Below are positions 1 through 45,324 of a stretch of DNA of 45,324 nucleotides, one piece after another (within the stretch, counting starts at the first letter, position 1; every line of letters starts with the position of its first letter). This stretch comes from a virus: the IMG/VR virus record IMGVR_UViG_3300034682_000013, positions 1 through 45,324 of that record. The stretch is one strand, 5' to 3'. The notes below the pieces were generated by a model, which worked only from the letters and a program-made list of their open reading frames with translations, searched no databases and was not told the origin of the DNA. Made by a program: the position numbers and the translations under genes.

Positions 1-46
1 GGCACCAACCATGGACATCACTCTCAAGGCAATGCCTTGTCAGCAT

Positions 47-120
47 GGCGCGTTAGCAAAGCGGTTATGCAGCGGATTGCAAATCCGTTTAGTCCGGTTC
101 GACTCCGGAACGTGCCTCCA
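47..120 (+). tRNA. tRNA-Cys (GCA), intact copy at attL
   Basis: A cloverleaf can be drawn by eye. The 7-bp acceptor stem pairs 47-53 with 110-116, with one G-U wobble (50:113). The anticodon stem 72-76/84-88 encloses a loop with anticodon GCA at 79-81. The T stem is 93-97/105-109 with loop TTCGACT. The discriminator is T117 and CCA (118-120) is encoded. The 5' half is host DNA. The 3' half from about 74 is shared with the phage attachment site, so integration regenerates a complete tRNA. Confidence 0.95.
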
Positions 121-121
121 T
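74..121 (+). repeat. attL, 48-bp core repeat within tRNA-Cys
   Basis: This 48-bp stretch is identical to 45199-45246. It runs from the anticodon stem through the T arm, the CCA end and one further T. Identity stops at position 73 on the left (C here, G at attR) and at 122 on the right (C here, A at attR). The crossover lies somewhere inside; the anticodon-loop region is the usual site for tRNA-targeting tyrosine integrases. Confidence 0.93.
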
Positions 122-136
122 CTTCTTCGTAAGATG

Positions 137-170
137 AAAGCCTGTCCCCGCAAGGGATGGGCTTTTGTTT
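137..170 (+). terminator. Intrinsic terminator between tRNA-Cys and RNA polymerase gene
   Basis: AAAGCC (137-142) pairs with GGCTTT (160-165). The stem continues inward through two G-U pairs to GTCCC/GGGA-type pairing, about 12 bp in all, with loop CGCAA, and is followed by TTTTGTTT. It begins 16 bp beyond the att repeat, so it is phage DNA. In the prophage it would end the tRNA transcript and shield the phage RNA polymerase gene from host transcription. In the excised form it would sit between the integrase and RNA polymerase genes. Confidence 0.8.
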
Positions 171-180
171 CCAAGTTGGG

Positions 181-194
181 GCTCACTTGTGGGT
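181..194 (+). promoter_or_regulatory. Operator-like inverted repeat O1 upstream of RNA polymerase gene
   Basis: The core CTCAC-TT-GTGGG matches the recurrent phage motif TCYCAC-NN-GTGRGA seen in both early promoters. It lies 78 bp before the polymerase start. No clear sigma70 promoter could be assigned here. Confidence 0.55.
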
Positions 195-213
195 CTAACC
201 CGATAGTGGGCAG

Positions 214-232
214 TGTGACAAATTTTGTGACA
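214..232 (+). promoter_or_regulatory. Possible integrase arm-type sites, left arm
   Basis: There are two direct copies of TGTGACA (214-220 and 226-232) spaced 12 bp apart, about 93 bp outside the att core. The same heptamer occurs near the right att core at 45046-45052, with an inverted variant at 45060-45066. This resembles the paired arm sites of lambda-type integrases, but the role is inferred. Confidence 0.4.
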
Positions 233-271
233 GGACGGGTCAGGACCCCGCGAAAGACGCAAGGTGAAGAC

Positions 272-2941
272 ATGCTAACGAACGAGATTACCCGAAAGAT
301 CGCATTAGATTCTCTCAAGCTAGAAGTGCTCCAGCGGGCGATGGAACAAGACGCACATCGCCGCGCACAGAAGAGGGCAACCGAGCGAGCCCAGAAGCTC
401 GTCGAGAAGGGACGCGAGGGTGACGGCAACGCCGCCGACGCGATGATCAACTGGTCAATCACCGACGTGATTCAGAAGGTCAGGGATTGGATCCAACACA
501 CCGAAGGGGAGGCCAAGAAGGGACGCCCGTCTCACGAACAGCGCCTCCTGCCCATCTACAGCGCCCTAGCAGAAGACCTGGGCGAGTTCGTATCAGGCGG
601 CCTTGGCTCCTGCTTCAACGGCATAACGCGAGGGGTCAGCCTGACTAAAACCGCGTTCGACATTGGCCGTCGCGCCGAGCACATCCTGATGATGCGCGAG
701 GTGCGGAACCACGATAAGAAGCTGTTCGCCCGCATGGTGAATCGCATGAAAGAAAAGGGCGAGGAATCCAAGCGAGCCGACACCCTGTCGTTCACAATGC
801 GAGTGAATGAAATCGAATGGGATAACTGGCCCGAGCACATTAAGCTGGCCCTTGGGATGCACTTCATCCACCTCGTCATGGACGTGACCGGATACTTCGA
901 GATCCAGAACGTCATGGAGAACAAGAAGACCGTACAGACGCTTGCATTGACCCCAGAGGCCGCCCGCAAGCTCAACAGTGGTCAGCTCCAACTAATTCAA
1001 AACGCCACGCTCTATGAGCCGATGATCGTCCCTCCTGTCCACTGGCAGCCTGGGGTCGTCACTGGAGCGGGCTATCTCACCAACGTCCAGCGTCCGCTGG
1101 CGCTCGTAAAGACCAACTCTCGCAAGTACCTGCGCGACCTAGCGCATCTGAAGGACGAGCGCCTATCAACATTCTACCGTGGCCTTGAAGGCGCACAGGG
1201 GACCGGCTGGCGCATTCGTAAGCCCATCCTTGACCTGATCGGACAGATGCGGAAAGCAGGGAACAGCTTAGGCGTACTGCCTCCCTTGAAGCTCGCCGAA
1301 GGTACGGACGCCCCTTTCGAGGCTGACGAAGCCGCAAAGATACTGGAACGATGGGATGCCAGTATGGGGAATCGTCGTGACTGGATAGCAACCCTGCCAA
1401 AGAAAGAGCAGATAGCAGTCAACATGTTCCTCGACTGGAAAGCTACTGAGGCTCGCCGTCACAAAGCCAACGTTGAGCTGCAAGGCCGCTGGGTAGGGCT
1501 GGCCCGTAATCTTGCCACCGCACACCGCCTGAAGGGCTACGACTCGATCTACCTGCCTTATCAGGTGGACTTCCGGTGCCGTGTCTACGCCGTCACACAG
1601 GGCGGCCTGAGCCCACAAGGCGAGGACTACATCAAGGCCCTGCTTGAGCTGGACACTGCGCTGCCGTTGGGTGAGCGTGGGTGGTGGTGGCTACGCTGGC
1701 ACACAGCGAACGTGTGGGGCGAGGACAAGGCTTGCCACGACGACCGTGTGAAGTGGGCAGACGAGCACATGGACATGATCCGCGCCTGTGCCGAAGACCC
1801 CCTGAACAACCGTGAGTGGACTGACGCCGACAAGCCGTTCCAATTCCTGGCCTGCTGCTTTGAGCTGAACGAAGCCCTGAAGGGGAACCCGTTCGAGTTC
1901 GAGAGTCGCATCCCGATTGCCTTGGATGGGTCATGCTCCGGCCTACAGCACCTTGGGATGGCTACCCGCTGCACCAGCACAGGCCACGCCGTAAACCTCA
2001 TTGCCGGTGAGAAGCCGAGCGACATCTACCAAATCGTGGCCGACAAGGTTGCGAGGGATCTCCGTGCGCTCGTTTCAGGTGGTCTCACTTGTAAGAAGGA
2101 AGAGTGGTTAGAACACGCCCAGAAATGGCTCGACTGGGAGCCTGCGTGGAAGAACGGCAAGCTGTCCCGCAACGTGACCAAGCGTTCCGTCATGACCTTC
2201 CCCTACGGCTCCGCTGAGTACGGCTTTGGCGAGCAGGTCATGGAGGACACCCTGAAGCCTGCGTATGACGCCGCAGGGGTGCGGGCAGGGGAAATGGGTG
2301 TACCGCTCTCCGAGATCTTCCCGTGGCCGGACTTCAAGAGCCTGAACCATGCGGCTCGCCTGATGGCGTGGCTGATCTGGCGGGCAGTTAACGAGACCGT
2401 GAAGATCCCCGCACAGATCATGCACTGGCTCCAGCAGATGGCCCGTCTTGTGGTCAAGTCAAACGCACCGGTCAAGTGGACAACCCCGCTGGGCTTCCCC
2501 GTGGTGCAGTCCTACTACAAACAGGATGGCCGCACCATTGACTCCGTGCTGTACGGCAAGAAGCGGGTACAGGTGCGCTACCGTGTGGAGACCCGTGAGC
2601 TGGACGCACACCGTCAGGTGAACGGGATCGCCCCGAACGTGGTTCACAGCCTCGACTCCACGCACCTCCTGATGACCGTCGCTGCGGCAATGGACGAGGG
2701 GATCAACCACTTCGCCCTGATCCACGACTCCTTCGGGACACATGCGGCCAATACCGACAAGCTGTTCCGGATCGTCCGTGAGCAGATGATCAAGCTCTAC
2801 TCCAGCGACTACTTCAAGGAGCTGAAGCAAGAGCTAACGGCACTCGTCCCGATGGAGTACCGCGACCAAATCCCAGACCTCCCTGTCTATGGTGACATGG
2901 ACATTGAGTGTCTGCTCGACTCTCCCTATGCCTTCTCTTAA
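272..2941 (+). CDS. Single-subunit phage RNA polymerase (T7 gp1-like)
   Basis: This is a DNA-directed RNA polymerase of the T7 family, 889 aa against 883 in T7. The catalytic aspartates are present: D552 in DGSCSGLQHL and D819 in HDSFGT. The K637/Y645 pair lies in KRSVMTFPYG, and PNVVHSLDSTH precedes the last motif, so it looks fully active. I chose ATG 272 because AAGGTG lies just upstream and the length then fits the family; an in-frame extension back to position 11 would read through the tRNA. In T7 this enzyme transcribes all middle and late genes. Here it is the first gene inside attL, separated from the host-type early promoters at 40.5 kb by the whole prophage. Confidence 0.97.
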   Translation: MLTNEITRKIALDSLKLEVLQRAMEQDAHRRAQKRATERAQKLVEKGREGDGNAADAMINWSITDVIQKVRDWIQHTEGEAKKGRPSHEQRLLPIYSALAEDLGEFVSGGLGSCFNGITRGVSLTKTAFDIGRRAEHILMMREVRNHDKKLFARMVNRMKEKGEESKRADTLSFTMRVNEIEWDNWPEHIKLALGMHFIHLVMDVTGYFEIQNVMENKKTVQTLALTPEAARKLNSGQLQLIQNATLYEPMIVPPVHWQPGVVTGAGYLTNVQRPLALVKTNSRKYLRDLAHLKDERLSTFYRGLEGAQGTGWRIRKPILDLIGQMRKAGNSLGVLPPLKLAEGTDAPFEADEAAKILERWDASMGNRRDWIATLPKKEQIAVNMFLDWKATEARRHKANVELQGRWVGLARNLATAHRLKGYDSIYLPYQVDFRCRVYAVTQGGLSPQGEDYIKALLELDTALPLGERGWWWLRWHTANVWGEDKACHDDRVKWADEHMDMIRACAEDPLNNREWTDADKPFQFLACCFELNEALKGNPFEFESRIPIALDGSCSGLQHLGMATRCTSTGHAVNLIAGEKPSDIYQIVADKVARDLRALVSGGLTCKKEEWLEHAQKWLDWEPAWKNGKLSRNVTKRSVMTFPYGSAEYGFGEQVMEDTLKPAYDAAGVRAGEMGVPLSEIFPWPDFKSLNHAARLMAWLIWRAVNETVKIPAQIMHWLQQMARLVVKSNAPVKWTTPLGFPVVQSYYKQDGRTIDSVLYGKKRVQVRYRVETRELDAHRQVNGIAPNVVHSLDSTHLLMTVAAAMDEGINHFALIHDSFGTHAANTDKLFRIVREQMIKLYSSDYFKELKQELTALVPMEYRDQIPDLPVYGDMDIECLLDSPYAFS

Positions 2942-2959
2942 TCCCTCCGCATAGGGGGT
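2937..2959 (+). promoter_or_regulatory. Candidate phage RNA polymerase promoter after gene 1
   Basis: TTAATCCCT is followed by CATAGGGGG, placing a G-run at the expected +1 (2954). The CCCT block and ATAGG resemble T3/T7-class promoters and the stronger sites at 17576 and 20470 in this prophage. T7 has promoters in the same place (phi1.1A/B). The match is imperfect, so this would be a weak middle promoter. Confidence 0.45.
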
Positions 2960-2965
2960 CTACCG

Positions 2966-2996
2966 GAAGGACTAAAAGACAATCTTCTAGTCCTTC
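2966..2996 (+). terminator. 9-bp perfect hairpin after RNA polymerase gene
   Basis: GAAGGACTA (2966-2974) is exactly complementary to TAGTCCTTC (2988-2996), with a 13-nt loop, followed by TTTA. It could be a weak terminator or an RNase III processing site; T7 has such a site after gene 1. The sequence does not decide between them. Confidence 0.5.
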
Positions 2997-3123
2997 TTTA
3001 AGAAAACCCTAGAGACGATCTCTCTACTTAAAGGCAATACCTCAAGAGTTAATCCCTGAGTAATCCCTAAGACCTTCTCCCAGACCTGCATCCCGTGGGT
3101 TTGGGTTTCTTTTGCCCCAAGAG

Positions 3124-3137
3124 TCCCACAAGTGGCT
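3124..3137 (+). promoter_or_regulatory. Operator-like inverted repeat O2 before the ParB-like gene
   Basis: TCCCAC-AA-GTGGCT fits the recurrent TCYCAC-NN-GTGRGA element in the left half and the first four bases of the right half. It ends 25 bp before the start codon of the next gene. Confidence 0.45.
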
Positions 3138-3162
3138 CGAATGACAATTGGAGAATGACTTA

Positions 3163-4245
3163 ATGACTACTTCCGCTATCGAAATCACTTCTATCATCCG
3201 CTCCGCTGGCACCCAGTTCCGCGCCAACATGAACGACGACAACGTTGAAGACATGATGGACCTGATCGAGCGGGGGATTACCTTCAAGACAAAAATCCGT
3301 CTCGCTGAATTGGATGGCCGCCTCTACCTTACTGACGGTTTCCACCGTATCGAAGCGTACCGCCGCCTGGACATTCTGGAGATCCCTTCTGACCAGTGTG
3401 TGATTGTCCCTGCGTCCTCCATTGAAGAGGTGCGCGTCATGGCAATGGGGGCCAACGTCCAACACGGCAAAGGAACCACCGAGGCTGACTACTTCATCAT
3501 CATCAAGAAAATGATGGAGTTGGAAGGTGGTAAGTACATGAAGAACGCCTTCGAGCCGGACATAAAGTTAATCGCTGAGTCTATTGGCGCTGCTGTCACT
3601 GCTGTGCGTCGGGGCTACAGTGACTACAAGGGAGCAAAGGACAATCCGCATCCAAGCCTCTCCCAACAATGCAAAGAACGCCGTGACGCTGCGATTCTGG
3701 AGAGCCACAAGGAAGGCATGAGCGATAACGCAATCGCGAAGCTGTTCAAGATGACACAATCCACCGTCACCAGGATTCGTGGGGAGCTAATGCAAAATGC
3801 GGAATCCGCAAAATGCATAACCCCAGAGACCTCCACCTCCACCGTCCCGATGGCATCCACTGAAGACCGCTTCGGCACCCGCGCTTCCTCTTCCTTTGTT
3901 AATGAACAGCTCGAAGAGTTGCTTGGTCCGGACTACCTCGACATGGACGGCAACGCTGCTTTCTCCCTGAGTGAAGATGAAGCTGATGCTCCTGCCGCCC
4001 GCTTCGACGTCCTTGCCGCTACCGGCTACGGCGAATACCTCTGCCAGTACACCAAGCCTTCCCAGCCTGCCAACGAGTTTGAGCAGGTGGAGTACGACAA
4101 GGCCAACCCTGTGAAGCTCCAAGAGGAATGGATGGTGTCTTGCGACAAGATCGCTGAACTCAAAGCGATGCTGGAAGAGGAACTCAAGCACAACGCATGG
4201 TTGAAGCGCCGTGGCGTCCTGAGCGGCGTAGCTTTGCCTGAATAA
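3163..4245 (+). CDS. ParB/sulfiredoxin-fold DNA-binding protein
   Basis: The product is 360 aa. Residues about 20-100 look like the ParB N-terminal (ParB/Srx) domain, with LTDGFHRIEAYRRL matching the DGxHR-type motif. A helix-turn-helix follows at about 185-210 (DNAIAKLFKMTQSTVTRIR). The C-terminal 130 residues are low-complexity and acidic and end in a charged helix. ATG 3163 was chosen because GGAGA lies 8 nt upstream; a TTG 15 nt earlier would overlap that ribosome site. Standard T7-like phages lack such a gene between gene 1 and gene 2.5. No ParA partner is present, so plasmid-style partition is unlikely. A transcriptional role or a ParB-like nuclease/CTPase activity is possible. Confidence 0.7.
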   Translation: MTTSAIEITSIIRSAGTQFRANMNDDNVEDMMDLIERGITFKTKIRLAELDGRLYLTDGFHRIEAYRRLDILEIPSDQCVIVPASSIEEVRVMAMGANVQHGKGTTEADYFIIIKKMMELEGGKYMKNAFEPDIKLIAESIGAAVTAVRRGYSDYKGAKDNPHPSLSQQCKERRDAAILESHKEGMSDNAIAKLFKMTQSTVTRIRGELMQNAESAKCITPETSTSTVPMASTEDRFGTRASSSFVNEQLEELLGPDYLDMDGNAAFSLSEDEADAPAARFDVLAATGYGEYLCQYTKPSQPANEFEQVEYDKANPVKLQEEWMVSCDKIAELKAMLEEELKHNAWLKRRGVLSGVALPE

Positions 4246-4259
4246 AACCACAAGTGAGA
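4246..4259 (+). promoter_or_regulatory. Operator-like half-perfect repeat O3
   Basis: AACCAC-AA-GTGAGA has a perfect right half of the recurrent TCYCAC-NN-GTGRGA motif and a partial left half. It lies directly after the ParB-like gene and just before a terminator-like hairpin. Confidence 0.4.
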
Positions 4260-4288
4260 GGGGGTCGTTTCAAAGGCCCCCTTGTTTT
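4259..4288 (+). terminator. Probable intrinsic terminator
   Basis: GGGGG (4260-4264) can pair with CCCCC (4277-4281) around a 12-nt loop, followed by TTGTTTT. It separates the ParB-like gene from the next small-gene cluster. The loop is large, so strength is uncertain. Confidence 0.5.
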
Positions 4289-4312
4289 CAAGTCCAACCC
4301 GAGAGGAACACT

Positions 4313-4402
4313 ATGACCAATAAAGAGTCCCTTCCTACTTTGGAAGAGCTGAAAGCCCGTGAGAAGCGCATCCGTGAAGCGATGGGGGTGTACGGTGACT
4401 AA
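4313..4402 (+). CDS. Small 29-aa charged protein
   Basis: The ORF starts at ATG 4313 with AGAGGAA upstream at ideal spacing and encodes a helical, charged 29-residue peptide (MTNKESLPTLEELK... ending VYGD). Its stop overlaps the GTG start of the next gene, suggesting translational coupling. No family is recognised. T7 has a similarly tiny gene (1.1) after its polymerase, but I see no sequence similarity. Confidence 0.6.
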   Translation: MTNKESLPTLEELKAREKRIREAMGVYGD

Positions 4403-4679
4403 CATCTGCGTCGTGTACGGCGTACCTTACGGTCGCGTCATGGAGCGTGATTGCACGTTCGGACGCGCAATGTTCTTAGTTGAGCAGGGCCACCAAGCGC
4501 GTCGCCCTTCTGTGCGTGGAGTGAATGTCTTCCCCAAGCGTCCACACGTAATGCTGCATCCCCCTTTTGAGGACTACCCAGAAGAAGAAAAAGGCTTCTT
4601 CACGGCCAGCGGCGATAAGTGGCTGCCAACCGCAAAAGACATGTCCGCATCTGATTGGGAGATCCTGACCAATGACTAA
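4395..4679 (+). CDS. Tad2-like (DUF2829) probable anti-Thoeris protein
   Basis: The product is 94 aa from GTG 4395, which overlaps the previous stop. It carries the pattern of DUF2829/Tad2 proteins: an N-terminal FGRAMFLVEQGHQARRP stretch (a helix followed by an xRR strand) and the C-terminal signature WLPTAKDMSASDWEIL, close to the family's WxPSxxDxxAxDW. Characterised Tad2 proteins bind the cyclic-ADP-ribose-type signal made by Thoeris ThsB and so block that NADase defence. The assignment is by motif only. Its place in a cluster of small genes right after the polymerase suits early counter-defence. The next gene starts 8 nt before this one ends. Confidence 0.68.
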   Translation: MTNICVVYGVPYGRVMERDCTFGRAMFLVEQGHQARRPSVRGVNVFPKRPHVMLHPPFEDYPEEEKGFFTASGDKWLPTAKDMSASDWEILTND

Positions 4680-4992
4680 GAAGACCAAATACATCCCGAA
4701 GTCCCTGCTGGTGCAGTCCAAGATCCGCGCAATGCTGACCCTGCATCCCCACGGCCTGACCCGCAACGAACTCCAAGTAGAGATCCTGACCCGCGACCTT
4801 TCCCTGAACGCTGACAAGGTTATGTCCTACCGGAAGTTCGCTGAGTTCGTCGTGAACCAGTCAACACCTATCAACATGATCTGCCCTGCGGTCCACGAAA
4901 TGATCCGCAAAGGGGTGATCAAGGTGGCAGGCACCCGCCCGTCCACCATTACCGGCGCTGAGAACGAAGTGCTGGTACTCGCCAAGAAGTAA
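4672..4992 (+). CDS. Hypothetical 106-aa protein, possible winged helix
   Basis: ATG 4672 overlaps the end of the Tad2-like gene by 8 nt, so the two are probably co-translated. The basic N-terminus is followed by a helix-turn-helix-like stretch (HGLTRNELQVEIL) and a later helix-strand (PAVHEMIRKGVIKVAG) that could form a winged-helix fold. No family is recognised. A DNA-binding or host-takeover role is possible, given its place between gene 1 and gene 2.5, but this is inference. Confidence 0.6.
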   Translation: MTKKTKYIPKSLLVQSKIRAMLTLHPHGLTRNELQVEILTRDLSLNADKVMSYRKFAEFVVNQSTPINMICPAVHEMIRKGVIKVAGTRPSTITGAENEVLVLAKK

Positions 4993-5010
4993 TCCCTGTC
5001 CCAAGCGAAA
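4988..5010 (+). promoter_or_regulatory. Candidate phage promoter before gene 2.5
   Basis: TAATCCCTGTCCCAAGCGA aligns with the strong sites CCCTGACCAAAGC at 7240, 17576, 20470 and 33429, with G at the expected +1 (5005). It overlaps the stop region of the previous gene and is followed by a terminator and then the ssDNA-binding protein gene. T7 phi2.5 sits in the same place. Confidence 0.55.
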
Positions 5011-5020
5011 GCACAACACA

Positions 5021-5075
5021 CCCGCCAAGCCTCTCCGGTTCGCCGTGAAGCTCAAATTGGCGGGTTTTCTTTTTT
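5021..5075 (+). terminator. Strong intrinsic terminator before ssDNA-binding protein gene
   Basis: CCCGCCAA (5021-5028) is exactly complementary to TTGGCGGG (5057-5064), with a 28-nt intervening loop that may fold further, followed by TTTTCTTTTTT. It closes the RNA polymerase and small-gene block and may be the counterpart of the T7 early terminator. Confidence 0.85.
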
Positions 5076-5096
5076 CTACTGATCCAAGAGGAACCT

Positions 5097-5744
5097 ATGA
5101 CCCCGACTTTCACCAAGAAACACGGCTACAACACCTTCACCACTCCGCGAGTGGCCGCCCAGTACCCGTACTTGCTGGACCCTGACACCAAGTTCAACGC
5201 CGAAGGCGACCTGAAGTGCAACTTCACCGTCGAGGACAACGACTACTGGCGCGGTGTGATCGAGCAGTGTGAGTCCGACCTGAAGGAATACGCCGCTCAA
5301 GTCCACAAGGACACCGGCAAGAAGCCGCGCCTGTCCACCGACCTGCCGTGGGTAGAGAACGACGACGGCACCATCACCTTCAAGACCAAGCGCAAAGCCC
5401 AGATCACCCGCAAGAAGGACAAGAAGGTAATCGAGATCACCGTTCCCCAGTTCGACGCCAAGGGCAAGCCGATCAAGCCGATGGTCAAGATTGGCGGCGG
5501 CTCCGAAATCCGCCTGAGCCTTGAGATCTACACCTGGCTTGCCTCCAACAAAGCCGGTGTGTCCCTGCGTCCGCTGGCCGTCAAAGTGCTGGAGCTGCGC
5601 GAGGGTGGTTCTTCCCGTTCCGCTGACGACTACGGCTTCGGTGACGAAGAGGAAGGCTTCGATGGTGCGGACGAAATGGGCCAGTCCCAGCGTTTCTATG
5701 ACAACGACATGATGGAAGAGGAAGAAGACCCGATTGACTTCTAA
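5097..5744 (+). CDS. Single-stranded DNA-binding protein (T7 gp2.5-like)
   Basis: The product is 215 aa against 232 in T7. It has an OB-fold-like core with alternating basic strands and a very acidic C-terminal tail (EEEEDPIDF) ending in Asp-Phe. That aromatic-ended acidic tail is the hallmark by which gp2.5 contacts the polymerase and helicase. AGAGGAA precedes the ATG. The gene is followed, with an 11-bp overlap, by the RusA fusion and then gene 4, which is the T7 gene order 2.5-3-3.5-4. Confidence 0.88.
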   Translation: MTPTFTKKHGYNTFTTPRVAAQYPYLLDPDTKFNAEGDLKCNFTVEDNDYWRGVIEQCESDLKEYAAQVHKDTGKKPRLSTDLPWVENDDGTITFKTKRKAQITRKKDKKVIEITVPQFDAKGKPIKPMVKIGGGSEIRLSLEIYTWLASNKAGVSLRPLAVKVLELREGGSSRSADDYGFGDEEEGFDGADEMGQSQRFYDNDMMEEEEDPIDF

Positions 5745-6426
5745 GGCGTGGACATACCTACCTGGGGTCGTCTCCGCCAACAAAATGTATTACCGCAATA
5801 AGACTCTGACCGCCGAGTACCGCACTTGGCGGCAGAAAGCCCAGCGGGTCCTCCCTGACATGGAGATACCTGATGGCCCGCTGGAGTTGCAGGTGTACGC
5901 CTACTTCGCCAACAAGGCGCGAGACCTGGACAACATCCTCAAGCCCCTACAAGACACCCTCCAAGAACGCTACGGATTCAACGACAACCGCATCTACAAG
6001 ATCGTGGCGGTCAAGATGCTGTGCGCCAAGGAGCTGAAAGACCGAGGGGAGGGCATCTACCTTCGCCTCCTGCCGTACAAGGGAAACCTGATGCAACCAA
6101 CCTTTAAGAAGCGACCGAAAACTGAGGCGGTCCTTCCCGTTTACACCAACACAGGAGAGAAAGACCTGTCCGTCTGGGACGTGGAAATGATCGACCGCCG
6201 CAACGGCTGCCTGACCCACGCCTCCCATTACGTGATCACCCGCGACGGTGTGGTCCATGCCGCACGAACCCCTGACGACTGCATCGGTAACGAGTGCGCT
6301 GACCTCGACCACAAGGTCGTCTGGATCAAGGTCGTCGGCAACCCAATGGGGCTGACAGAAGCCCAAGAGAAAGCCCTTGAGTCACTGACCAACGGGTTAG
6401 AGGCCAAGTACGGGATCGAGGGCTGA
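5734..6426 (+). CDS. RusA-type Holliday junction resolvase fused to degenerate T7-lysozyme-like domain
   Basis: The product is 230 aa. Residues 1-115 look like RusA: GPLELQVYAYF, then D64-L-D66-N, D74 and D84 as the acidic cluster. RusA resolves branched DNA and would replace T7 endonuclease I (gp3). Residues about 131-230 align with T7 lysozyme (gp3.5) over HYVITRDGVVHAAR, IGNECADLDHKVVWIKVVG and LTEAQEKALESL. The first zinc ligand (T7 His17) and catalytic Tyr46 are replaced, and the region holding His122, Lys128 and Cys130 is missing, so amidase activity is not expected. T7 lysozyme also binds and restrains T7 RNA polymerase, and that role could survive. The position matches T7 genes 3 and 3.5. 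Confidence 0.75.
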   Translation: MTSKAWTYLPGVVSANKMYYRNKTLTAEYRTWRQKAQRVLPDMEIPDGPLELQVYAYFANKARDLDNILKPLQDTLQERYGFNDNRIYKIVAVKMLCAKELKDRGEGIYLRLLPYKGNLMQPTFKKRPKTEAVLPVYTNTGEKDLSVWDVEMIDRRNGCLTHASHYVITRDGVVHAARTPDDCIGNECADLDHKVVWIKVVGNPMGLTEAQEKALESLTNGLEAKYGIEG

Positions 6427-6428
6427 GT

Positions 6429-8051
6429 ATGTCCGACGAGTCCCATTGCATCCAACACGAACCCTGCCCTGAGTGTGGCAGCAAAGACAACCTAGCTCGT
6501 TACAGCGACGGCCACGGCTATTGCTTCGGCTGCGGCTACTACGAGCGAGGGGACGGCACCAGTGGGAACGCTGACGCCCGAGAGTCCCCGACCTTCGATC
6601 CGGTGCGTGGAGAGTACCGCGCTTTGACCAAGCGTGGGATCAGCATGGAGACCTGTCGGAAGTACGGCTACCAAGTCGTCATGTGGTCTGGTCGCCCTGC
6701 TCATGCCTGCGACGTGCGAGACCGTGAGGGCAAGCTGATTGCCCAGAAGATCCGCACACCGGACAAGGACTTCTGCGTCAACGGGAAACTGAGCGACACC
6801 CTGATCGGGTCGCACCTGTTCTCTGGTGGCAAGAAGATCATCATCACCGAAGGCGAGATCGACATGCTCACCATGAGCCAGATCCAAGGCAACAAGTGGC
6901 CTGTCGTCTCCCTTCCTCTTGGCGCTAAGAGTGCCAAAAAGACCATCGCTGCGAACCTGGACTACCTATCAAACTTCGAGGAAGTAGTCCTGTGCTTTGA
7001 CATGGACGACCCAGGCCAAGAGGCCGTGCAGATCGCTGCCGAGCTGCTGGTTGACCACAACGTCAAGATCATGCGTCTCCCCCTGAAGGACCCCAACGAG
7101 ATGCTGCTCGCTAAACGAGTGGACGAGTTGGTGTCTGCCATGTGGAACGCTGAAGAGTTCCGGCCAGATGGTCTGGTAGACATCGAGGCGTTATTCGACG
7201 AAGCCTGCGAAGAGATCGAGATGGGGATCCCGTGGTTCCTCCCGTCCCTGACCAAAGCGACTTATGGCCGCCGCCCTGGCGAACTCTATGGCCTTGGCGC
7301 TGGTACGGGGATGGGTAAGACCGACTGGTTCACCCAGCAGATTGCTTTCGACGTGTACGAGCTAAAGCAGAAGACCGCTGTGTTCTACCTAGAGCAGGCC
7401 CCCAAGGAAACCCTTCGCCGGATTGTCGGTAAGCAGGTAGGGGAAGCATTGCACGTCCCCGCCGAGCACCGGACACGGGAGTACCTACTGAAAACGATGG
7501 GTCACTACCGGCATTCAACAAAGGAGTATTTGCAACTGTATGACAACTTCGGCGTCGCCAACTGGGACCGCCTGAAGTCGAAGATCATCTTCCTGGCCTC
7601 CAAAGGGTACAAGGGGATCTACATTGACCACCTCACTGCGCTCGCTACTGGTGGCGACAAAGACGAAAAGGCCGAACTCGAACACATCATGGCCGACATG
7701 GCTGCTGTGGGTAAGCGTTACGGTCTCATTATTCACTTCATTTCACACCTCACTACTCCTGAAGGAAAGCCTCACGAAGAGGGCGGACGGGTCACTATCC
7801 GTCAGTTCAAGGGATCCCGAGCCATCGGCTTTTGGTCCTACTACCTCTTCGGCATGGAGCGCGATCAGCAGTCTGATGACGAGCGAGTCCGCACCACCAC
7901 CTTCTTCAGGATCCTCAAGGACCGATTCACAGGACAGTCAACCGGACTCGTTATCCAGCTCGGATACGACGCCACGACTGGACGCCTCTACGAGCGAGAA
8001 GACGCCCTTGAAGACTGTGGGGATCCATTCGATGAGGAACCAGAGTTCTAA
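6429..8051 (+). CDS. DNA primase-helicase (T7 gp4-like)
   Basis: The product is 540 aa (T7 gp4A 566). The N-terminus carries the zinc-binding domain CPECGS...CFGCGY. TOPRIM follows at about residues 140-200 (IITEGEIDMLTM, FDMDDPGQEA). A RecA-like hexameric helicase domain starts near residue 280, with Walker A GAGTGMGKT and a downstream IYIDHLTAL Walker B region. It unwinds the fork and primes the lagging strand together with the polymerase and gp2.5-like protein. The start ATG is 3 nt after the previous stop. A perfect copy of the phage promoter core lies inside at 7246-7258, near the primase-helicase junction. Confidence 0.95.
   Translation: MSDESHCIQHEPCPECGSKDNLARYSDGHGYCFGCGYYERGDGTSGNADARESPTFDPVRGEYRALTKRGISMETCRKYGYQVVMWSGRPAHACDVRDREGKLIAQKIRTPDKDFCVNGKLSDTLIGSHLFSGGKKIIITEGEIDMLTMSQIQGNKWPVVSLPLGAKSAKKTIAANLDYLSNFEEVVLCFDMDDPGQEAVQIAAELLVDHNVKIMRLPLKDPNEMLLAKRVDELVSAMWNAEEFRPDGLVDIEALFDEACEEIEMGIPWFLPSLTKATYGRRPGELYGLGAGTGMGKTDWFTQQIAFDVYELKQKTAVFYLEQAPKETLRRIVGKQVGEALHVPAEHRTREYLLKTMGHYRHSTKEYLQLYDNFGVANWDRLKSKIIFLASKGYKGIYIDHLTALATGGDKDEKAELEHIMADMAAVGKRYGLIIHFISHLTTPEGKPHEEGGRVTIRQFKGSRAIGFWSYYLFGMERDQQSDDERVRTTTFFRILKDRFTGQSTGLVIQLGYDATTGRLYEREDALEDCGDPFDEEPEF
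7240..7262 (+). promoter_or_regulatory. Candidate intragenic phage promoter in gene 4
   Basis: CCCTGACCAAAGC (7246-7258) is identical over 13 bases to the promoter cores at 17582 and 20476, with G at the predicted +1 (7257). It lies inside the helicase gene in the coding frame (Ser-Leu-Thr-Lys-Ala), so coding coincidence is possible. T7 also has an internal gene 4 promoter (phi4c). Confidence 0.5.
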
Positions 8052-8052
8052 C

Positions 8053-8517
8053 ATGATTGACTCCAAGCAACTCCGTGAGCACGTAATCCAGCCAGTCCTG
8101 AAGGACATGGGGATGCACTCCCAAGCTGCTGAGAACCTGCTCGTAATGATCGCCGCCCACGAATCCAAGATGGGCACCTACCTGAAGCAAATCAAAGGCC
8201 CAGCCCTGGGCATCTACCAGATGGAGCCGGTGACGGCCATCGACATCATGGACAACTTCATCAAGAAGCGTCCGGACCTGCACGAACGGGTCCAGGGCTA
8301 CATGACAGGCATGGGTGGAGGCCGCAAGCACGACCTTGTGGGGAACCTGATGTTCCAGACTGCGCTGGCCCGTGTGTTCTTCCTGCGCTTCAAAGAGCCG
8401 CTTCCGGAAGCCGACGACCTGAAGGGTCTGGCCGCCTACGCCAAGAAGTATTGGAACACCTACATGGGTAAAGCCACCGCCGAGGACTACCTGAAAGCCT
8501 ACAAGCCGCACCACTAA
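8053..8517 (+). CDS. Endolysin, lysozyme/transglycosylase-like
   Basis: The product is 154 aa. HES at residues 36-38 supplies a likely catalytic Glu37, followed by GTYLKQIKGPALGIYQMEP, the signature of a family of phage endolysins with a lysozyme-like fold that cleaves peptidoglycan glycan strands. There is no signal peptide, so it would need a holin to reach the wall. It sits between gene 4 and gene 5, away from the late lysis genes. It is probably the working lytic enzyme, because the T7-lysozyme-like domain encoded at 5.7-6.4 kb has lost its catalytic residues. The start is ATG 8053; its ribosome site is weak (GAGGAA 14 nt upstream). Confidence 0.75.
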   Translation: MIDSKQLREHVIQPVLKDMGMHSQAAENLLVMIAAHESKMGTYLKQIKGPALGIYQMEPVTAIDIMDNFIKKRPDLHERVQGYMTGMGGGRKHDLVGNLMFQTALARVFFLRFKEPLPEADDLKGLAAYAKKYWNTYMGKATAEDYLKAYKPHH

Positions 8518-8526
8518 GGGAGGGCT

Positions 8527-10530
8527 ATGAGCCGTCTAGCGTTCGACATTGAGACGAACGGCCTGCTGGACGAAACCACCAAGATCCACTGCATTGTTGC
8601 GATTGACATAGACACCCGCGAGGTGTGGCGCTATGACCCCACGCAAATTGCAGAGGGTGTCGAGAAGCTGCGCTCTGCGTCCTTCCTGATCGCCCACAAC
8701 GGGATCAAGTTCGACCATCCGGCCATCGAGAAAATCACAGGCGTCTGCCTGGACAAGTCCCGCTTCTTCGACACCCTTGTCGCTTCCCGCCTTATCTACT
8801 CCAACATCAAAGACATCGACGCCGCGCTGATCAACCGCTACCGCGCCTACATGGCCCGTGGCGGTGTTCCGCATGGCAAGCCGTGTCTGCCTCCCAAGCT
8901 CTACGGCCTGCACGGTCTGGAAGCCTGGGGCTGGCGTCTGGGGGAGTACAAGGGGGACTTCGGCAAGCAGAACGACTGGTCAACGTACTCAATCGAAATG
9001 ATGGAGTATTGCGAACAGGACGTCTGGGTCTTGGTGAAGCTCTACGAGAAGTTCGTCCAGAAGATGGGCGAGTTCGACTTCACCCGTTCCCTCCACCTTG
9101 AGCATGACGCTGCGTGGCTGCTGGCCCAGCAAGAGCGCAACGGCTTTGTGTTCGACGAAGAGAAAGCCTTCCGCCTCCACGGGGTCCTCACCGCACAGCG
9201 CGAGGTCGCCCGCATGGAGCTGGTCTCTCTGTTCGGTGGATGGTGGGCACCCAATGGTGTCACAACGCCGAAGCGTACTATCAACGCAAAGCCTGGGTCC
9301 CGCGCTATCTCAACGATGGAGGGGGCACCCTACACCAAGATCAAGTGGGTGGACTTTAACCCTGCCTCAAGGCTCCACATCATCCGTGTGGCAACAGGTA
9401 TGGGATGGGTTCCGACAGAGTTCACAGAGTCCGGCCAGCCCAAAGTAGACGACGAGGTGCTGTCAAAGCTGGACCTCCCAGGCATGAAGCCGATTGTGCG
9501 CTTCCTGATGCTCCAGAAACGCCTGGGACAACTGTCAGACGGGGACCAAGCGTGGCTGCATCACGTCAAGAACGGGAAGATCCACGGCTCCGTGAACCCG
9601 AACGGTGCGGTGACTGGGCGAGCAACCCACGCTAACCCGAACATCGCCCAGGTGCCATCCTGCGGTGCCGAGTACGGGCCTGAGTGTCGTGAGTTGTTCA
9701 CTGTGCCGGAAGGCTGGGTCCTTATGGGCTCTGACGCCTCCGGTCTTGAGCTGCGCTGTCTGGGCCACGCAATGGAGCCCTACGACGGTGGCCGGTACAT
9801 CGCTGTCGTGCTCAACGGTGACATTCACTGGGAGAACGCACAGGCCGCTGGCTTCATCCCCGTGGGGACCATCCGTGACTCCCACAACCCTGATCACGAA
9901 GCCGCCCGTAACGCTGCCAAGCGATTCATCTATGCGTTCCTCTACGGCGCTGGTGACGAGCTAATCGGCCAACTGGTCGGCTACTCCAACGCTGACTACC
10001 TGCGGTGGAAGCAGGAAGGAGCCCACAAGTCGGTTGTCAACCGGCTGAAGCGTCAAGGCATTAAGCCTACCAAGCAGATGATCTGTCACATCCTCAAGGG
10101 TGGCGAGGTCAAGGCCCGCTTCCTGAAGGGTCTCCCCGCCCTGAAGAAGCTGATCGACCACTGCAAGGCCCAGGCCAAAGACGTCGGCCACATCATCGGA
10201 CTGGATGGCCGCAAGGTCTACTGCCGGTCCCCTCACTCTTCTCTGAACACCCTTCTCCAGTCAGCCGGTGCGCTCGTCTGCAAGCACTGGATCGTGACCG
10301 TTGACCGGCTGGCCCGCGAGGCTGGCCTCAAGCACGGCTGGGACGGGGACTACGCCTTCTGTGCGTGGGTTCACGACGAAGTGCAGGTCGCCTGCCGGAC
10401 CCGTGCCATCGCTGAACAGATGGGCCAAATCTGCGCCCAGGCTATGTCCATCACAGAGAAGTATTTCGATTTCCGCTGCCCTCTTGGCTCTGAGTACAAG
10501 ATTGGCGCGAGTTGGAAAGAGACCCACTAA
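8527..10530 (+). CDS. DNA polymerase (T7 gp5-like, family A)
   Basis: The product is 667 aa (T7 704). The N-terminal 3'-5' exonuclease begins FDIETNG with D7/E9. The polymerase motifs are DASGLELRCLGH (motif A), the fingers helix AKRFIYAFLYGAGDE, and HDEVQV (motif C). The stretch between GGWWAPNG and GAPYTKI, where T7 has its thioredoxin-binding loop, is roughly 30 residues shorter than I recall for T7. The processivity partner may therefore differ. AGGGAGG lies upstream of the ATG, and a strong terminator follows the stop. Confidence 0.95.
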   Translation: MSRLAFDIETNGLLDETTKIHCIVAIDIDTREVWRYDPTQIAEGVEKLRSASFLIAHNGIKFDHPAIEKITGVCLDKSRFFDTLVASRLIYSNIKDIDAALINRYRAYMARGGVPHGKPCLPPKLYGLHGLEAWGWRLGEYKGDFGKQNDWSTYSIEMMEYCEQDVWVLVKLYEKFVQKMGEFDFTRSLHLEHDAAWLLAQQERNGFVFDEEKAFRLHGVLTAQREVARMELVSLFGGWWAPNGVTTPKRTINAKPGSRAISTMEGAPYTKIKWVDFNPASRLHIIRVATGMGWVPTEFTESGQPKVDDEVLSKLDLPGMKPIVRFLMLQKRLGQLSDGDQAWLHHVKNGKIHGSVNPNGAVTGRATHANPNIAQVPSCGAEYGPECRELFTVPEGWVLMGSDASGLELRCLGHAMEPYDGGRYIAVVLNGDIHWENAQAAGFIPVGTIRDSHNPDHEAARNAAKRFIYAFLYGAGDELIGQLVGYSNADYLRWKQEGAHKSVVNRLKRQGIKPTKQMICHILKGGEVKARFLKGLPALKKLIDHCKAQAKDVGHIIGLDGRKVYCRSPHSSLNTLLQSAGALVCKHWIVTVDRLAREAGLKHGWDGDYAFCAWVHDEVQVACRTRAIAEQMGQICAQAMSITEKYFDFRCPLGSEYKIGASWKETH

Positions 10531-10531
10531 G

Positions 10532-10560
10532 GGAGCCCTAGCGGCTCCTTTTTCTTTTTC
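10532..10560 (+). terminator. Intrinsic terminator after DNA polymerase gene
   Basis: GGAGCC (10532-10537) pairs with GGCTCC (10543-10548) around loop CTAGC, followed by TTTTTCTTTTTC. This is a classic rho-independent structure between the polymerase gene and the next small gene. Confidence 0.85.
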
Positions 10561-10572
10561 TAAGGAGTACCC

Positions 10573-10794
10573 ATGCGAATCATTTCTGAAGTCTACGGCC
10601 AGCCCAAGAAAGACCCACACGGCCTTACCTCCTACCTCTACGAGGTGGTCGTCGAGATCAACGGCAGGAAGTTCGCTGCGTCTCAACGCATAGACGCCTT
10701 CCGTTACCTACCGGACATGCACAACTACCTCAAGCGTGAGGTCCAGCGGGACGTCATGGAGCGGGTCCGCCAAGAGCTGTTCAACGGCTTCTAA
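10573..10794 (+). CDS. Hypothetical 73-aa protein
   Basis: ATG 10573 follows TAAGGAG. The product begins with a beta-rich half (YLYEVVVEINGRKFAAS) and ends in a charged helix (YLKREVQRDVMERVRQEL). No family is recognised. It lies between genes 5 and 6, where T7 has small genes such as 5.5 (an H-NS antagonist), but there is no visible similarity. Confidence 0.65.
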   Translation: MRIISEVYGQPKKDPHGLTSYLYEVVVEINGRKFAASQRIDAFRYLPDMHNYLKREVQRDVMERVRQELFNGF

Positions 10795-10812
10795 TCCCTA
10801 ACCCATGAGAAA
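10790..10812 (+). promoter_or_regulatory. Weak candidate phage promoter
   Basis: TAATCCCTAACCCATGAG resembles the TAATCCCT-type sites at 2937 and 4988 and has G at the predicted +1 (10807). It shares only the CCCT and CC blocks with the strong sites. It lies in the intergenic stretch before gene 6. Confidence 0.3.
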
Positions 10813-10870
10813 TCCAAATGCACAACAACACACCTGTCCGGCTGTGCAGCATGAACAAGGACATTAAGTA

Positions 10871-10963
10871 ATGGACGGTCTCACCTTGCTGGGGGCTGTC
10901 TGCCTCTGGCTATTCGTCGTCTGGGTCATGACCAGTGACGGCGACCCCCCTGCATACCCGTAG
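10871..10963 (+). CDS. 30-aa single-span membrane peptide
   Basis: The product is MDGL followed by a hydrophobic segment (TLLGAVCLWLFVVWVM) and a short polar tail (TSDGDPPAYP). AAGGA lies upstream. Its ATG overlaps a TAA (TAATG) closing a 17-codon ORF from ATG 10818, and a 20-codon ORF from ATG 10805 also ends just before it; either could couple translation. Function is unknown. Membrane micropeptides of this kind sometimes affect host membrane enzymes or lysis. The 21-aa peptide at 42515 has the same TAATG coupling. Confidence 0.5.
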   Translation: MDGLTLLGAVCLWLFVVWVMTSDGDPPAYP

Positions 10964-10983
10964 TAAACCCCGAGGACATCCCT

Positions 10984-11823
10984 ATGAAACAACCCAAAGT
11001 CGGTCTCTTCGACCTGGACATTTTCGCCTATCAGGCCGCCTCTGCCGTCGAACGTGAGATCGACTGGGGGGATGGCCTCTGGACCCTTCACTCCGACTTC
11101 AACCACGCCAAGGCCAACGCCGAGGACGCCATCGACCGCATCGCTGACAAGCTCAAGCTGGATGAAATCGTCCTGTGCATCACCGATGACCGCAACTGGC
11201 GCAAGGACGTGTTCCCTGAGTACAAGTCCAACCGCAAGGACGTCCGCAAGCCGTTGGCCCTGCGTGAGCTGAAGGAATACCTGATCAGCCAGTACGAGTC
11301 GTTCAAGCGTCCTGGCCTCGAAGCTGACGATGTTATGGGCATCCTGTCCACCTGGGACCACTTCAAGCCTGACTCCCAGAAAATCATCATTTCCGAGGAC
11401 AAGGACCTGCGCAACATCCCTGGCTGGCTGTTCAACCCGGCGAAGGACACCAAGCCACAACTGATCTCCATTGAGGACGCTGACCTGTGGTTCTACACAC
11501 AGGCCCTCATTGGCGACGCCACCGACGGATACCCAGGCTGTCCTGGTGTCGGCCAGTCCGGCGCTGACGAGCTGTTCTCCACCGGCATGAAGTGGGAGTC
11601 CTACGAGCACGAGTTCAAGTCCGGCCCGAGGAAGGGCACCACCGAGACCCGCTGGCGTCGTGTGGAGAACGAAGGCTCCCTCTGGGACGCCGTTGTGTCC
11701 TGTTACGTCAAGGCTGGCCTGAGCGAGAACGTCGCCATACAGCAAGCCCGCGTCGCCCGCATACTCCGCGCCGAGGACTACGACTTCCGCAACAAGCAAC
11801 CGATCCTTTGGAGCCCGAAATGA
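10984..11823 (+). CDS. 5'-3' exonuclease (T7 gp6-like)
   Basis: The product is 279 aa (T7 gp6 300). It is a FEN/5'-nuclease-fold protein: FDLDIFAYQAA (N-terminal metal-binding Asp), EYKSNRKD, GLEADDVMG with paired Asp, SEDKDLRNIPG, and the later GDATDGYPGCPGVG helix-hairpin segment. It removes RNA primers and degrades host DNA for nucleotides. The ATG has GAGGA upstream, and its stop overlaps the next ATG (ATGA). Confidence 0.9.
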   Translation: MKQPKVGLFDLDIFAYQAASAVEREIDWGDGLWTLHSDFNHAKANAEDAIDRIADKLKLDEIVLCITDDRNWRKDVFPEYKSNRKDVRKPLALRELKEYLISQYESFKRPGLEADDVMGILSTWDHFKPDSQKIIISEDKDLRNIPGWLFNPAKDTKPQLISIEDADLWFYTQALIGDATDGYPGCPGVGQSGADELFSTGMKWESYEHEFKSGPRKGTTETRWRRVENEGSLWDAVVSCYVKAGLSENVAIQQARVARILRAEDYDFRNKQPILWSPK

Positions 11824-12422
11824 AAAAGCAAGTCATGACTGCCCAAGAGGCCCGCAACCGTATGTGGGACGGACACCAGCACTTCATGGGCCAGAAAGGT
11901 AAACCGATCACCAGCCCACGCGAGCTGACCGTTGGGCGGAACTATCTGGTCATGGTCTTCGGCTACTACGTACCGGCTCGCTATGCGGGCTCAATGATGT
12001 TCCGCATCTACTCACGCGAACACGCCTTACTGAGCGTCGTGAAAGGGCGTCCGGTGTCCTTGGACTACTCCTACTGCCAAGAGCACCTGGACGCCAAGAT
12101 GATCCACAAGTTCAAACAGAAGCCACAAGAGGAACCAACTGTGACTGAGACCAAGGCACAATCCATCGCCACTGAAGAGGCCCGTGAGGCCGCCATCAAA
12201 CACCCCAAGCACTACAACCTGTTCGCTGACGACTCCCTGGAGTCCATCGACGCTATCCGGGTGCTCCTGACTCCGGAAGAGTTCAAGGGCTTCCTGAAGG
12301 GCAACGTCCTGAAGTACCGCTTCCGTGCCGGTGGCAAGGACGACACCTTGCAGGACATTGGTAAGGCCAAACAGTACAACTCCATGCTCGCCAAGTACGT
12401 CGCTGAACGGGAGACCTTCTGA
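11820..12422 (+). CDS. DUF3310 protein, T7 gp1.7-like nucleotide kinase
   Basis: The product is 200 aa (T7 gp1.7 196). The C-terminal half carries the DUF3310 signature: KHPKHYNLF, then LTPEEFKGFLKGNVLKYRFR and DIGKAKQYNSML. T7 gp1.7 phosphorylates dTMP and dGMP, so a role in dNTP supply fits the surrounding MazG, ThyX and NrdDG genes. The N-terminal 130 residues are not recognised. The start overlaps the exonuclease stop and the stop overlaps the next start, indicating a tight operon. In T7 the gene lies before 2.5, so it has moved. Confidence 0.8.
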   Translation: MKKQVMTAQEARNRMWDGHQHFMGQKGKPITSPRELTVGRNYLVMVFGYYVPARYAGSMMFRIYSREHALLSVVKGRPVSLDYSYCQEHLDAKMIHKFKQKPQEEPTVTETKAQSIATEEAREAAIKHPKHYNLFADDSLESIDAIRVLLTPEEFKGFLKGNVLKYRFRAGGKDDTLQDIGKAKQYNSMLAKYVAERETF

Positions 12423-12637
12423 TGATTTACCGCGCCATTACCAACCTGATCAACGCCGCGATTTACCTGCTGACCATCGCTGAGAAGCAGGCGACCCGAG
12501 AGTCCGACCGCTGCATGAACAAGATTGAAGACCTGGAGCGGGAGATCGACGAGAAGACCGCCCAAGCCGAGAAGGCCGTTGCTGACGGCATGAAGTGCGT
12601 GGCCCTGCGCAACAAGCTGGAGGGTCTGAGTGAGTAA
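12422..12637 (+). CDS. Hypothetical 71-aa coiled-coil protein
   Basis: The start ATG overlaps the preceding TGA by one base. A hydrophobic N-terminal segment (AITNLINAAIYLLTIA) is followed by a heptad-like charged helix (NKIEDLEREIDEKTAQAEKAV), suggesting a membrane-associated or dimeric coiled coil. Its end overlaps the MazG start by 8 bp. No family is recognised. Confidence 0.6.
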   Translation: MIYRAITNLINAAIYLLTIAEKQATRESDRCMNKIEDLEREIDEKTAQAEKAVADGMKCVALRNKLEGLSE

Positions 12638-13001
12638 CCGAGTGATCGACACCAGCCACGTCACGCTGGACCTGCCGGAATGGCCGCTGTACCTGCCCGG
12701 CCTCAACGAATACCAAGGCGTGGCCGCCCACTTCGCCATCTACAAGGACGACCTGTATCCGGTGCTGGGCCTTGGAGAGGAAGCAGGAGAGGTTATTGGC
12801 AAGTACGCCAAGGCTGTCCGTACCGGTGATCCGGTGGACAAAGAAGCCGTCAAGAAGGAGCTGGGAGACGTCCTGTGGAACGTCGCCATGATTGCCCGCT
12901 CCCTTGGTATTTACCTGGAAGACGTGGCCCACGACAACATCGCCAAGCTGATGGATCGCTGGACCCGCAACAAGATAGCCGGACACGGCGACAATCGCTG
13001 A
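12630..13001 (+). CDS. mazG: MazG-like nucleotide pyrophosphohydrolase
   Basis: The product is 123 aa from GTG 12630. The all-alpha NTP pyrophosphatase signature is present: E50-E-x-x-E54 in GLGEEAGEV and E77-x-x-D80 in KKELGDVLWNV. MazG enzymes hydrolyse (d)NTPs to NMPs. Phage copies may adjust dNTP pools or lower host alarmone (ppGpp) signalling. It overlaps the preceding gene and sits in the nucleotide-metabolism cluster. Confidence 0.85.
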   Translation: MSNRVIDTSHVTLDLPEWPLYLPGLNEYQGVAAHFAIYKDDLYPVLGLGEEAGEVIGKYAKAVRTGDPVDKEAVKKELGDVLWNVAMIARSLGIYLEDVAHDNIAKLMDRWTRNKIAGHGDNR

Positions 13002-13006
13002 AACAG

Positions 13007-13020
13007 ACCCACTTGTGAGA
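13007..13020 (+). promoter_or_regulatory. Operator-like inverted repeat O4
   Basis: ACCCAC-TT-GTGAGA is a near-perfect copy of TCYCAC-NN-GTGRGA with a complete right half. It ends 6 bp before ATG 13027, so a bound protein or an RNA hairpin could also hinder ribosome entry. Confidence 0.5.
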
Positions 13021-13026
13021 CTAATC

Positions 13027-13365
13027 ATGCAACAGACCATCGCTGAACAAATCCCATTGTTACCTATCACCCCTGCACCGACCGTCTCCGAGATCGAGGC
13101 AATCCTCAAGGAAGTCCACATCGAAGACATGCCGGACGAGTACGAGATCATCGAAGAGGGCACCTGGGAGCAGGAGCACAAGTACCAGCACAGCTACGTG
13201 ATCCTCAAGCACCTGCCGAGCGCCACCTTCTGGGGTGTCTCCCTGACTCGCTACGGCACCTACTGGGAAGGCTACGAGACCGAAGTGTCTGACATTCGCC
13301 GTGTCGAGCCCCGCGAAGAGACCATCACCGTAATCCGCTGGGAGACCGTCGAATGTCCCAACTGA
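13027..13365 (+). CDS. Hypothetical acidic 112-aa protein
   Basis: I chose ATG 13027 over an in-frame GTG at 13015 that would lie inside the operator-like repeat. The product is rich in Glu and aromatic residues (EIIEEGTWEQEHKYQHSYV, SLTRYGTYWEGYETEV). No family is recognised. It overlaps the thyX start by 13 bp and is probably co-translated with it. Confidence 0.65.
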   Translation: MQQTIAEQIPLLPITPAPTVSEIEAILKEVHIEDMPDEYEIIEEGTWEQEHKYQHSYVILKHLPSATFWGVSLTRYGTYWEGYETEVSDIRRVEPREETITVIRWETVECPN

Positions 13366-14024
13366 AAGTAGAGCTGATTGACCACATGGGAAATGACCTG
13401 CGGGTGGCGAATGTCGCCCGTGTTTCCTTCGCCAAGTGGAAGGAGCAGTTCGACCACATGGACGCTCGCCTGATCCACTTCCTGGCCCAGCATGAGCACT
13501 CCAGTCCGTTCCGCCACACCGCCATCACCATCCGTTGCTCTGCGCCGATCTATCTGGCCCGCCAACTGGTCAAGCACCAAGTCGGCATGAGCTGGAACGA
13601 AGAGTCACGCCGCTACGTGGCCGACAACATCCGGTTGTTCGAGCAGGAGTTCCGTGTCCGTCCGGAAGGTGGCATCAAGCAGGGCTCCGGCACCAAGACC
13701 ACTGTGTTCCCTCCGGTCATGCTTGGAGACTGCGCCTACACCATCGAAGAGACGCTGGACGCCATCGTGGCCGCCTATGAGGACGCCGTTAATCCGGATG
13801 GTCCCTACCGCATTGCTCCTGAATGCGCCCGTGCTGTGCTGCCGCTGTCGATGATGACCACATGGGTGTGGACCGGCTCGCTCACCGCGTTCTTCCACAT
13901 GTATCGCCTGCGCATCGACGGCCACGCCCAGAAGGAGGCCCAGATGTTCGCCGCCAAGGTGGGGGAGATCATCGAGCCGCTGTTCCCTGAGTGCTGGAAA
14001 GCTCTGAAGGAGGCATGTTCGTGA
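13353..14024 (+). CDS. thyX: Flavin-dependent thymidylate synthase ThyX
   Basis: The product is 223 aa. The ThyX motif is present in a common phage variant, KHQVGMSWNEESRRY (residues 74-88), where the family usually has RHRxxSxNExSxRY. It makes dTMP from dUMP with FADH2 and methylene-tetrahydrofolate, and forms a dTMP-to-dTTP route with the gp1.7-like kinase. The start overlaps the preceding gene. The stop TGA overlaps the GTG start of the methyltransferase. Confidence 0.92.
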   Translation: MSQLKVELIDHMGNDLRVANVARVSFAKWKEQFDHMDARLIHFLAQHEHSSPFRHTAITIRCSAPIYLARQLVKHQVGMSWNEESRRYVADNIRLFEQEFRVRPEGGIKQGSGTKTTVFPPVMLGDCAYTIEETLDAIVAAYEDAVNPDGPYRIAPECARAVLPLSMMTTWVWTGSLTAFFHMYRLRIDGHAQKEAQMFAAKVGEIIEPLFPECWKALKEACS

Positions 14025-14551
14025 GTTCGACAAGGGGCGAAACACGTCCGCATGAGTTGTACCCGACACCAAAAGGAACAGTGAACTCCCTCCTGTCACT
14101 GCTGAAGCTGCGCGAAGAGGACACGTTCCTGGAGCCTTGCCGTGCCTGTGGTGCCATCTACAACGCAATCGCTCTCCCTGATGCACAGAAGGAGTGGGCA
14201 GAGATTCGAGAGGGTCGTGACTACCTGACCTACGACTTCGGCAGGAAGTTCGACGTAATCATCACAAACCCCCCGTTCTCTCTCACCACTGAGTTCCTGC
14301 GGAAAAGCCGAAGCGAGCTTGCTGACGGTGGCACCTTGATTTACCTCCAGCGAGTCAACTTCCTTGGGTCTGTTAAGCGGCTCCCTTTCTGGGAGTCCTT
14401 CGGCACACCGGACAAGCTGGGGATCATCGTGCCACGCCCACGGTTCGTCGGTGGGGGTAGCGATTCGTGTGAATACGCCTGGTTTATCTGGGATGAAGGA
14501 CAACGTGTCCAGCTAGACAAGGGGATCAGCATTGTCTCAAACACCTGCTGA
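14021..14551 (+). CDS. DNA N6-adenine methyltransferase
   Basis: The product is 176 aa from GTG 14021. GGAGG lies 7 nt upstream; an ATG at 14015 would be too close to it. TNPPF is the catalytic motif IV of adenine methyltransferases. Motif I appears as FLEPCRACGA, slightly off the usual FLEPxAGxGA. It uses AdoMet, presumably to modify phage DNA against restriction or to regulate. It overlaps thyX by 4 bp and the next gene by 20 bp. Confidence 0.8.
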   Translation: MSSTRGETRPHELYPTPKGTVNSLLSLLKLREEDTFLEPCRACGAIYNAIALPDAQKEWAEIREGRDYLTYDFGRKFDVIITNPPFSLTTEFLRKSRSELADGGTLIYLQRVNFLGSVKRLPFWESFGTPDKLGIIVPRPRFVGGGSDSCEYAWFIWDEGQRVQLDKGISIVSNTC

Positions 14552-14870
14552 GGAAATCACTGCGAAGATCCGTCAGCGGCGCTGGCAGATGCTTGTCCAC
14601 TCCCGTCTGTATTACATCGACGACGACCCCATCGTGTCCGACAGCCAGTGGCAGCAGTGGGCAAACGAGCTGAGGGATCTCCAACAAGAAAACCCTGAGC
14701 TAACCAAGATCGGCCTGTATGACGACAAGTTCGCTGACTGGACTGGTGATACAGGCTACCACCTCCCGCTACTCGCTCCAGACGTCGCCATGAAGGCGCT
14801 CTGGGTAAAAAGGATTCACGATGAAAGGCAAAATGTATCAGGCCGTCGAGGCCATGTTTCAGCAAAGTAA
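14532..14870 (+). CDS. Stand-alone LigA domain Ia-like (NMN-binding) protein
   Basis: The product is 112 aa from TTG 14532, with AGGGG 7 nt upstream. Residues 8-55 resemble domain Ia of NAD-dependent DNA ligase: LVHSRLYYIDDDPIVSD followed by WANELRDLQQENPEL, matching the family's YYxxDxPxxxDxxYDxLxxEL...HPEL. In LigA this domain binds the NMN half of NAD+. No adenylation, OB-fold or HhH domains follow, so it cannot be a ligase by itself. Its role is unknown. Its last 50 bp overlap nrdD, an unusually long overlap. Confidence 0.7.
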   Translation: MSQTPAEEITAKIRQRRWQMLVHSRLYYIDDDPIVSDSQWQQWANELRDLQQENPELTKIGLYDDKFADWTGDTGYHLPLLAPDVAMKALWVKRIHDERQNVSGRRGHVSAK

Positions 14871-16662
14871 TACCGACGTTTTAACCGAGAACGCCAACAA
14901 GGACAGCTCCATCATCCCGACCCAACGGGACCTGCTGGCCGGTGTGGTCTCCAAGGAGTACGCGCTCCAGAAGATACTCCCTGCGTACATCGCCAACGCG
15001 CACAAGTCTGGCTACATCCACTTCCACGACCTGGACTACTCCCCGTTCTTCCCGATGTTTAACTGCATGTTAATCGACGTGAAGGGGATGCTGGAGAATG
15101 GCTTCCGGATGGGCAACGCCCAGATTGAGACCCCGAAGTCTATCTCCACGGCCACCTCCGTGACCGCACAGATCATCGCCCAGGTAGCGAGCCACATCTA
15201 CGGCGGTAACACCGTTGACCGCATTGACGAAGTGCTGGCTCCCTACGTGAAGGCGTCCTATGCGAAGCACCTGGAGACTGGCCGCTTCTGGCTGGAAGAC
15301 CGTGACAAGGCCGCTGTGTACGCCACCAAGATGACCGAGAAGGAAACCTACGACGCCTTCCAGGCTCTTGAGTACGAGATCAACACCCTGCACACCGCCA
15401 ACGGCCAGACCCCGTTCACCACACTGGGCTTCGGTCTGGGCACCTCCTGGTACTCCAAGCTGATCCAGAAGGCCATCCTTCAGGTCCGCATCGACGGCCT
15501 TGGTAAGACCAAGAAGACCGCTGTGTTCCCGAAGCTGGTGTTCACCATCAAAGACGGCGTGAACATGCGCCCTGGGGATCCCAACTACGACGTGAAGAAG
15601 CTGGCCCTGGAGTGCGCCTCCAAGCGCATGTATCCGGACATCCTCAACTACGACAAGGTGGTCGAGGTGACTGGTAACTTCAAGGCCCCGATGGGCTGCC
15701 GGTCGTTCCTTGGTGCCATGAAGGACAGCGACGAAGTGGCCGGTCGCAACAATCTGGGCGTGGTATCCCTGAACCTGCCGCGCATCGCTCTGGAGTCTGC
15801 TGGTCCTGCCGAGTTCTTCGAGGCCCTGAAGGTCCATGCTGGTGTCGCCATCGACGCCCTGCACCTGCGGATTAAGCGTCTGGACAACGTGAAGGCCAAG
15901 GTCGCCCCGATCCTCTACTGCGAGGGTGCCTGTGGCGTTCGTCTGGACCCCGAGGACTACGTGAGCGAGATCTTCAAGAATGGCCGTGCGTCAGTCTCTC
16001 TGGGCTACATCGGCCTGCATGAGACCGTAAACGCGCTGCTGCCTCACGACAAGCGGCACCCGTTCGACTCGCCAGAGAAGCGCGAGCTGGCTATGCGGAT
16101 CGTCAAGTTCCTGCGGGAGATCGTGGAGAAGGAGAAGGAGCGTACCGGCTACGGCTTCAGCCTCTACTCGACCCCGAGTGAGTCACTGTGCGACCGCTTC
16201 TGCAAGATCGACACCGAGAAGTTCGGCGTCATTCCAGGCGTGACCGACAAGGGCTACTACACCAACAGCTTCCACCTCGACGTGTTCAAGAAGGTGACTC
16301 CGTTCGAGAAGATCGACTTCGAGCGGCTGTTCCCGACTGCTGCCTCTGGAGGCTTTATCTCCTACGTGGAGTTCCCGAACATGAAGAACAACCTGAAGGG
16401 TCTGGAGGCTGTCTGGGACTGGACCTACGACAAGCTGCCGTACTTCGGGACTAACACTCCGGTGGACTACTGCGGTGAGTGCAACTTCGCTGGTGAGGCA
16501 ATGGCGACACGCAAGGGCTTCAAGTGCCCGTGCTGCGGGAACACCAACACGCAAACCTTGAGCGTGACCCGTCGGGTCTGTGGCTACCTTGGCGCTCCGA
16601 ACTCCCGTCCCTTCAACGAGGGTAAGCAGCGGGAGGTGATCGGGAGGGTCAAGCATTGCTGA
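14821..16662 (+). CDS. nrdD: Anaerobic (class III) ribonucleoside-triphosphate reductase, large subunit
   Basis: The product is 613 aa, close to T4 NrdD (605) and likewise without an N-terminal ATP-cone. C82 in MFNCMLIDV is the likely thiyl cysteine, and APMGCRSFLG resembles the second active-site Cys region. Zinc-site cysteines lie at about 551, 554, 569 and 572 (CGEC, CPCCG). The glycyl-radical motif RVCGYLGAPNSRPFN places the radical on Gly588. It reduces NTPs to dNTPs without oxygen and needs NrdG, which follows with a 7-bp overlap. AAGGA precedes the ATG. This enzyme is unexpected in a T7-like phage of a mainly aerobic host. Confidence 0.93.
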   Translation: MKGKMYQAVEAMFQQSNTDVLTENANKDSSIIPTQRDLLAGVVSKEYALQKILPAYIANAHKSGYIHFHDLDYSPFFPMFNCMLIDVKGMLENGFRMGNAQIETPKSISTATSVTAQIIAQVASHIYGGNTVDRIDEVLAPYVKASYAKHLETGRFWLEDRDKAAVYATKMTEKETYDAFQALEYEINTLHTANGQTPFTTLGFGLGTSWYSKLIQKAILQVRIDGLGKTKKTAVFPKLVFTIKDGVNMRPGDPNYDVKKLALECASKRMYPDILNYDKVVEVTGNFKAPMGCRSFLGAMKDSDEVAGRNNLGVVSLNLPRIALESAGPAEFFEALKVHAGVAIDALHLRIKRLDNVKAKVAPILYCEGACGVRLDPEDYVSEIFKNGRASVSLGYIGLHETVNALLPHDKRHPFDSPEKRELAMRIVKFLREIVEKEKERTGYGFSLYSTPSESLCDRFCKIDTEKFGVIPGVTDKGYYTNSFHLDVFKKVTPFEKIDFERLFPTAASGGFISYVEFPNMKNNLKGLEAVWDWTYDKLPYFGTNTPVDYCGECNFAGEAMATRKGFKCPCCGNTNTQTLSVTRRVCGYLGAPNSRPFNEGKQREVIGRVKHC

Positions 16663-17099
16663 AGTACCTCCGTTACCAAACGGGGGATCTGACAAACGGG
16701 GAGGGTATCCGCTGCACCCTCTATGTGTCCGGCTGTAACCACTTCTGCAAGGGCTGCCATAACCCTGTCACATGGAATGCTCGCAACGGGCATCCCGTCT
16801 GTGACGAGTTGATCGAGCAAATCATCAAGGACCTGAAAGACCACACAGGGTTCTCACTGTCCGGTGGGGACCCTCTCTTTCCCCCAAACCGTGAGCCCGT
16901 AGCGGCTCTCCTGAAACGAATCAAAGAAGCGCACCCCGACAAGGACATTTGGCTGTGGACCGGCTACCGGTACGAAGAAGTCAAAGACCTCGAAGCTCTC
17001 CGCTACGTGGACGTCCTGATCGACGGTCGCTACGACCAAACCAAACCAACGCTGAAGCCCTGGCGCGGCAGCGATAACCAAGAGCTTATTCGACTATGA
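16656..17099 (+). CDS. nrdG: Anaerobic RNR-activating radical-SAM protein
   Basis: The product is 147 aa from TTG 16656, with GGGAGGG 7 nt upstream. The radical-SAM cysteines C27-x3-C31-x2-C34 (SGCNHFCKGCHN) bind the 4Fe-4S cluster, and LSGGDP is the SAM-contact motif. NrdG generates the Gly588 radical of NrdD. The stop overlaps the next gene by 4 bp. Confidence 0.93.
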   Translation: MLKYLRYQTGDLTNGEGIRCTLYVSGCNHFCKGCHNPVTWNARNGHPVCDELIEQIIKDLKDHTGFSLSGGDPLFPPNREPVAALLKRIKEAHPDKDIWLWTGYRYEEVKDLEALRYVDVLIDGRYDQTKPTLKPWRGSDNQELIRL

Positions 17100-17587
17100 A
17101 ACCAATCATTTCCATCATCGGACTCCCTGGCGTTAACACCCGCGAGCTGCGCGAGACTCTGGAGAAAGCGACTGACCGCTTCGAGTTTGTCCACTGCACC
17201 AAGATGCGCGAGGCCCTGATGGTCCACTCCGGCATCTGGCACGGCGACGTAGACGAGATCCTTCACGCCATTGTGAACGACGACAGCGCCCCGCTGTTCC
17301 ACCTGTACGTCGAGCAGCCCCAGGGCATGTGTCTGCGTAACCTGCGGGAGAAAGGCTTCCCTCGTTCCGAGTTCTTCCAGGCCAAGCCGATCTTCGAGGA
17401 ATGGGCACGGGTCGGTGAAGTGCTTGGTCAGGTGTTCTCCGTGAACCCAGTGAAAGAGGGACTGTCCACCGACGAGCTGGTTCACATGATCGGCCTGTTC
17501 GCTGACAAGGTGCAGAAGGACACCCAGGACTTCTTGGCCTCCAAGCACAAACCGGAAGAGGAAGAAGCCGAAGAGGCAAAACCCTGA
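17096..17587 (+). CDS. Hypothetical 163-aa protein, kinase-like N-terminus
   Basis: The N-terminus IISIIGLPGVNTRELRETL looks like a beta strand and loop of a P-loop nucleotide kinase, but the Walker A Gly-Lys-Ser/Thr is not present (GLPGVNT), so ATP binding is doubtful. A highly acidic tail ends the protein (EEEEAEEAKP). It closes the nucleotide cluster and overlaps nrdG by 4 bp. It could be a degenerate dNMP kinase or a regulator; I do not recognise a family. Confidence 0.6.
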   Translation: MKPIISIIGLPGVNTRELRETLEKATDRFEFVHCTKMREALMVHSGIWHGDVDEILHAIVNDDSAPLFHLYVEQPQGMCLRNLREKGFPRSEFFQAKPIFEEWARVGEVLGQVFSVNPVKEGLSTDELVHMIGLFADKVQKDTQDFLASKHKPEEEEAEEAKP

Positions 17588-17598
17588 CCAAAGCCTGG
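17576..17598 (+). promoter_or_regulatory. Phage RNA polymerase promoter, late region
   Basis: AAAACCCTGACCAAAGCCTG closely matches the site before the capsid gene (20470). Both resemble the T3 promoter AACCCTCACTAAAGG and the gh-1 type AACCCTCACT. Predicted +1 is G17593. It opens the virion-gene block, just before the small gene at 17613. Confidence 0.75.
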
Positions 17599-17612
17599 AG
17601 GGAGAAAACCCT

Positions 17613-17807
17613 ATGAATCAAACAGTCCCTACTCACGGTAGTACGGCAAGGGACCTCCTAAAGGCACTCCAAGCCGCCTTCGACTTGCGTCCGAGGGTGT
17701 CCGATAAGCCGACACAGCTTTACGCCAAGGCCGGACAGCTCGAAATGCTTGAGAAGGCTGAACACCTAGTCAACCAATGGGAGGAACATTATGTGCTGGG
17801 CGAATGA
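17613..17807 (+). CDS. Hypothetical 64-aa protein, first gene of late block
   Basis: ATG 17613 follows the phage promoter by about 20 nt, with GGAGGGAGAA upstream. The product is helical and charged (LLKALQAAFDLRPR, AEHLVNQWEEHYV). No family is recognised. T7 has gp6.5/6.7/7 at this place. It overlaps the next gene by 17 bp. Confidence 0.6.
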   Translation: MNQTVPTHGSTARDLLKALQAAFDLRPRVSDKPTQLYAKAGQLEMLEKAEHLVNQWEEHYVLGE

Positions 17808-17997
17808 CGTCCCTGATCCACCGAAGCCCGCCGCTCCAGCTCCAGCTCCAGCGAAGGAGGCTGAAGTCCAAACAGGCGCATCTGACAAGAACACCAAGAA
17901 GAAGGCCAAGCAAGGCCAAGCGATTTTCCACCGACGACAGCCTGGATTGACTATCTCCGGTCAAGGTTCCGGCCTGAATACAGGAGGTGGTCTATAA
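17791..17997 (+). CDS. Small Pro/Lys-rich virion protein (T7 gp6.7/7.3-like position)
   Basis: The product is 68 aa with a strong upstream GGAGGAA. It begins MCWANDVPDPPKP, followed by an Ala-Pro run, a Lys-rich stretch (NTKKKAKQGQA) and a Gly-rich end (GSGLNTGGG). T7 gp7.3, needed for infectivity, has a similar basic middle and SSGGGINI-type tail. The assignment rests on composition and position next to the portal gene. Confidence 0.55.
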   Translation: MCWANDVPDPPKPAAPAPAPAKEAEVQTGASDKNTKKKAKQGQAIFHRRQPGLTISGQGSGLNTGGGL

Positions 17998-19491
17998 GTG
18001 ACAACTAGCGCGAAAGCTCTTTATACCGCGCTGTCTTCTGAACGTTCCTCATACGTTACCCGAGCCCAGCTCTGTGCTGCTCTGACAATCCCCTCTCTAT
18101 TCCCTCTTGAAGGAACAAAAGGCGAACACTTCGTCGCTCCTTACCAAGGGGTCGGTGCCCGTGCTGTTAAGAGCCTTGCATCGAAAATCTTCATGGCTCT
18201 CTTCCCGCCTGAAACACCGTTCTTCCGGCTGAAGGTCGATCCGACCGAGTTGGCGAACCTGAGCGGCGCTACCCAGGGGAAAGTGGAAGAGGGGCTGTCA
18301 AAGCTCGAACGTATGATCGTGGACGCTCTGGAAGCGCGAACCATCCGGCCCAGTGCCTACGAAGGCATCAAGCAGTTGATCGTGGCCGGTAACGTCCTGT
18401 TCCACCTTGGGAAGGAACGTGTGCGCATCTTCCGTCTGGACCGCTATGTCGTCCGCCGTGACCCGATGGGGATCCCGCTCGACATCATCGTCGAAGAGGA
18501 CTACCAGACCAGCGACCTGGAAGAAGAGATCCGCAACTCGCTGGACGCTGAGTCTGCCCGTCAGAAGACCGTGAAGCTCTACACATGGGTCCGTCGCACT
18601 GAAGACGGCTGGGAATCCGAGCAGTATGTCGAGGAAGTCCTTGTCCCTGGCTCCAAGTCCACCTACGCCGAGGGCCGCTGTCCGTGGCTCCCGCTGCGAA
18701 TGATCCAGGTAGCCGGTGAGGACTACGGTCGGTCCTACGTCGAGGAACACGTTGGCGACCTCCAAAGCCTTGAGTCTCTGGCGAAGTCCATGAACCAAGG
18801 AGCGAAGGCCGCTGCCCGTATCGTGTTCCTGGTGCGCCCCAATGGTGTGACCAACGTCAAGGCCCTGAACGAAGCAGAGAACGGTGGATTCGTCCCTGGT
18901 AATCCCGACGACATTCACTGCGTCCAGCTCGACAAACACGCTGACCTTGCAGTCGCCAAGGCTGAAGCTGACGAGATCCGCACAGGCATCGCCCAGGCGT
19001 TCCTGATGACGGCCTCCATCCAGCGCAAGGGCGACCGTGTGACAGCCGAAGAGATCCGCACTCTGGCAGGTGAGCTGGAGCAGGTTCTTGGCGGTGTCTA
19101 CTCGCTGCTGAGTGTCGAGTTCCAGGCCCCGCTGGTCGGCGTGACCATTGGTCGTCTCGAAGCCGAAGGTGCTATCCCCCAGTTCCCCGAAGGGACCTTC
19201 CGTCCCGCCATCATCACCGGTACTGACGCGCTTGGCCGTGGTCAGGACCTCCAACGCCTTGTCACTGCGATGAACGCTATGGCCCCGATGGGTGCTCCGG
19301 CGCTTGGTGCAATCGACATGGGCGAAATGTGGAAGCGGGTGCTGGCTGCCCTGGGTGTCGAAGAGAAGGGCCTGATCAAGACCCAAGAACAACTCCAGGC
19401 CGAGAACCAACAGGCACAAGCCGCTGCTCTGCTGGAGAAGCTGGGTCCTGAAGCTCTGAAGATGTCGCAACAGCAAGGACAGAAAACGTGA
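17998..19491 (+). CDS. Portal / head-tail connector protein (T7 gp8-like)
   Basis: The product is 497 aa (T7 gp8 536) from GTG 17998, with AGGAGGTGG upstream. It begins TTSAKALYTALSSERSSYVTRAQLCA and continues with the conserved LFPLEG, GARAVKSLASKIFMALFPP and FFRLKVDP stretches typical of podoviral portals. The C-terminus is Gln-rich. The dodecameric portal is the vertex for packaging and tail assembly. It overlaps the next gene by 4 bp. Confidence 0.92.
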   Translation: MTTSAKALYTALSSERSSYVTRAQLCAALTIPSLFPLEGTKGEHFVAPYQGVGARAVKSLASKIFMALFPPETPFFRLKVDPTELANLSGATQGKVEEGLSKLERMIVDALEARTIRPSAYEGIKQLIVAGNVLFHLGKERVRIFRLDRYVVRRDPMGIPLDIIVEEDYQTSDLEEEIRNSLDAESARQKTVKLYTWVRRTEDGWESEQYVEEVLVPGSKSTYAEGRCPWLPLRMIQVAGEDYGRSYVEEHVGDLQSLESLAKSMNQGAKAAARIVFLVRPNGVTNVKALNEAENGGFVPGNPDDIHCVQLDKHADLAVAKAEADEIRTGIAQAFLMTASIQRKGDRVTAEEIRTLAGELEQVLGGVYSLLSVEFQAPLVGVTIGRLEAEGAIPQFPEGTFRPAIITGTDALGRGQDLQRLVTAMNAMAPMGAPALGAIDMGEMWKRVLAALGVEEKGLIKTQEQLQAENQQAQAAALLEKLGPEALKMSQQQGQKT

Positions 19492-19763
19492 AGAAGCTCC
19501 CGAAAGACAAGGGCCTGCGTTCTTCGCTCAAGGTCGTCCGAGCTGAGACTGCCTCTGCACCTATCAACGTGAGCCGTCTAGGGATCGCCCAGGCGGCTGT
19601 TCGTACTGGTGGTGACGTAGGGAAGTCCGGCGTGGCCGCCCTGGAAGAAGAACTCAAATCCATTCCCAAAGATACGACCGGCACCGAGCAAGAGAAGCCT
19701 GCCGGTAAACGCAAACTCAAGATCAAGAAACGAGGACACAATCTGAATGACCGTCAAAGCTAA
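19488..19763 (+). CDS. Hypothetical basic 91-aa protein between portal and scaffold
   Basis: The GTG start overlaps the portal stop. The product is lysine-rich at both ends (MKKLPKDKGLRSSLK, KRKLKIKKRG) with an Ala/Gly-rich middle, and overlaps the scaffold gene by 17 bp. There is no recognised family. Its position and basic character suggest a head-associated or scaffold-binding protein. Confidence 0.6.
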   Translation: MKKLPKDKGLRSSLKVVRAETASAPINVSRLGIAQAAVRTGGDVGKSGVAALEEELKSIPKDTTGTEQEKPAGKRKLKIKKRGHNLNDRQS

Positions 19764-20475
19764 CGAAACCTCTAACGTTGACCACGCCGCAAACATCGTG
19801 GACGCCAATACTGGTTCCCAAGAGCACATGGACGCTATGGCCGCTCTGGCTGAAGCCGAAGGTGCTGTCGAGCAGTCCGAGCTGGACGCCGCTCTGGCAG
19901 AACTCCACGCAAAGGAACAACAACAGGAAGAAGAGGCTCATGCCGAACAGCAGGTTGAAGAGGAAGAAGCATCTGAGACTGACGCTGACGGCAAGGAGAA
20001 GGACGGCGAGGAAGATGGTGAACAGCTCAACGAGTGGCAGGAACGTGCCCTGGCTGCCGAAGCTGCCTTGATCGAACAGGCTGTCTACGCTGCGGTAGGA
20101 GGTGAGGCCCAGTACAAGTCCATGATCGAGTGGGCTGGTGCCAACCTGCCGAATGAGCAAGTGGCCCTGTACGACCAAGTTATGGAGAACGGCACCAAAG
20201 ACCAAGTGCTGTTCGCTGTGAATGGCCTGAAGGCTATGGCCGCTATGGCTGGTGTCAGCCTCGACGCTGCGCCGACTGGCGGTATCCAAGAAGGTCGCTC
20301 CCTGTCTGGTGCATCCCGCGCCACGAGCAAGGAGGTCTTTGCGACTCAAGACGAAGCGTTCGCTGCGATGGAGAACCCGCTCTACTACGAGGACTCCAGC
20401 CGTGGCGCTGCGTACCGTGCAAAAGTGGCCGCCAAGATCGCCAATTCCCCTGACTTTGGCTGGGACTTCAATTAA
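19747..20475 (+). CDS. Capsid assembly scaffolding protein (T7 gp9-like)
   Basis: The product is 242 aa with a very acidic first half (EEEEASETDADGKEKDGEEDG) and a basic, hydrophobic C-terminus. That is the composition of T7 gp9, which directs procapsid assembly through its C-terminal helix. It lies between portal and capsid. The phage promoter for the capsid gene overlaps its stop codon. Confidence 0.87.
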   Translation: MTVKANETSNVDHAANIVDANTGSQEHMDAMAALAEAEGAVEQSELDAALAELHAKEQQQEEEAHAEQQVEEEEASETDADGKEKDGEEDGEQLNEWQERALAAEAALIEQAVYAAVGGEAQYKSMIEWAGANLPNEQVALYDQVMENGTKDQVLFAVNGLKAMAAMAGVSLDAAPTGGIQEGRSLSGASRATSKEVFATQDEAFAAMENPLYYEDSSRGAAYRAKVAAKIANSPDFGWDFN

Positions 20476-20492
20476 CCCTGACCAAAGCCTGA
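20470..20492 (+). promoter_or_regulatory. Phage RNA polymerase promoter for the capsid gene
   Basis: AATTAACCCTGACCAAAGC is the best promoter match in the window: T3's AATTAACCCTCACTAAAGG differs at only three of these 19 positions. Predicted +1 is G20487. It corresponds to T7 phi10. A 6-bp hairpin (CTCAGC 20518-20523 with GCTGAG 20534-20539) lies in the 5' leader and could be an mRNA-stabilising or RNase III element. Confidence 0.8.
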
Positions 20493-20605
20493 GATAGCCC
20501 TCCACTCCACCTCAACTCTCAGCAAGGGGAGGGGCTGAGTTCGCCCATAAGGACTCACAACTGATTTCAACTCTTTTTTGATACCAATAGAAGGAACCAC
20601 CTTTA

Positions 20606-21697
20606 ATGTCCATTTACGGCGATTTTCCGAAATTCCAAGAAGTAACCCATCCTGGTCAGAACAACGGCAAGGGTGACGCCCGCGCTCTCTTCATGAAGCT
20701 GTTCGCTGGCGAAGTGCTGACTATGTTCCGCTCCCAGAACATGGCCCTGGGTATGACCCGCGTCCGCACCATTTCCAAGGGTAAGGCCGCCGAGTTCCCG
20801 ATGGTAGGCATGAGCAAGAACGCCAAGTACCACAAGCCTGGTGAGCTGATCCAAGCGGGCAACATCAAGCACACCTCCCGCACCGTCACTGTGGACGACG
20901 TAGCGGTAGCCGCTGTGTTTATCTCCGAGCAGGACGAAGACCTGAACCACTTCGAGGTCCGCTCCCACTACGCCCGTGAGGTTGCTTACGACCTTGCCAC
21001 CATGATCGACAAGAACGTCTTCCGCATCGTTGCGAAGGCTGCGTTCATCGACACCCTGGACAAGGCCAAGGCCCAGTTCGGCGCTGACAACGTGCTGGAA
21101 GATGAAGTGTTCACCGAGAACATGAAGCTCCGCACTGAAGTTGAAGGCCAGACCCTGACCCGTGGTCAGCAGATCGTTGACGCCATCTACCGTGCCCGCA
21201 CCGAGTTCCGTAAGAAGAACGTTCCAGGTGTTCCGGTGTGTGTGCTGCGTCCGGAAGACTACGAGGCGCTGACCAACGCTGCTGGTTCTCTGGCGAACAT
21301 GGCATGGCTAGACGCTAACTTCCGTGGTCAGACTACCACTGACGGTGGCGGCTCCCAGGGCAACACCGGTCTGCGCATCGGTGGTATCTCCATCTGGGAA
21401 TCCAACCACCTGCCGGATCAGGACGAAAGCGCTGGTCTGAAGGGCACTCCGGAACCGCTGTCTGTCGCTGAAGGCGGATCTGGTCGTACCGCTGCGTACC
21501 GTGGCAACTTCTCCAAGCTGACCGGTCTGATCTTCACCAAGGACTGCGCGGCTACCGTGAAGGTCCGTGACATTTCCCTGCGCTGGGTGCCGGAACCGCT
21601 GCGTCTGGGTAACACCGTGCTGGCTAAGATGTTCGTCGGCCACAACATTCTGCGTCCGGCCTGCGCCATCGCAATTCTGGAAGCGGACCCTGCGTAG
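20606..21697 (+). CDS. Major capsid protein (T7 gp10A-like)
   Basis: The product is 363 aa (T7 gp10A 345). ARALFMKLFAGEVLTMF and RSHYAREVAYDLATMIDKNVFR are typical of the HK97-fold capsid of T7-like phages. The last strands carry VRDISLRWVPEPLRLGN. AGAAGGAA lies upstream, with its own phage promoter before it and two terminators after it, as in T7 where gene 10 is followed by T-phi. No slippery site for a 10B-type frameshift product was evident. Confidence 0.95.
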   Translation: MSIYGDFPKFQEVTHPGQNNGKGDARALFMKLFAGEVLTMFRSQNMALGMTRVRTISKGKAAEFPMVGMSKNAKYHKPGELIQAGNIKHTSRTVTVDDVAVAAVFISEQDEDLNHFEVRSHYAREVAYDLATMIDKNVFRIVAKAAFIDTLDKAKAQFGADNVLEDEVFTENMKLRTEVEGQTLTRGQQIVDAIYRARTEFRKKNVPGVPVCVLRPEDYEALTNAAGSLANMAWLDANFRGQTTTDGGGSQGNTGLRIGGISIWESNHLPDQDESAGLKGTPEPLSVAEGGSGRTAAYRGNFSKLTGLIFTKDCAATVKVRDISLRWVPEPLRLGNTVLAKMFVGHNILRPACAIAILEADPA

Positions 21698-21727
21698 CTG
21701 CTTAACACCAAGTCTAAGTAATCACAT

Positions 21728-21749
21728 AGGGGGTCCTACGGGACCCTCT
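21728..21749 (+). terminator. Phage late terminator (T-phi position)
   Basis: GGGTCC-TACG-GGACCC (21731-21746) is a perfect 6-bp stem closed by a c(UACG)g tetraloop of the extra-stable UNCG class. The stem extends outward through AGG/TCT (one G-U) to 21728-21749, and CTGTTTCCCC follows. Its position after the capsid gene matches T7 T-phi. Confidence 0.8.
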
Positions 21750-21814
21750 CTGTTTCCCCTGTCCATTCGCTGGAGTGGTCACAGGAAACAGGCATTCTCC
21801 AACAACCAACATTG

Positions 21815-21851
21815 AGGACTGCACGGCTTCGGCTGTGTGGTCCTTTTTTTT
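21815..21851 (+). terminator. Second tandem intrinsic terminator after capsid gene
   Basis: AGGAC (21815-21819) pairs with GTCCT (21840-21844). Inside this, GCAC and GC pair with GTG and GC around a TTCG loop, and TTTTTTTT follows. It is a strong bacterial-type terminator about 65 bp after the first one, just ahead of the tail-tube gene. Confidence 0.85.
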
Positions 21852-21862
21852 AAGGGGTCAAC

Positions 21863-22486
21863 GTGTACCTACTGACACCAACAACTGAGCTTGAGGCAGT
21901 GAACGAAATCCTGTCCTCAATCGGTGAGGCTCCGGTAAACAGCCTCGAATCCGGAATGGACGACGCCAACATGGCCCTCCAGATCCTCCGTTCCGTCTCC
22001 CGTGAAACCCAATCCATCGGCTGGTACTTCAACCGCGAGCAAGGCTTCACCCTGTCCCCTGACGATAAAGGTGAGGTCCTGGTCCCTGAAAACACCCTGC
22101 GTCTGGACAGTGGTCGCAAGGACCTGATGCTGCGCTCTGGGAAGCTGTACGACTCCAAGCGTCACACCTTCCGGCTGGGGTGTCAGGTGAAGGTGGACCT
22201 TGTGCTGGGTCTCCACTTCAACGACATGCCCGAGGTGGCCCGTCGGTTCATCACCCTGAAGGCTGCCCGAGTCTTCCAGCAGCGCACCGTGTCGTCCCAG
22301 TCGCTCGCTCCGCACCTGCTGGCAGACGAGCAGGCTGCGTGGGCGGCCCTCCGTGCTGACGAGATCGAGGCGGTGAACACCAACCTGTTCGACAGCCCGT
22401 CCATCAAGTCGTCGCTCCAACGGGGCTTCGGCTGGGGTGAGACAGGTGTCGGCTTTATCGGGGGAGGGTTCTCATGGGGCGTCTGA
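21863..22486 (+). CDS. Tail tubular protein A (T7 gp11-like)
   Basis: The product is 207 aa (T7 gp11 196) from GTG 21863 with AAGGGG upstream. LEAVNEILSSIGEAPVNSLE at the N-terminus and SRETQSIGWYFNREQGF are conserved in podoviral gatekeeper/adaptor proteins. It forms the ring below the portal to which the nozzle and fibres attach. It overlaps the next gene by 13 bp. Confidence 0.93.
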   Translation: MYLLTPTTELEAVNEILSSIGEAPVNSLESGMDDANMALQILRSVSRETQSIGWYFNREQGFTLSPDDKGEVLVPENTLRLDSGRKDLMLRSGKLYDSKRHTFRLGCQVKVDLVLGLHFNDMPEVARRFITLKAARVFQQRTVSSQSLAPHLLADEQAAWAALRADEIEAVNTNLFDSPSIKSSLQRGFGWGETGVGFIGGGFSWGV

Positions 22487-25092
22487 TTTCCGAGAAGATC
22501 CCGAGCCTAACCCAGGGTGTCTCCCAGCAGGCTCCAGAACTCCGGCGTCCGTCCCAGGCAGAGGACCAGCTCAACTGCTGGAACTCATTCGTTAACGGCA
22601 TGAGCAAGCGCCCTGGTGGTGTCTTTCAGGCCGAGTACAAGGTCCCTGCTGGGTTCGTCAACAAGGGGTCACAGTGGGAGTTCCTTGACTACGGGATGGA
22701 CTTCGGACGGTTCGTCGTGGCGTTCGATACCAACGGCAAGATGATTGCCTTCAAGGAGGACGGCACCCCTGTGAACGTCGTGGGGGATACCAAATACCTC
22801 CGCCTGCACAGTGCCGCTGTCCAAGGCAGGAAGTACACCGTGCTTCCCTATGGCACCGCTGCGTTCGTCTTGAACAAGGCCGCTCCGGTCCTGCCTCGTC
22901 CTGACGTGATAATCGACGATAAGACTTTCCCGCTGCCTCACACAGATGGCCGGACAGACTTCATGGTCACGTTCGCTTATCCGGAAGGCGGTAAGAAGTA
23001 CCAGTTCTCCGTGAGCGGGCAGGGTGTCACTCTCCCTGGCACAACCTCTCCCGTTGAGGTGGCCCGTCAGGCCATCCGTGTGTTCGCCTCCAAGTACCCG
23101 TCCTTCGTCTGGAAACAGGCAGGGTCTGTGGTGTACGGGAAGGGGAACCATGAGACGTCCGTTGCTTATGCTGACGGTACAGAGGGAGGCTGCTCATTCG
23201 CAACGCAAGCGGTGGTCAAGCCGACCGGCTCCTTCAGTGGTGTCGTGGTGGGCTTCGTCCACGTCAAGCAGGGTGACTATGGGACCTCCTACACGGTCAA
23301 CGTGAAGATCAACGACAAGCTGTCCACGGTGAAGCATACGACTCCTGACGGATCAGACACTGCACACCGCAATCAGATCGCCATGGAGTTCATCCGTGAC
23401 AAGCTGCTTCATGCCATTGAGGCTGCCGCTGGTGTGACCTGCTCCCGTGTAGGCGCTACCGGCTTCGCCATCTACGCGAAGGACTACAGTTCCAAGGTGA
23501 AGGTCTGGGCGACAGACGACGTGAACAACAACGCTATCCGTGCGTTCGACACATCGGTGACGACTGAAGACGACCTCCCGCACCAATGCGTGGACGGCTA
23601 CACCGTCAGGGTGTCCGCCAAGAACAGCGACTCTGCCTACTACCTCCGCTACCAAGGGGAGGACAGTGACGACGCTGGTATGTGGATGGAGACCCCGAAG
23701 CCGCTGGAACGCTACAAGGTGTGGGGAGACACGCTACCTCACCTACTGGCACCTTCGACAGACTTGGAAGGTAACACCATCCTAACCTTCTCTGTGGCTG
23801 ACTGGGCTCCCCGTAAGACCGGTGACATGGAATCTATTGGGTTCCCTGAGATTGTCTCTGACGTCTCCGAAGAGGGGATGTCAATCAAGACTCTGGCCTC
23901 TGTGGGTCTCTACCAGTCACGGCTGGTCATGCTTGGCGGCCCGTACCTCTCCATGAGCCGGACCAACAGCTTCTTCGACCTCTTCCCTGCGTCAATGCTG
24001 GCTGAGGTGGACACAGACCCGATCAACCTGCTGATCACCGGACAGAAGGGCCAGATGGTCAACGGCTTCCATGTGATCCCGACCGAGCACGACGTCCTGG
24101 TACTGGGTGACACGCACCAAGTAGACATTGGCTCTGACACGGGTGTTATGTCCCCGACCTCCGTCTACTCCAAGCCGAAGACGGCCTACACGATGGATCC
24201 TGGATCTTCCCCTGCATTGGTGGGTGACTCCATCTACTTCATCGACGCCCGTCAAGGCTATGCGGCCTGCCAGCAGTACAGCGTGAGGGATTCAGCAGGT
24301 GGGCGCTATGCCTACGAAATCAGCCAGCACTGTCCGACGTACCTGAAGGGACGCATGGACATTCTGGTCGGTACTCCGCAAGGGGTCCTGCTGCTGAAAC
24401 CAGTAGGCACCACCAAGACCGTCTACGTGTACCAGTTTATCGACTCTGCTGAAGCACGGGTCCAGTCTGCGTGGACTCGCTGGGAGTTCGCTGGGAACGT
24501 CCTGAACGCCGAGTTCCGTGAGGGCAACCTCCACACCCTTGTCAGCTTTAGCGAGGGGAGCGTGGAGCGTCTGACCCATCACCTGGACGTAGACGCTGAG
24601 GCTGAAGCCCTGGGTATTCCCCTGAAGCTCGACTCCCGCAAACGCCACGGTGCAGAGAAGCCGACCAACCTGCGGGAAGGAGAGATCGCCATTCGCCGTC
24701 AAGGTGTCTGGTTCTCCGGCTTCACCTACATGCAACGCCACGTCCTATCAACGCTCTACTTCTGGAACCAATCGCTCCAGCAGGCTGTGACGAACGGACG
24801 TCTCCAGATCCGGCGCATCAAGTTCCTCTACCGCGACACCACCGAGTTCAACGTCATCGTTAACCGGCGAGGTGAGGGGAGGTCTTCTGTCCGGTCCTTC
24901 CGTGGCCGTGTGATCGGCTCAATGAACAACCTCCTTGGCAAGGTCCCCGTCGAGAGTGGGCAGTTCACTGTCCCTGTGCTTTCACGCAATACCGACGTGA
25001 CCCTGACCATCGAGAACAACGGTCCCCACGACGCCCGCTTCCTGTCGGCTGAATGGGATGGCTTCTACAACACAAGGACTCTCCAATGGTAG
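22474..25092 (+). CDS. Tail tubular protein B / nozzle (T7 gp12-like)
   Basis: The product is 872 aa (T7 gp12 794). The N-terminus SEKIPSLTQGVSQQAPELRRPSQ is the family signature (LxxGVSQQPxxxRxxxQ), followed by LNCWNSFVNGMSKRPGG. It is a beta-rich protein forming the tail nozzle. It overlaps gp11 upstream and the gp13-like gene downstream (7 bp). Confidence 0.93.
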   Translation: MGRLISEKIPSLTQGVSQQAPELRRPSQAEDQLNCWNSFVNGMSKRPGGVFQAEYKVPAGFVNKGSQWEFLDYGMDFGRFVVAFDTNGKMIAFKEDGTPVNVVGDTKYLRLHSAAVQGRKYTVLPYGTAAFVLNKAAPVLPRPDVIIDDKTFPLPHTDGRTDFMVTFAYPEGGKKYQFSVSGQGVTLPGTTSPVEVARQAIRVFASKYPSFVWKQAGSVVYGKGNHETSVAYADGTEGGCSFATQAVVKPTGSFSGVVVGFVHVKQGDYGTSYTVNVKINDKLSTVKHTTPDGSDTAHRNQIAMEFIRDKLLHAIEAAAGVTCSRVGATGFAIYAKDYSSKVKVWATDDVNNNAIRAFDTSVTTEDDLPHQCVDGYTVRVSAKNSDSAYYLRYQGEDSDDAGMWMETPKPLERYKVWGDTLPHLLAPSTDLEGNTILTFSVADWAPRKTGDMESIGFPEIVSDVSEEGMSIKTLASVGLYQSRLVMLGGPYLSMSRTNSFFDLFPASMLAEVDTDPINLLITGQKGQMVNGFHVIPTEHDVLVLGDTHQVDIGSDTGVMSPTSVYSKPKTAYTMDPGSSPALVGDSIYFIDARQGYAACQQYSVRDSAGGRYAYEISQHCPTYLKGRMDILVGTPQGVLLLKPVGTTKTVYVYQFIDSAEARVQSAWTRWEFAGNVLNAEFREGNLHTLVSFSEGSVERLTHHLDVDAEAEALGIPLKLDSRKRHGAEKPTNLREGEIAIRRQGVWFSGFTYMQRHVLSTLYFWNQSLQQAVTNGRLQIRRIKFLYRDTTEFNVIVNRRGEGRSSVRSFRGRVIGSMNNLLGKVPVESGQFTVPVLSRNTDVTLTIENNGPHDARFLSAEWDGFYNTRTLQW

Positions 25093-25535
25093 AAATTCGT
25101 CCAATCACTGAACACGACATTATTACCCTGGCCCCTGAGCTGAAGGAGTTTGACCTTCTGGAGCTGCGGGCCACCACCAACATCCCTGTCACTACTGCGC
25201 TGACCGAGACAATCGCTGCGTCCGACGAGGCGTTCTCCTTCACCTACGACGGGGAGATCGTCGGCATGTTCGGCTGCCAGAAACGCTCGACTGGCGCTGT
25301 GGTCTGGATGGTGTCGAACGACCGTATCGCTGAGTTCCCCAAGACTGCCACCAAGCAGGCCATCGCCATCATCGACGCATGGGCTGCCCAGCACCGTCTG
25401 CTGTGGAACTACGTCTACTCCGGTAACGAGCGGTCAATCGCTTGGCTGAAGCTCCTGGGCTTCTCCATCCACGCTACTGTCCCGTCCTACGGATCCCATA
25501 ACGAGCCCTACCACTGCATGATCAAGGAGGGCTGA
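25086..25535 (+). CDS. Internal virion protein, gp13-like, GNAT-like fold
   Basis: The product is 149 aa (T7 gp13 138) from ATG 25086, overlapping the gp12-like stop. IRPITEHDIITLAPELKEFD, GEIVGMFGCQ and SGNERSIAWLKLLGF are typical of the acetyltransferase-like fold described for gp13 proteins. It is needed for infectious particles; enzymatic activity is not implied. Confidence 0.83.
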   Translation: MVEIRPITEHDIITLAPELKEFDLLELRATTNIPVTTALTETIAASDEAFSFTYDGEIVGMFGCQKRSTGAVVWMVSNDRIAEFPKTATKQAIAIIDAWAAQHRLLWNYVYSGNERSIAWLKLLGFSIHATVPSYGSHNEPYHCMIKEG

Positions 25536-25537
25536 CT

Positions 25538-26011
25538 ATGTGGATGATGGCGGCAGGAGCCGCAATGTCAGTAGCCAAAGGTCTGGCCCAAGGACGGGCC
25601 AATAAGAAGTACGCAAAGAAGCTCCAGATCGCCAACAACCTTCAAGCTGCTGCCGACCAAAAGGTCATCAATACCCAATCCTCCCAGATGTCCCAGCAGG
25701 CCGCCCAGGCTCGCCGTGGACTGTCCATCAAACACGCACAACAGGAGGCATCCAATGAAGCTCGAAATGCTGCCACTGGGGGCGCTATGGGTGGGTCTGT
25801 GGACCGCACTGCTGCTGTGCTGGATCTCGCTTCGTCACGAATGGACCAAGAAATCCAAACGAACCTAGCGAACCAGCTCTACCAACAAGAACTCAACAAA
25901 CTGGGTGTGGTGAATAGCGCCGCATCGGCTAACGCACAGGCACCGAAAGGGACCAACCTGCTCGACCTTGTGCTGGCTGGTACGGAAGGTGCCCTCCAGT
26001 TCTATCGCTAA
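25538..26011 (+). CDS. Internal virion protein (T7 gp14-like)
   Basis: The product is 157 aa (T7 gp14 196). The N-terminal hydrophobic helix (MWMMAAGAAMSVAKGLAQG) is followed by Gln/Ala-rich helices (QAAADQKVINTQSSQMSQQAAQARRG). gp14 is ejected first and forms the outer-membrane channel. A second, +1-frame reading frame with a strong ribosome site is embedded at 25755-25868. Confidence 0.85.
   Translation: MWMMAAGAAMSVAKGLAQGRANKKYAKKLQIANNLQAAADQKVINTQSSQMSQQAAQARRGLSIKHAQQEASNEARNAATGGAMGGSVDRTAAVLDLASSRMDQEIQTNLANQLYQQELNKLGVVNSAASANAQAPKGTNLLDLVLAGTEGALQFYR
25755..25868 (+). CDS. Overlapping 37-aa membrane peptide hidden inside the gp14 gene
   Basis: In the +1 frame relative to the gp14-like gene, ATG 25755 is preceded by AGGAGG (25743-25748) with 6-nt spacing, as good a ribosome site as any in the window. 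The product has a short N-terminus, one hydrophobic span (GALWVGLWTALLLCWISL) and a basic tail (RHEWTKKSKRT). This fits an N-out/C-in single-span membrane peptide, and a pinholin-like or membrane-modulating role is conceivable. The AGGAGG also encodes gp14 residues, so selection on both frames must be tested. Confidence 0.5.
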   Translation: MKLEMLPLGALWVGLWTALLLCWISLRHEWTKKSKRT

Positions 26012-26020
26012 GGAGGCTCA

Positions 26021-27742
26021 ATGATCCGCTCCAGCGAGTTTGGCTCCCTTGAGCCTACCCGCCAAGTAACCGCACAACGATACCAAGCGTCCGTAACCCC
26101 AGGTCCCCAAGAGAAGACCGGACTTGAGAAACTGGCCGACTTCGGAATGGGTGTCCTCAAGTACAAACACCAAGTCGATCAGGAGGTCCTTCAAGCAGAC
26201 CTCTCTATGGCTACCGAGAAGTACGAAGACGCCATCAAGGCGATGGATCCTGAAGACTTCGCCAAGGACCCTGACGCTGCGCTCAAGGCTGCCGGTATCG
26301 AAGACATGTATGCCCTGCTGGACAAGGCCCCTCCAGGCCGTCAAGCCGAGCTGCGCAAGAAGATCGACTACCTGCGTGACTCCACGACCACCTCAATGAC
26401 GACTGCGGCTAACCAGAAGGCCAAGCTGCGGGCCACCGTCTACAACACCTCCAATGAGCTGCGTACCACGGGGGACGTCTCTGAGGACCACTGGTCGATG
26501 GTTATGAGTCTTCCCAAGGAGGCCCAGAAACACGCTATCGCTTCGCTGGCACAGGTCGCCATCACCGAAGGCCACGTCGCCTTGTTTGATCGCATGTATC
26601 AGGACGAACGCCTGAGCCCAGACCTTCACGACAACGTGGAGACCTGGAAGCGTCAAGCAACTGACCGCATCGAGGCGAAGAAGCGGGAGGAAGAGATCGC
26701 TGCCCGCCGCCGTGCCAAGGATGCTGAGAAGGCAAACAAGGCTGCACTGAAGGCACAGGCACAGAACGCCGCCCTTGGGATGCTCGCCAGCGGGTTCCCT
26801 ATCGACTACGTAATGGCCCTGCCGCACATCAACAGCGGGGTGAAGCGTGACGAGCTTGAGGGCTTCATTATGTCCAACCCTGCGCTTCACCAGCAGGTTG
26901 CCGTCCACTCCGTCCTGAACGCCGACAAGGCCATGTTCAAGGCTGGTCTGGCTAACCCTCTGGCCCCTGACGGTAAGTCTCCGGCTCCACACTTCATCTA
27001 CGCCATGAACACCCTTCAGGGCTACAAGAATGCCCGTGGTGGCTGGGATGGTCTTGAAGGGATCGGTGTGACCGAGAAACAGCGCCAGATGCTTGAGGCT
27101 GCCGAGCTGACCCGTAGTCCTGACGAAGACTTCACCTCTTCCATGTTCCGAGTAATGACGACCGCTCCTAAGCACACCGCTCCGGTGGACACGAAGGAGA
27201 TCAGGGAGCGTGACCGTGCGGCGATGGAAGGGCTGAACCTAAGTCAGCAGGACCAATACTGGCGTGAGGTGCAAGCATTGACGCTCTACGGGGTCCCGCA
27301 TGAACGAGCCTCCGAGAAGGCCCTTGAGAAGGTCACTGCGGATACCTTCGACGCTGGCGGTGTGACCGTGACCGGTGCTTCCCAGATCAAGAACACCTTG
27401 GTGGAGACCCTGGGTGTCGAGGCTGACGACAGGGTAATGGGGGAGGTGATCAACACCACCATCGACAAGACCCTGGCTAACGCCTCCAGTGCGTACTTCG
27501 GGACGAACCAGCCGCTATCCAACTGGCAGCAGTTCACCTCCCTGGACGGCACCTTGATCTTCCGGCACATCGACCGGCCTGCGCTGATGGTCCCAGTGAC
27601 CACCGATCAGTTCAAGCGGACGGCCAGTGAGTTCAAGCAGAAGGACGTGACCTACGGTAAGGACGAGCCCACACGCCGCACCGAACACCGTGAAATGTAT
27701 CGGTCTGTCGGCGCGGGTTATCCCGTGAGGACTATCAAGTGA
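26021..27742 (+). CDS. Internal virion protein (T7 gp15-like)
   Basis: The product is 573 aa (T7 gp15 747, so shorter). It begins MIRSSEFGSLEPTRQVTAQRYQ and is mostly helical, with lysine/glutamate-rich coils around residues 220-250 (KKREEEIAARRRAKDAEK). Position between the gp14- and gp16-like genes and the overlap with the next start (ATCAAGTGA) support the call. gp15 forms the periplasmic part of the DNA-ejection channel. Confidence 0.85.
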   Translation: MIRSSEFGSLEPTRQVTAQRYQASVTPGPQEKTGLEKLADFGMGVLKYKHQVDQEVLQADLSMATEKYEDAIKAMDPEDFAKDPDAALKAAGIEDMYALLDKAPPGRQAELRKKIDYLRDSTTTSMTTAANQKAKLRATVYNTSNELRTTGDVSEDHWSMVMSLPKEAQKHAIASLAQVAITEGHVALFDRMYQDERLSPDLHDNVETWKRQATDRIEAKKREEEIAARRRAKDAEKANKAALKAQAQNAALGMLASGFPIDYVMALPHINSGVKRDELEGFIMSNPALHQQVAVHSVLNADKAMFKAGLANPLAPDGKSPAPHFIYAMNTLQGYKNARGGWDGLEGIGVTEKQRQMLEAAELTRSPDEDFTSSMFRVMTTAPKHTAPVDTKEIRERDRAAMEGLNLSQQDQYWREVQALTLYGVPHERASEKALEKVTADTFDAGGVTVTGASQIKNTLVETLGVEADDRVMGEVINTTIDKTLANASSAYFGTNQPLSNWQQFTSLDGTLIFRHIDRPALMVPVTTDQFKRTASEFKQKDVTYGKDEPTRRTEHREMYRSVGAGYPVRTIK

Positions 27743-30700
27743 ATTTCGACGTACTGAAAGAACTCGCAACGCCTGTAGAAGGCACAGAGGGGGCTATCCA
27801 GCTCCCTTACATGCGGGACGGTGGGGCCATTGAGGTTGCCACCGCGTTCGCAAAGCACAACTGGCAGACGTCCATTGAATACGACAGTTTCAAGAAGGAC
27901 GCTGACTTCGACTTTGACGCTGAGAAGGACAAGCTCGCTGAGGGCCTTTCCGAGACCAGCGCCCGCATCTTCAAGAATGGAGGATACACCAACCGCGAGG
28001 ACGCTATGCGTAACCTCCGCAATTTCCAAAAGGCTGACTACCTGACCCGCTCTGCGGCTGAAGGCGGCTGGAAACCGATGGCAGGAATGGTCCTGGGGCA
28101 CATGGCTGACTGGACGCTGCTGACCGGTGCCGGTGCCAGTGTCACAGCCCTGAAGACACTGAACAACTCCCGCAAGCTGGCCTCTGCGATGGACAAGCTG
28201 GCAAAGGCCGGTGCGTCTGCAAAGCAGGTTGCCATTGCTGATGCTGCCGTTAAGGGGACCGTTGGTTCCGTTGCGTTCGACGCTGGCATGATGGGTCCCC
28301 AGATGGCCCAAGGCCGAGCCGACTGGGAAGAGGCGGAAGACGCTATCTTCACCGGTCTGGTGTTCACTGGGCTGGTCGGTGGGCCGATGGCGCTGCGAAA
28401 CATCAAGGCTGCCACTGAGCTACGTGAGGCTGGCCTTGCTGCCCTGGACTCTGGTGCGAACCCTATCAGGGAGATCACCAAGGCCCACGGTGAGGTTGAC
28501 GCTGTTCGCAAGGCTGCCGACGAATACCTGAAGGACACCGCCTACCAGAAGCTCGACTCTGTGGCCATGAAGGCCGAGCTGCCAAGCCGTTTCTCCCAGA
28601 CGACCAACACAGAGCTGGAGTCTGTGAATGAAATGGGGCGCAAGCTGTTCCAAGACCCGACCTACCTGCGGACCGACACCAAGGAGAACATCCAGTCGAT
28701 CACCGCTGACGTTGAGGCCGACAAGTGGACCTACAGCGTGGAAGGGCTCCTTGGCGAGAAGCTGGCTGCCGGACGCGAGGCGTTCCTGGCATCGCCTGAA
28801 GGTAAAGCCTGGGCACAGAAGAACGGGATCTCCTGGTGGGACCGTACCCTGTCCAAGCCGGTCAACGACAAGATGGCCTACGACATTCACCGCCACCTAT
28901 CAGCAGGTGGCCGTATCGAAGACCTTCCGGTCGGCCTGCGGGAAATGGCCCAAGCGATGGACGAGGCGACCGAGACCACGTTCAACCAGATGAAACGCTT
29001 TGGCGTGGAAGGCACCCAAGAGCTGGAACACGTAGCCGGTCACATGCGCCGTCTCCACGACGACCAAGCCTACCGCGACGTTATCCACTCGTTCGGTGAC
29101 GTGAAGGTGGGGGAGGAAGCCCTGACCAAGGCAATGACGGAATCCATCGTCAAAGGGGCTGTGAAGGAAGGCGCTGAGATCACTCCGGCTCTGGCCCGTC
29201 GTCTCGCCCTGATCGTCCAGCACAGGGTCCTTGCCATTGGCTCCGACAAGATGGCCCTTGAGGGGATCCTGTCCAGCCCGAACACCTTCTACAAGGAAGC
29301 CAAGGAGTTCCTGAAGGACGACAAACAGGCCCTCAAGCTCACACAGGAAGCCTTCGGGAATCCCAAGTGGGCACCTGGGGACCGAGCAAAGCGAATGGGC
29401 AGTGAGTCCGACAAGGACACCATGCTGCGCCGTCGTATCCCGATGGACCTCTCTGTGGCTATCGGTCACGGGAAGGTCAACAAGTGGGGCGACGAGCTGC
29501 GTATGTCAGACCTGATGATCACCGACGCTTTCGAGCTGACGCACCGCTATGTCCGCCGTGGCATGGGCAACGCTGCTCTGGCGAAGAATGGCCTGAAGAG
29601 TCTCGAAGACATCGACAACTTCATCGCCAAGGCCCAGCAGGAAGCGAAGTTTGCGAAGGACGGTCAGAAGGCCGCTGACGCCATCACTCGCCTCCAAGAG
29701 GGCATCCGTAGGATACAGGGCGTCGGTGCCGTGGAAGAGATCACAGGAGCCCAGGCGAAGGCTGCGACCATCATGGCAATGCTTGGCCGCCACGCGACCG
29801 GTGTAGGTCTTGGTGGTGCTGCTATCGCTGGCCTGTCAGAACTCGCACGGGTGATCAACCGTACCGGCTTCCGGACCATCATCAACATGGTGCCTGCGCT
29901 GCGGGAGACCTCCGACAAGAAGCTGCTGGACGCCTTCAAGGAGTACGGCCTCTATTACGGCAACTCTCGTCTGATGGGCGCCTTCTCGCATCTGGAAGAC
30001 TTCGGATCAAATACCCTGAGCACAGCAGGAGCCCTAGCTTCTCAATCAGCTCAAGCCGCTCTGAAGTTCTCTGGACTCTCCCTGATGGACCAAATGACCC
30101 GACAGGCTGCCCTCATTGGCTGGGCTCGCCAGATTGAGCGTCAGGTCGTCCAAGGGAAGCGTGGGGCCAAGGGCTTCCGTCTCTCCGAAATGGGATGGAA
30201 ACCCGAGGTGTCCGAGAAGATCAGCTCCTACATCAAGCAGCACGGCTTTGACCTGGACAACTGGCGGACAGCCGACGGACGGATCGACTACGGGACCATC
30301 GAAGAGTTCACGTCAGGGGGCCACAAGGTTATCTCCGAGAACGTGACCCGCATGTTCTCCGGTGAGTCAAACGCCGTGGTAGATGGGCCTATCGGTTCCA
30401 TGTTCCTCCAGTTCCGGAAGATCGTCTATGCGACCTACAACAAGTCACTTATCCGTGGCCTGTCCCAGGTAGACGCCATCACAGCGTCGAACCTTGTGGC
30501 TGGTCTGGCAGGTGCCATTGCGGTGAACGAAATGCGCACTGCGGTGAAGTCTGCCGGTATGTCGGAGAAGGAACGCAAGGAGTACATGAAGAAGTGGAAC
30601 CTGCGCTACGCCATGACTCACGACGATGGGGATCTCGCCCAGGCATTCGTTGGTACTATGTCGTACACCCCAGCAGGCGGTCCATTCGCTGAGGCCACGG

Positions 30701-30948
30701 CCTTGCTGTCCTCCATGCTGTTCGGTGTGGACCTCCGTGGTCGCCACCAGTCCGGCCCCCAGACCATCTTCCAGTCTCCGTCCATTCAGCTCCTTGAGAA
30801 CATGACGCGCACAGCAGGAGGTTTAGTCACAGCGCCATTTAAAGACGACCCTGACTACGACGACATGCAACGTCGTGCCAAGGCAATTATCCCTCTCCAA
30901 AACTGGTACGCCGTACCGTTCATTGCAAACACTCTCACTGAGGATTAA
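27739..30948 (+). CDS. Internal core/ejection protein (T7 gp16-like) lacking a transglycosylase domain
   Basis: The product is 1069 aa (T7 gp16 1318) from GTG 27739. T7 gp16 opens with a lytic transglycosylase domain. Here the N-terminus ([20 protein letters not shown]) shows no such catalytic motif and goes straight into helical sequence, consistent with the shorter length. C-terminal membrane-prone segments ([36 protein letters not shown]) fit a protein spanning the inner membrane during ejection. It follows the gp15-like gene with a 4-bp overlap. Confidence 0.87.
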
Positions 30949-30950
30949 CA

Positions 30951-33266
30951 ATGGCTTACTTCGCACGGGTCCTGTATCGGGACCTGTCGGCAGGCCAGCG
31001 TGAGTTCTCTGTTCCGTTCCCATACATCGACAAAGCACACGTCAACGTCGCCCTCAATGGCGTCCTCTTGACGTCTGATGCTTTCTCATGGACGTCCCCC
31101 AGTGTCATCGAGCTGAAGACTCCGGTGAACACAGGGGACGCCCTCTACCTGCGCCGTAGCACCCCGCTGGGCGAGCGTTTGGTGGACTTCCGGAACGTGG
31201 CCGAACTCACCGAGGCCGACCTCGACATCGACTCTCTGCAAGCATTCTATGGCGTCCAAGAAGCCTACGACGAATCCAGCGCCCTGCTGGGTACTGACTC
31301 CGAAGGCAACATTGACGCTGGCAACATCTGGATTCGTAACGTCCCTGATCCTGTCCTCCCTGGCGACGCCGCGAACAAGCGGTACGTGGACAACACCATC
31401 GCTGAGTACATGGAAGGGAACATGATTGTAGGCCCGATGGGTCCCCAAGGTCCTATTGGTCCGCGCGGTCCCCAAGGGACGCAAGGCCCTGAAGGCATCC
31501 CTGGCCCTCAAGGTCTGGTGGGTCCTGAAGGCCCACAAGGTCCTATCGGTGCTGAAGGTCCTCAAGGTCCTGTCGGTCCGACCGGTCCCCGTGGCCCTCA
31601 AGGTATTCAAGGTGTTCCTGGTATCCAAGGTCCAGAAGGTGCCCAAGGTCCTATGGGTCCAGAAGGTCCTATCGGTCCGGCTGGTCCACAAGGCCCACAA
31701 GGCGCTACAGGTCCGGAAGGCCCACAAGGTCCTATCGGTCCCCGTGGTGCAACCGGTGAGACTGGTCCCCAAGGCCCTGAAGGTCCTGTCGGTCCGACTG
31801 GTCCCCGAGGCTCTATCGGTCCAGAAGGTCCTATGGGTCCTGCTGGTCCACAAGGCCCTGAAGGTCCACAAGGCCCCGAGGGTAAAGCTGGTGAGCCTGG
31901 GAACAACTTCAACCCTGATCACATCGTTGACGATGAGTCGGGTCTGACCCAGTACAACAGCAGTCCTGCTGGCACATCCGTACTGGTGCTGACCGTAGAC
32001 GGCCACACCCAGCCGTGTCTCTTCATCATGCGGACCACTGGTAAATGGTCCAACCCTATCGAATGGGGTAAAGGCGACCAAGGCCCTGTCGGTGAGCGAG
32101 GACCCCAAGGCGCGACCGGTCCACAAGGCGCTATCGGCCCGACTGGTCCAATGGGTCCCCAAGGCCCCGAAGGCCCGCGAGGTCCTACTGGCGCGATGGG
32201 TCCTCAAGGTCCCACTGGTGACGTTGGCCCCCGAGGCCCGCAAGGTCCCCAGGGGGAGAAAGGCGCGACAGGTGCCAAAGGCCCTCAAGGCTCTATCGGC
32301 CCGACCGGTCCTATGGGACCCCAAGGACCCCAGGGTGAACGTGGCCCTACCGGCAACCAAGGCCCTGAAGGTCCTCCTGGTCCGAAAGGTGCAACAGGGG
32401 ATACCGGTGCGACTGGTCCCCGAGGCCCTGAAGGCATCCGTGGCCCGATGGGTCCTGAAGGCCCACAAGGTCCGGACGGACGCCCTGGCCCACAAGGTCC
32501 GCAAGGTCTGGTAGGCCCTGTAGGTCCCCAAGGTGCTCCTGGCGTTCCAGGTCCTCAAGGCGCTCCAGGTGCCCAAGGCCCACAAGGACCAGCAGGTGAA
32601 CGAGGGACCCGAGGGTGGTACTTCACTGTCTCATGGACGGCAGAAGCCCAATGGAATAGCAACTGGGTGAACAGCGTGATCGGTGGTCCGAAGACTTACG
32701 ACGTCGTGACTTGCTACAACCCTGGCGGTGGGTTCTCCATCACCAAGAACTACGAAAGCGGGACCTGGAAGACCGTTGAGCTGATCGAGCAGAACGAGCT
32801 GAAGATCATGAACGGTATCGAGGTGTTCCGTATCGGTGTCCCGTCAAAGTCCACGGTGGCTACCGTACCTCTCCATCGGAACGGCAACGAGTTCTACTTC
32901 GAGTTCGACGCCCGTTATACCGGTGTGTCCTTCAACGTGGCGCTCACTGGTTCAATCAGTAAGGGCGTTTCGCTTGGCGGTGGATCATCGCCGAGTACGG
33001 CTACGCTGGGTCCTGAGACCCGCACCATCAACTGCCATTTCCGCGCTGCCAACGGCCAAGAAATCCTCCTGGCGTCTTCGCCGCGAAGCTACTACGGGAA
33101 AGCAACCGGCTTCGGCTACGTCACTATCGTGGCCTCTGAGACACACCAGTTCTCACGCAACGCGAACGTGAACGTAGGCCCGACGACCGGCGTTAAGCGC
33201 ATCAAGTTCACCGGTAACGTGGACGTGGTGGGCTTCCCGACCTCCGTTGACCTCATTCTTTTCTAA
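30951..33266 (+). CDS. Tail fibre protein 1: T7 gp17-type anchor with collagen-like shaft
   Basis: The product is 771 aa. Residues 1-150 match the T7 tail-fibre N-terminal domain ([49 protein letters not shown]), which binds the tail. Two collagen-like Gly-X-Y blocks follow, about residues 161-317 and 378-555 (roughly 110 triplets, many GPQ/GPE/GPM). They are separated by a compact 60-residue non-collagen domain. A C-terminal globular domain (556-771) is the likely trimeric receptor-binding tip. The collagen triplets should form a stiff trimeric shaft. A second anchor-bearing fibre gene follows 8 bp later. Confidence 0.9.
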
Positions 33267-33274
33267 GGAGACAA

Positions 33275-36200
33275 ATGAGCTATTACTCCATTGTCAAACT
33301 TCGGGGAGCTACTGGACAGTCCTTGTTCGCCTTCGATTTCCCCTATCTGAAGCGCGAGGACGTCCGTGTGTTTGTGGACGGGACTGCGGTCTCGTTCACC
33401 TTCACTTCCCCAAACACTATTGAGCTGGTAAACCCCCTGACCAAAGCGAGCGACGTGGTTATCCGCCGTTTCACCGAGACAGGCCGCCGACTCGTTGACT
33501 ACAACTCTGTCGCTGAGTTGACCGAAGAAGTCCTCGACACGGACTCCCTCCAGGCGTTCTACATCGTGCAGGAAGCCTTGGATACCGCTGCGTCTGCCGT
33601 TGTGGCTGACATTCAGGGTAACTGGGACGCCAAGCGTGGCCGCATCATCAACGTGGCCGACCCTGTAGACGACACCGATGCAATGAACCGTCGGACGTTC
33701 TTCGAGCTTAACGGTGCGTACACCTCCAAGATGGAAGAATGGCTACGTCAGGCCCGTGTAGCAGTGAATGACGCTGTGGAAGAGGCCAACCGTGCCCGTG
33801 ACGAAGCGAACCGTGCGGCTGACATTCAAGAGCTGACCCAGGCTATCCATGATGGCACCGCTGAGATCAAGGTTGAAGCCGAGAAGCTGCTTACCCTGAC
33901 CGTAGGAGAGAGGATCAAAGCGGAAGCCGCTGTGGTCGCCTCCAAGGGATGGGCCGACAAGTCTGCCTATTGGTACGACGTGTTCCGTAGCATCTACCTG
34001 GGGCTTCGCTCCGAGCACCCTGGCGGTGAGGTGGTCAACGGTGCGGTCTACTTCAACACCACGGACAACCGGCTGTACTTCTACACCGGCACCCAATGGT
34101 ACTCCCCGACCACTGATGCTGACCGTGCGGAAGCCGCTCGTCGCTTCGTGGAGTCCATGCGTAACGAAGTGAGCAACATGCGGGACCAGACGCGAGTCTA
34201 TTCCCAGCAGGCCCAGGACTTCGTGACAGACGCACGGGACGCTGCGAATGCTGCTGGTATGTCAGCTGGCACGGCCCGTAACGAGGCTGCTGCTGCGTCC
34301 AACCATGCGCAAGCCGCCGAGATCTCCGCTGGTGTAGCGAACGAACGCGCCTCTGCTGCTGACGGCTCTGCCAAGCGGGCCGACGCTGCTGCTGGTCGTG
34401 CGGAAGCTGCTGCTGCTCAAGTAGGGGAGACCTTCGGTGATCGTGGTGGCTGGTACGTGGCCCACGGTATGCCGACCAAGCCAATGCGGTCCGCCCTGTG
34501 GACTGTCATGGACGGTGGCGAGCTGAACGGCGTGGAGTGGAACGCTGGCGACATGCTGGTGTACTCCATCAAGACCAACTCGTTTGGCCGGATAACTGGT
34601 ACAAGCATCACTCCATCTGAGCCTACTCCTATCGAGGCTGAGGAAGGTCTGATCCTTGGTGACGGTAAGTTCATCCGTGCGAGGGTCGCTGCGAACATCC
34701 GGTGGATTGCCCACGCGAACAGCGAAGGGGTGAAGCTGGGTGACAACGCTGTGGAGCTGCACCTCTTGGGCAACAACATGGTGTTCGGTGCGCTGAAGCA
34801 TCCGGTGTTCCACAAGGGTAATCTGCCTACCTGGGACGACGTTACCGGCAAGCCTTCGAGTTTTCCCGTGGTAGCACACTCTCACAAGTGGGATGAAATC
34901 ACAGGGAAGCCTGCGGCTGCTCTGCGGTGGCCTACTTGGTTCGAGGTGACTGACAAGCCGACCTACTTCCCTCCGGTGACTCACGGCCATTCATGGAACG
35001 AGATCACCAACAAGCCGGACACTGCACTGCGGTGGCCGACCATTGCTGAAGTTGGGGCTGCACCTGAAGGTCACGGCCTTGGGACCTACGGTACGACCTT
35101 CCGTGACGCTAACTCTTTCGGTATGGCAAGCGGCTTCTATGCTGCTGGAGGTGACGGCTCTACTAACTTCTACGACAACTTCGCTCCGCTTATCCAGTCG
35201 GTACGGTCTGGTGGTGCGGACGGTACTGGCTTCCTGGGACAGATCCAGCTAGTCAACGGGAAACTGGTTGTTCGCACAAGGGCTTCCAATGTCTGGACGC
35301 CGTGGAACGTCCTGTACGGTTCGGCAAACAAGCCTACCGCTGCTGACGTAGGGGCGCGACCGGCTGACTGGGTGCCTGCATGGGGCGACATTACTGGCAA
35401 ACCTACAGACTACCCATCGGCTGAACACAGCCACACCTGGGCGTCGATCACAGGTAAGCCATCCACGTTCCCGCCTGCGACTCACAGCCACGCCTGGGCC
35501 GACATTACCGGTAAGCCATCGACGTTCGCACCTGCGACGCACAAACACGCCTGGGGTGATCTGACCGGTATCCCTGCACAAGCATCCCGCTGGCCTACGT
35601 TCGCAGAAGTGACAGGGAAACCTGAGACCTACCCTGCGGAAACTCATAGTCATGCGTGGGCTGACATTACAGGGAAGCCTGCGACGTTTGCCCCTGCTGC
35701 ACACGGTCACGCTTGGACAGACATTACTGGCAAACCTGCGACGTTTGCCCCTGCTGCACACGGTCACGCTTGGTCTGAGCTGACTGGAGTCCCTGAGTTC
35801 GCCACTCGCTGGCCCACTGCGGCTGAAGTAGGGGCTGCGGCTCTGAACCACGGCCACGCCCGCCAGTTCGGCTCCGAGCAAACCCTGAGCACAGAGGACC
35901 TGGACACCATCAAGACCCCTGGTGTCTACGCCCAACACGCCAATGCGAACACCTCCGCTGCCCGTCATTACCCAGAGAATCTTGCAGGTTCCCTGATCGT
36001 TACTGTCGGTGCGGGAGTCCAGCAGCGTTATCACGTCTACAACACCAGTCGTGTGTGGACCCGCGCCCAATACAGCACTGGTGCATGGACGCCGTGGGCG
36101 CGTGATTACAACACCTTGAACAAGCCGACTGCTGCTGACGTTGGTGGAAGTGACGCGAACATTCTCTACAAAAACAGCACCGGCACAACCTCCCTTTCTA

Positions 36201-36448
36201 TCAGCCTGCCTGATGGCCTGTACGCTATCACCTTCCACGTTGGTGATGGAGGTAACTTCACCGCCACGGTCATGCTGGAAGTGGATCGGACGCTTGGACG
36301 GACTGTTTCTAAGAGTAGTGTCTACTACAGCGCTGTCACGACAGGGAATAACCCCACTTGGTTTGGATACAACCACTCGACCAACATCCTTTCCTATGGA
36401 GGGAGTGGTAGTTGGAAAACCATCCTGAAAGTACGGCGAGTCGCGTAG
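33275..36448 (+). CDS. Tail fibre protein 2: T7 gp17-type anchor with repeated WxDITGKP shaft
   Basis: The product is 1057 aa. The N-terminal ~150 residues again match the T7 tail-fibre anchor (FDFPYLKREDVRVFVDG, GRRLVDYNSVAELTEEVLD). A coiled coil at about 165-215 and an Ala-rich helical region near 310-390 follow. The shaft (about 520-860) is built of approximately 19-residue repeats of the type HSHxWxDITGKPxTFxP, common in long tail fibres. The C-terminus (NKPTAADVGG... ending KTILKVRRVA) is probably the receptor tip. It starts 8 bp after fibre 1 behind AAGGAGA. Confidence 0.9.
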   Translation: MSYYSIVKLRGATGQSLFAFDFPYLKREDVRVFVDGTAVSFTFTSPNTIELVNPLTKASDVVIRRFTETGRRLVDYNSVAELTEEVLDTDSLQAFYIVQEALDTAASAVVADIQGNWDAKRGRIINVADPVDDTDAMNRRTFFELNGAYTSKMEEWLRQARVAVNDAVEEANRARDEANRAADIQELTQAIHDGTAEIKVEAEKLLTLTVGERIKAEAAVVASKGWADKSAYWYDVFRSIYLGLRSEHPGGEVVNGAVYFNTTDNRLYFYTGTQWYSPTTDADRAEAARRFVESMRNEVSNMRDQTRVYSQQAQDFVTDARDAANAAGMSAGTARNEAAAASNHAQAAEISAGVANERASAADGSAKRADAAAGRAEAAAAQVGETFGDRGGWYVAHGMPTKPMRSALWTVMDGGELNGVEWNAGDMLVYSIKTNSFGRITGTSITPSEPTPIEAEEGLILGDGKFIRARVAANIRWIAHANSEGVKLGDNAVELHLLGNNMVFGALKHPVFHKGNLPTWDDVTGKPSSFPVVAHSHKWDEITGKPAAALRWPTWFEVTDKPTYFPPVTHGHSWNEITNKPDTALRWPTIAEVGAAPEGHGLGTYGTTFRDANSFGMASGFYAAGGDGSTNFYDNFAPLIQSVRSGGADGTGFLGQIQLVNGKLVVRTRASNVWTPWNVLYGSANKPTAADVGARPADWVPAWGDITGKPTDYPSAEHSHTWASITGKPSTFPPATHSHAWADITGKPSTFAPATHKHAWGDLTGIPAQASRWPTFAEVTGKPETYPAETHSHAWADITGKPATFAPAAHGHAWTDITGKPATFAPAAHGHAWSELTGVPEFATRWPTAAEVGAAALNHGHARQFGSEQTLSTEDLDTIKTPGVYAQHANANTSAARHYPENLAGSLIVTVGAGVQQRYHVYNTSRVWTRAQYSTGAWTPWARDYNTLNKPTAADVGGSDANILYKNSTGTTSLSISLPDGLYAITFHVGDGGNFTATVMLEVDRTLGRTVSKSSVYYSAVTTGNNPTWFGYNHSTNILSYGGSGSWKTILKVRRVA
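33429..33451 (+). promoter_or_regulatory. Candidate intragenic phage promoter in fibre 2
   Basis: AACCCCCTGACCAAAGCG contains the full CCCTGACCAAAGC core with G at +1 (33446). It lies near the 5' end of the second fibre gene. Being in coding sequence (Pro-Leu-Thr-Lys-Ala), it could be coincidental. The same core inside gene 4 encodes Ser-Leu-Thr-Lys-Ala. Confidence 0.4.
35678..35773 (+). repeat. Recent in-frame duplication in the fibre 2 shaft
   Basis: A 39-bp sequence at 35678-35716 recurs exactly at 35735-35773, a spacing of 57 bp or 19 codons, one shaft repeat. Other repeats in the shaft are diverged at the nucleotide level, so this pair is recent. Confidence 0.85.
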
Positions 36449-36565
36449 CTCCGCTCACTGGTAGGACAGCCCGTAGGCATCAACATGAGGGCTTTGTAAT
36501 CAACAGGTAAGGAGGTGAGGGCGAAAGGCAAGGCTTTGACGCTCTGCTAGAGGAATGACACACAC

Positions 36566-36895
36566 ATGAAACCAGAAACGGCCAGTAGGGGGCCTAATCC
36601 CTTCGACCGACTGTGGGAGCTTCTGGCTCCCGCTGTCATTTCTATCGTCTGCTCCGTTGTATCGACGTCCTATTTCACCGGTAAGTACGTCCAGCAAATC
36701 CTCAACAACACGGACCGCATCATCGTGCTGGAGCGCCGTGGCGAGGAACTACAGACCGTCCTCTATTCGGTGAAGGAGGACTCTGCAATCAACCGCAACA
36801 ACTTCCAATGGATCAAGGAGACTCTTGAAAATGAACGCGCTAATCAAAGCAATTCCCTCTGGCCTGAAGGTGACTCTCGTCGTGACCCTCGTTAA
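36566..36895 (+). CDS. Single-span membrane protein, spanin/holin candidate
   Basis: The product is 109 aa. A short cytoplasmic N-terminus is followed by one transmembrane segment (APAVISIVCSVVSTSYF, about residues 21-38) and a long charged, partly helical C-terminal domain (RIIVLERRGEELQTVLYSVKED). This is the layout of an inner-membrane spanin (T7 gp18.5), but a holin role (T7 gp17.5 sits here) is possible. No outer-membrane spanin lipoprotein was found inside or next to it. AGAGGAA precedes the ATG. It overlaps the next gene by 65 bp. Confidence 0.6.
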   Translation: MKPETASRGPNPFDRLWELLAPAVISIVCSVVSTSYFTGKYVQQILNNTDRIIVLERRGEELQTVLYSVKEDSAINRNNFQWIKETLENERANQSNSLWPEGDSRRDPR

Positions 36896-36986
36896 GGCCA
36901 TCGTGAAGCTCACCCCGACCGAGAAGGACGACCTCTTCATTGAGGAAGTCGAGAAGGGCCTGAAGAAGGCTGGCATCGAGCTGTAA
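36831..36986 (+). CDS. 51-aa amphipathic protein in lysis region
   Basis: ATG 36831 lies in another frame inside the end of the previous gene, with AAGGAG upstream. The N-terminal half is hydrophobic with lysines (SGLKVTLVVTLVKAIVKL) and the C-terminal half is a charged helix (EKDDLFIEEVEKGLKKAG). It may be a small holin or lysis regulator, by location before the terminase genes. No family is recognised. Confidence 0.55.
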   Translation: MNALIKAIPSGLKVTLVVTLVKAIVKLTPTEKDDLFIEEVEKGLKKAGIEL

Positions 36987-36995
36987 GGGGTGCGC

Positions 36996-37235
36996 ATGGC
37001 TGAACGTAAACGAGACTACAAGAAGGAGTATCGGGAATACCACGGGAAGCCTGAGCAAATCAAACGTCGTGCGGGTCGCGTGAAGGCCCGCCGTCGCCTT
37101 GAGAAGCTAGGCATCGTGAAGAAGGGGGATGGCAAGGACGTAGACCACAAGGACCGGAACCCCATGAACAACTCACGGGCAAACCTGCGGGTCCAGTCCC
37201 AGAAGAAGAATCGGGGGTGGCGTCGTGACGAGTAA
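36996..37235 (+). CDS. HNH endonuclease-like protein next to terminase
   Basis: The product is 79 aa, very basic (begins MAERKRDYKKEYREYHG). DVDHKDRNPMNNSRANLRV matches the HNH core (DHxDxxxxNNxxxNLR). ATG 36996 has AAGGGG upstream. It overlaps the TerS start by 11 bp. HNH proteins beside terminases take part in DNA packaging of several cos-type phages; T7 itself has none here. Homing behaviour is possible but it is not inserted in a gene. Confidence 0.75.
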   Translation: MAERKRDYKKEYREYHGKPEQIKRRAGRVKARRRLEKLGIVKKGDGKDVDHKDRNPMNNSRANLRVQSQKKNRGWRRDE

Positions 37236-37461
37236 GTCCCAAGCCCTCCATGACAAGCTGGTAGCACTCCACGAAGAGTTGATCGACGTGACTACCGAGT
37301 GCCTGAAGGACCCTGAAGTGCGCAAGCCTGCACACCTCCAGGTTGCCCTGAACCTACTCAAGCACAACAACATCATGCTGGCCCAAGGAGCCGACACCTC
37401 CGGCTTCGACAAGCTGGTGAACTCTCTACCTGACTTCTCGGAGATCCAAACTTATCAATGA
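37225..37461 (+). CDS. Small terminase subunit (T7 gp18-like)
   Basis: The product is 78 aa (T7 gp18 89) from GTG 37225. It is all helical (LHDKLVALHEELIDVTTECL, LQVALNLLKHNN) with a C-terminal tail LPDFSEIQTY resembling podoviral TerS ends. It overlaps the large terminase by 4 bp. It recognises concatemer DNA for packaging. Confidence 0.85.
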   Translation: MTSKSQALHDKLVALHEELIDVTTECLKDPEVRKPAHLQVALNLLKHNNIMLAQGADTSGFDKLVNSLPDFSEIQTYQ

Positions 37462-39107
37462 AAGCGAATGTCCTGAAGGAAGACTTCAGGGCGTTCCTGT
37501 ACCTCATTTGGAAGCACCTTAACCTTCCTGAGCCCACGCCTGTCCAGTACGACATTGCCCACTTCCTCCAACACGGACCAAAGCGAACAATCATTGAGGC
37601 TTTCCGTGGGGTGGGCAAATCCTTCGTTACCGCTGCACTGTGCCTGTGGCTTCTCTACAGGGACCCTGACGTCAAGATTATGGTGGTGTCTGCATCCAAA
37701 GAACGAGCAGACGCATTCTCCCAGTTCGTTAAACGACTCATTGCTGAAGTGCCGTTCCTGGCACACCTGAAGGCCGCTAAGAACCAACGAGACACACTCA
37801 TTGCGTTCGACGTGGGGCCTGCCAAAACCGACCAATCCCCCTCAATGAAATCCGTAGGTATCACCGGCCAGTTGACCGGTAGCCGTGCCGACATCATCGT
37901 CGCGGACGACATTGAGGTCATGGGCAACTCTGCGACCCAGGCAGCCCGTGACAAGCTGCTGGAGCTGGTGAAGGAGTTCGATGCGGTGCTCAAGCCGCTG
38001 GACACTTCCCGCATCATCTACCTGGGCACTCCCCAGACCGAAATGTCCATCTACAACCAGTTGCCTGAGCGTGGCTATGTGCCCCGTGTATGGCCCGCTG
38101 AGATACCCGAGGACTGTGGTAAGTACAAGGGCTATCTCGCTCCGATGATCGTGGACATGGCCCGTAGGCTGCCTCCTGGCACACCTACTGACCCACGGCG
38201 CTTCGAGCTGGAAGACCTGCTGGAGCGTAAGCTGTCGTATGGTAAGGCTGGCTATGCCCTCCAGTTCATGCTGGACACTAGCCTGTCTGACGCCGACAAG
38301 TACCCGCTCAAGCTGTCTGACTTCATCGTCCACTCCGTCAACCTGGAACGTGCCCCTGCCTGGTACACCCACTGTCAGGACAAGGAGAAGCGCCTGGAGT
38401 TGCCCGCTGTGGGTCTCTCCGGTGACTACTTCTATGCCCCGATGGCGTTCTCCCCAGAAGTCCTTCCGTACACCGGCAAGGTCATGGCGGTGGACCCGTC
38501 AGGCCGTGGTAAGGACGAGACGACCTTCGCTGTGGGCTACATACTCAACGGCAACATCTTCGTCCCCGAGATCGGTGGCTTCCGCGATGGTTACTCCGAC
38601 ACTGTGCTGGAGGGCCTAGCGAAGGTCGCCAAGAAGCACGGGGTCAACGAGATCATCGTCGAGTCAAACTTCGGTGACGGTATGTTCGTGAAGCTGCTGG
38701 AACCCTACCTGACCAAGACATACCCCTGCACGGTCACAGAGTTCCGAGCGACCGGCCAGAAGGAGCGTCGCATCATCGACACCCTTGAGCCTGTCCTCCA
38801 GCAACACCGGCTGATCCTCGACCCGAGCGTGGTCAACTACGACTACGAGTCCACGACCCAGGACCTCTCCTACTCCCTGTTCCACCAACTGTCCCGCATC
38901 ACCTATGAGCGTGGAGCCCTGAAGCATGACGACCGCCTGGACGCCATTGCGATCATGGTTCACTACTGGGTGGAGCACATGGCGGTGGACGCTGAGAGGA
39001 CCGAGCGTGACCGCTTGACTAAGGCGATGGAGAAGGAGCTGAACGAGTGGTTCTCTGGGATGGGCTATGCGGACCCTGCTCGTCCCCAGTCCTGGTTGAA
39101 TTGGTAA
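37458..39107 (+). CDS. Large terminase subunit (T7 gp19-like)
   Basis: The product is 549 aa (T7 gp19 586). Walker A is FRGVGKSF (residues 49-56) and Walker B is IIVADDIE. The C-terminal nuclease has MAVDPSGRGKDETTF and later IVESNFGDGMF and KHDDRLDAIA acidic motifs. It is the packaging ATPase and concatemer-cutting nuclease. A phage promoter and a terminator follow directly. Confidence 0.95.
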   Translation: MKANVLKEDFRAFLYLIWKHLNLPEPTPVQYDIAHFLQHGPKRTIIEAFRGVGKSFVTAALCLWLLYRDPDVKIMVVSASKERADAFSQFVKRLIAEVPFLAHLKAAKNQRDTLIAFDVGPAKTDQSPSMKSVGITGQLTGSRADIIVADDIEVMGNSATQAARDKLLELVKEFDAVLKPLDTSRIIYLGTPQTEMSIYNQLPERGYVPRVWPAEIPEDCGKYKGYLAPMIVDMARRLPPGTPTDPRRFELEDLLERKLSYGKAGYALQFMLDTSLSDADKYPLKLSDFIVHSVNLERAPAWYTHCQDKEKRLELPAVGLSGDYFYAPMAFSPEVLPYTGKVMAVDPSGRGKDETTFAVGYILNGNIFVPEIGGFRDGYSDTVLEGLAKVAKKHGVNEIIVESNFGDGMFVKLLEPYLTKTYPCTVTEFRATGQKERRIIDTLEPVLQQHRLILDPSVVNYDYESTTQDLSYSLFHQLSRITYERGALKHDDRLDAIAIMVHYWVEHMAVDAERTERDRLTKAMEKELNEWFSGMGYADPARPQSWLNW

Positions 39108-39111
39108 CTGG

Positions 39112-39134
39112 ACTTTTCCCTGACCATAGAAGGG
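39112..39134 (+). promoter_or_regulatory. Candidate phage promoter after terL
   Basis: TTTTCCCTGACCATAGAAGG matches the promoter core CCCTGACCAAAG with A-to-T and A-to-G-type changes near the start site; G39129 is the predicted +1. It starts 5 bp after the terL stop. T7 phiOR lies similarly near the right end and is linked to replication and packaging. Confidence 0.55.
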
Positions 39135-39223
39135 GGGACTAAACGATCCAACTAAAAGACTTCTATAAGACAGTCCTAGTGTCGCCTAGTCTCTCCTTCC
39201 TGATGGTCATGGTTGCTTCCTCT

Positions 39224-39261
39224 GGGGATCTCTAAGTTAACGCTTGGAGGTCCCCTTTTTT
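39224..39261 (+). terminator. Strong intrinsic terminator ending the late region
   Basis: GGGGATCTC (39224-39232) pairs with GAGGTCCCC (39247-39255) with one G-U, followed by six T. It would end late transcripts after terL. The 309 bp between terL and the next likely start (39417) otherwise hold only the phage promoter and a large hairpin. Confidence 0.85.
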
Positions 39262-39298
39262 AACTATTGGAGATTGATACCAGTAAAGATCATCCCCT

Positions 39299-39337
39299 CT
39301 ATTGACTCACCTCTCATGCTTCGAGGCTCGTCAATAG
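39299..39337. repeat. Large imperfect palindrome near probable genome end
   Basis: CTATTGAC (39299-39306) and GTCAATAG (39330-39337) are exact inverse complements, and CCTC (39310-39313) with GAGG (39323-39326) extend the stem inside a 3x3 internal loop. No T-run follows, so it is not a terminator. It may be a concatemer-processing, packaging or replication structure. Confidence 0.6.
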
Positions 39338-39416
39338 CAACCCCCTAGATTTCATGTGGATGTTACCTTATGATTTCTCTACCGTTTCACTGAGAAGTCA
39401 TAGGACACCATCTACT

Positions 39417-39677
39417 ATGTGTATTGCCTACATACAGGAGCTTGGGGTCAATGGACGACCGGTAGATCCCTCAACGAGGATCAGGACAAGGACCTACAAG
39501 AGGGTGGATAGCCTTCTGCTCCATGCCTTTAAGAAACTCCCTGACGGTACTTATGGGGTCTCCCTGTACCATGATGATCATGCCAGTCCCTACCAGACTC
39601 CTGCCGCTGTGAAGAGAGTCAGAGTCTACGAAGGGAAGGTCGCTGTGTGTAACGGTGTGCCCGTGAGATTCAACTAG
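39417..39677 (+). CDS. Hypothetical 86-aa protein after terminator
   Basis: The start is uncertain: ATG 39417 (86 aa) or ATG 39354 (107 aa); neither has a good ribosome site. The C-terminal part (YGVSLYHDDHASPYQTPAAV, VRVYEGKVAVCNGVPVRFN) looks like a genuine beta-rich protein and codon use resembles neighbours. T7 gene 19.5 occupies the comparable place. It is followed at once by GAAGGAGG and the next gene. Confidence 0.45.
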   Translation: MCIAYIQELGVNGRPVDPSTRIRTRTYKRVDSLLLHAFKKLPDGTYGVSLYHDDHASPYQTPAAVKRVRVYEGKVAVCNGVPVRFN

Positions 39678-39693
39678 AAGGAGGATTGAAGTA

Positions 39694-39990
39694 ATGATCA
39701 AAGTAGTGGCTGCCCTTGGGTTACTGATGGCCTCTGCTGCTCAAGCTGTCGATGCTTACTACGCTGAACCTGCGTACCATAGGGGGGAATCCGAAGACTT
39801 CGTTACGTATGCCTACACAAGGCCCTTCCCTAAGTCCATCCCATTGACCAAGTTCGCCATCGCCATTGTCGCCAAGGAGGCCCAGCAGTTCTGTAGGGAC
39901 AAGCCTGTGGGCACATTGGATCACCCGTTGACCATCGTCGTGACTGACCCTGAGACACATGTGGTCCACAAGGTAGATCGCTGCTGGTGA
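39694..39990 (+). CDS. Small secreted/periplasmic protein
   Basis: The product is 98 aa behind a strong GAAGGAGG site. A clear signal peptide is present (MIKVVAALGLLMASAAQAVDA) with an AQA cleavage site. The mature part of about 80 residues has two cysteines near the end (QQFCRDK and the terminal DRCW) that could form one disulfide. No family is recognised. Located outside the virion operon, it could act in the envelope as a superinfection-exclusion or lysogenic-conversion factor; this is inference. Confidence 0.65.
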   Translation: MIKVVAALGLLMASAAQAVDAYYAEPAYHRGESEDFVTYAYTRPFPKSIPLTKFAIAIVAKEAQQFCRDKPVGTLDHPLTIVVTDPETHVVHKVDRCW

Positions 39991-40495
39991 GACCCTGGGG
40001 GACGCTGTGAGGACCCTTGGTAAATTTGGGAAAAACTGTGAGTCCACTCTTCAGGATGCAACAGCCTCCGGCTTCCCCCCCGTACCCCATCAATCTTCCC
40101 GTCAGAAATCAGATGGTGCCCCCTCGTTTGTCACTGTGACTGGCACAACCTCTCGTAACTGTTTGATTCTTAACGACTCCAAAGGGATTAGACATCCGTT
40201 AGCCTCTCGATTCTCTGGGCTTGACCCTGTGAACTAGGGGAGGGGAGACCCTGTGTCGTCCTTGTGGCACGTCTTTGGTGTGCTTCAGTCTGTCTGGGTG
40301 CCCCTGTTTGTTTTCCCTGCGTCTGTCCCTGCGTCTGTCCCTGCGTCCTCTCCTTGTCCTTCCCTGCGTCCTTCTCTGTGCTCTCCCTGTTTGCTTTCCT
40401 TCTCTGTGTTCCTCTCTGTGTTCCTCTCTGTGTTCCTCTCTGTGCCTCCCCTGTTTGTTTTCCCTGTCCTATTGGTTGCCTCTAAGATACCTCAA
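39991..40495. other. Noncoding segment, probable virion terminal-repeat region
   Basis: This is about 500 bp without a convincing gene: the frames that stay open across 40253-40530 are low-complexity and lack ribosome sites. It holds G-rich then pyrimidine-rich sequence, including the 12-bp tandem arrays at 40301-40466. In T7-like linear genomes the terminal repeat lies between terL and the first early promoter, so in the circularised prophage the single joined copy should be here. The exact ends cannot be read from sequence. Confidence 0.5.
40301..40466 (+). repeat. Pyrimidine-rich 12-bp tandem repeats flanked by a 19-bp direct repeat
   Basis: CCCTGCGTCTGT is repeated from 40315 (two exact copies and a third diverging at its end). 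TCTCTGTGTTCC occurs three times from 40401 plus a diverged fourth. A 19-bp sequence starting CCCCTGTTTG flanks the arrays at 40301-40319 and 40448-40466. The + strand is almost free of A. T7 has arrays of short repeats next to its terminal repeats, involved in concatemer maturation. Confidence 0.75.
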
Positions 40496-40554
40496 TCCCA
40501 TTTGTGAGACAATCTCAAAAAGTGTTTGACAGTCAGTCTCACATGTGGGACTAT
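40496..40554 (+). promoter_or_regulatory. Early host-type promoter PE1 with two operators
   Basis: A consensus -35 TTGACA (40526-40531) is followed after 17 bp by a weak -10, GACTAT (40549-40554). The operator TCTCAC-AT-GTGGGA (40537-40550) fills the spacer as a 16-bp near-palindrome with its flanks. A second copy, TCCCAT-TT-GTGAGA, lies upstream at 40496-40509. A repressor bound at either site would block sigma70 RNA polymerase. A boxA element follows at 40588. Confidence 0.75.
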
Positions 40555-40587
40555 GCACTCAACGAAACGGTACACACCGAATCGGGT

Positions 40588-40605
40588 TGCTCTTTAACAA
40601 TCTGG
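40588..40605 (+). promoter_or_regulatory. rRNA-type boxA antitermination element 1
   Basis: TGCTCTTTAACAATCTGG is nearly identical to the boxA of bacterial rRNA leaders (TGCTCTTTAACAA), the RNA site for NusB/NusE (S10). It lies about 30 nt downstream of the predicted PE1 start. The same 18 bases recur after PE2. Confidence 0.85.
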
Positions 40606-40735
40606 CTCACACGGTACAACTCACCGATTCACTTACCGAGTTACCTATGATGGTTGCTGGGCAGGGTAGCTGGCTTACAGTCCTGTCGTTCAAATGGCCT
40701 ATGGAACTCACAAACGAGACCGAATCAAAAACGAG

Positions 40736-40764
40736 TTGACAACCACAAGTGAGCCGATTAAGAT
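40736..40764 (+). promoter_or_regulatory. Early host-type promoter PE2 with operator
   Basis: TTGACA (40736-40741), a 17-bp spacer and TAAGAT (40759-40764) make a near-consensus sigma70 promoter. The operator-like AACCAC-AA-GTGAGC occupies 40741-40754 between the two boxes. A second boxA follows at 40815. Two tandem promoters recall T7 A1-A3. Confidence 0.85.
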
Positions 40765-40814
40765 GGGCACCATGAAACGGCGACATGCCAAGACGAGACG
40801 AGAGTCAAGTCACC

Positions 40815-40832
40815 TGCTCTTTAACAATCTGG
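40815..40832 (+). promoter_or_regulatory. rRNA-type boxA antitermination element 2
   Basis: An exact second copy of TGCTCTTTAACAATCTGG, about 45 nt downstream of the predicted PE2 start. Duplication of promoter plus boxA suggests selection for a processive early transcript. Confidence 0.85.
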
Positions 40833-40858
40833 GAAATGACTAGCGATTAGCTTAATCA

Positions 40859-40891
40859 GATGGTCTCACTTGTTAGCCTAGTGGGGCCATC
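40859..40891 (+). promoter_or_regulatory. Leader hairpin H1 (long loop) before first early gene
   Basis: GATGGTCTCAC (40859-40869) and GTGGGGCCATC (40881-40891) form an 11-bp RNA stem with two G-U pairs, enclosing an 11-nt loop. The same arms with a 2-nt AA centre occur at 41258 and 41916. Here the DNA operator is split but the RNA stem is kept. Confidence 0.65.
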
Positions 40892-40922
40892 GACTGAAGT
40901 TAATCAACTAGGAGGAAACGAC

Positions 40923-41243
40923 ATGAACATGAACGAACGAGTGCCAGTAGAAGTCGTGGGTGACTACGTGATCTGCTTCGAGGCGACTCAAATGTATGAG
41001 GACATGGAGTATTACTTCAGAGAGGAATGCGGGTGGACTGCTGAGGAATACGAGCCGATTGCAGACTACCAGTGGTTCGTCGCTGAGGTGTCTATCTGGC
41101 GAGCCGGTGAATGCCTAGCCTGCGACTACCTCGGGGCCTGCGCATACGCAAGGATCGAGGACTTCTTCACCGAGTACCGCGAGGACTACTACGAGGACAT
41201 GAAGAATGGGCTACTGAGGCACGTACAGTGCAACGCTGCATAG
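40923..41243 (+). CDS. Early acidic 106-aa protein, DNA-mimic candidate
   Basis: ATG 40923 follows AGGAGGAAACGAC. The product has about 23 Asp/Glu against 7 Lys/Arg, with many aromatics (YEDMEYYFREECGW, FFTEYREDYYEDM). As the first early gene behind PE1/PE2 it holds the place of T7 gp0.3 (Ocr), a DNA mimic that blocks restriction enzymes, but no sequence similarity to Ocr is seen. Function is inferred from charge and position only. Confidence 0.65.
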   Translation: MNMNERVPVEVVGDYVICFEATQMYEDMEYYFREECGWTAEEYEPIADYQWFVAEVSIWRAGECLACDYLGACAYARIEDFFTEYREDYYEDMKNGLLRHVQCNAA

Positions 41244-41257
41244 GAGTAGTCTGGCCG

Positions 41258-41281
41258 GATGGTCTCACAAGTGGGGCCATC
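41258..41281 (+). promoter_or_regulatory. Leader hairpin / operator H2 before ardA-like gene
   Basis: GATGGTCTCAC-AA-GTGGGGCCATC is a 24-bp inverted repeat containing the operator core TCTCAC-AA-GTGGGG. It lies 42 bp before the ardA-like start. It could act as a DNA operator or as an RNA hairpin. Confidence 0.65.
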
Positions 41282-41323
41282 TAACGAGAATGCACCTATC
41301 AACTCAACCGAGGAGAAAACACC

Positions 41324-41899
41324 ATGAGAACTATCGCTGAAATCCGTGCTGCCATCGAAGCTGCTGCTAACCACACCACTGATGAATCAATCTGTGTCCG
41401 CTGGTGTGCTCTGGGTAACGGATGGTGGGTCTGGATCAACGCTGAAGACGTGGCAGACGCTGGGAGCCTGAGCGAATGGCTGGAGCAATACGCTGGGCTG
41501 GAAGAGGACGAGCTGGAGTTCATCAACAACCAAGACTGGGAAGTGGTGGACGACGACGGCGGGCTGGTCGGGGAGTTCTGCGACTACTCCAACGGCTGGG
41601 GCTACTTCAACTGCGACGAATACATCACGGCGCTGGAGGCACTGGAAGAAAGCGGGATGGAGCTGGAAGCGTTCAAAGCGGGCCTGTCTCTGGGTATCCC
41701 TGCTGACAAGGTGTGGGACGCATACCGTGGGGACTTCGACAGCGACGAGGACTTCGCAGAGGACCTCTGGGAAAACTGCGGATACCTAAGCGAGATGCCG
41801 GAGTTCGCCCGCAACTACATCGACTGGCAGGCCGTGGCGCGTGACCTGATGTTCGACTTCCAAGAAGAGGACGGCCACTACTTCGACCGCAACTGGTAA
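41324..41899 (+). CDS. ArdA-like antirestriction protein (DNA mimic)
   Basis: The product is 191 aa, strongly acidic. The C-terminal ~90 residues match ArdA: DFAEDLWENCGYLSEMPEF followed by NYIDWQAVARDLMFD, against the family pattern ...EETGxLxxxPxxLxxYIDYxAxGRDxxL. The N-terminal ~100 residues are less conserved. ArdA dimers mimic bent B-DNA and block type I restriction enzymes. Being in the early operon it would protect incoming DNA. GAGGAG precedes the ATG. Confidence 0.78.
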   Translation: MRTIAEIRAAIEAAANHTTDESICVRWCALGNGWWVWINAEDVADAGSLSEWLEQYAGLEEDELEFINNQDWEVVDDDGGLVGEFCDYSNGWGYFNCDEYITALEALEESGMELEAFKAGLSLGIPADKVWDAYRGDFDSDEDFAEDLWENCGYLSEMPEFARNYIDWQAVARDLMFDFQEEDGHYFDRNW

Positions 41900-41915
41900 G
41901 GGATTGGCTCGGCTA

Positions 41916-41939
41916 GATGGTCTCACAAGTGGGGCCATC
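41916..41939 (+). promoter_or_regulatory. Leader hairpin / operator H3
   Basis: A second exact copy of the 24-bp inverted repeat GATGGTCTCAC-AA-GTGGGGCCATC, 36 bp before ATG 41976. Identity with H2 over the whole repeat while flanks differ indicates function rather than recent duplication of a larger block. Confidence 0.65.
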
Positions 41940-41975
41940 TGTCAGATTCAATCAAGCAAAACAGGAGACACCAAG

Positions 41976-42515
41976 ATGATCAAGACAACCAGAATCCACG
42001 CTGACCTGCTGGCCTCCATGCAAGACGTGGCGAGCGACAAGTTTGAGCTGAACGCCATCCTGCGGGGTGAGATCCCTGAAGCCCTGGCCTTACACACTTG
42101 GCGGATTGACCGCTGGGAAATCGACTGGGCCGACGAGGTACGCGAGGTAGCCGCAACGAAGGACAGCGCGATTGACGTAGACACCGACGACGTGTGGGAC
42201 CTGTTCCGGTGGAACGCTGCGACCCTTGGCGGCGAGGTATCAAGCCTGATGTGCTGGGATCGGGAGGTGCAAGTGACCGACATGATCCAAGCGGGCACCG
42301 GCTGGAACAACCTCTACCTCTTCACCTCACCAGTCAGTAACACCATCGCCCAAGTGCTGGCCGTGTGGGCTGACGACGAATACGACGCCGTGGCGGCTCT
42401 GGAAGAATGGGTAGACCGGACCTGCGACGAAGAAGGGATCGAAGAGTACGAAGAGATCAAGGCGTTTGCCGAACTATGGGAAACCTCTCCGGCCTACTGC
42501 GTGGAGGCGGCCTAA
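41976..42515 (+). CDS. Early acidic 179-aa protein, unknown
   Basis: ATG 41976 follows AGGAGA; an in-frame start upstream would span hairpin H3. The product is rich in Asp/Glu/Trp (WRIDRWEIDWADEVREV, DVDTDDVWDLFRW, EEGIEEYEEIKAFAELWE). There is no recognised family. Its operon position beside the ArdA-like gene and its charge suggest another anti-defence or host-takeover protein. Its TAA overlaps the ATG of a micro-ORF. Confidence 0.65.
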   Translation: MIKTTRIHADLLASMQDVASDKFELNAILRGEIPEALALHTWRIDRWEIDWADEVREVAATKDSAIDVDTDDVWDLFRWNAATLGGEVSSLMCWDREVQVTDMIQAGTGWNNLYLFTSPVSNTIAQVLAVWADDEYDAVAALEEWVDRTCDEEGIEEYEEIKAFAELWETSPAYCVEAA

Positions 42516-42580
42516 TGCCTGCCGTCGTGTTCAACCTAGCGGGGGCCGCACTGGCCCTCCTGTTCATCGCCCTAGCGTAA
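42515..42580 (+). CDS. 21-aa hydrophobic micropeptide
   Basis: ATG 42515 overlaps the previous TAA (TAATG), allowing coupled translation. The product MPAVVFNLAGAALALLFIALA is one hydrophobic span. Its coding sequence contains a GGGGGCC/GGCCCTC hairpin, so an RNA role is an alternative. Function is unknown. Confidence 0.4.
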   Translation: MPAVVFNLAGAALALLFIALA

Positions 42581-42608
42581 CCGCCTATCAACAATCGGAG
42601 ATAACGAA

Positions 42609-42995
42609 ATGCACATCACAAACATCGCACTCGTCAACGCTGCCGCACTCGCCACTGCCATCAAGATCGACGACGCCCTGTTAGAGGCATGGGGCGAGGG
42701 ATGCGTGGAGCTGTACGAGCAGATTGGAGAGTGGGCCACCATCGTGACCGAGGAAGAGAACCTGCTGAGTGAGGCGCTGGACACCATCGACGAGGGATGG
42801 CCGGGAGTGTTCGCCTACGAGGTGACAGAAGAGGTCGCCGTGAGGATTCGCGGGGTGCTGCTGGAATGCGGGATGCCGTCGCCTAATCGGGTCAGGGAGT
42901 GGACACGCGAGCTGATCATCAAGTTCTGCTCCTACGACTGGGCGAAAGAGGTACGGGCCGCCTACCTTGCCGCCTCCAAAGTGGCGAGCGAGTGA
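42609..42995 (+). CDS. Early acidic 128-aa protein, unknown
   Basis: ATG 42609 follows CGGAGATAACGAA. An Ala-rich start (IALVNAAALATAIKIDDALLEAWG) is followed by acidic helices (EQIGEWATIVTEEENLLSEALD) and a more basic C-terminus (RVREWTRELIIKFCSYDWAK). It is part of the early operon. No family is recognised. Confidence 0.65.
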   Translation: MHITNIALVNAAALATAIKIDDALLEAWGEGCVELYEQIGEWATIVTEEENLLSEALDTIDEGWPGVFAYEVTEEVAVRIRGVLLECGMPSPNRVREWTRELIIKFCSYDWAKEVRAAYLAASKVASE

Positions 42996-43003
42996 GCCAA
43001 CTA

Positions 43004-43025
43004 GGTGGCCTCTGCGGGGGCCATC
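43004..43025 (+). promoter_or_regulatory. Leader hairpin H4, diverged family member
   Basis: GGTGGCCTC and GGGGCCATC form a 9-bp stem (with G-U pairs) around TGCG. The outer arm GGCCATC is shared with H1-H3, but the operator core CTCAC..GTGGG is lost. It lies 42 bp before ATG 43068, like the others. Retention of the stem without the operator favours an RNA function. Confidence 0.5.
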
Positions 43026-43067
43026 TGGAGGAAGCACCTATCAACAGCGCGAAAACAGGAGGAAGGA

Positions 43068-43286
43068 ATGGGACTGGTGATCCCCAAGAAAATCCCCAAG
43101 CCGGTCGCTGAGGCGGCCATTCAGGTCTTCAGTAAGTGGCGGCGAGGTGAGGTAAAACCACGACGCGCCAACTATGACCGGAATGTCCTAACGCTGGATG
43201 TCGGCAGGTCTTACCGCCTGCTGTGCCGGAAGGGAACACGGTGGGAACTAATGAGCCACGAGCGGTATAACAAGGCCCTGAAATAG
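43068..43286 (+). CDS. Small basic 72-aa protein
   Basis: ATG 43068 follows AGGAGGAAGGA. The product is strongly basic (MGLVIPKKIPKPVAEAAIQ, FSKWRRGEVKPRRANYDR) and ends HERYNKALK, unlike its acidic neighbours. GRSYRLLCRKGTRWELM is a likely small beta sheet. It may be nucleic-acid binding; no family is recognised. Confidence 0.65.
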   Translation: MGLVIPKKIPKPVAEAAIQVFSKWRRGEVKPRRANYDRNVLTLDVGRSYRLLCRKGTRWELMSHERYNKALK

Positions 43287-43354
43287 CGATCAAGGTTTGA
43301 TCTGGATCAATGAATCGAAAACGAGCCTGACTAACATTTTGGAGGCATTTAGCA

Positions 43355-43501
43355 GTGACGAATAAGCACCTAATGGCACTCGCACGGCACTACGCAAGGA
43401 CCGCGCTCGCTCTGCACAGGGGAGGGGAGAAGACGAAGGCGGGGCTTCTCTTCGAGGTGTCGAAACTACTTGTGGCACGGACTCACTTGTCTGGTGCTTG
43501 A
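43355..43501 (+). CDS. Small basic 48-aa protein, GTG start
   Basis: GTG 43355 follows GGAGG with 9-nt spacing. The product is helical and basic (LMALARHYARTALALHRGGEKTK, then LLFEVSKLLVARTHLSGA). The 3' end of the gene holds an operator-like site and the -35 box of the lysogeny promoter, so the DNA has dual use. The remaining 261 bp between 43287 and 43548 carry nothing else recognisable. Confidence 0.5.
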   Translation: MTNKHLMALARHYARTALALHRGGEKTKAGLLFEVSKLLVARTHLSGA

Positions 43502-43527
43502 CGAATCGGGTTCCGCTCATTTATCAT
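43481..43527 (+). promoter_or_regulatory. Lysogeny-module promoter with adjacent operator-like site
   Basis: TTGACG (43498-43503), an 18-bp spacer and TATCAT (43522-43527) form a good sigma70 promoter 22 bp before ATG 43549. ACTCAC-TT-GTCTGG (43481-43494), a left-half match to the operator motif, lies just upstream. Control of the regulator and integrase by the same repressor is likely. Confidence 0.65.
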
Positions 43528-43548
43528 AGCAATAATCAAGGACACAAA

Positions 43549-43821
43549 ATGGCTCTAATCGACGCAACCCAGTTAGTGGAATCTCTTGTTCTTCCAGCGG
43601 TGGATGTTAGAGACATCCTCAACTATGAAGCCTTACCGAACGTGGTGGTGTGGGTACTTGAGGAAGTGGGTTCCAAGGAAGAAGCCAGCGAAATAATACG
43701 GTCAGGAATTGAAGTCGTTATCCTGGCCTTCGGAATGAAGTTCATCGGACTAAGGAGGCACCCAAATGGCCGCAACAACCGAACTACTCAAAATCTCTCG
43801 GATTATGTCGCTCCTGCGTGA
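43549..43821 (+). CDS. Lysogeny-module 90-aa protein, unknown
   Basis: ATG 43549 follows AAGGA behind the lysogeny promoter. The first 65 residues are helical and mixed-charge (VESLVLPAVDVRDILNYEAL, EVGSKEEASEIIRSGIEVV); the tail is basic and polar. No DNA-binding motif is obvious. It overlaps the MarR-like gene by 56 bp. It could be a co-regulator or anti-repressor; no family is recognised. Confidence 0.6.
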   Translation: MALIDATQLVESLVLPAVDVRDILNYEALPNVVVWVLEEVGSKEEASEIIRSGIEVVILAFGMKFIGLRRHPNGRNNRTTQNLSDYVAPA

Positions 43822-44098
43822 CGTTCACGTAGATTTCCCAGCGACAGCGATCCACTGCCTACTGACCGTTATGGCTGAGGAAGGGATCACACAAATGGAG
43901 GTGGCACAGCGCATCAACATGCCGAAAAGTACGTGCAGCCGGAACATGCGTCTGCTGTCTCCACGTCTAGGCCCTGAGAAGGAAGGCATGGGCCTTATAG
44001 AGCTTCGCGTAGACCCGATGGACTACCGCCACAAGGGAGCCTACCTGACACCCAAGGGCGTGGAGCTGCGCGATAAAATCAAGGAGCTAATGCAATGA
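43766..44098 (+). CDS. MarR-like winged-helix regulator, candidate prophage repressor
   Basis: The product is 110 aa with a strong AAGGAGG site. The winged-helix core has helix-turn-helix TQMEVAQRINMPKSTCSRNM, a wing ending LIELRVDPMDYRHKG, and a final helix YLTPKGVELRDKIKELM, as in MarR proteins, which bind short palindromes as dimers. It stands between the lysogeny promoter and integrase, and no lambda-type repressor is present, so it is the best candidate to bind TCYCAC-NN-GTGRGA. It has no peptidase domain for SOS cleavage. The stop overlaps the integrase start. Confidence 0.75.
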   Translation: MAATTELLKISRIMSLLRDVHVDFPATAIHCLLTVMAEEGITQMEVAQRINMPKSTCSRNMRLLSPRLGPEKEGMGLIELRVDPMDYRHKGAYLTPKGVELRDKIKELMQ

Positions 44099-45093
44099 TA
44101 CGACAGCGAGGAAATAGCTGGCAGGTAGACGTCGAGGTAGGAGGGAAGCGAATACGCCGCTCCGTTCCTACCGAAGAGGCGGCGGTAGAGCTAGAGGCCC
44201 GCTTGCTGAACCAAGGGACGGACGCCGAGGTGACGATGGTGGAGTTGGTCAGGAGGACATGGAACAGGGATTGGAGGCACTGCAAGGACGGGCGGGGCTT
44301 GGTCAGAAGGGCGGAAATCGTCTTGACTGACATGGGATGGGCTAACAAGTCAGTCCACCTACTCCAAGCGAGGGACTTGGAAATGATGATGGACCATTAT
44401 CGAGCCAAGGGGAACACCGACGCGACAATCAACAGGAAGCTGGCGAGTATCACAAAGCTCCTATCAACAGCCATCGAGCAGGGGATCATCAAGACAAAGC
44501 CTGCTGTGAAGCAAGTGAGGGAGCGCAATGGTCGGGTCAGGTTCTTGTCACAGGAAGAGGAACAGACGCTCCTACAGCTTGCACAAGAGCACGAATACAT
44601 AGGGACGTACCACCTGATCATCTTCCTACTGGATACCGGCTGTCGTGTGGGTGAAGCCCTCAAGCTGAAACCTTGCGACGTCAACAAGCAATTCAAGTCG
44701 GTGGTCTTTGCGGACACCAAGAACGGGACCAACAGGACCATCCCGTTGACGGACAGGGCGCTTGCCTCTGCATTCGGATGGAAGCACCTGACACAACCTA
44801 AGTTCAACCACCAATGGAACCGTCTGAGGTCAGCAATGGGGCTGTCTCAAGACATGCACATGGTCCCGCACATACTCCGCCACACATGCGCCTCAAGGCT
44901 CGTACAGAACGGCGTAGACCTGCGAGTAGTGAAGGACTGGATGGGCCATAAGTCCATCGCAATGACAATGCGCTATGCTCACCTTCGATTAGAAGACCTA
45001 ATGCAAGCGCGGGACGTTTTGGAAGGAATCCAACGTGCCAAACCGTGTGACACACGTGACGTCACACATGAAGAAGATGCCAAAAAGGCTTGA
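44095..45093 (+). CDS. int: Tyrosine-type site-specific integrase
   Basis: The product is 332 aa. An N-terminal arm-binding-like domain (RGNSWQVDVEVGGKRIRRSV) and SAM-like core-binding domain precede the catalytic domain. Catalytic residues are R184 (TGCRVGEAL), K209, H259-x-x-R262 (HILRHTCASR), H285 (WMGHKS) and the nucleophile Y294 (MRYAHL). It overlaps the regulator gene (ATGA). It lies 105 bp from attR, and its 3' end contains repeats that may be its own arm sites. It would integrate and, perhaps with an excisionase not yet identified, excise the phage at tRNA-Cys. Confidence 0.95.
   Translation: MIRQRGNSWQVDVEVGGKRIRRSVPTEEAAVELEARLLNQGTDAEVTMVELVRRTWNRDWRHCKDGRGLVRRAEIVLTDMGWANKSVHLLQARDLEMMMDHYRAKGNTDATINRKLASITKLLSTAIEQGIIKTKPAVKQVRERNGRVRFLSQEEEQTLLQLAQEHEYIGTYHLIIFLLDTGCRVGEALKLKPCDVNKQFKSVVFADTKNGTNRTIPLTDRALASAFGWKHLTQPKFNHQWNRLRSAMGLSQDMHMVPHILRHTCASRLVQNGVDLRVVKDWMGHKSIAMTMRYAHLRLEDLMQARDVLEGIQRAKPCDTRDVTHEEDAKKA
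45046..45066. promoter_or_regulatory. Possible integrase arm-type sites, right arm
   Basis: TGTGACA (45046-45052) and the inverse complement of TGTGACG (45060-45066) lie in the last codons of int, as part of the longer inverted repeat GTGTGAC/GTCACAC (45045-45067). The same heptamer is duplicated on the other side of the att core at 214-232. Confidence 0.4.
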
Positions 45094-45198
45094 CCATCAA
45101 GCACCTGCTCCGTATAGTGCGGACCCAACGGCGCGAGGCCCAAAGCGGCTTCCAGCGGATTAGGCGAATGAAATGAGCCTACCCGAGCCTCTGGCGAG
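45094..45198. other. Short noncoding phage arm between int and attR
   Basis: These are 105 bp without a gene. A 5-bp hairpin GCTTG/CAAGC overlaps the int stop but has no T-run, so I see no terminator. In the viral genome this arm would join through the 48-bp att core to the terminator and the RNA polymerase gene. Confidence 0.6.
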
Positions 45199-45246
45199 GG
45201 ATTGCAAATCCGTTTAGTCCGGTTCGACTCCGGAACGTGCCTCCAT
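45199..45246 (+). repeat. attR, 48-bp core repeat (3' half of tRNA-Cys)
   Basis: Identical to 74-121. No tRNA 5' half precedes it, so it is a remnant and only the attL copy is a working tRNA. Host sequence resumes at 45247; the last 78 bp are too short to assign. Confidence 0.93.
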
Positions 45247-45324
45247 ATTCTCCCTGTTTTCCACGTCACTGACGTTGTCCATCCGCCATGGCGGCCCAGG
45301 ATGATGCTTCATTGCATGTCAGTC

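Follow-up and report, generated by a model that had tools for sequence, protein, structure and literature searches.

An rRNA-type boxA pair in the early leader of a temperate T7-like prophage

Why would a temperate relative of T7 carry, behind each of its two inferred early promoters, a copy of an 18-nt element of the kind found in rRNA operons? The window, i.e. the whole 45,324-base IMG/VR virus record analysed here, is a temperate T7-like prophage as judged from its tRNA-Cys att sites, MarR-like gene, integrase, single-subunit RNA polymerase, and T7-type terminase (Table 1). Its early operon is ordered P1-boxA1-P2-boxA2-early genes-MarR-int and leads, in the excised genome, into attP, a hairpin terminator, and the polymerase gene, with ~300 nt separating int from the polymerase gene. 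The initial annotation had placed a terminator in this spacer, and a hairpin with a U-run is indeed found there, on the phage side of the att core and just outside its 48 bp (-23.6 kcal/mol, z -3.75). A promoter-like site (45090-45118, 10/12) lies 3' of int and is directed, in the excised genome, through attP toward the polymerase gene. Relatives of the phage polymerase were found neither in the genome contigs nor in 75 Aeromonas-family genomes or 369 genomes of its class.

Table 1. Positions of the early-region elements, att sites, and genes in the window.
Feature	Position	Strand	Remarks
boxA1, TGCTCTTTAACAATCTGG	40588..40605	+	exact match; conserved in the related prophage
boxA2, TGCTCTTTAACAATCTGG	40815..40832	+	exact match; 17/18 in the related prophage
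Early promoter P1, TTGACA-17-GACTAT, extended -10	40526..40554	+	inferred from sequence, weak -10
Early promoter P2, TTGACA-17-TAAGAT, 10/12	40736..40764	+	inferred, good sigma-70-type match
Palindrome GTCTCACATGTGGGAC	40536-40551		overlaps P1 spacer and -10; candidate repressor operator
Long imperfect RNA hairpin (12-bp upper stem, internal loop, lower stem)	40845..40907	+	downstream of boxA2
attL core, within 3' part of tRNA-Cys (47-120)	74..121	+	
attR core	45199..45246	+	48 bp identical to 74-121
Hairpin + U-run, intrinsic-terminator-like	137..170	+	phage side of attL
T7-like single-subunit RNA polymerase, 889 aa	272..2941	+	phrog_414, E 4.7e-225
First early gene, 106 aa	40923..41243	+	no family match; missing from the related prophage
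ArdA-like anti-restriction protein	41324..41899	+	PF07275; phrog_14321
MarR-like winged-helix regulator	43766..44098	+	phrog_9665
Tyrosine integrase	44095..45093	+	PF00589

A window-wide search allowing up to three mismatches returned the 18-mer at exactly two sites, both perfect, and gave no further match. With 0.03 sites expected by chance and two copies in 0 of 100 dinucleotide shuffles, the initial observation of one copy per early promoter is upheld. Both elements are located on the sense strand of the untranslated early leader, between the host-type early promoters and the first early gene; the phage encodes a T7-like RNA polymerase. Each comes soon after an inferred host-type promoter, 27-45 nt downstream of the inferred start, with 33 nt (boxA1) or 50 nt (boxA2) between the end of the -10 hexamer and the start of the element. 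Both sites are kept, with 17/17 core bases, in the related prophage IMGVR_UViG_2859386824_000001, where the first T of boxA2 is replaced by C, as in T7. The 22 nt immediately upstream of boxA2 are deleted there, yet both elements are retained; this prophage is too similar to ours for retention alone to be proof of selection. A boxB-like mini-hairpin upstream of boxA2 was ruled out because exactly that stretch is missing from the related prophage. A DNA similarity search of the phage collection with the leader found nothing.

The 18 bases, including the 12-nt boxA core TGCTCTTTAACA, which is exact at both sites, are all shared with bacterial rRNA spacers. The 120 exact matches in bacteria came from Enterobacterales, Aeromonas, Vibrionaceae relatives, and others; 79 of them lie within 1 kb past a 16S 3' end, and the remainder are mostly accompanied by the same downstream spacer sequence. 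In the rRNA leaders of these loci the sequence is TGCTCTTTAACAATTTA..., with boxC after it. This sequence comparison, made against bacterial rRNA at large, identifies the element as rRNA boxA, the site of NusB/S10, of the kind found in the 16S-23S spacer and not in the leader. boxC (TCTGTGTGGG), which had 0 mismatches in 43 of the 43 rRNA leader sites scored, was not found downstream of boxA1 or boxA2, the best match having four mismatches at both sites. Thus, the identification with the boxA of rRNA operons stands at 18/18 bases, while the accompanying idea that the phage copied an rRNA leader has to be given up in favor of a spacer-type element without boxC. Contacts with SuhB may be weaker at sites that lack boxC. 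PMC10250234 singles out boxA as the sole rRNA element both necessary and sufficient for the antitermination complex to assemble; we therefore regard boxC as an accompanying feature of leaders rather than as one that defines boxA.

The phage sites further differ from bacterial rRNA boxA in their unrelated flanks and in that protein genes, rather than rRNA, are driven. With the lambda nut site they have in common a boxA as NusB-S10 site in phage early transcription. A lambda-type boxB was not seen in the centroid fold of the boxA2 region, in which no stable hairpin formed within ~15 nt downstream of boxA2, and scanning of the early proteins gave no match to a lambda N-like protein (N proteins are short and diverse). 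As a separate observation, many other IMG/VR prophage contigs, L175, L189, L178, and L164 among them, have the same boxA immediately after a small hairpin, in the boxB-boxA order known from rRNA; those tested are without a T7-like polymerase.

As a promoter match, P1 is weaker than P2: it combines a perfect -35 and an extended TG with 3/6 bases of the -10, and the promoter scanner did not list it. The palindrome over P1 has an operator-like counterpart in the P2 spacer, which contains the half site CCACAAGTGAG. The shorter palindrome CYCACWWGTGRG matched 13 times at up to one mismatch (2.1 expected), at sites including 182-193, 13008-13019, 34881-34892, 40497-40508, 40538-40549, 40742-40753, 40865-40876, 41264-41275, and 41922-41933. 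The palindromes, which overlap P1, the spacer of P2, and the stretch ahead of the phage polymerase gene, are candidate operators for the MarR-like repressor. Two similar strong hairpins (40850-40900 and 41255-41290, GATGGTCTCAC...GTGGGGCCATC) precede the first two early genes and are candidates for RNase III sites or operators.

The element recurs in other phages. At least 16 nt of the 18-mer are present in 660 of 50,697 phage records. In a set of 21 T7-like phages we counted 18 sites at up to one mismatch, all on a single strand, with 0 on the opposite strand and 0 for the reversed motif. Four of the 21 had been chosen for carrying boxA; with these excluded, boxA was present in 9 of 17 phages selected irrespective of it, namely T3, BA14, Proteus PM 85, Bordetella BB8, Vibrio VP46, LUZ100, and three other Pseudomonas phages. 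The Klebsiella KP34, Acinetobacter, phiKMV-type, Xanthomonas, and cyanophage records in the T7-like set yielded no site. The same bias was observed among 51 T7-like IMG/VR loci in which at least 1.5 kb of sequence precedes the polymerase gene (19 sense sites at up to one mismatch versus 1 antisense and 0 reversed). Two copies, as in our phage, occur in Aeromonas MJG, Pseudomonas MR4, and the loci L313 and L343, and three in SP6 (one of them with one mismatch) and the locus L180. SP6-type phages (NC_004831, L180) resemble ours in having several sense-strand boxA elements in the early region, one of which precedes an ocr-like gene; they belong to a different subfamily, and their sites are nearer to the gene starts. 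The boxA of T7 is thus no oddity of a coliphage, being repeated on the sense strand across several T7-like subfamilies, temperate ones included.

In T7 itself, the element has a phenotype. The initial annotation had asserted that T7 works without such a system, an assertion contradicted by both sequence and genetics. The T7 genome (NC_001604) has 17/18 bases at 813-829, between A3 (750) and gene 0.3 (925); T7.1 and T7 both have CGCTCTTTAACAATCTGG in this interval. PMC3709561, citing Savalia et al. 2010 (J Mol Biol 402:118), describes a boxA anti-termination element downstream of the T7 early promoters, mutation of which makes Gp2 dispensable. The essential role of Gp2 is given there as preventing anti-terminated early transcription from entering regions read by T7 polymerase. 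The arrangement is the same in both phages: a sense-strand boxA past the host early promoters, then a hairpin, then early genes including an anti-restriction gene. T7 differs in having one boxA after A1-A3, where our phage has one after each of two promoters, and in lacking the int-attP-terminator arrangement that our phage has upstream of the polymerase gene. A scan of ten window proteins, most of them small, gave no hit to a Gp2-like inhibitor. With the pair described here, a device already known gains a new example.

These data bear on whether the sites might be accidental, or left behind, without function, by recombination with rRNA spacers. In favor of a remnant, all 18 bases agree with spacer sequence; the likeness nevertheless ends at the 18-mer, and chance is at odds with the expectation given above and with the strict strand bias and repeated occurrence among T7-like phages. 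Taken with the phenotype of the T7 boxA mutation as given in PMC3709561, this makes an accidental or inert origin extremely improbable.

We consider it probable that the 18-mers serve as rRNA-type boxA in the untranslated early leader and antiterminate host RNA polymerase over the early operon. This likely role, already suggested in the initial annotation, has the support of T7 genetics in a homologous setting, as described in PMC3709561. What was observed here is sequence identity, position, strand, and recurrence; protein binding and its effect in the present phage we infer. Host RNA polymerase starting at P1 or P2 would expose boxA in the nascent RNA within ~30-60 nt. NusB-S10, together with NusA, NusG, and SuhB, would then bind the boxA RNA and stay on the polymerase. 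The resulting complex would be processive and resistant to Rho, and partly to hairpin terminators, over the ~4.7 kb early operon with its anti-restriction genes, MarR-like regulator, and integrase, possibly onward into the phage polymerase gene. The rRNA complex is known to resist Rho and, when complete with SuhB, lowers intrinsic termination in vitro (PMC6614801).

The leader also contains structure that could assign boxA a different task. The large hairpin downstream of boxA2 (local fold -21 kcal/mol, z -3.51) corresponds in position to the RNase III site R0.3 that is annotated past the T7 boxA, and may likewise be cleaved by RNase III. Combined with the description of Nus factors at rRNA as mainly folding aids (PMC5725501), this would fit a boxA that mainly serves RNA folding and processing, with Nus factors holding the leader near the polymerase while the hairpin folds and is cut as in pre-rRNA. 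We find such a role improbable, as the hairpin is local and should fold unaided, boxA1 is without an adjacent hairpin of that kind, and the sites of SP6-type phages directly precede genes. Repression of translation of the first early gene, in place of an aid to transcription, has a precedent in E. coli, where NusB/E at the leader boxA represses suhB translation (PMC5725501). In suhB the distance from boxA to the ribosome site is 6 nt; here the ribosome site is ~78 nt downstream with a hairpin between, boxA1 is more than 300 nt from the first gene start, and the T7 data (PMC3709561) indicate anti-terminated transcription. A translational role is thus highly unlikely.

If antitermination by boxA is accepted, its chief target could still be a single site. 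The initial annotation had suggested that boxA lets early transcripts pass the terminator at attP; boxA would then chiefly serve to turn on the phage RNA polymerase, and in the lysogen transcripts reading through from tRNA-Cys would be stopped at the same hairpin. The terminator does separate int from the polymerase gene, being placed at att on the phage side; its hairpin is stable, and the stretch from there to the polymerase gene yielded no sigma-70-type promoter, which makes some read-through plausible. Of the relatives sharing this layout, the Pseudomonas phage LUZ100 (OP329100) is the best studied. Its gene order runs from a MarR-like gene through integrase and the equivalent terminator T4 to the phage RNA polymerase; it has one boxA instead of two, and its host and proteins have diverged (polymerase 32% identical). 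It carries the exact 18-mer ~42 nt past its promoter P2 as mapped in PMC10134795, a paper in which boxA is unmentioned. Its authors propose sporadic read-through of T4 by host polymerase, and report that transcripts from P3 are mostly terminated strongly at T4 (PMC10134795). The reduction of intrinsic termination by the complete rRNA complex would favor such a passage, as would the description, in PMC3709561, of anti-terminated early transcription that reaches into the late regions of T7. We had considered the T7 early terminator as an argument against read-through of hairpins by the boxA complex, and dropped it in view of that same description.

The distribution of boxA points the other way. 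Among the 51 IMG/VR loci, boxA was present in 1 of 20 that bear an integrase upstream of the polymerase gene versus 18 of 31 without one, and in 1 of 10 (p = 0.011) when integrase loci were limited to those with at least 5.4 kb upstream, a comparison confounded by hosts that probably differ between the groups. A relaxed boxA search in integrase-bearing loci without the exact core gave no clear sense-strand excess. As boxA is far commoner in the absence of integrase, crossing of attP cannot be its general reason. The missing boxC at both sites is a further point against this reading, and we rate passage of attP as the chief function as possible, though rather doubtful.

A broader proposal, which we regard as unlikely, makes boxA part of a lysis-lysogeny switch: antiterminated host polymerase would cross the attP terminator on infection and make the phage polymerase, and integration would then silence the latter. 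Integration would relocate the polymerase gene to the opposite end of the prophage, away from P1 and P2, and the terminator ahead of the relocated gene would also stop tRNA-Cys transcripts. If so, both geometry and the MarR-like repressor would keep the lysogen silent. For LUZ100-type phages, boxA bears on how a polymerase gene behind a terminator is first expressed, a question left by the LUZ100 authors.

Other features were noticed around the polymerase gene. The Rfam abiF RNA matched above its gathering score at 5021-5065, just 5' of a T7-like SSB gene; there is no abi gene at that place, and the structure resembles an ordinary terminator hairpin. Immediately 3' of the polymerase gene is a ParB-like/HTH protein (3148-4245), followed shortly by a Tad2-like (Thoeris anti-defence) protein (4359-4679), which together with ArdA makes two anti-defence genes.
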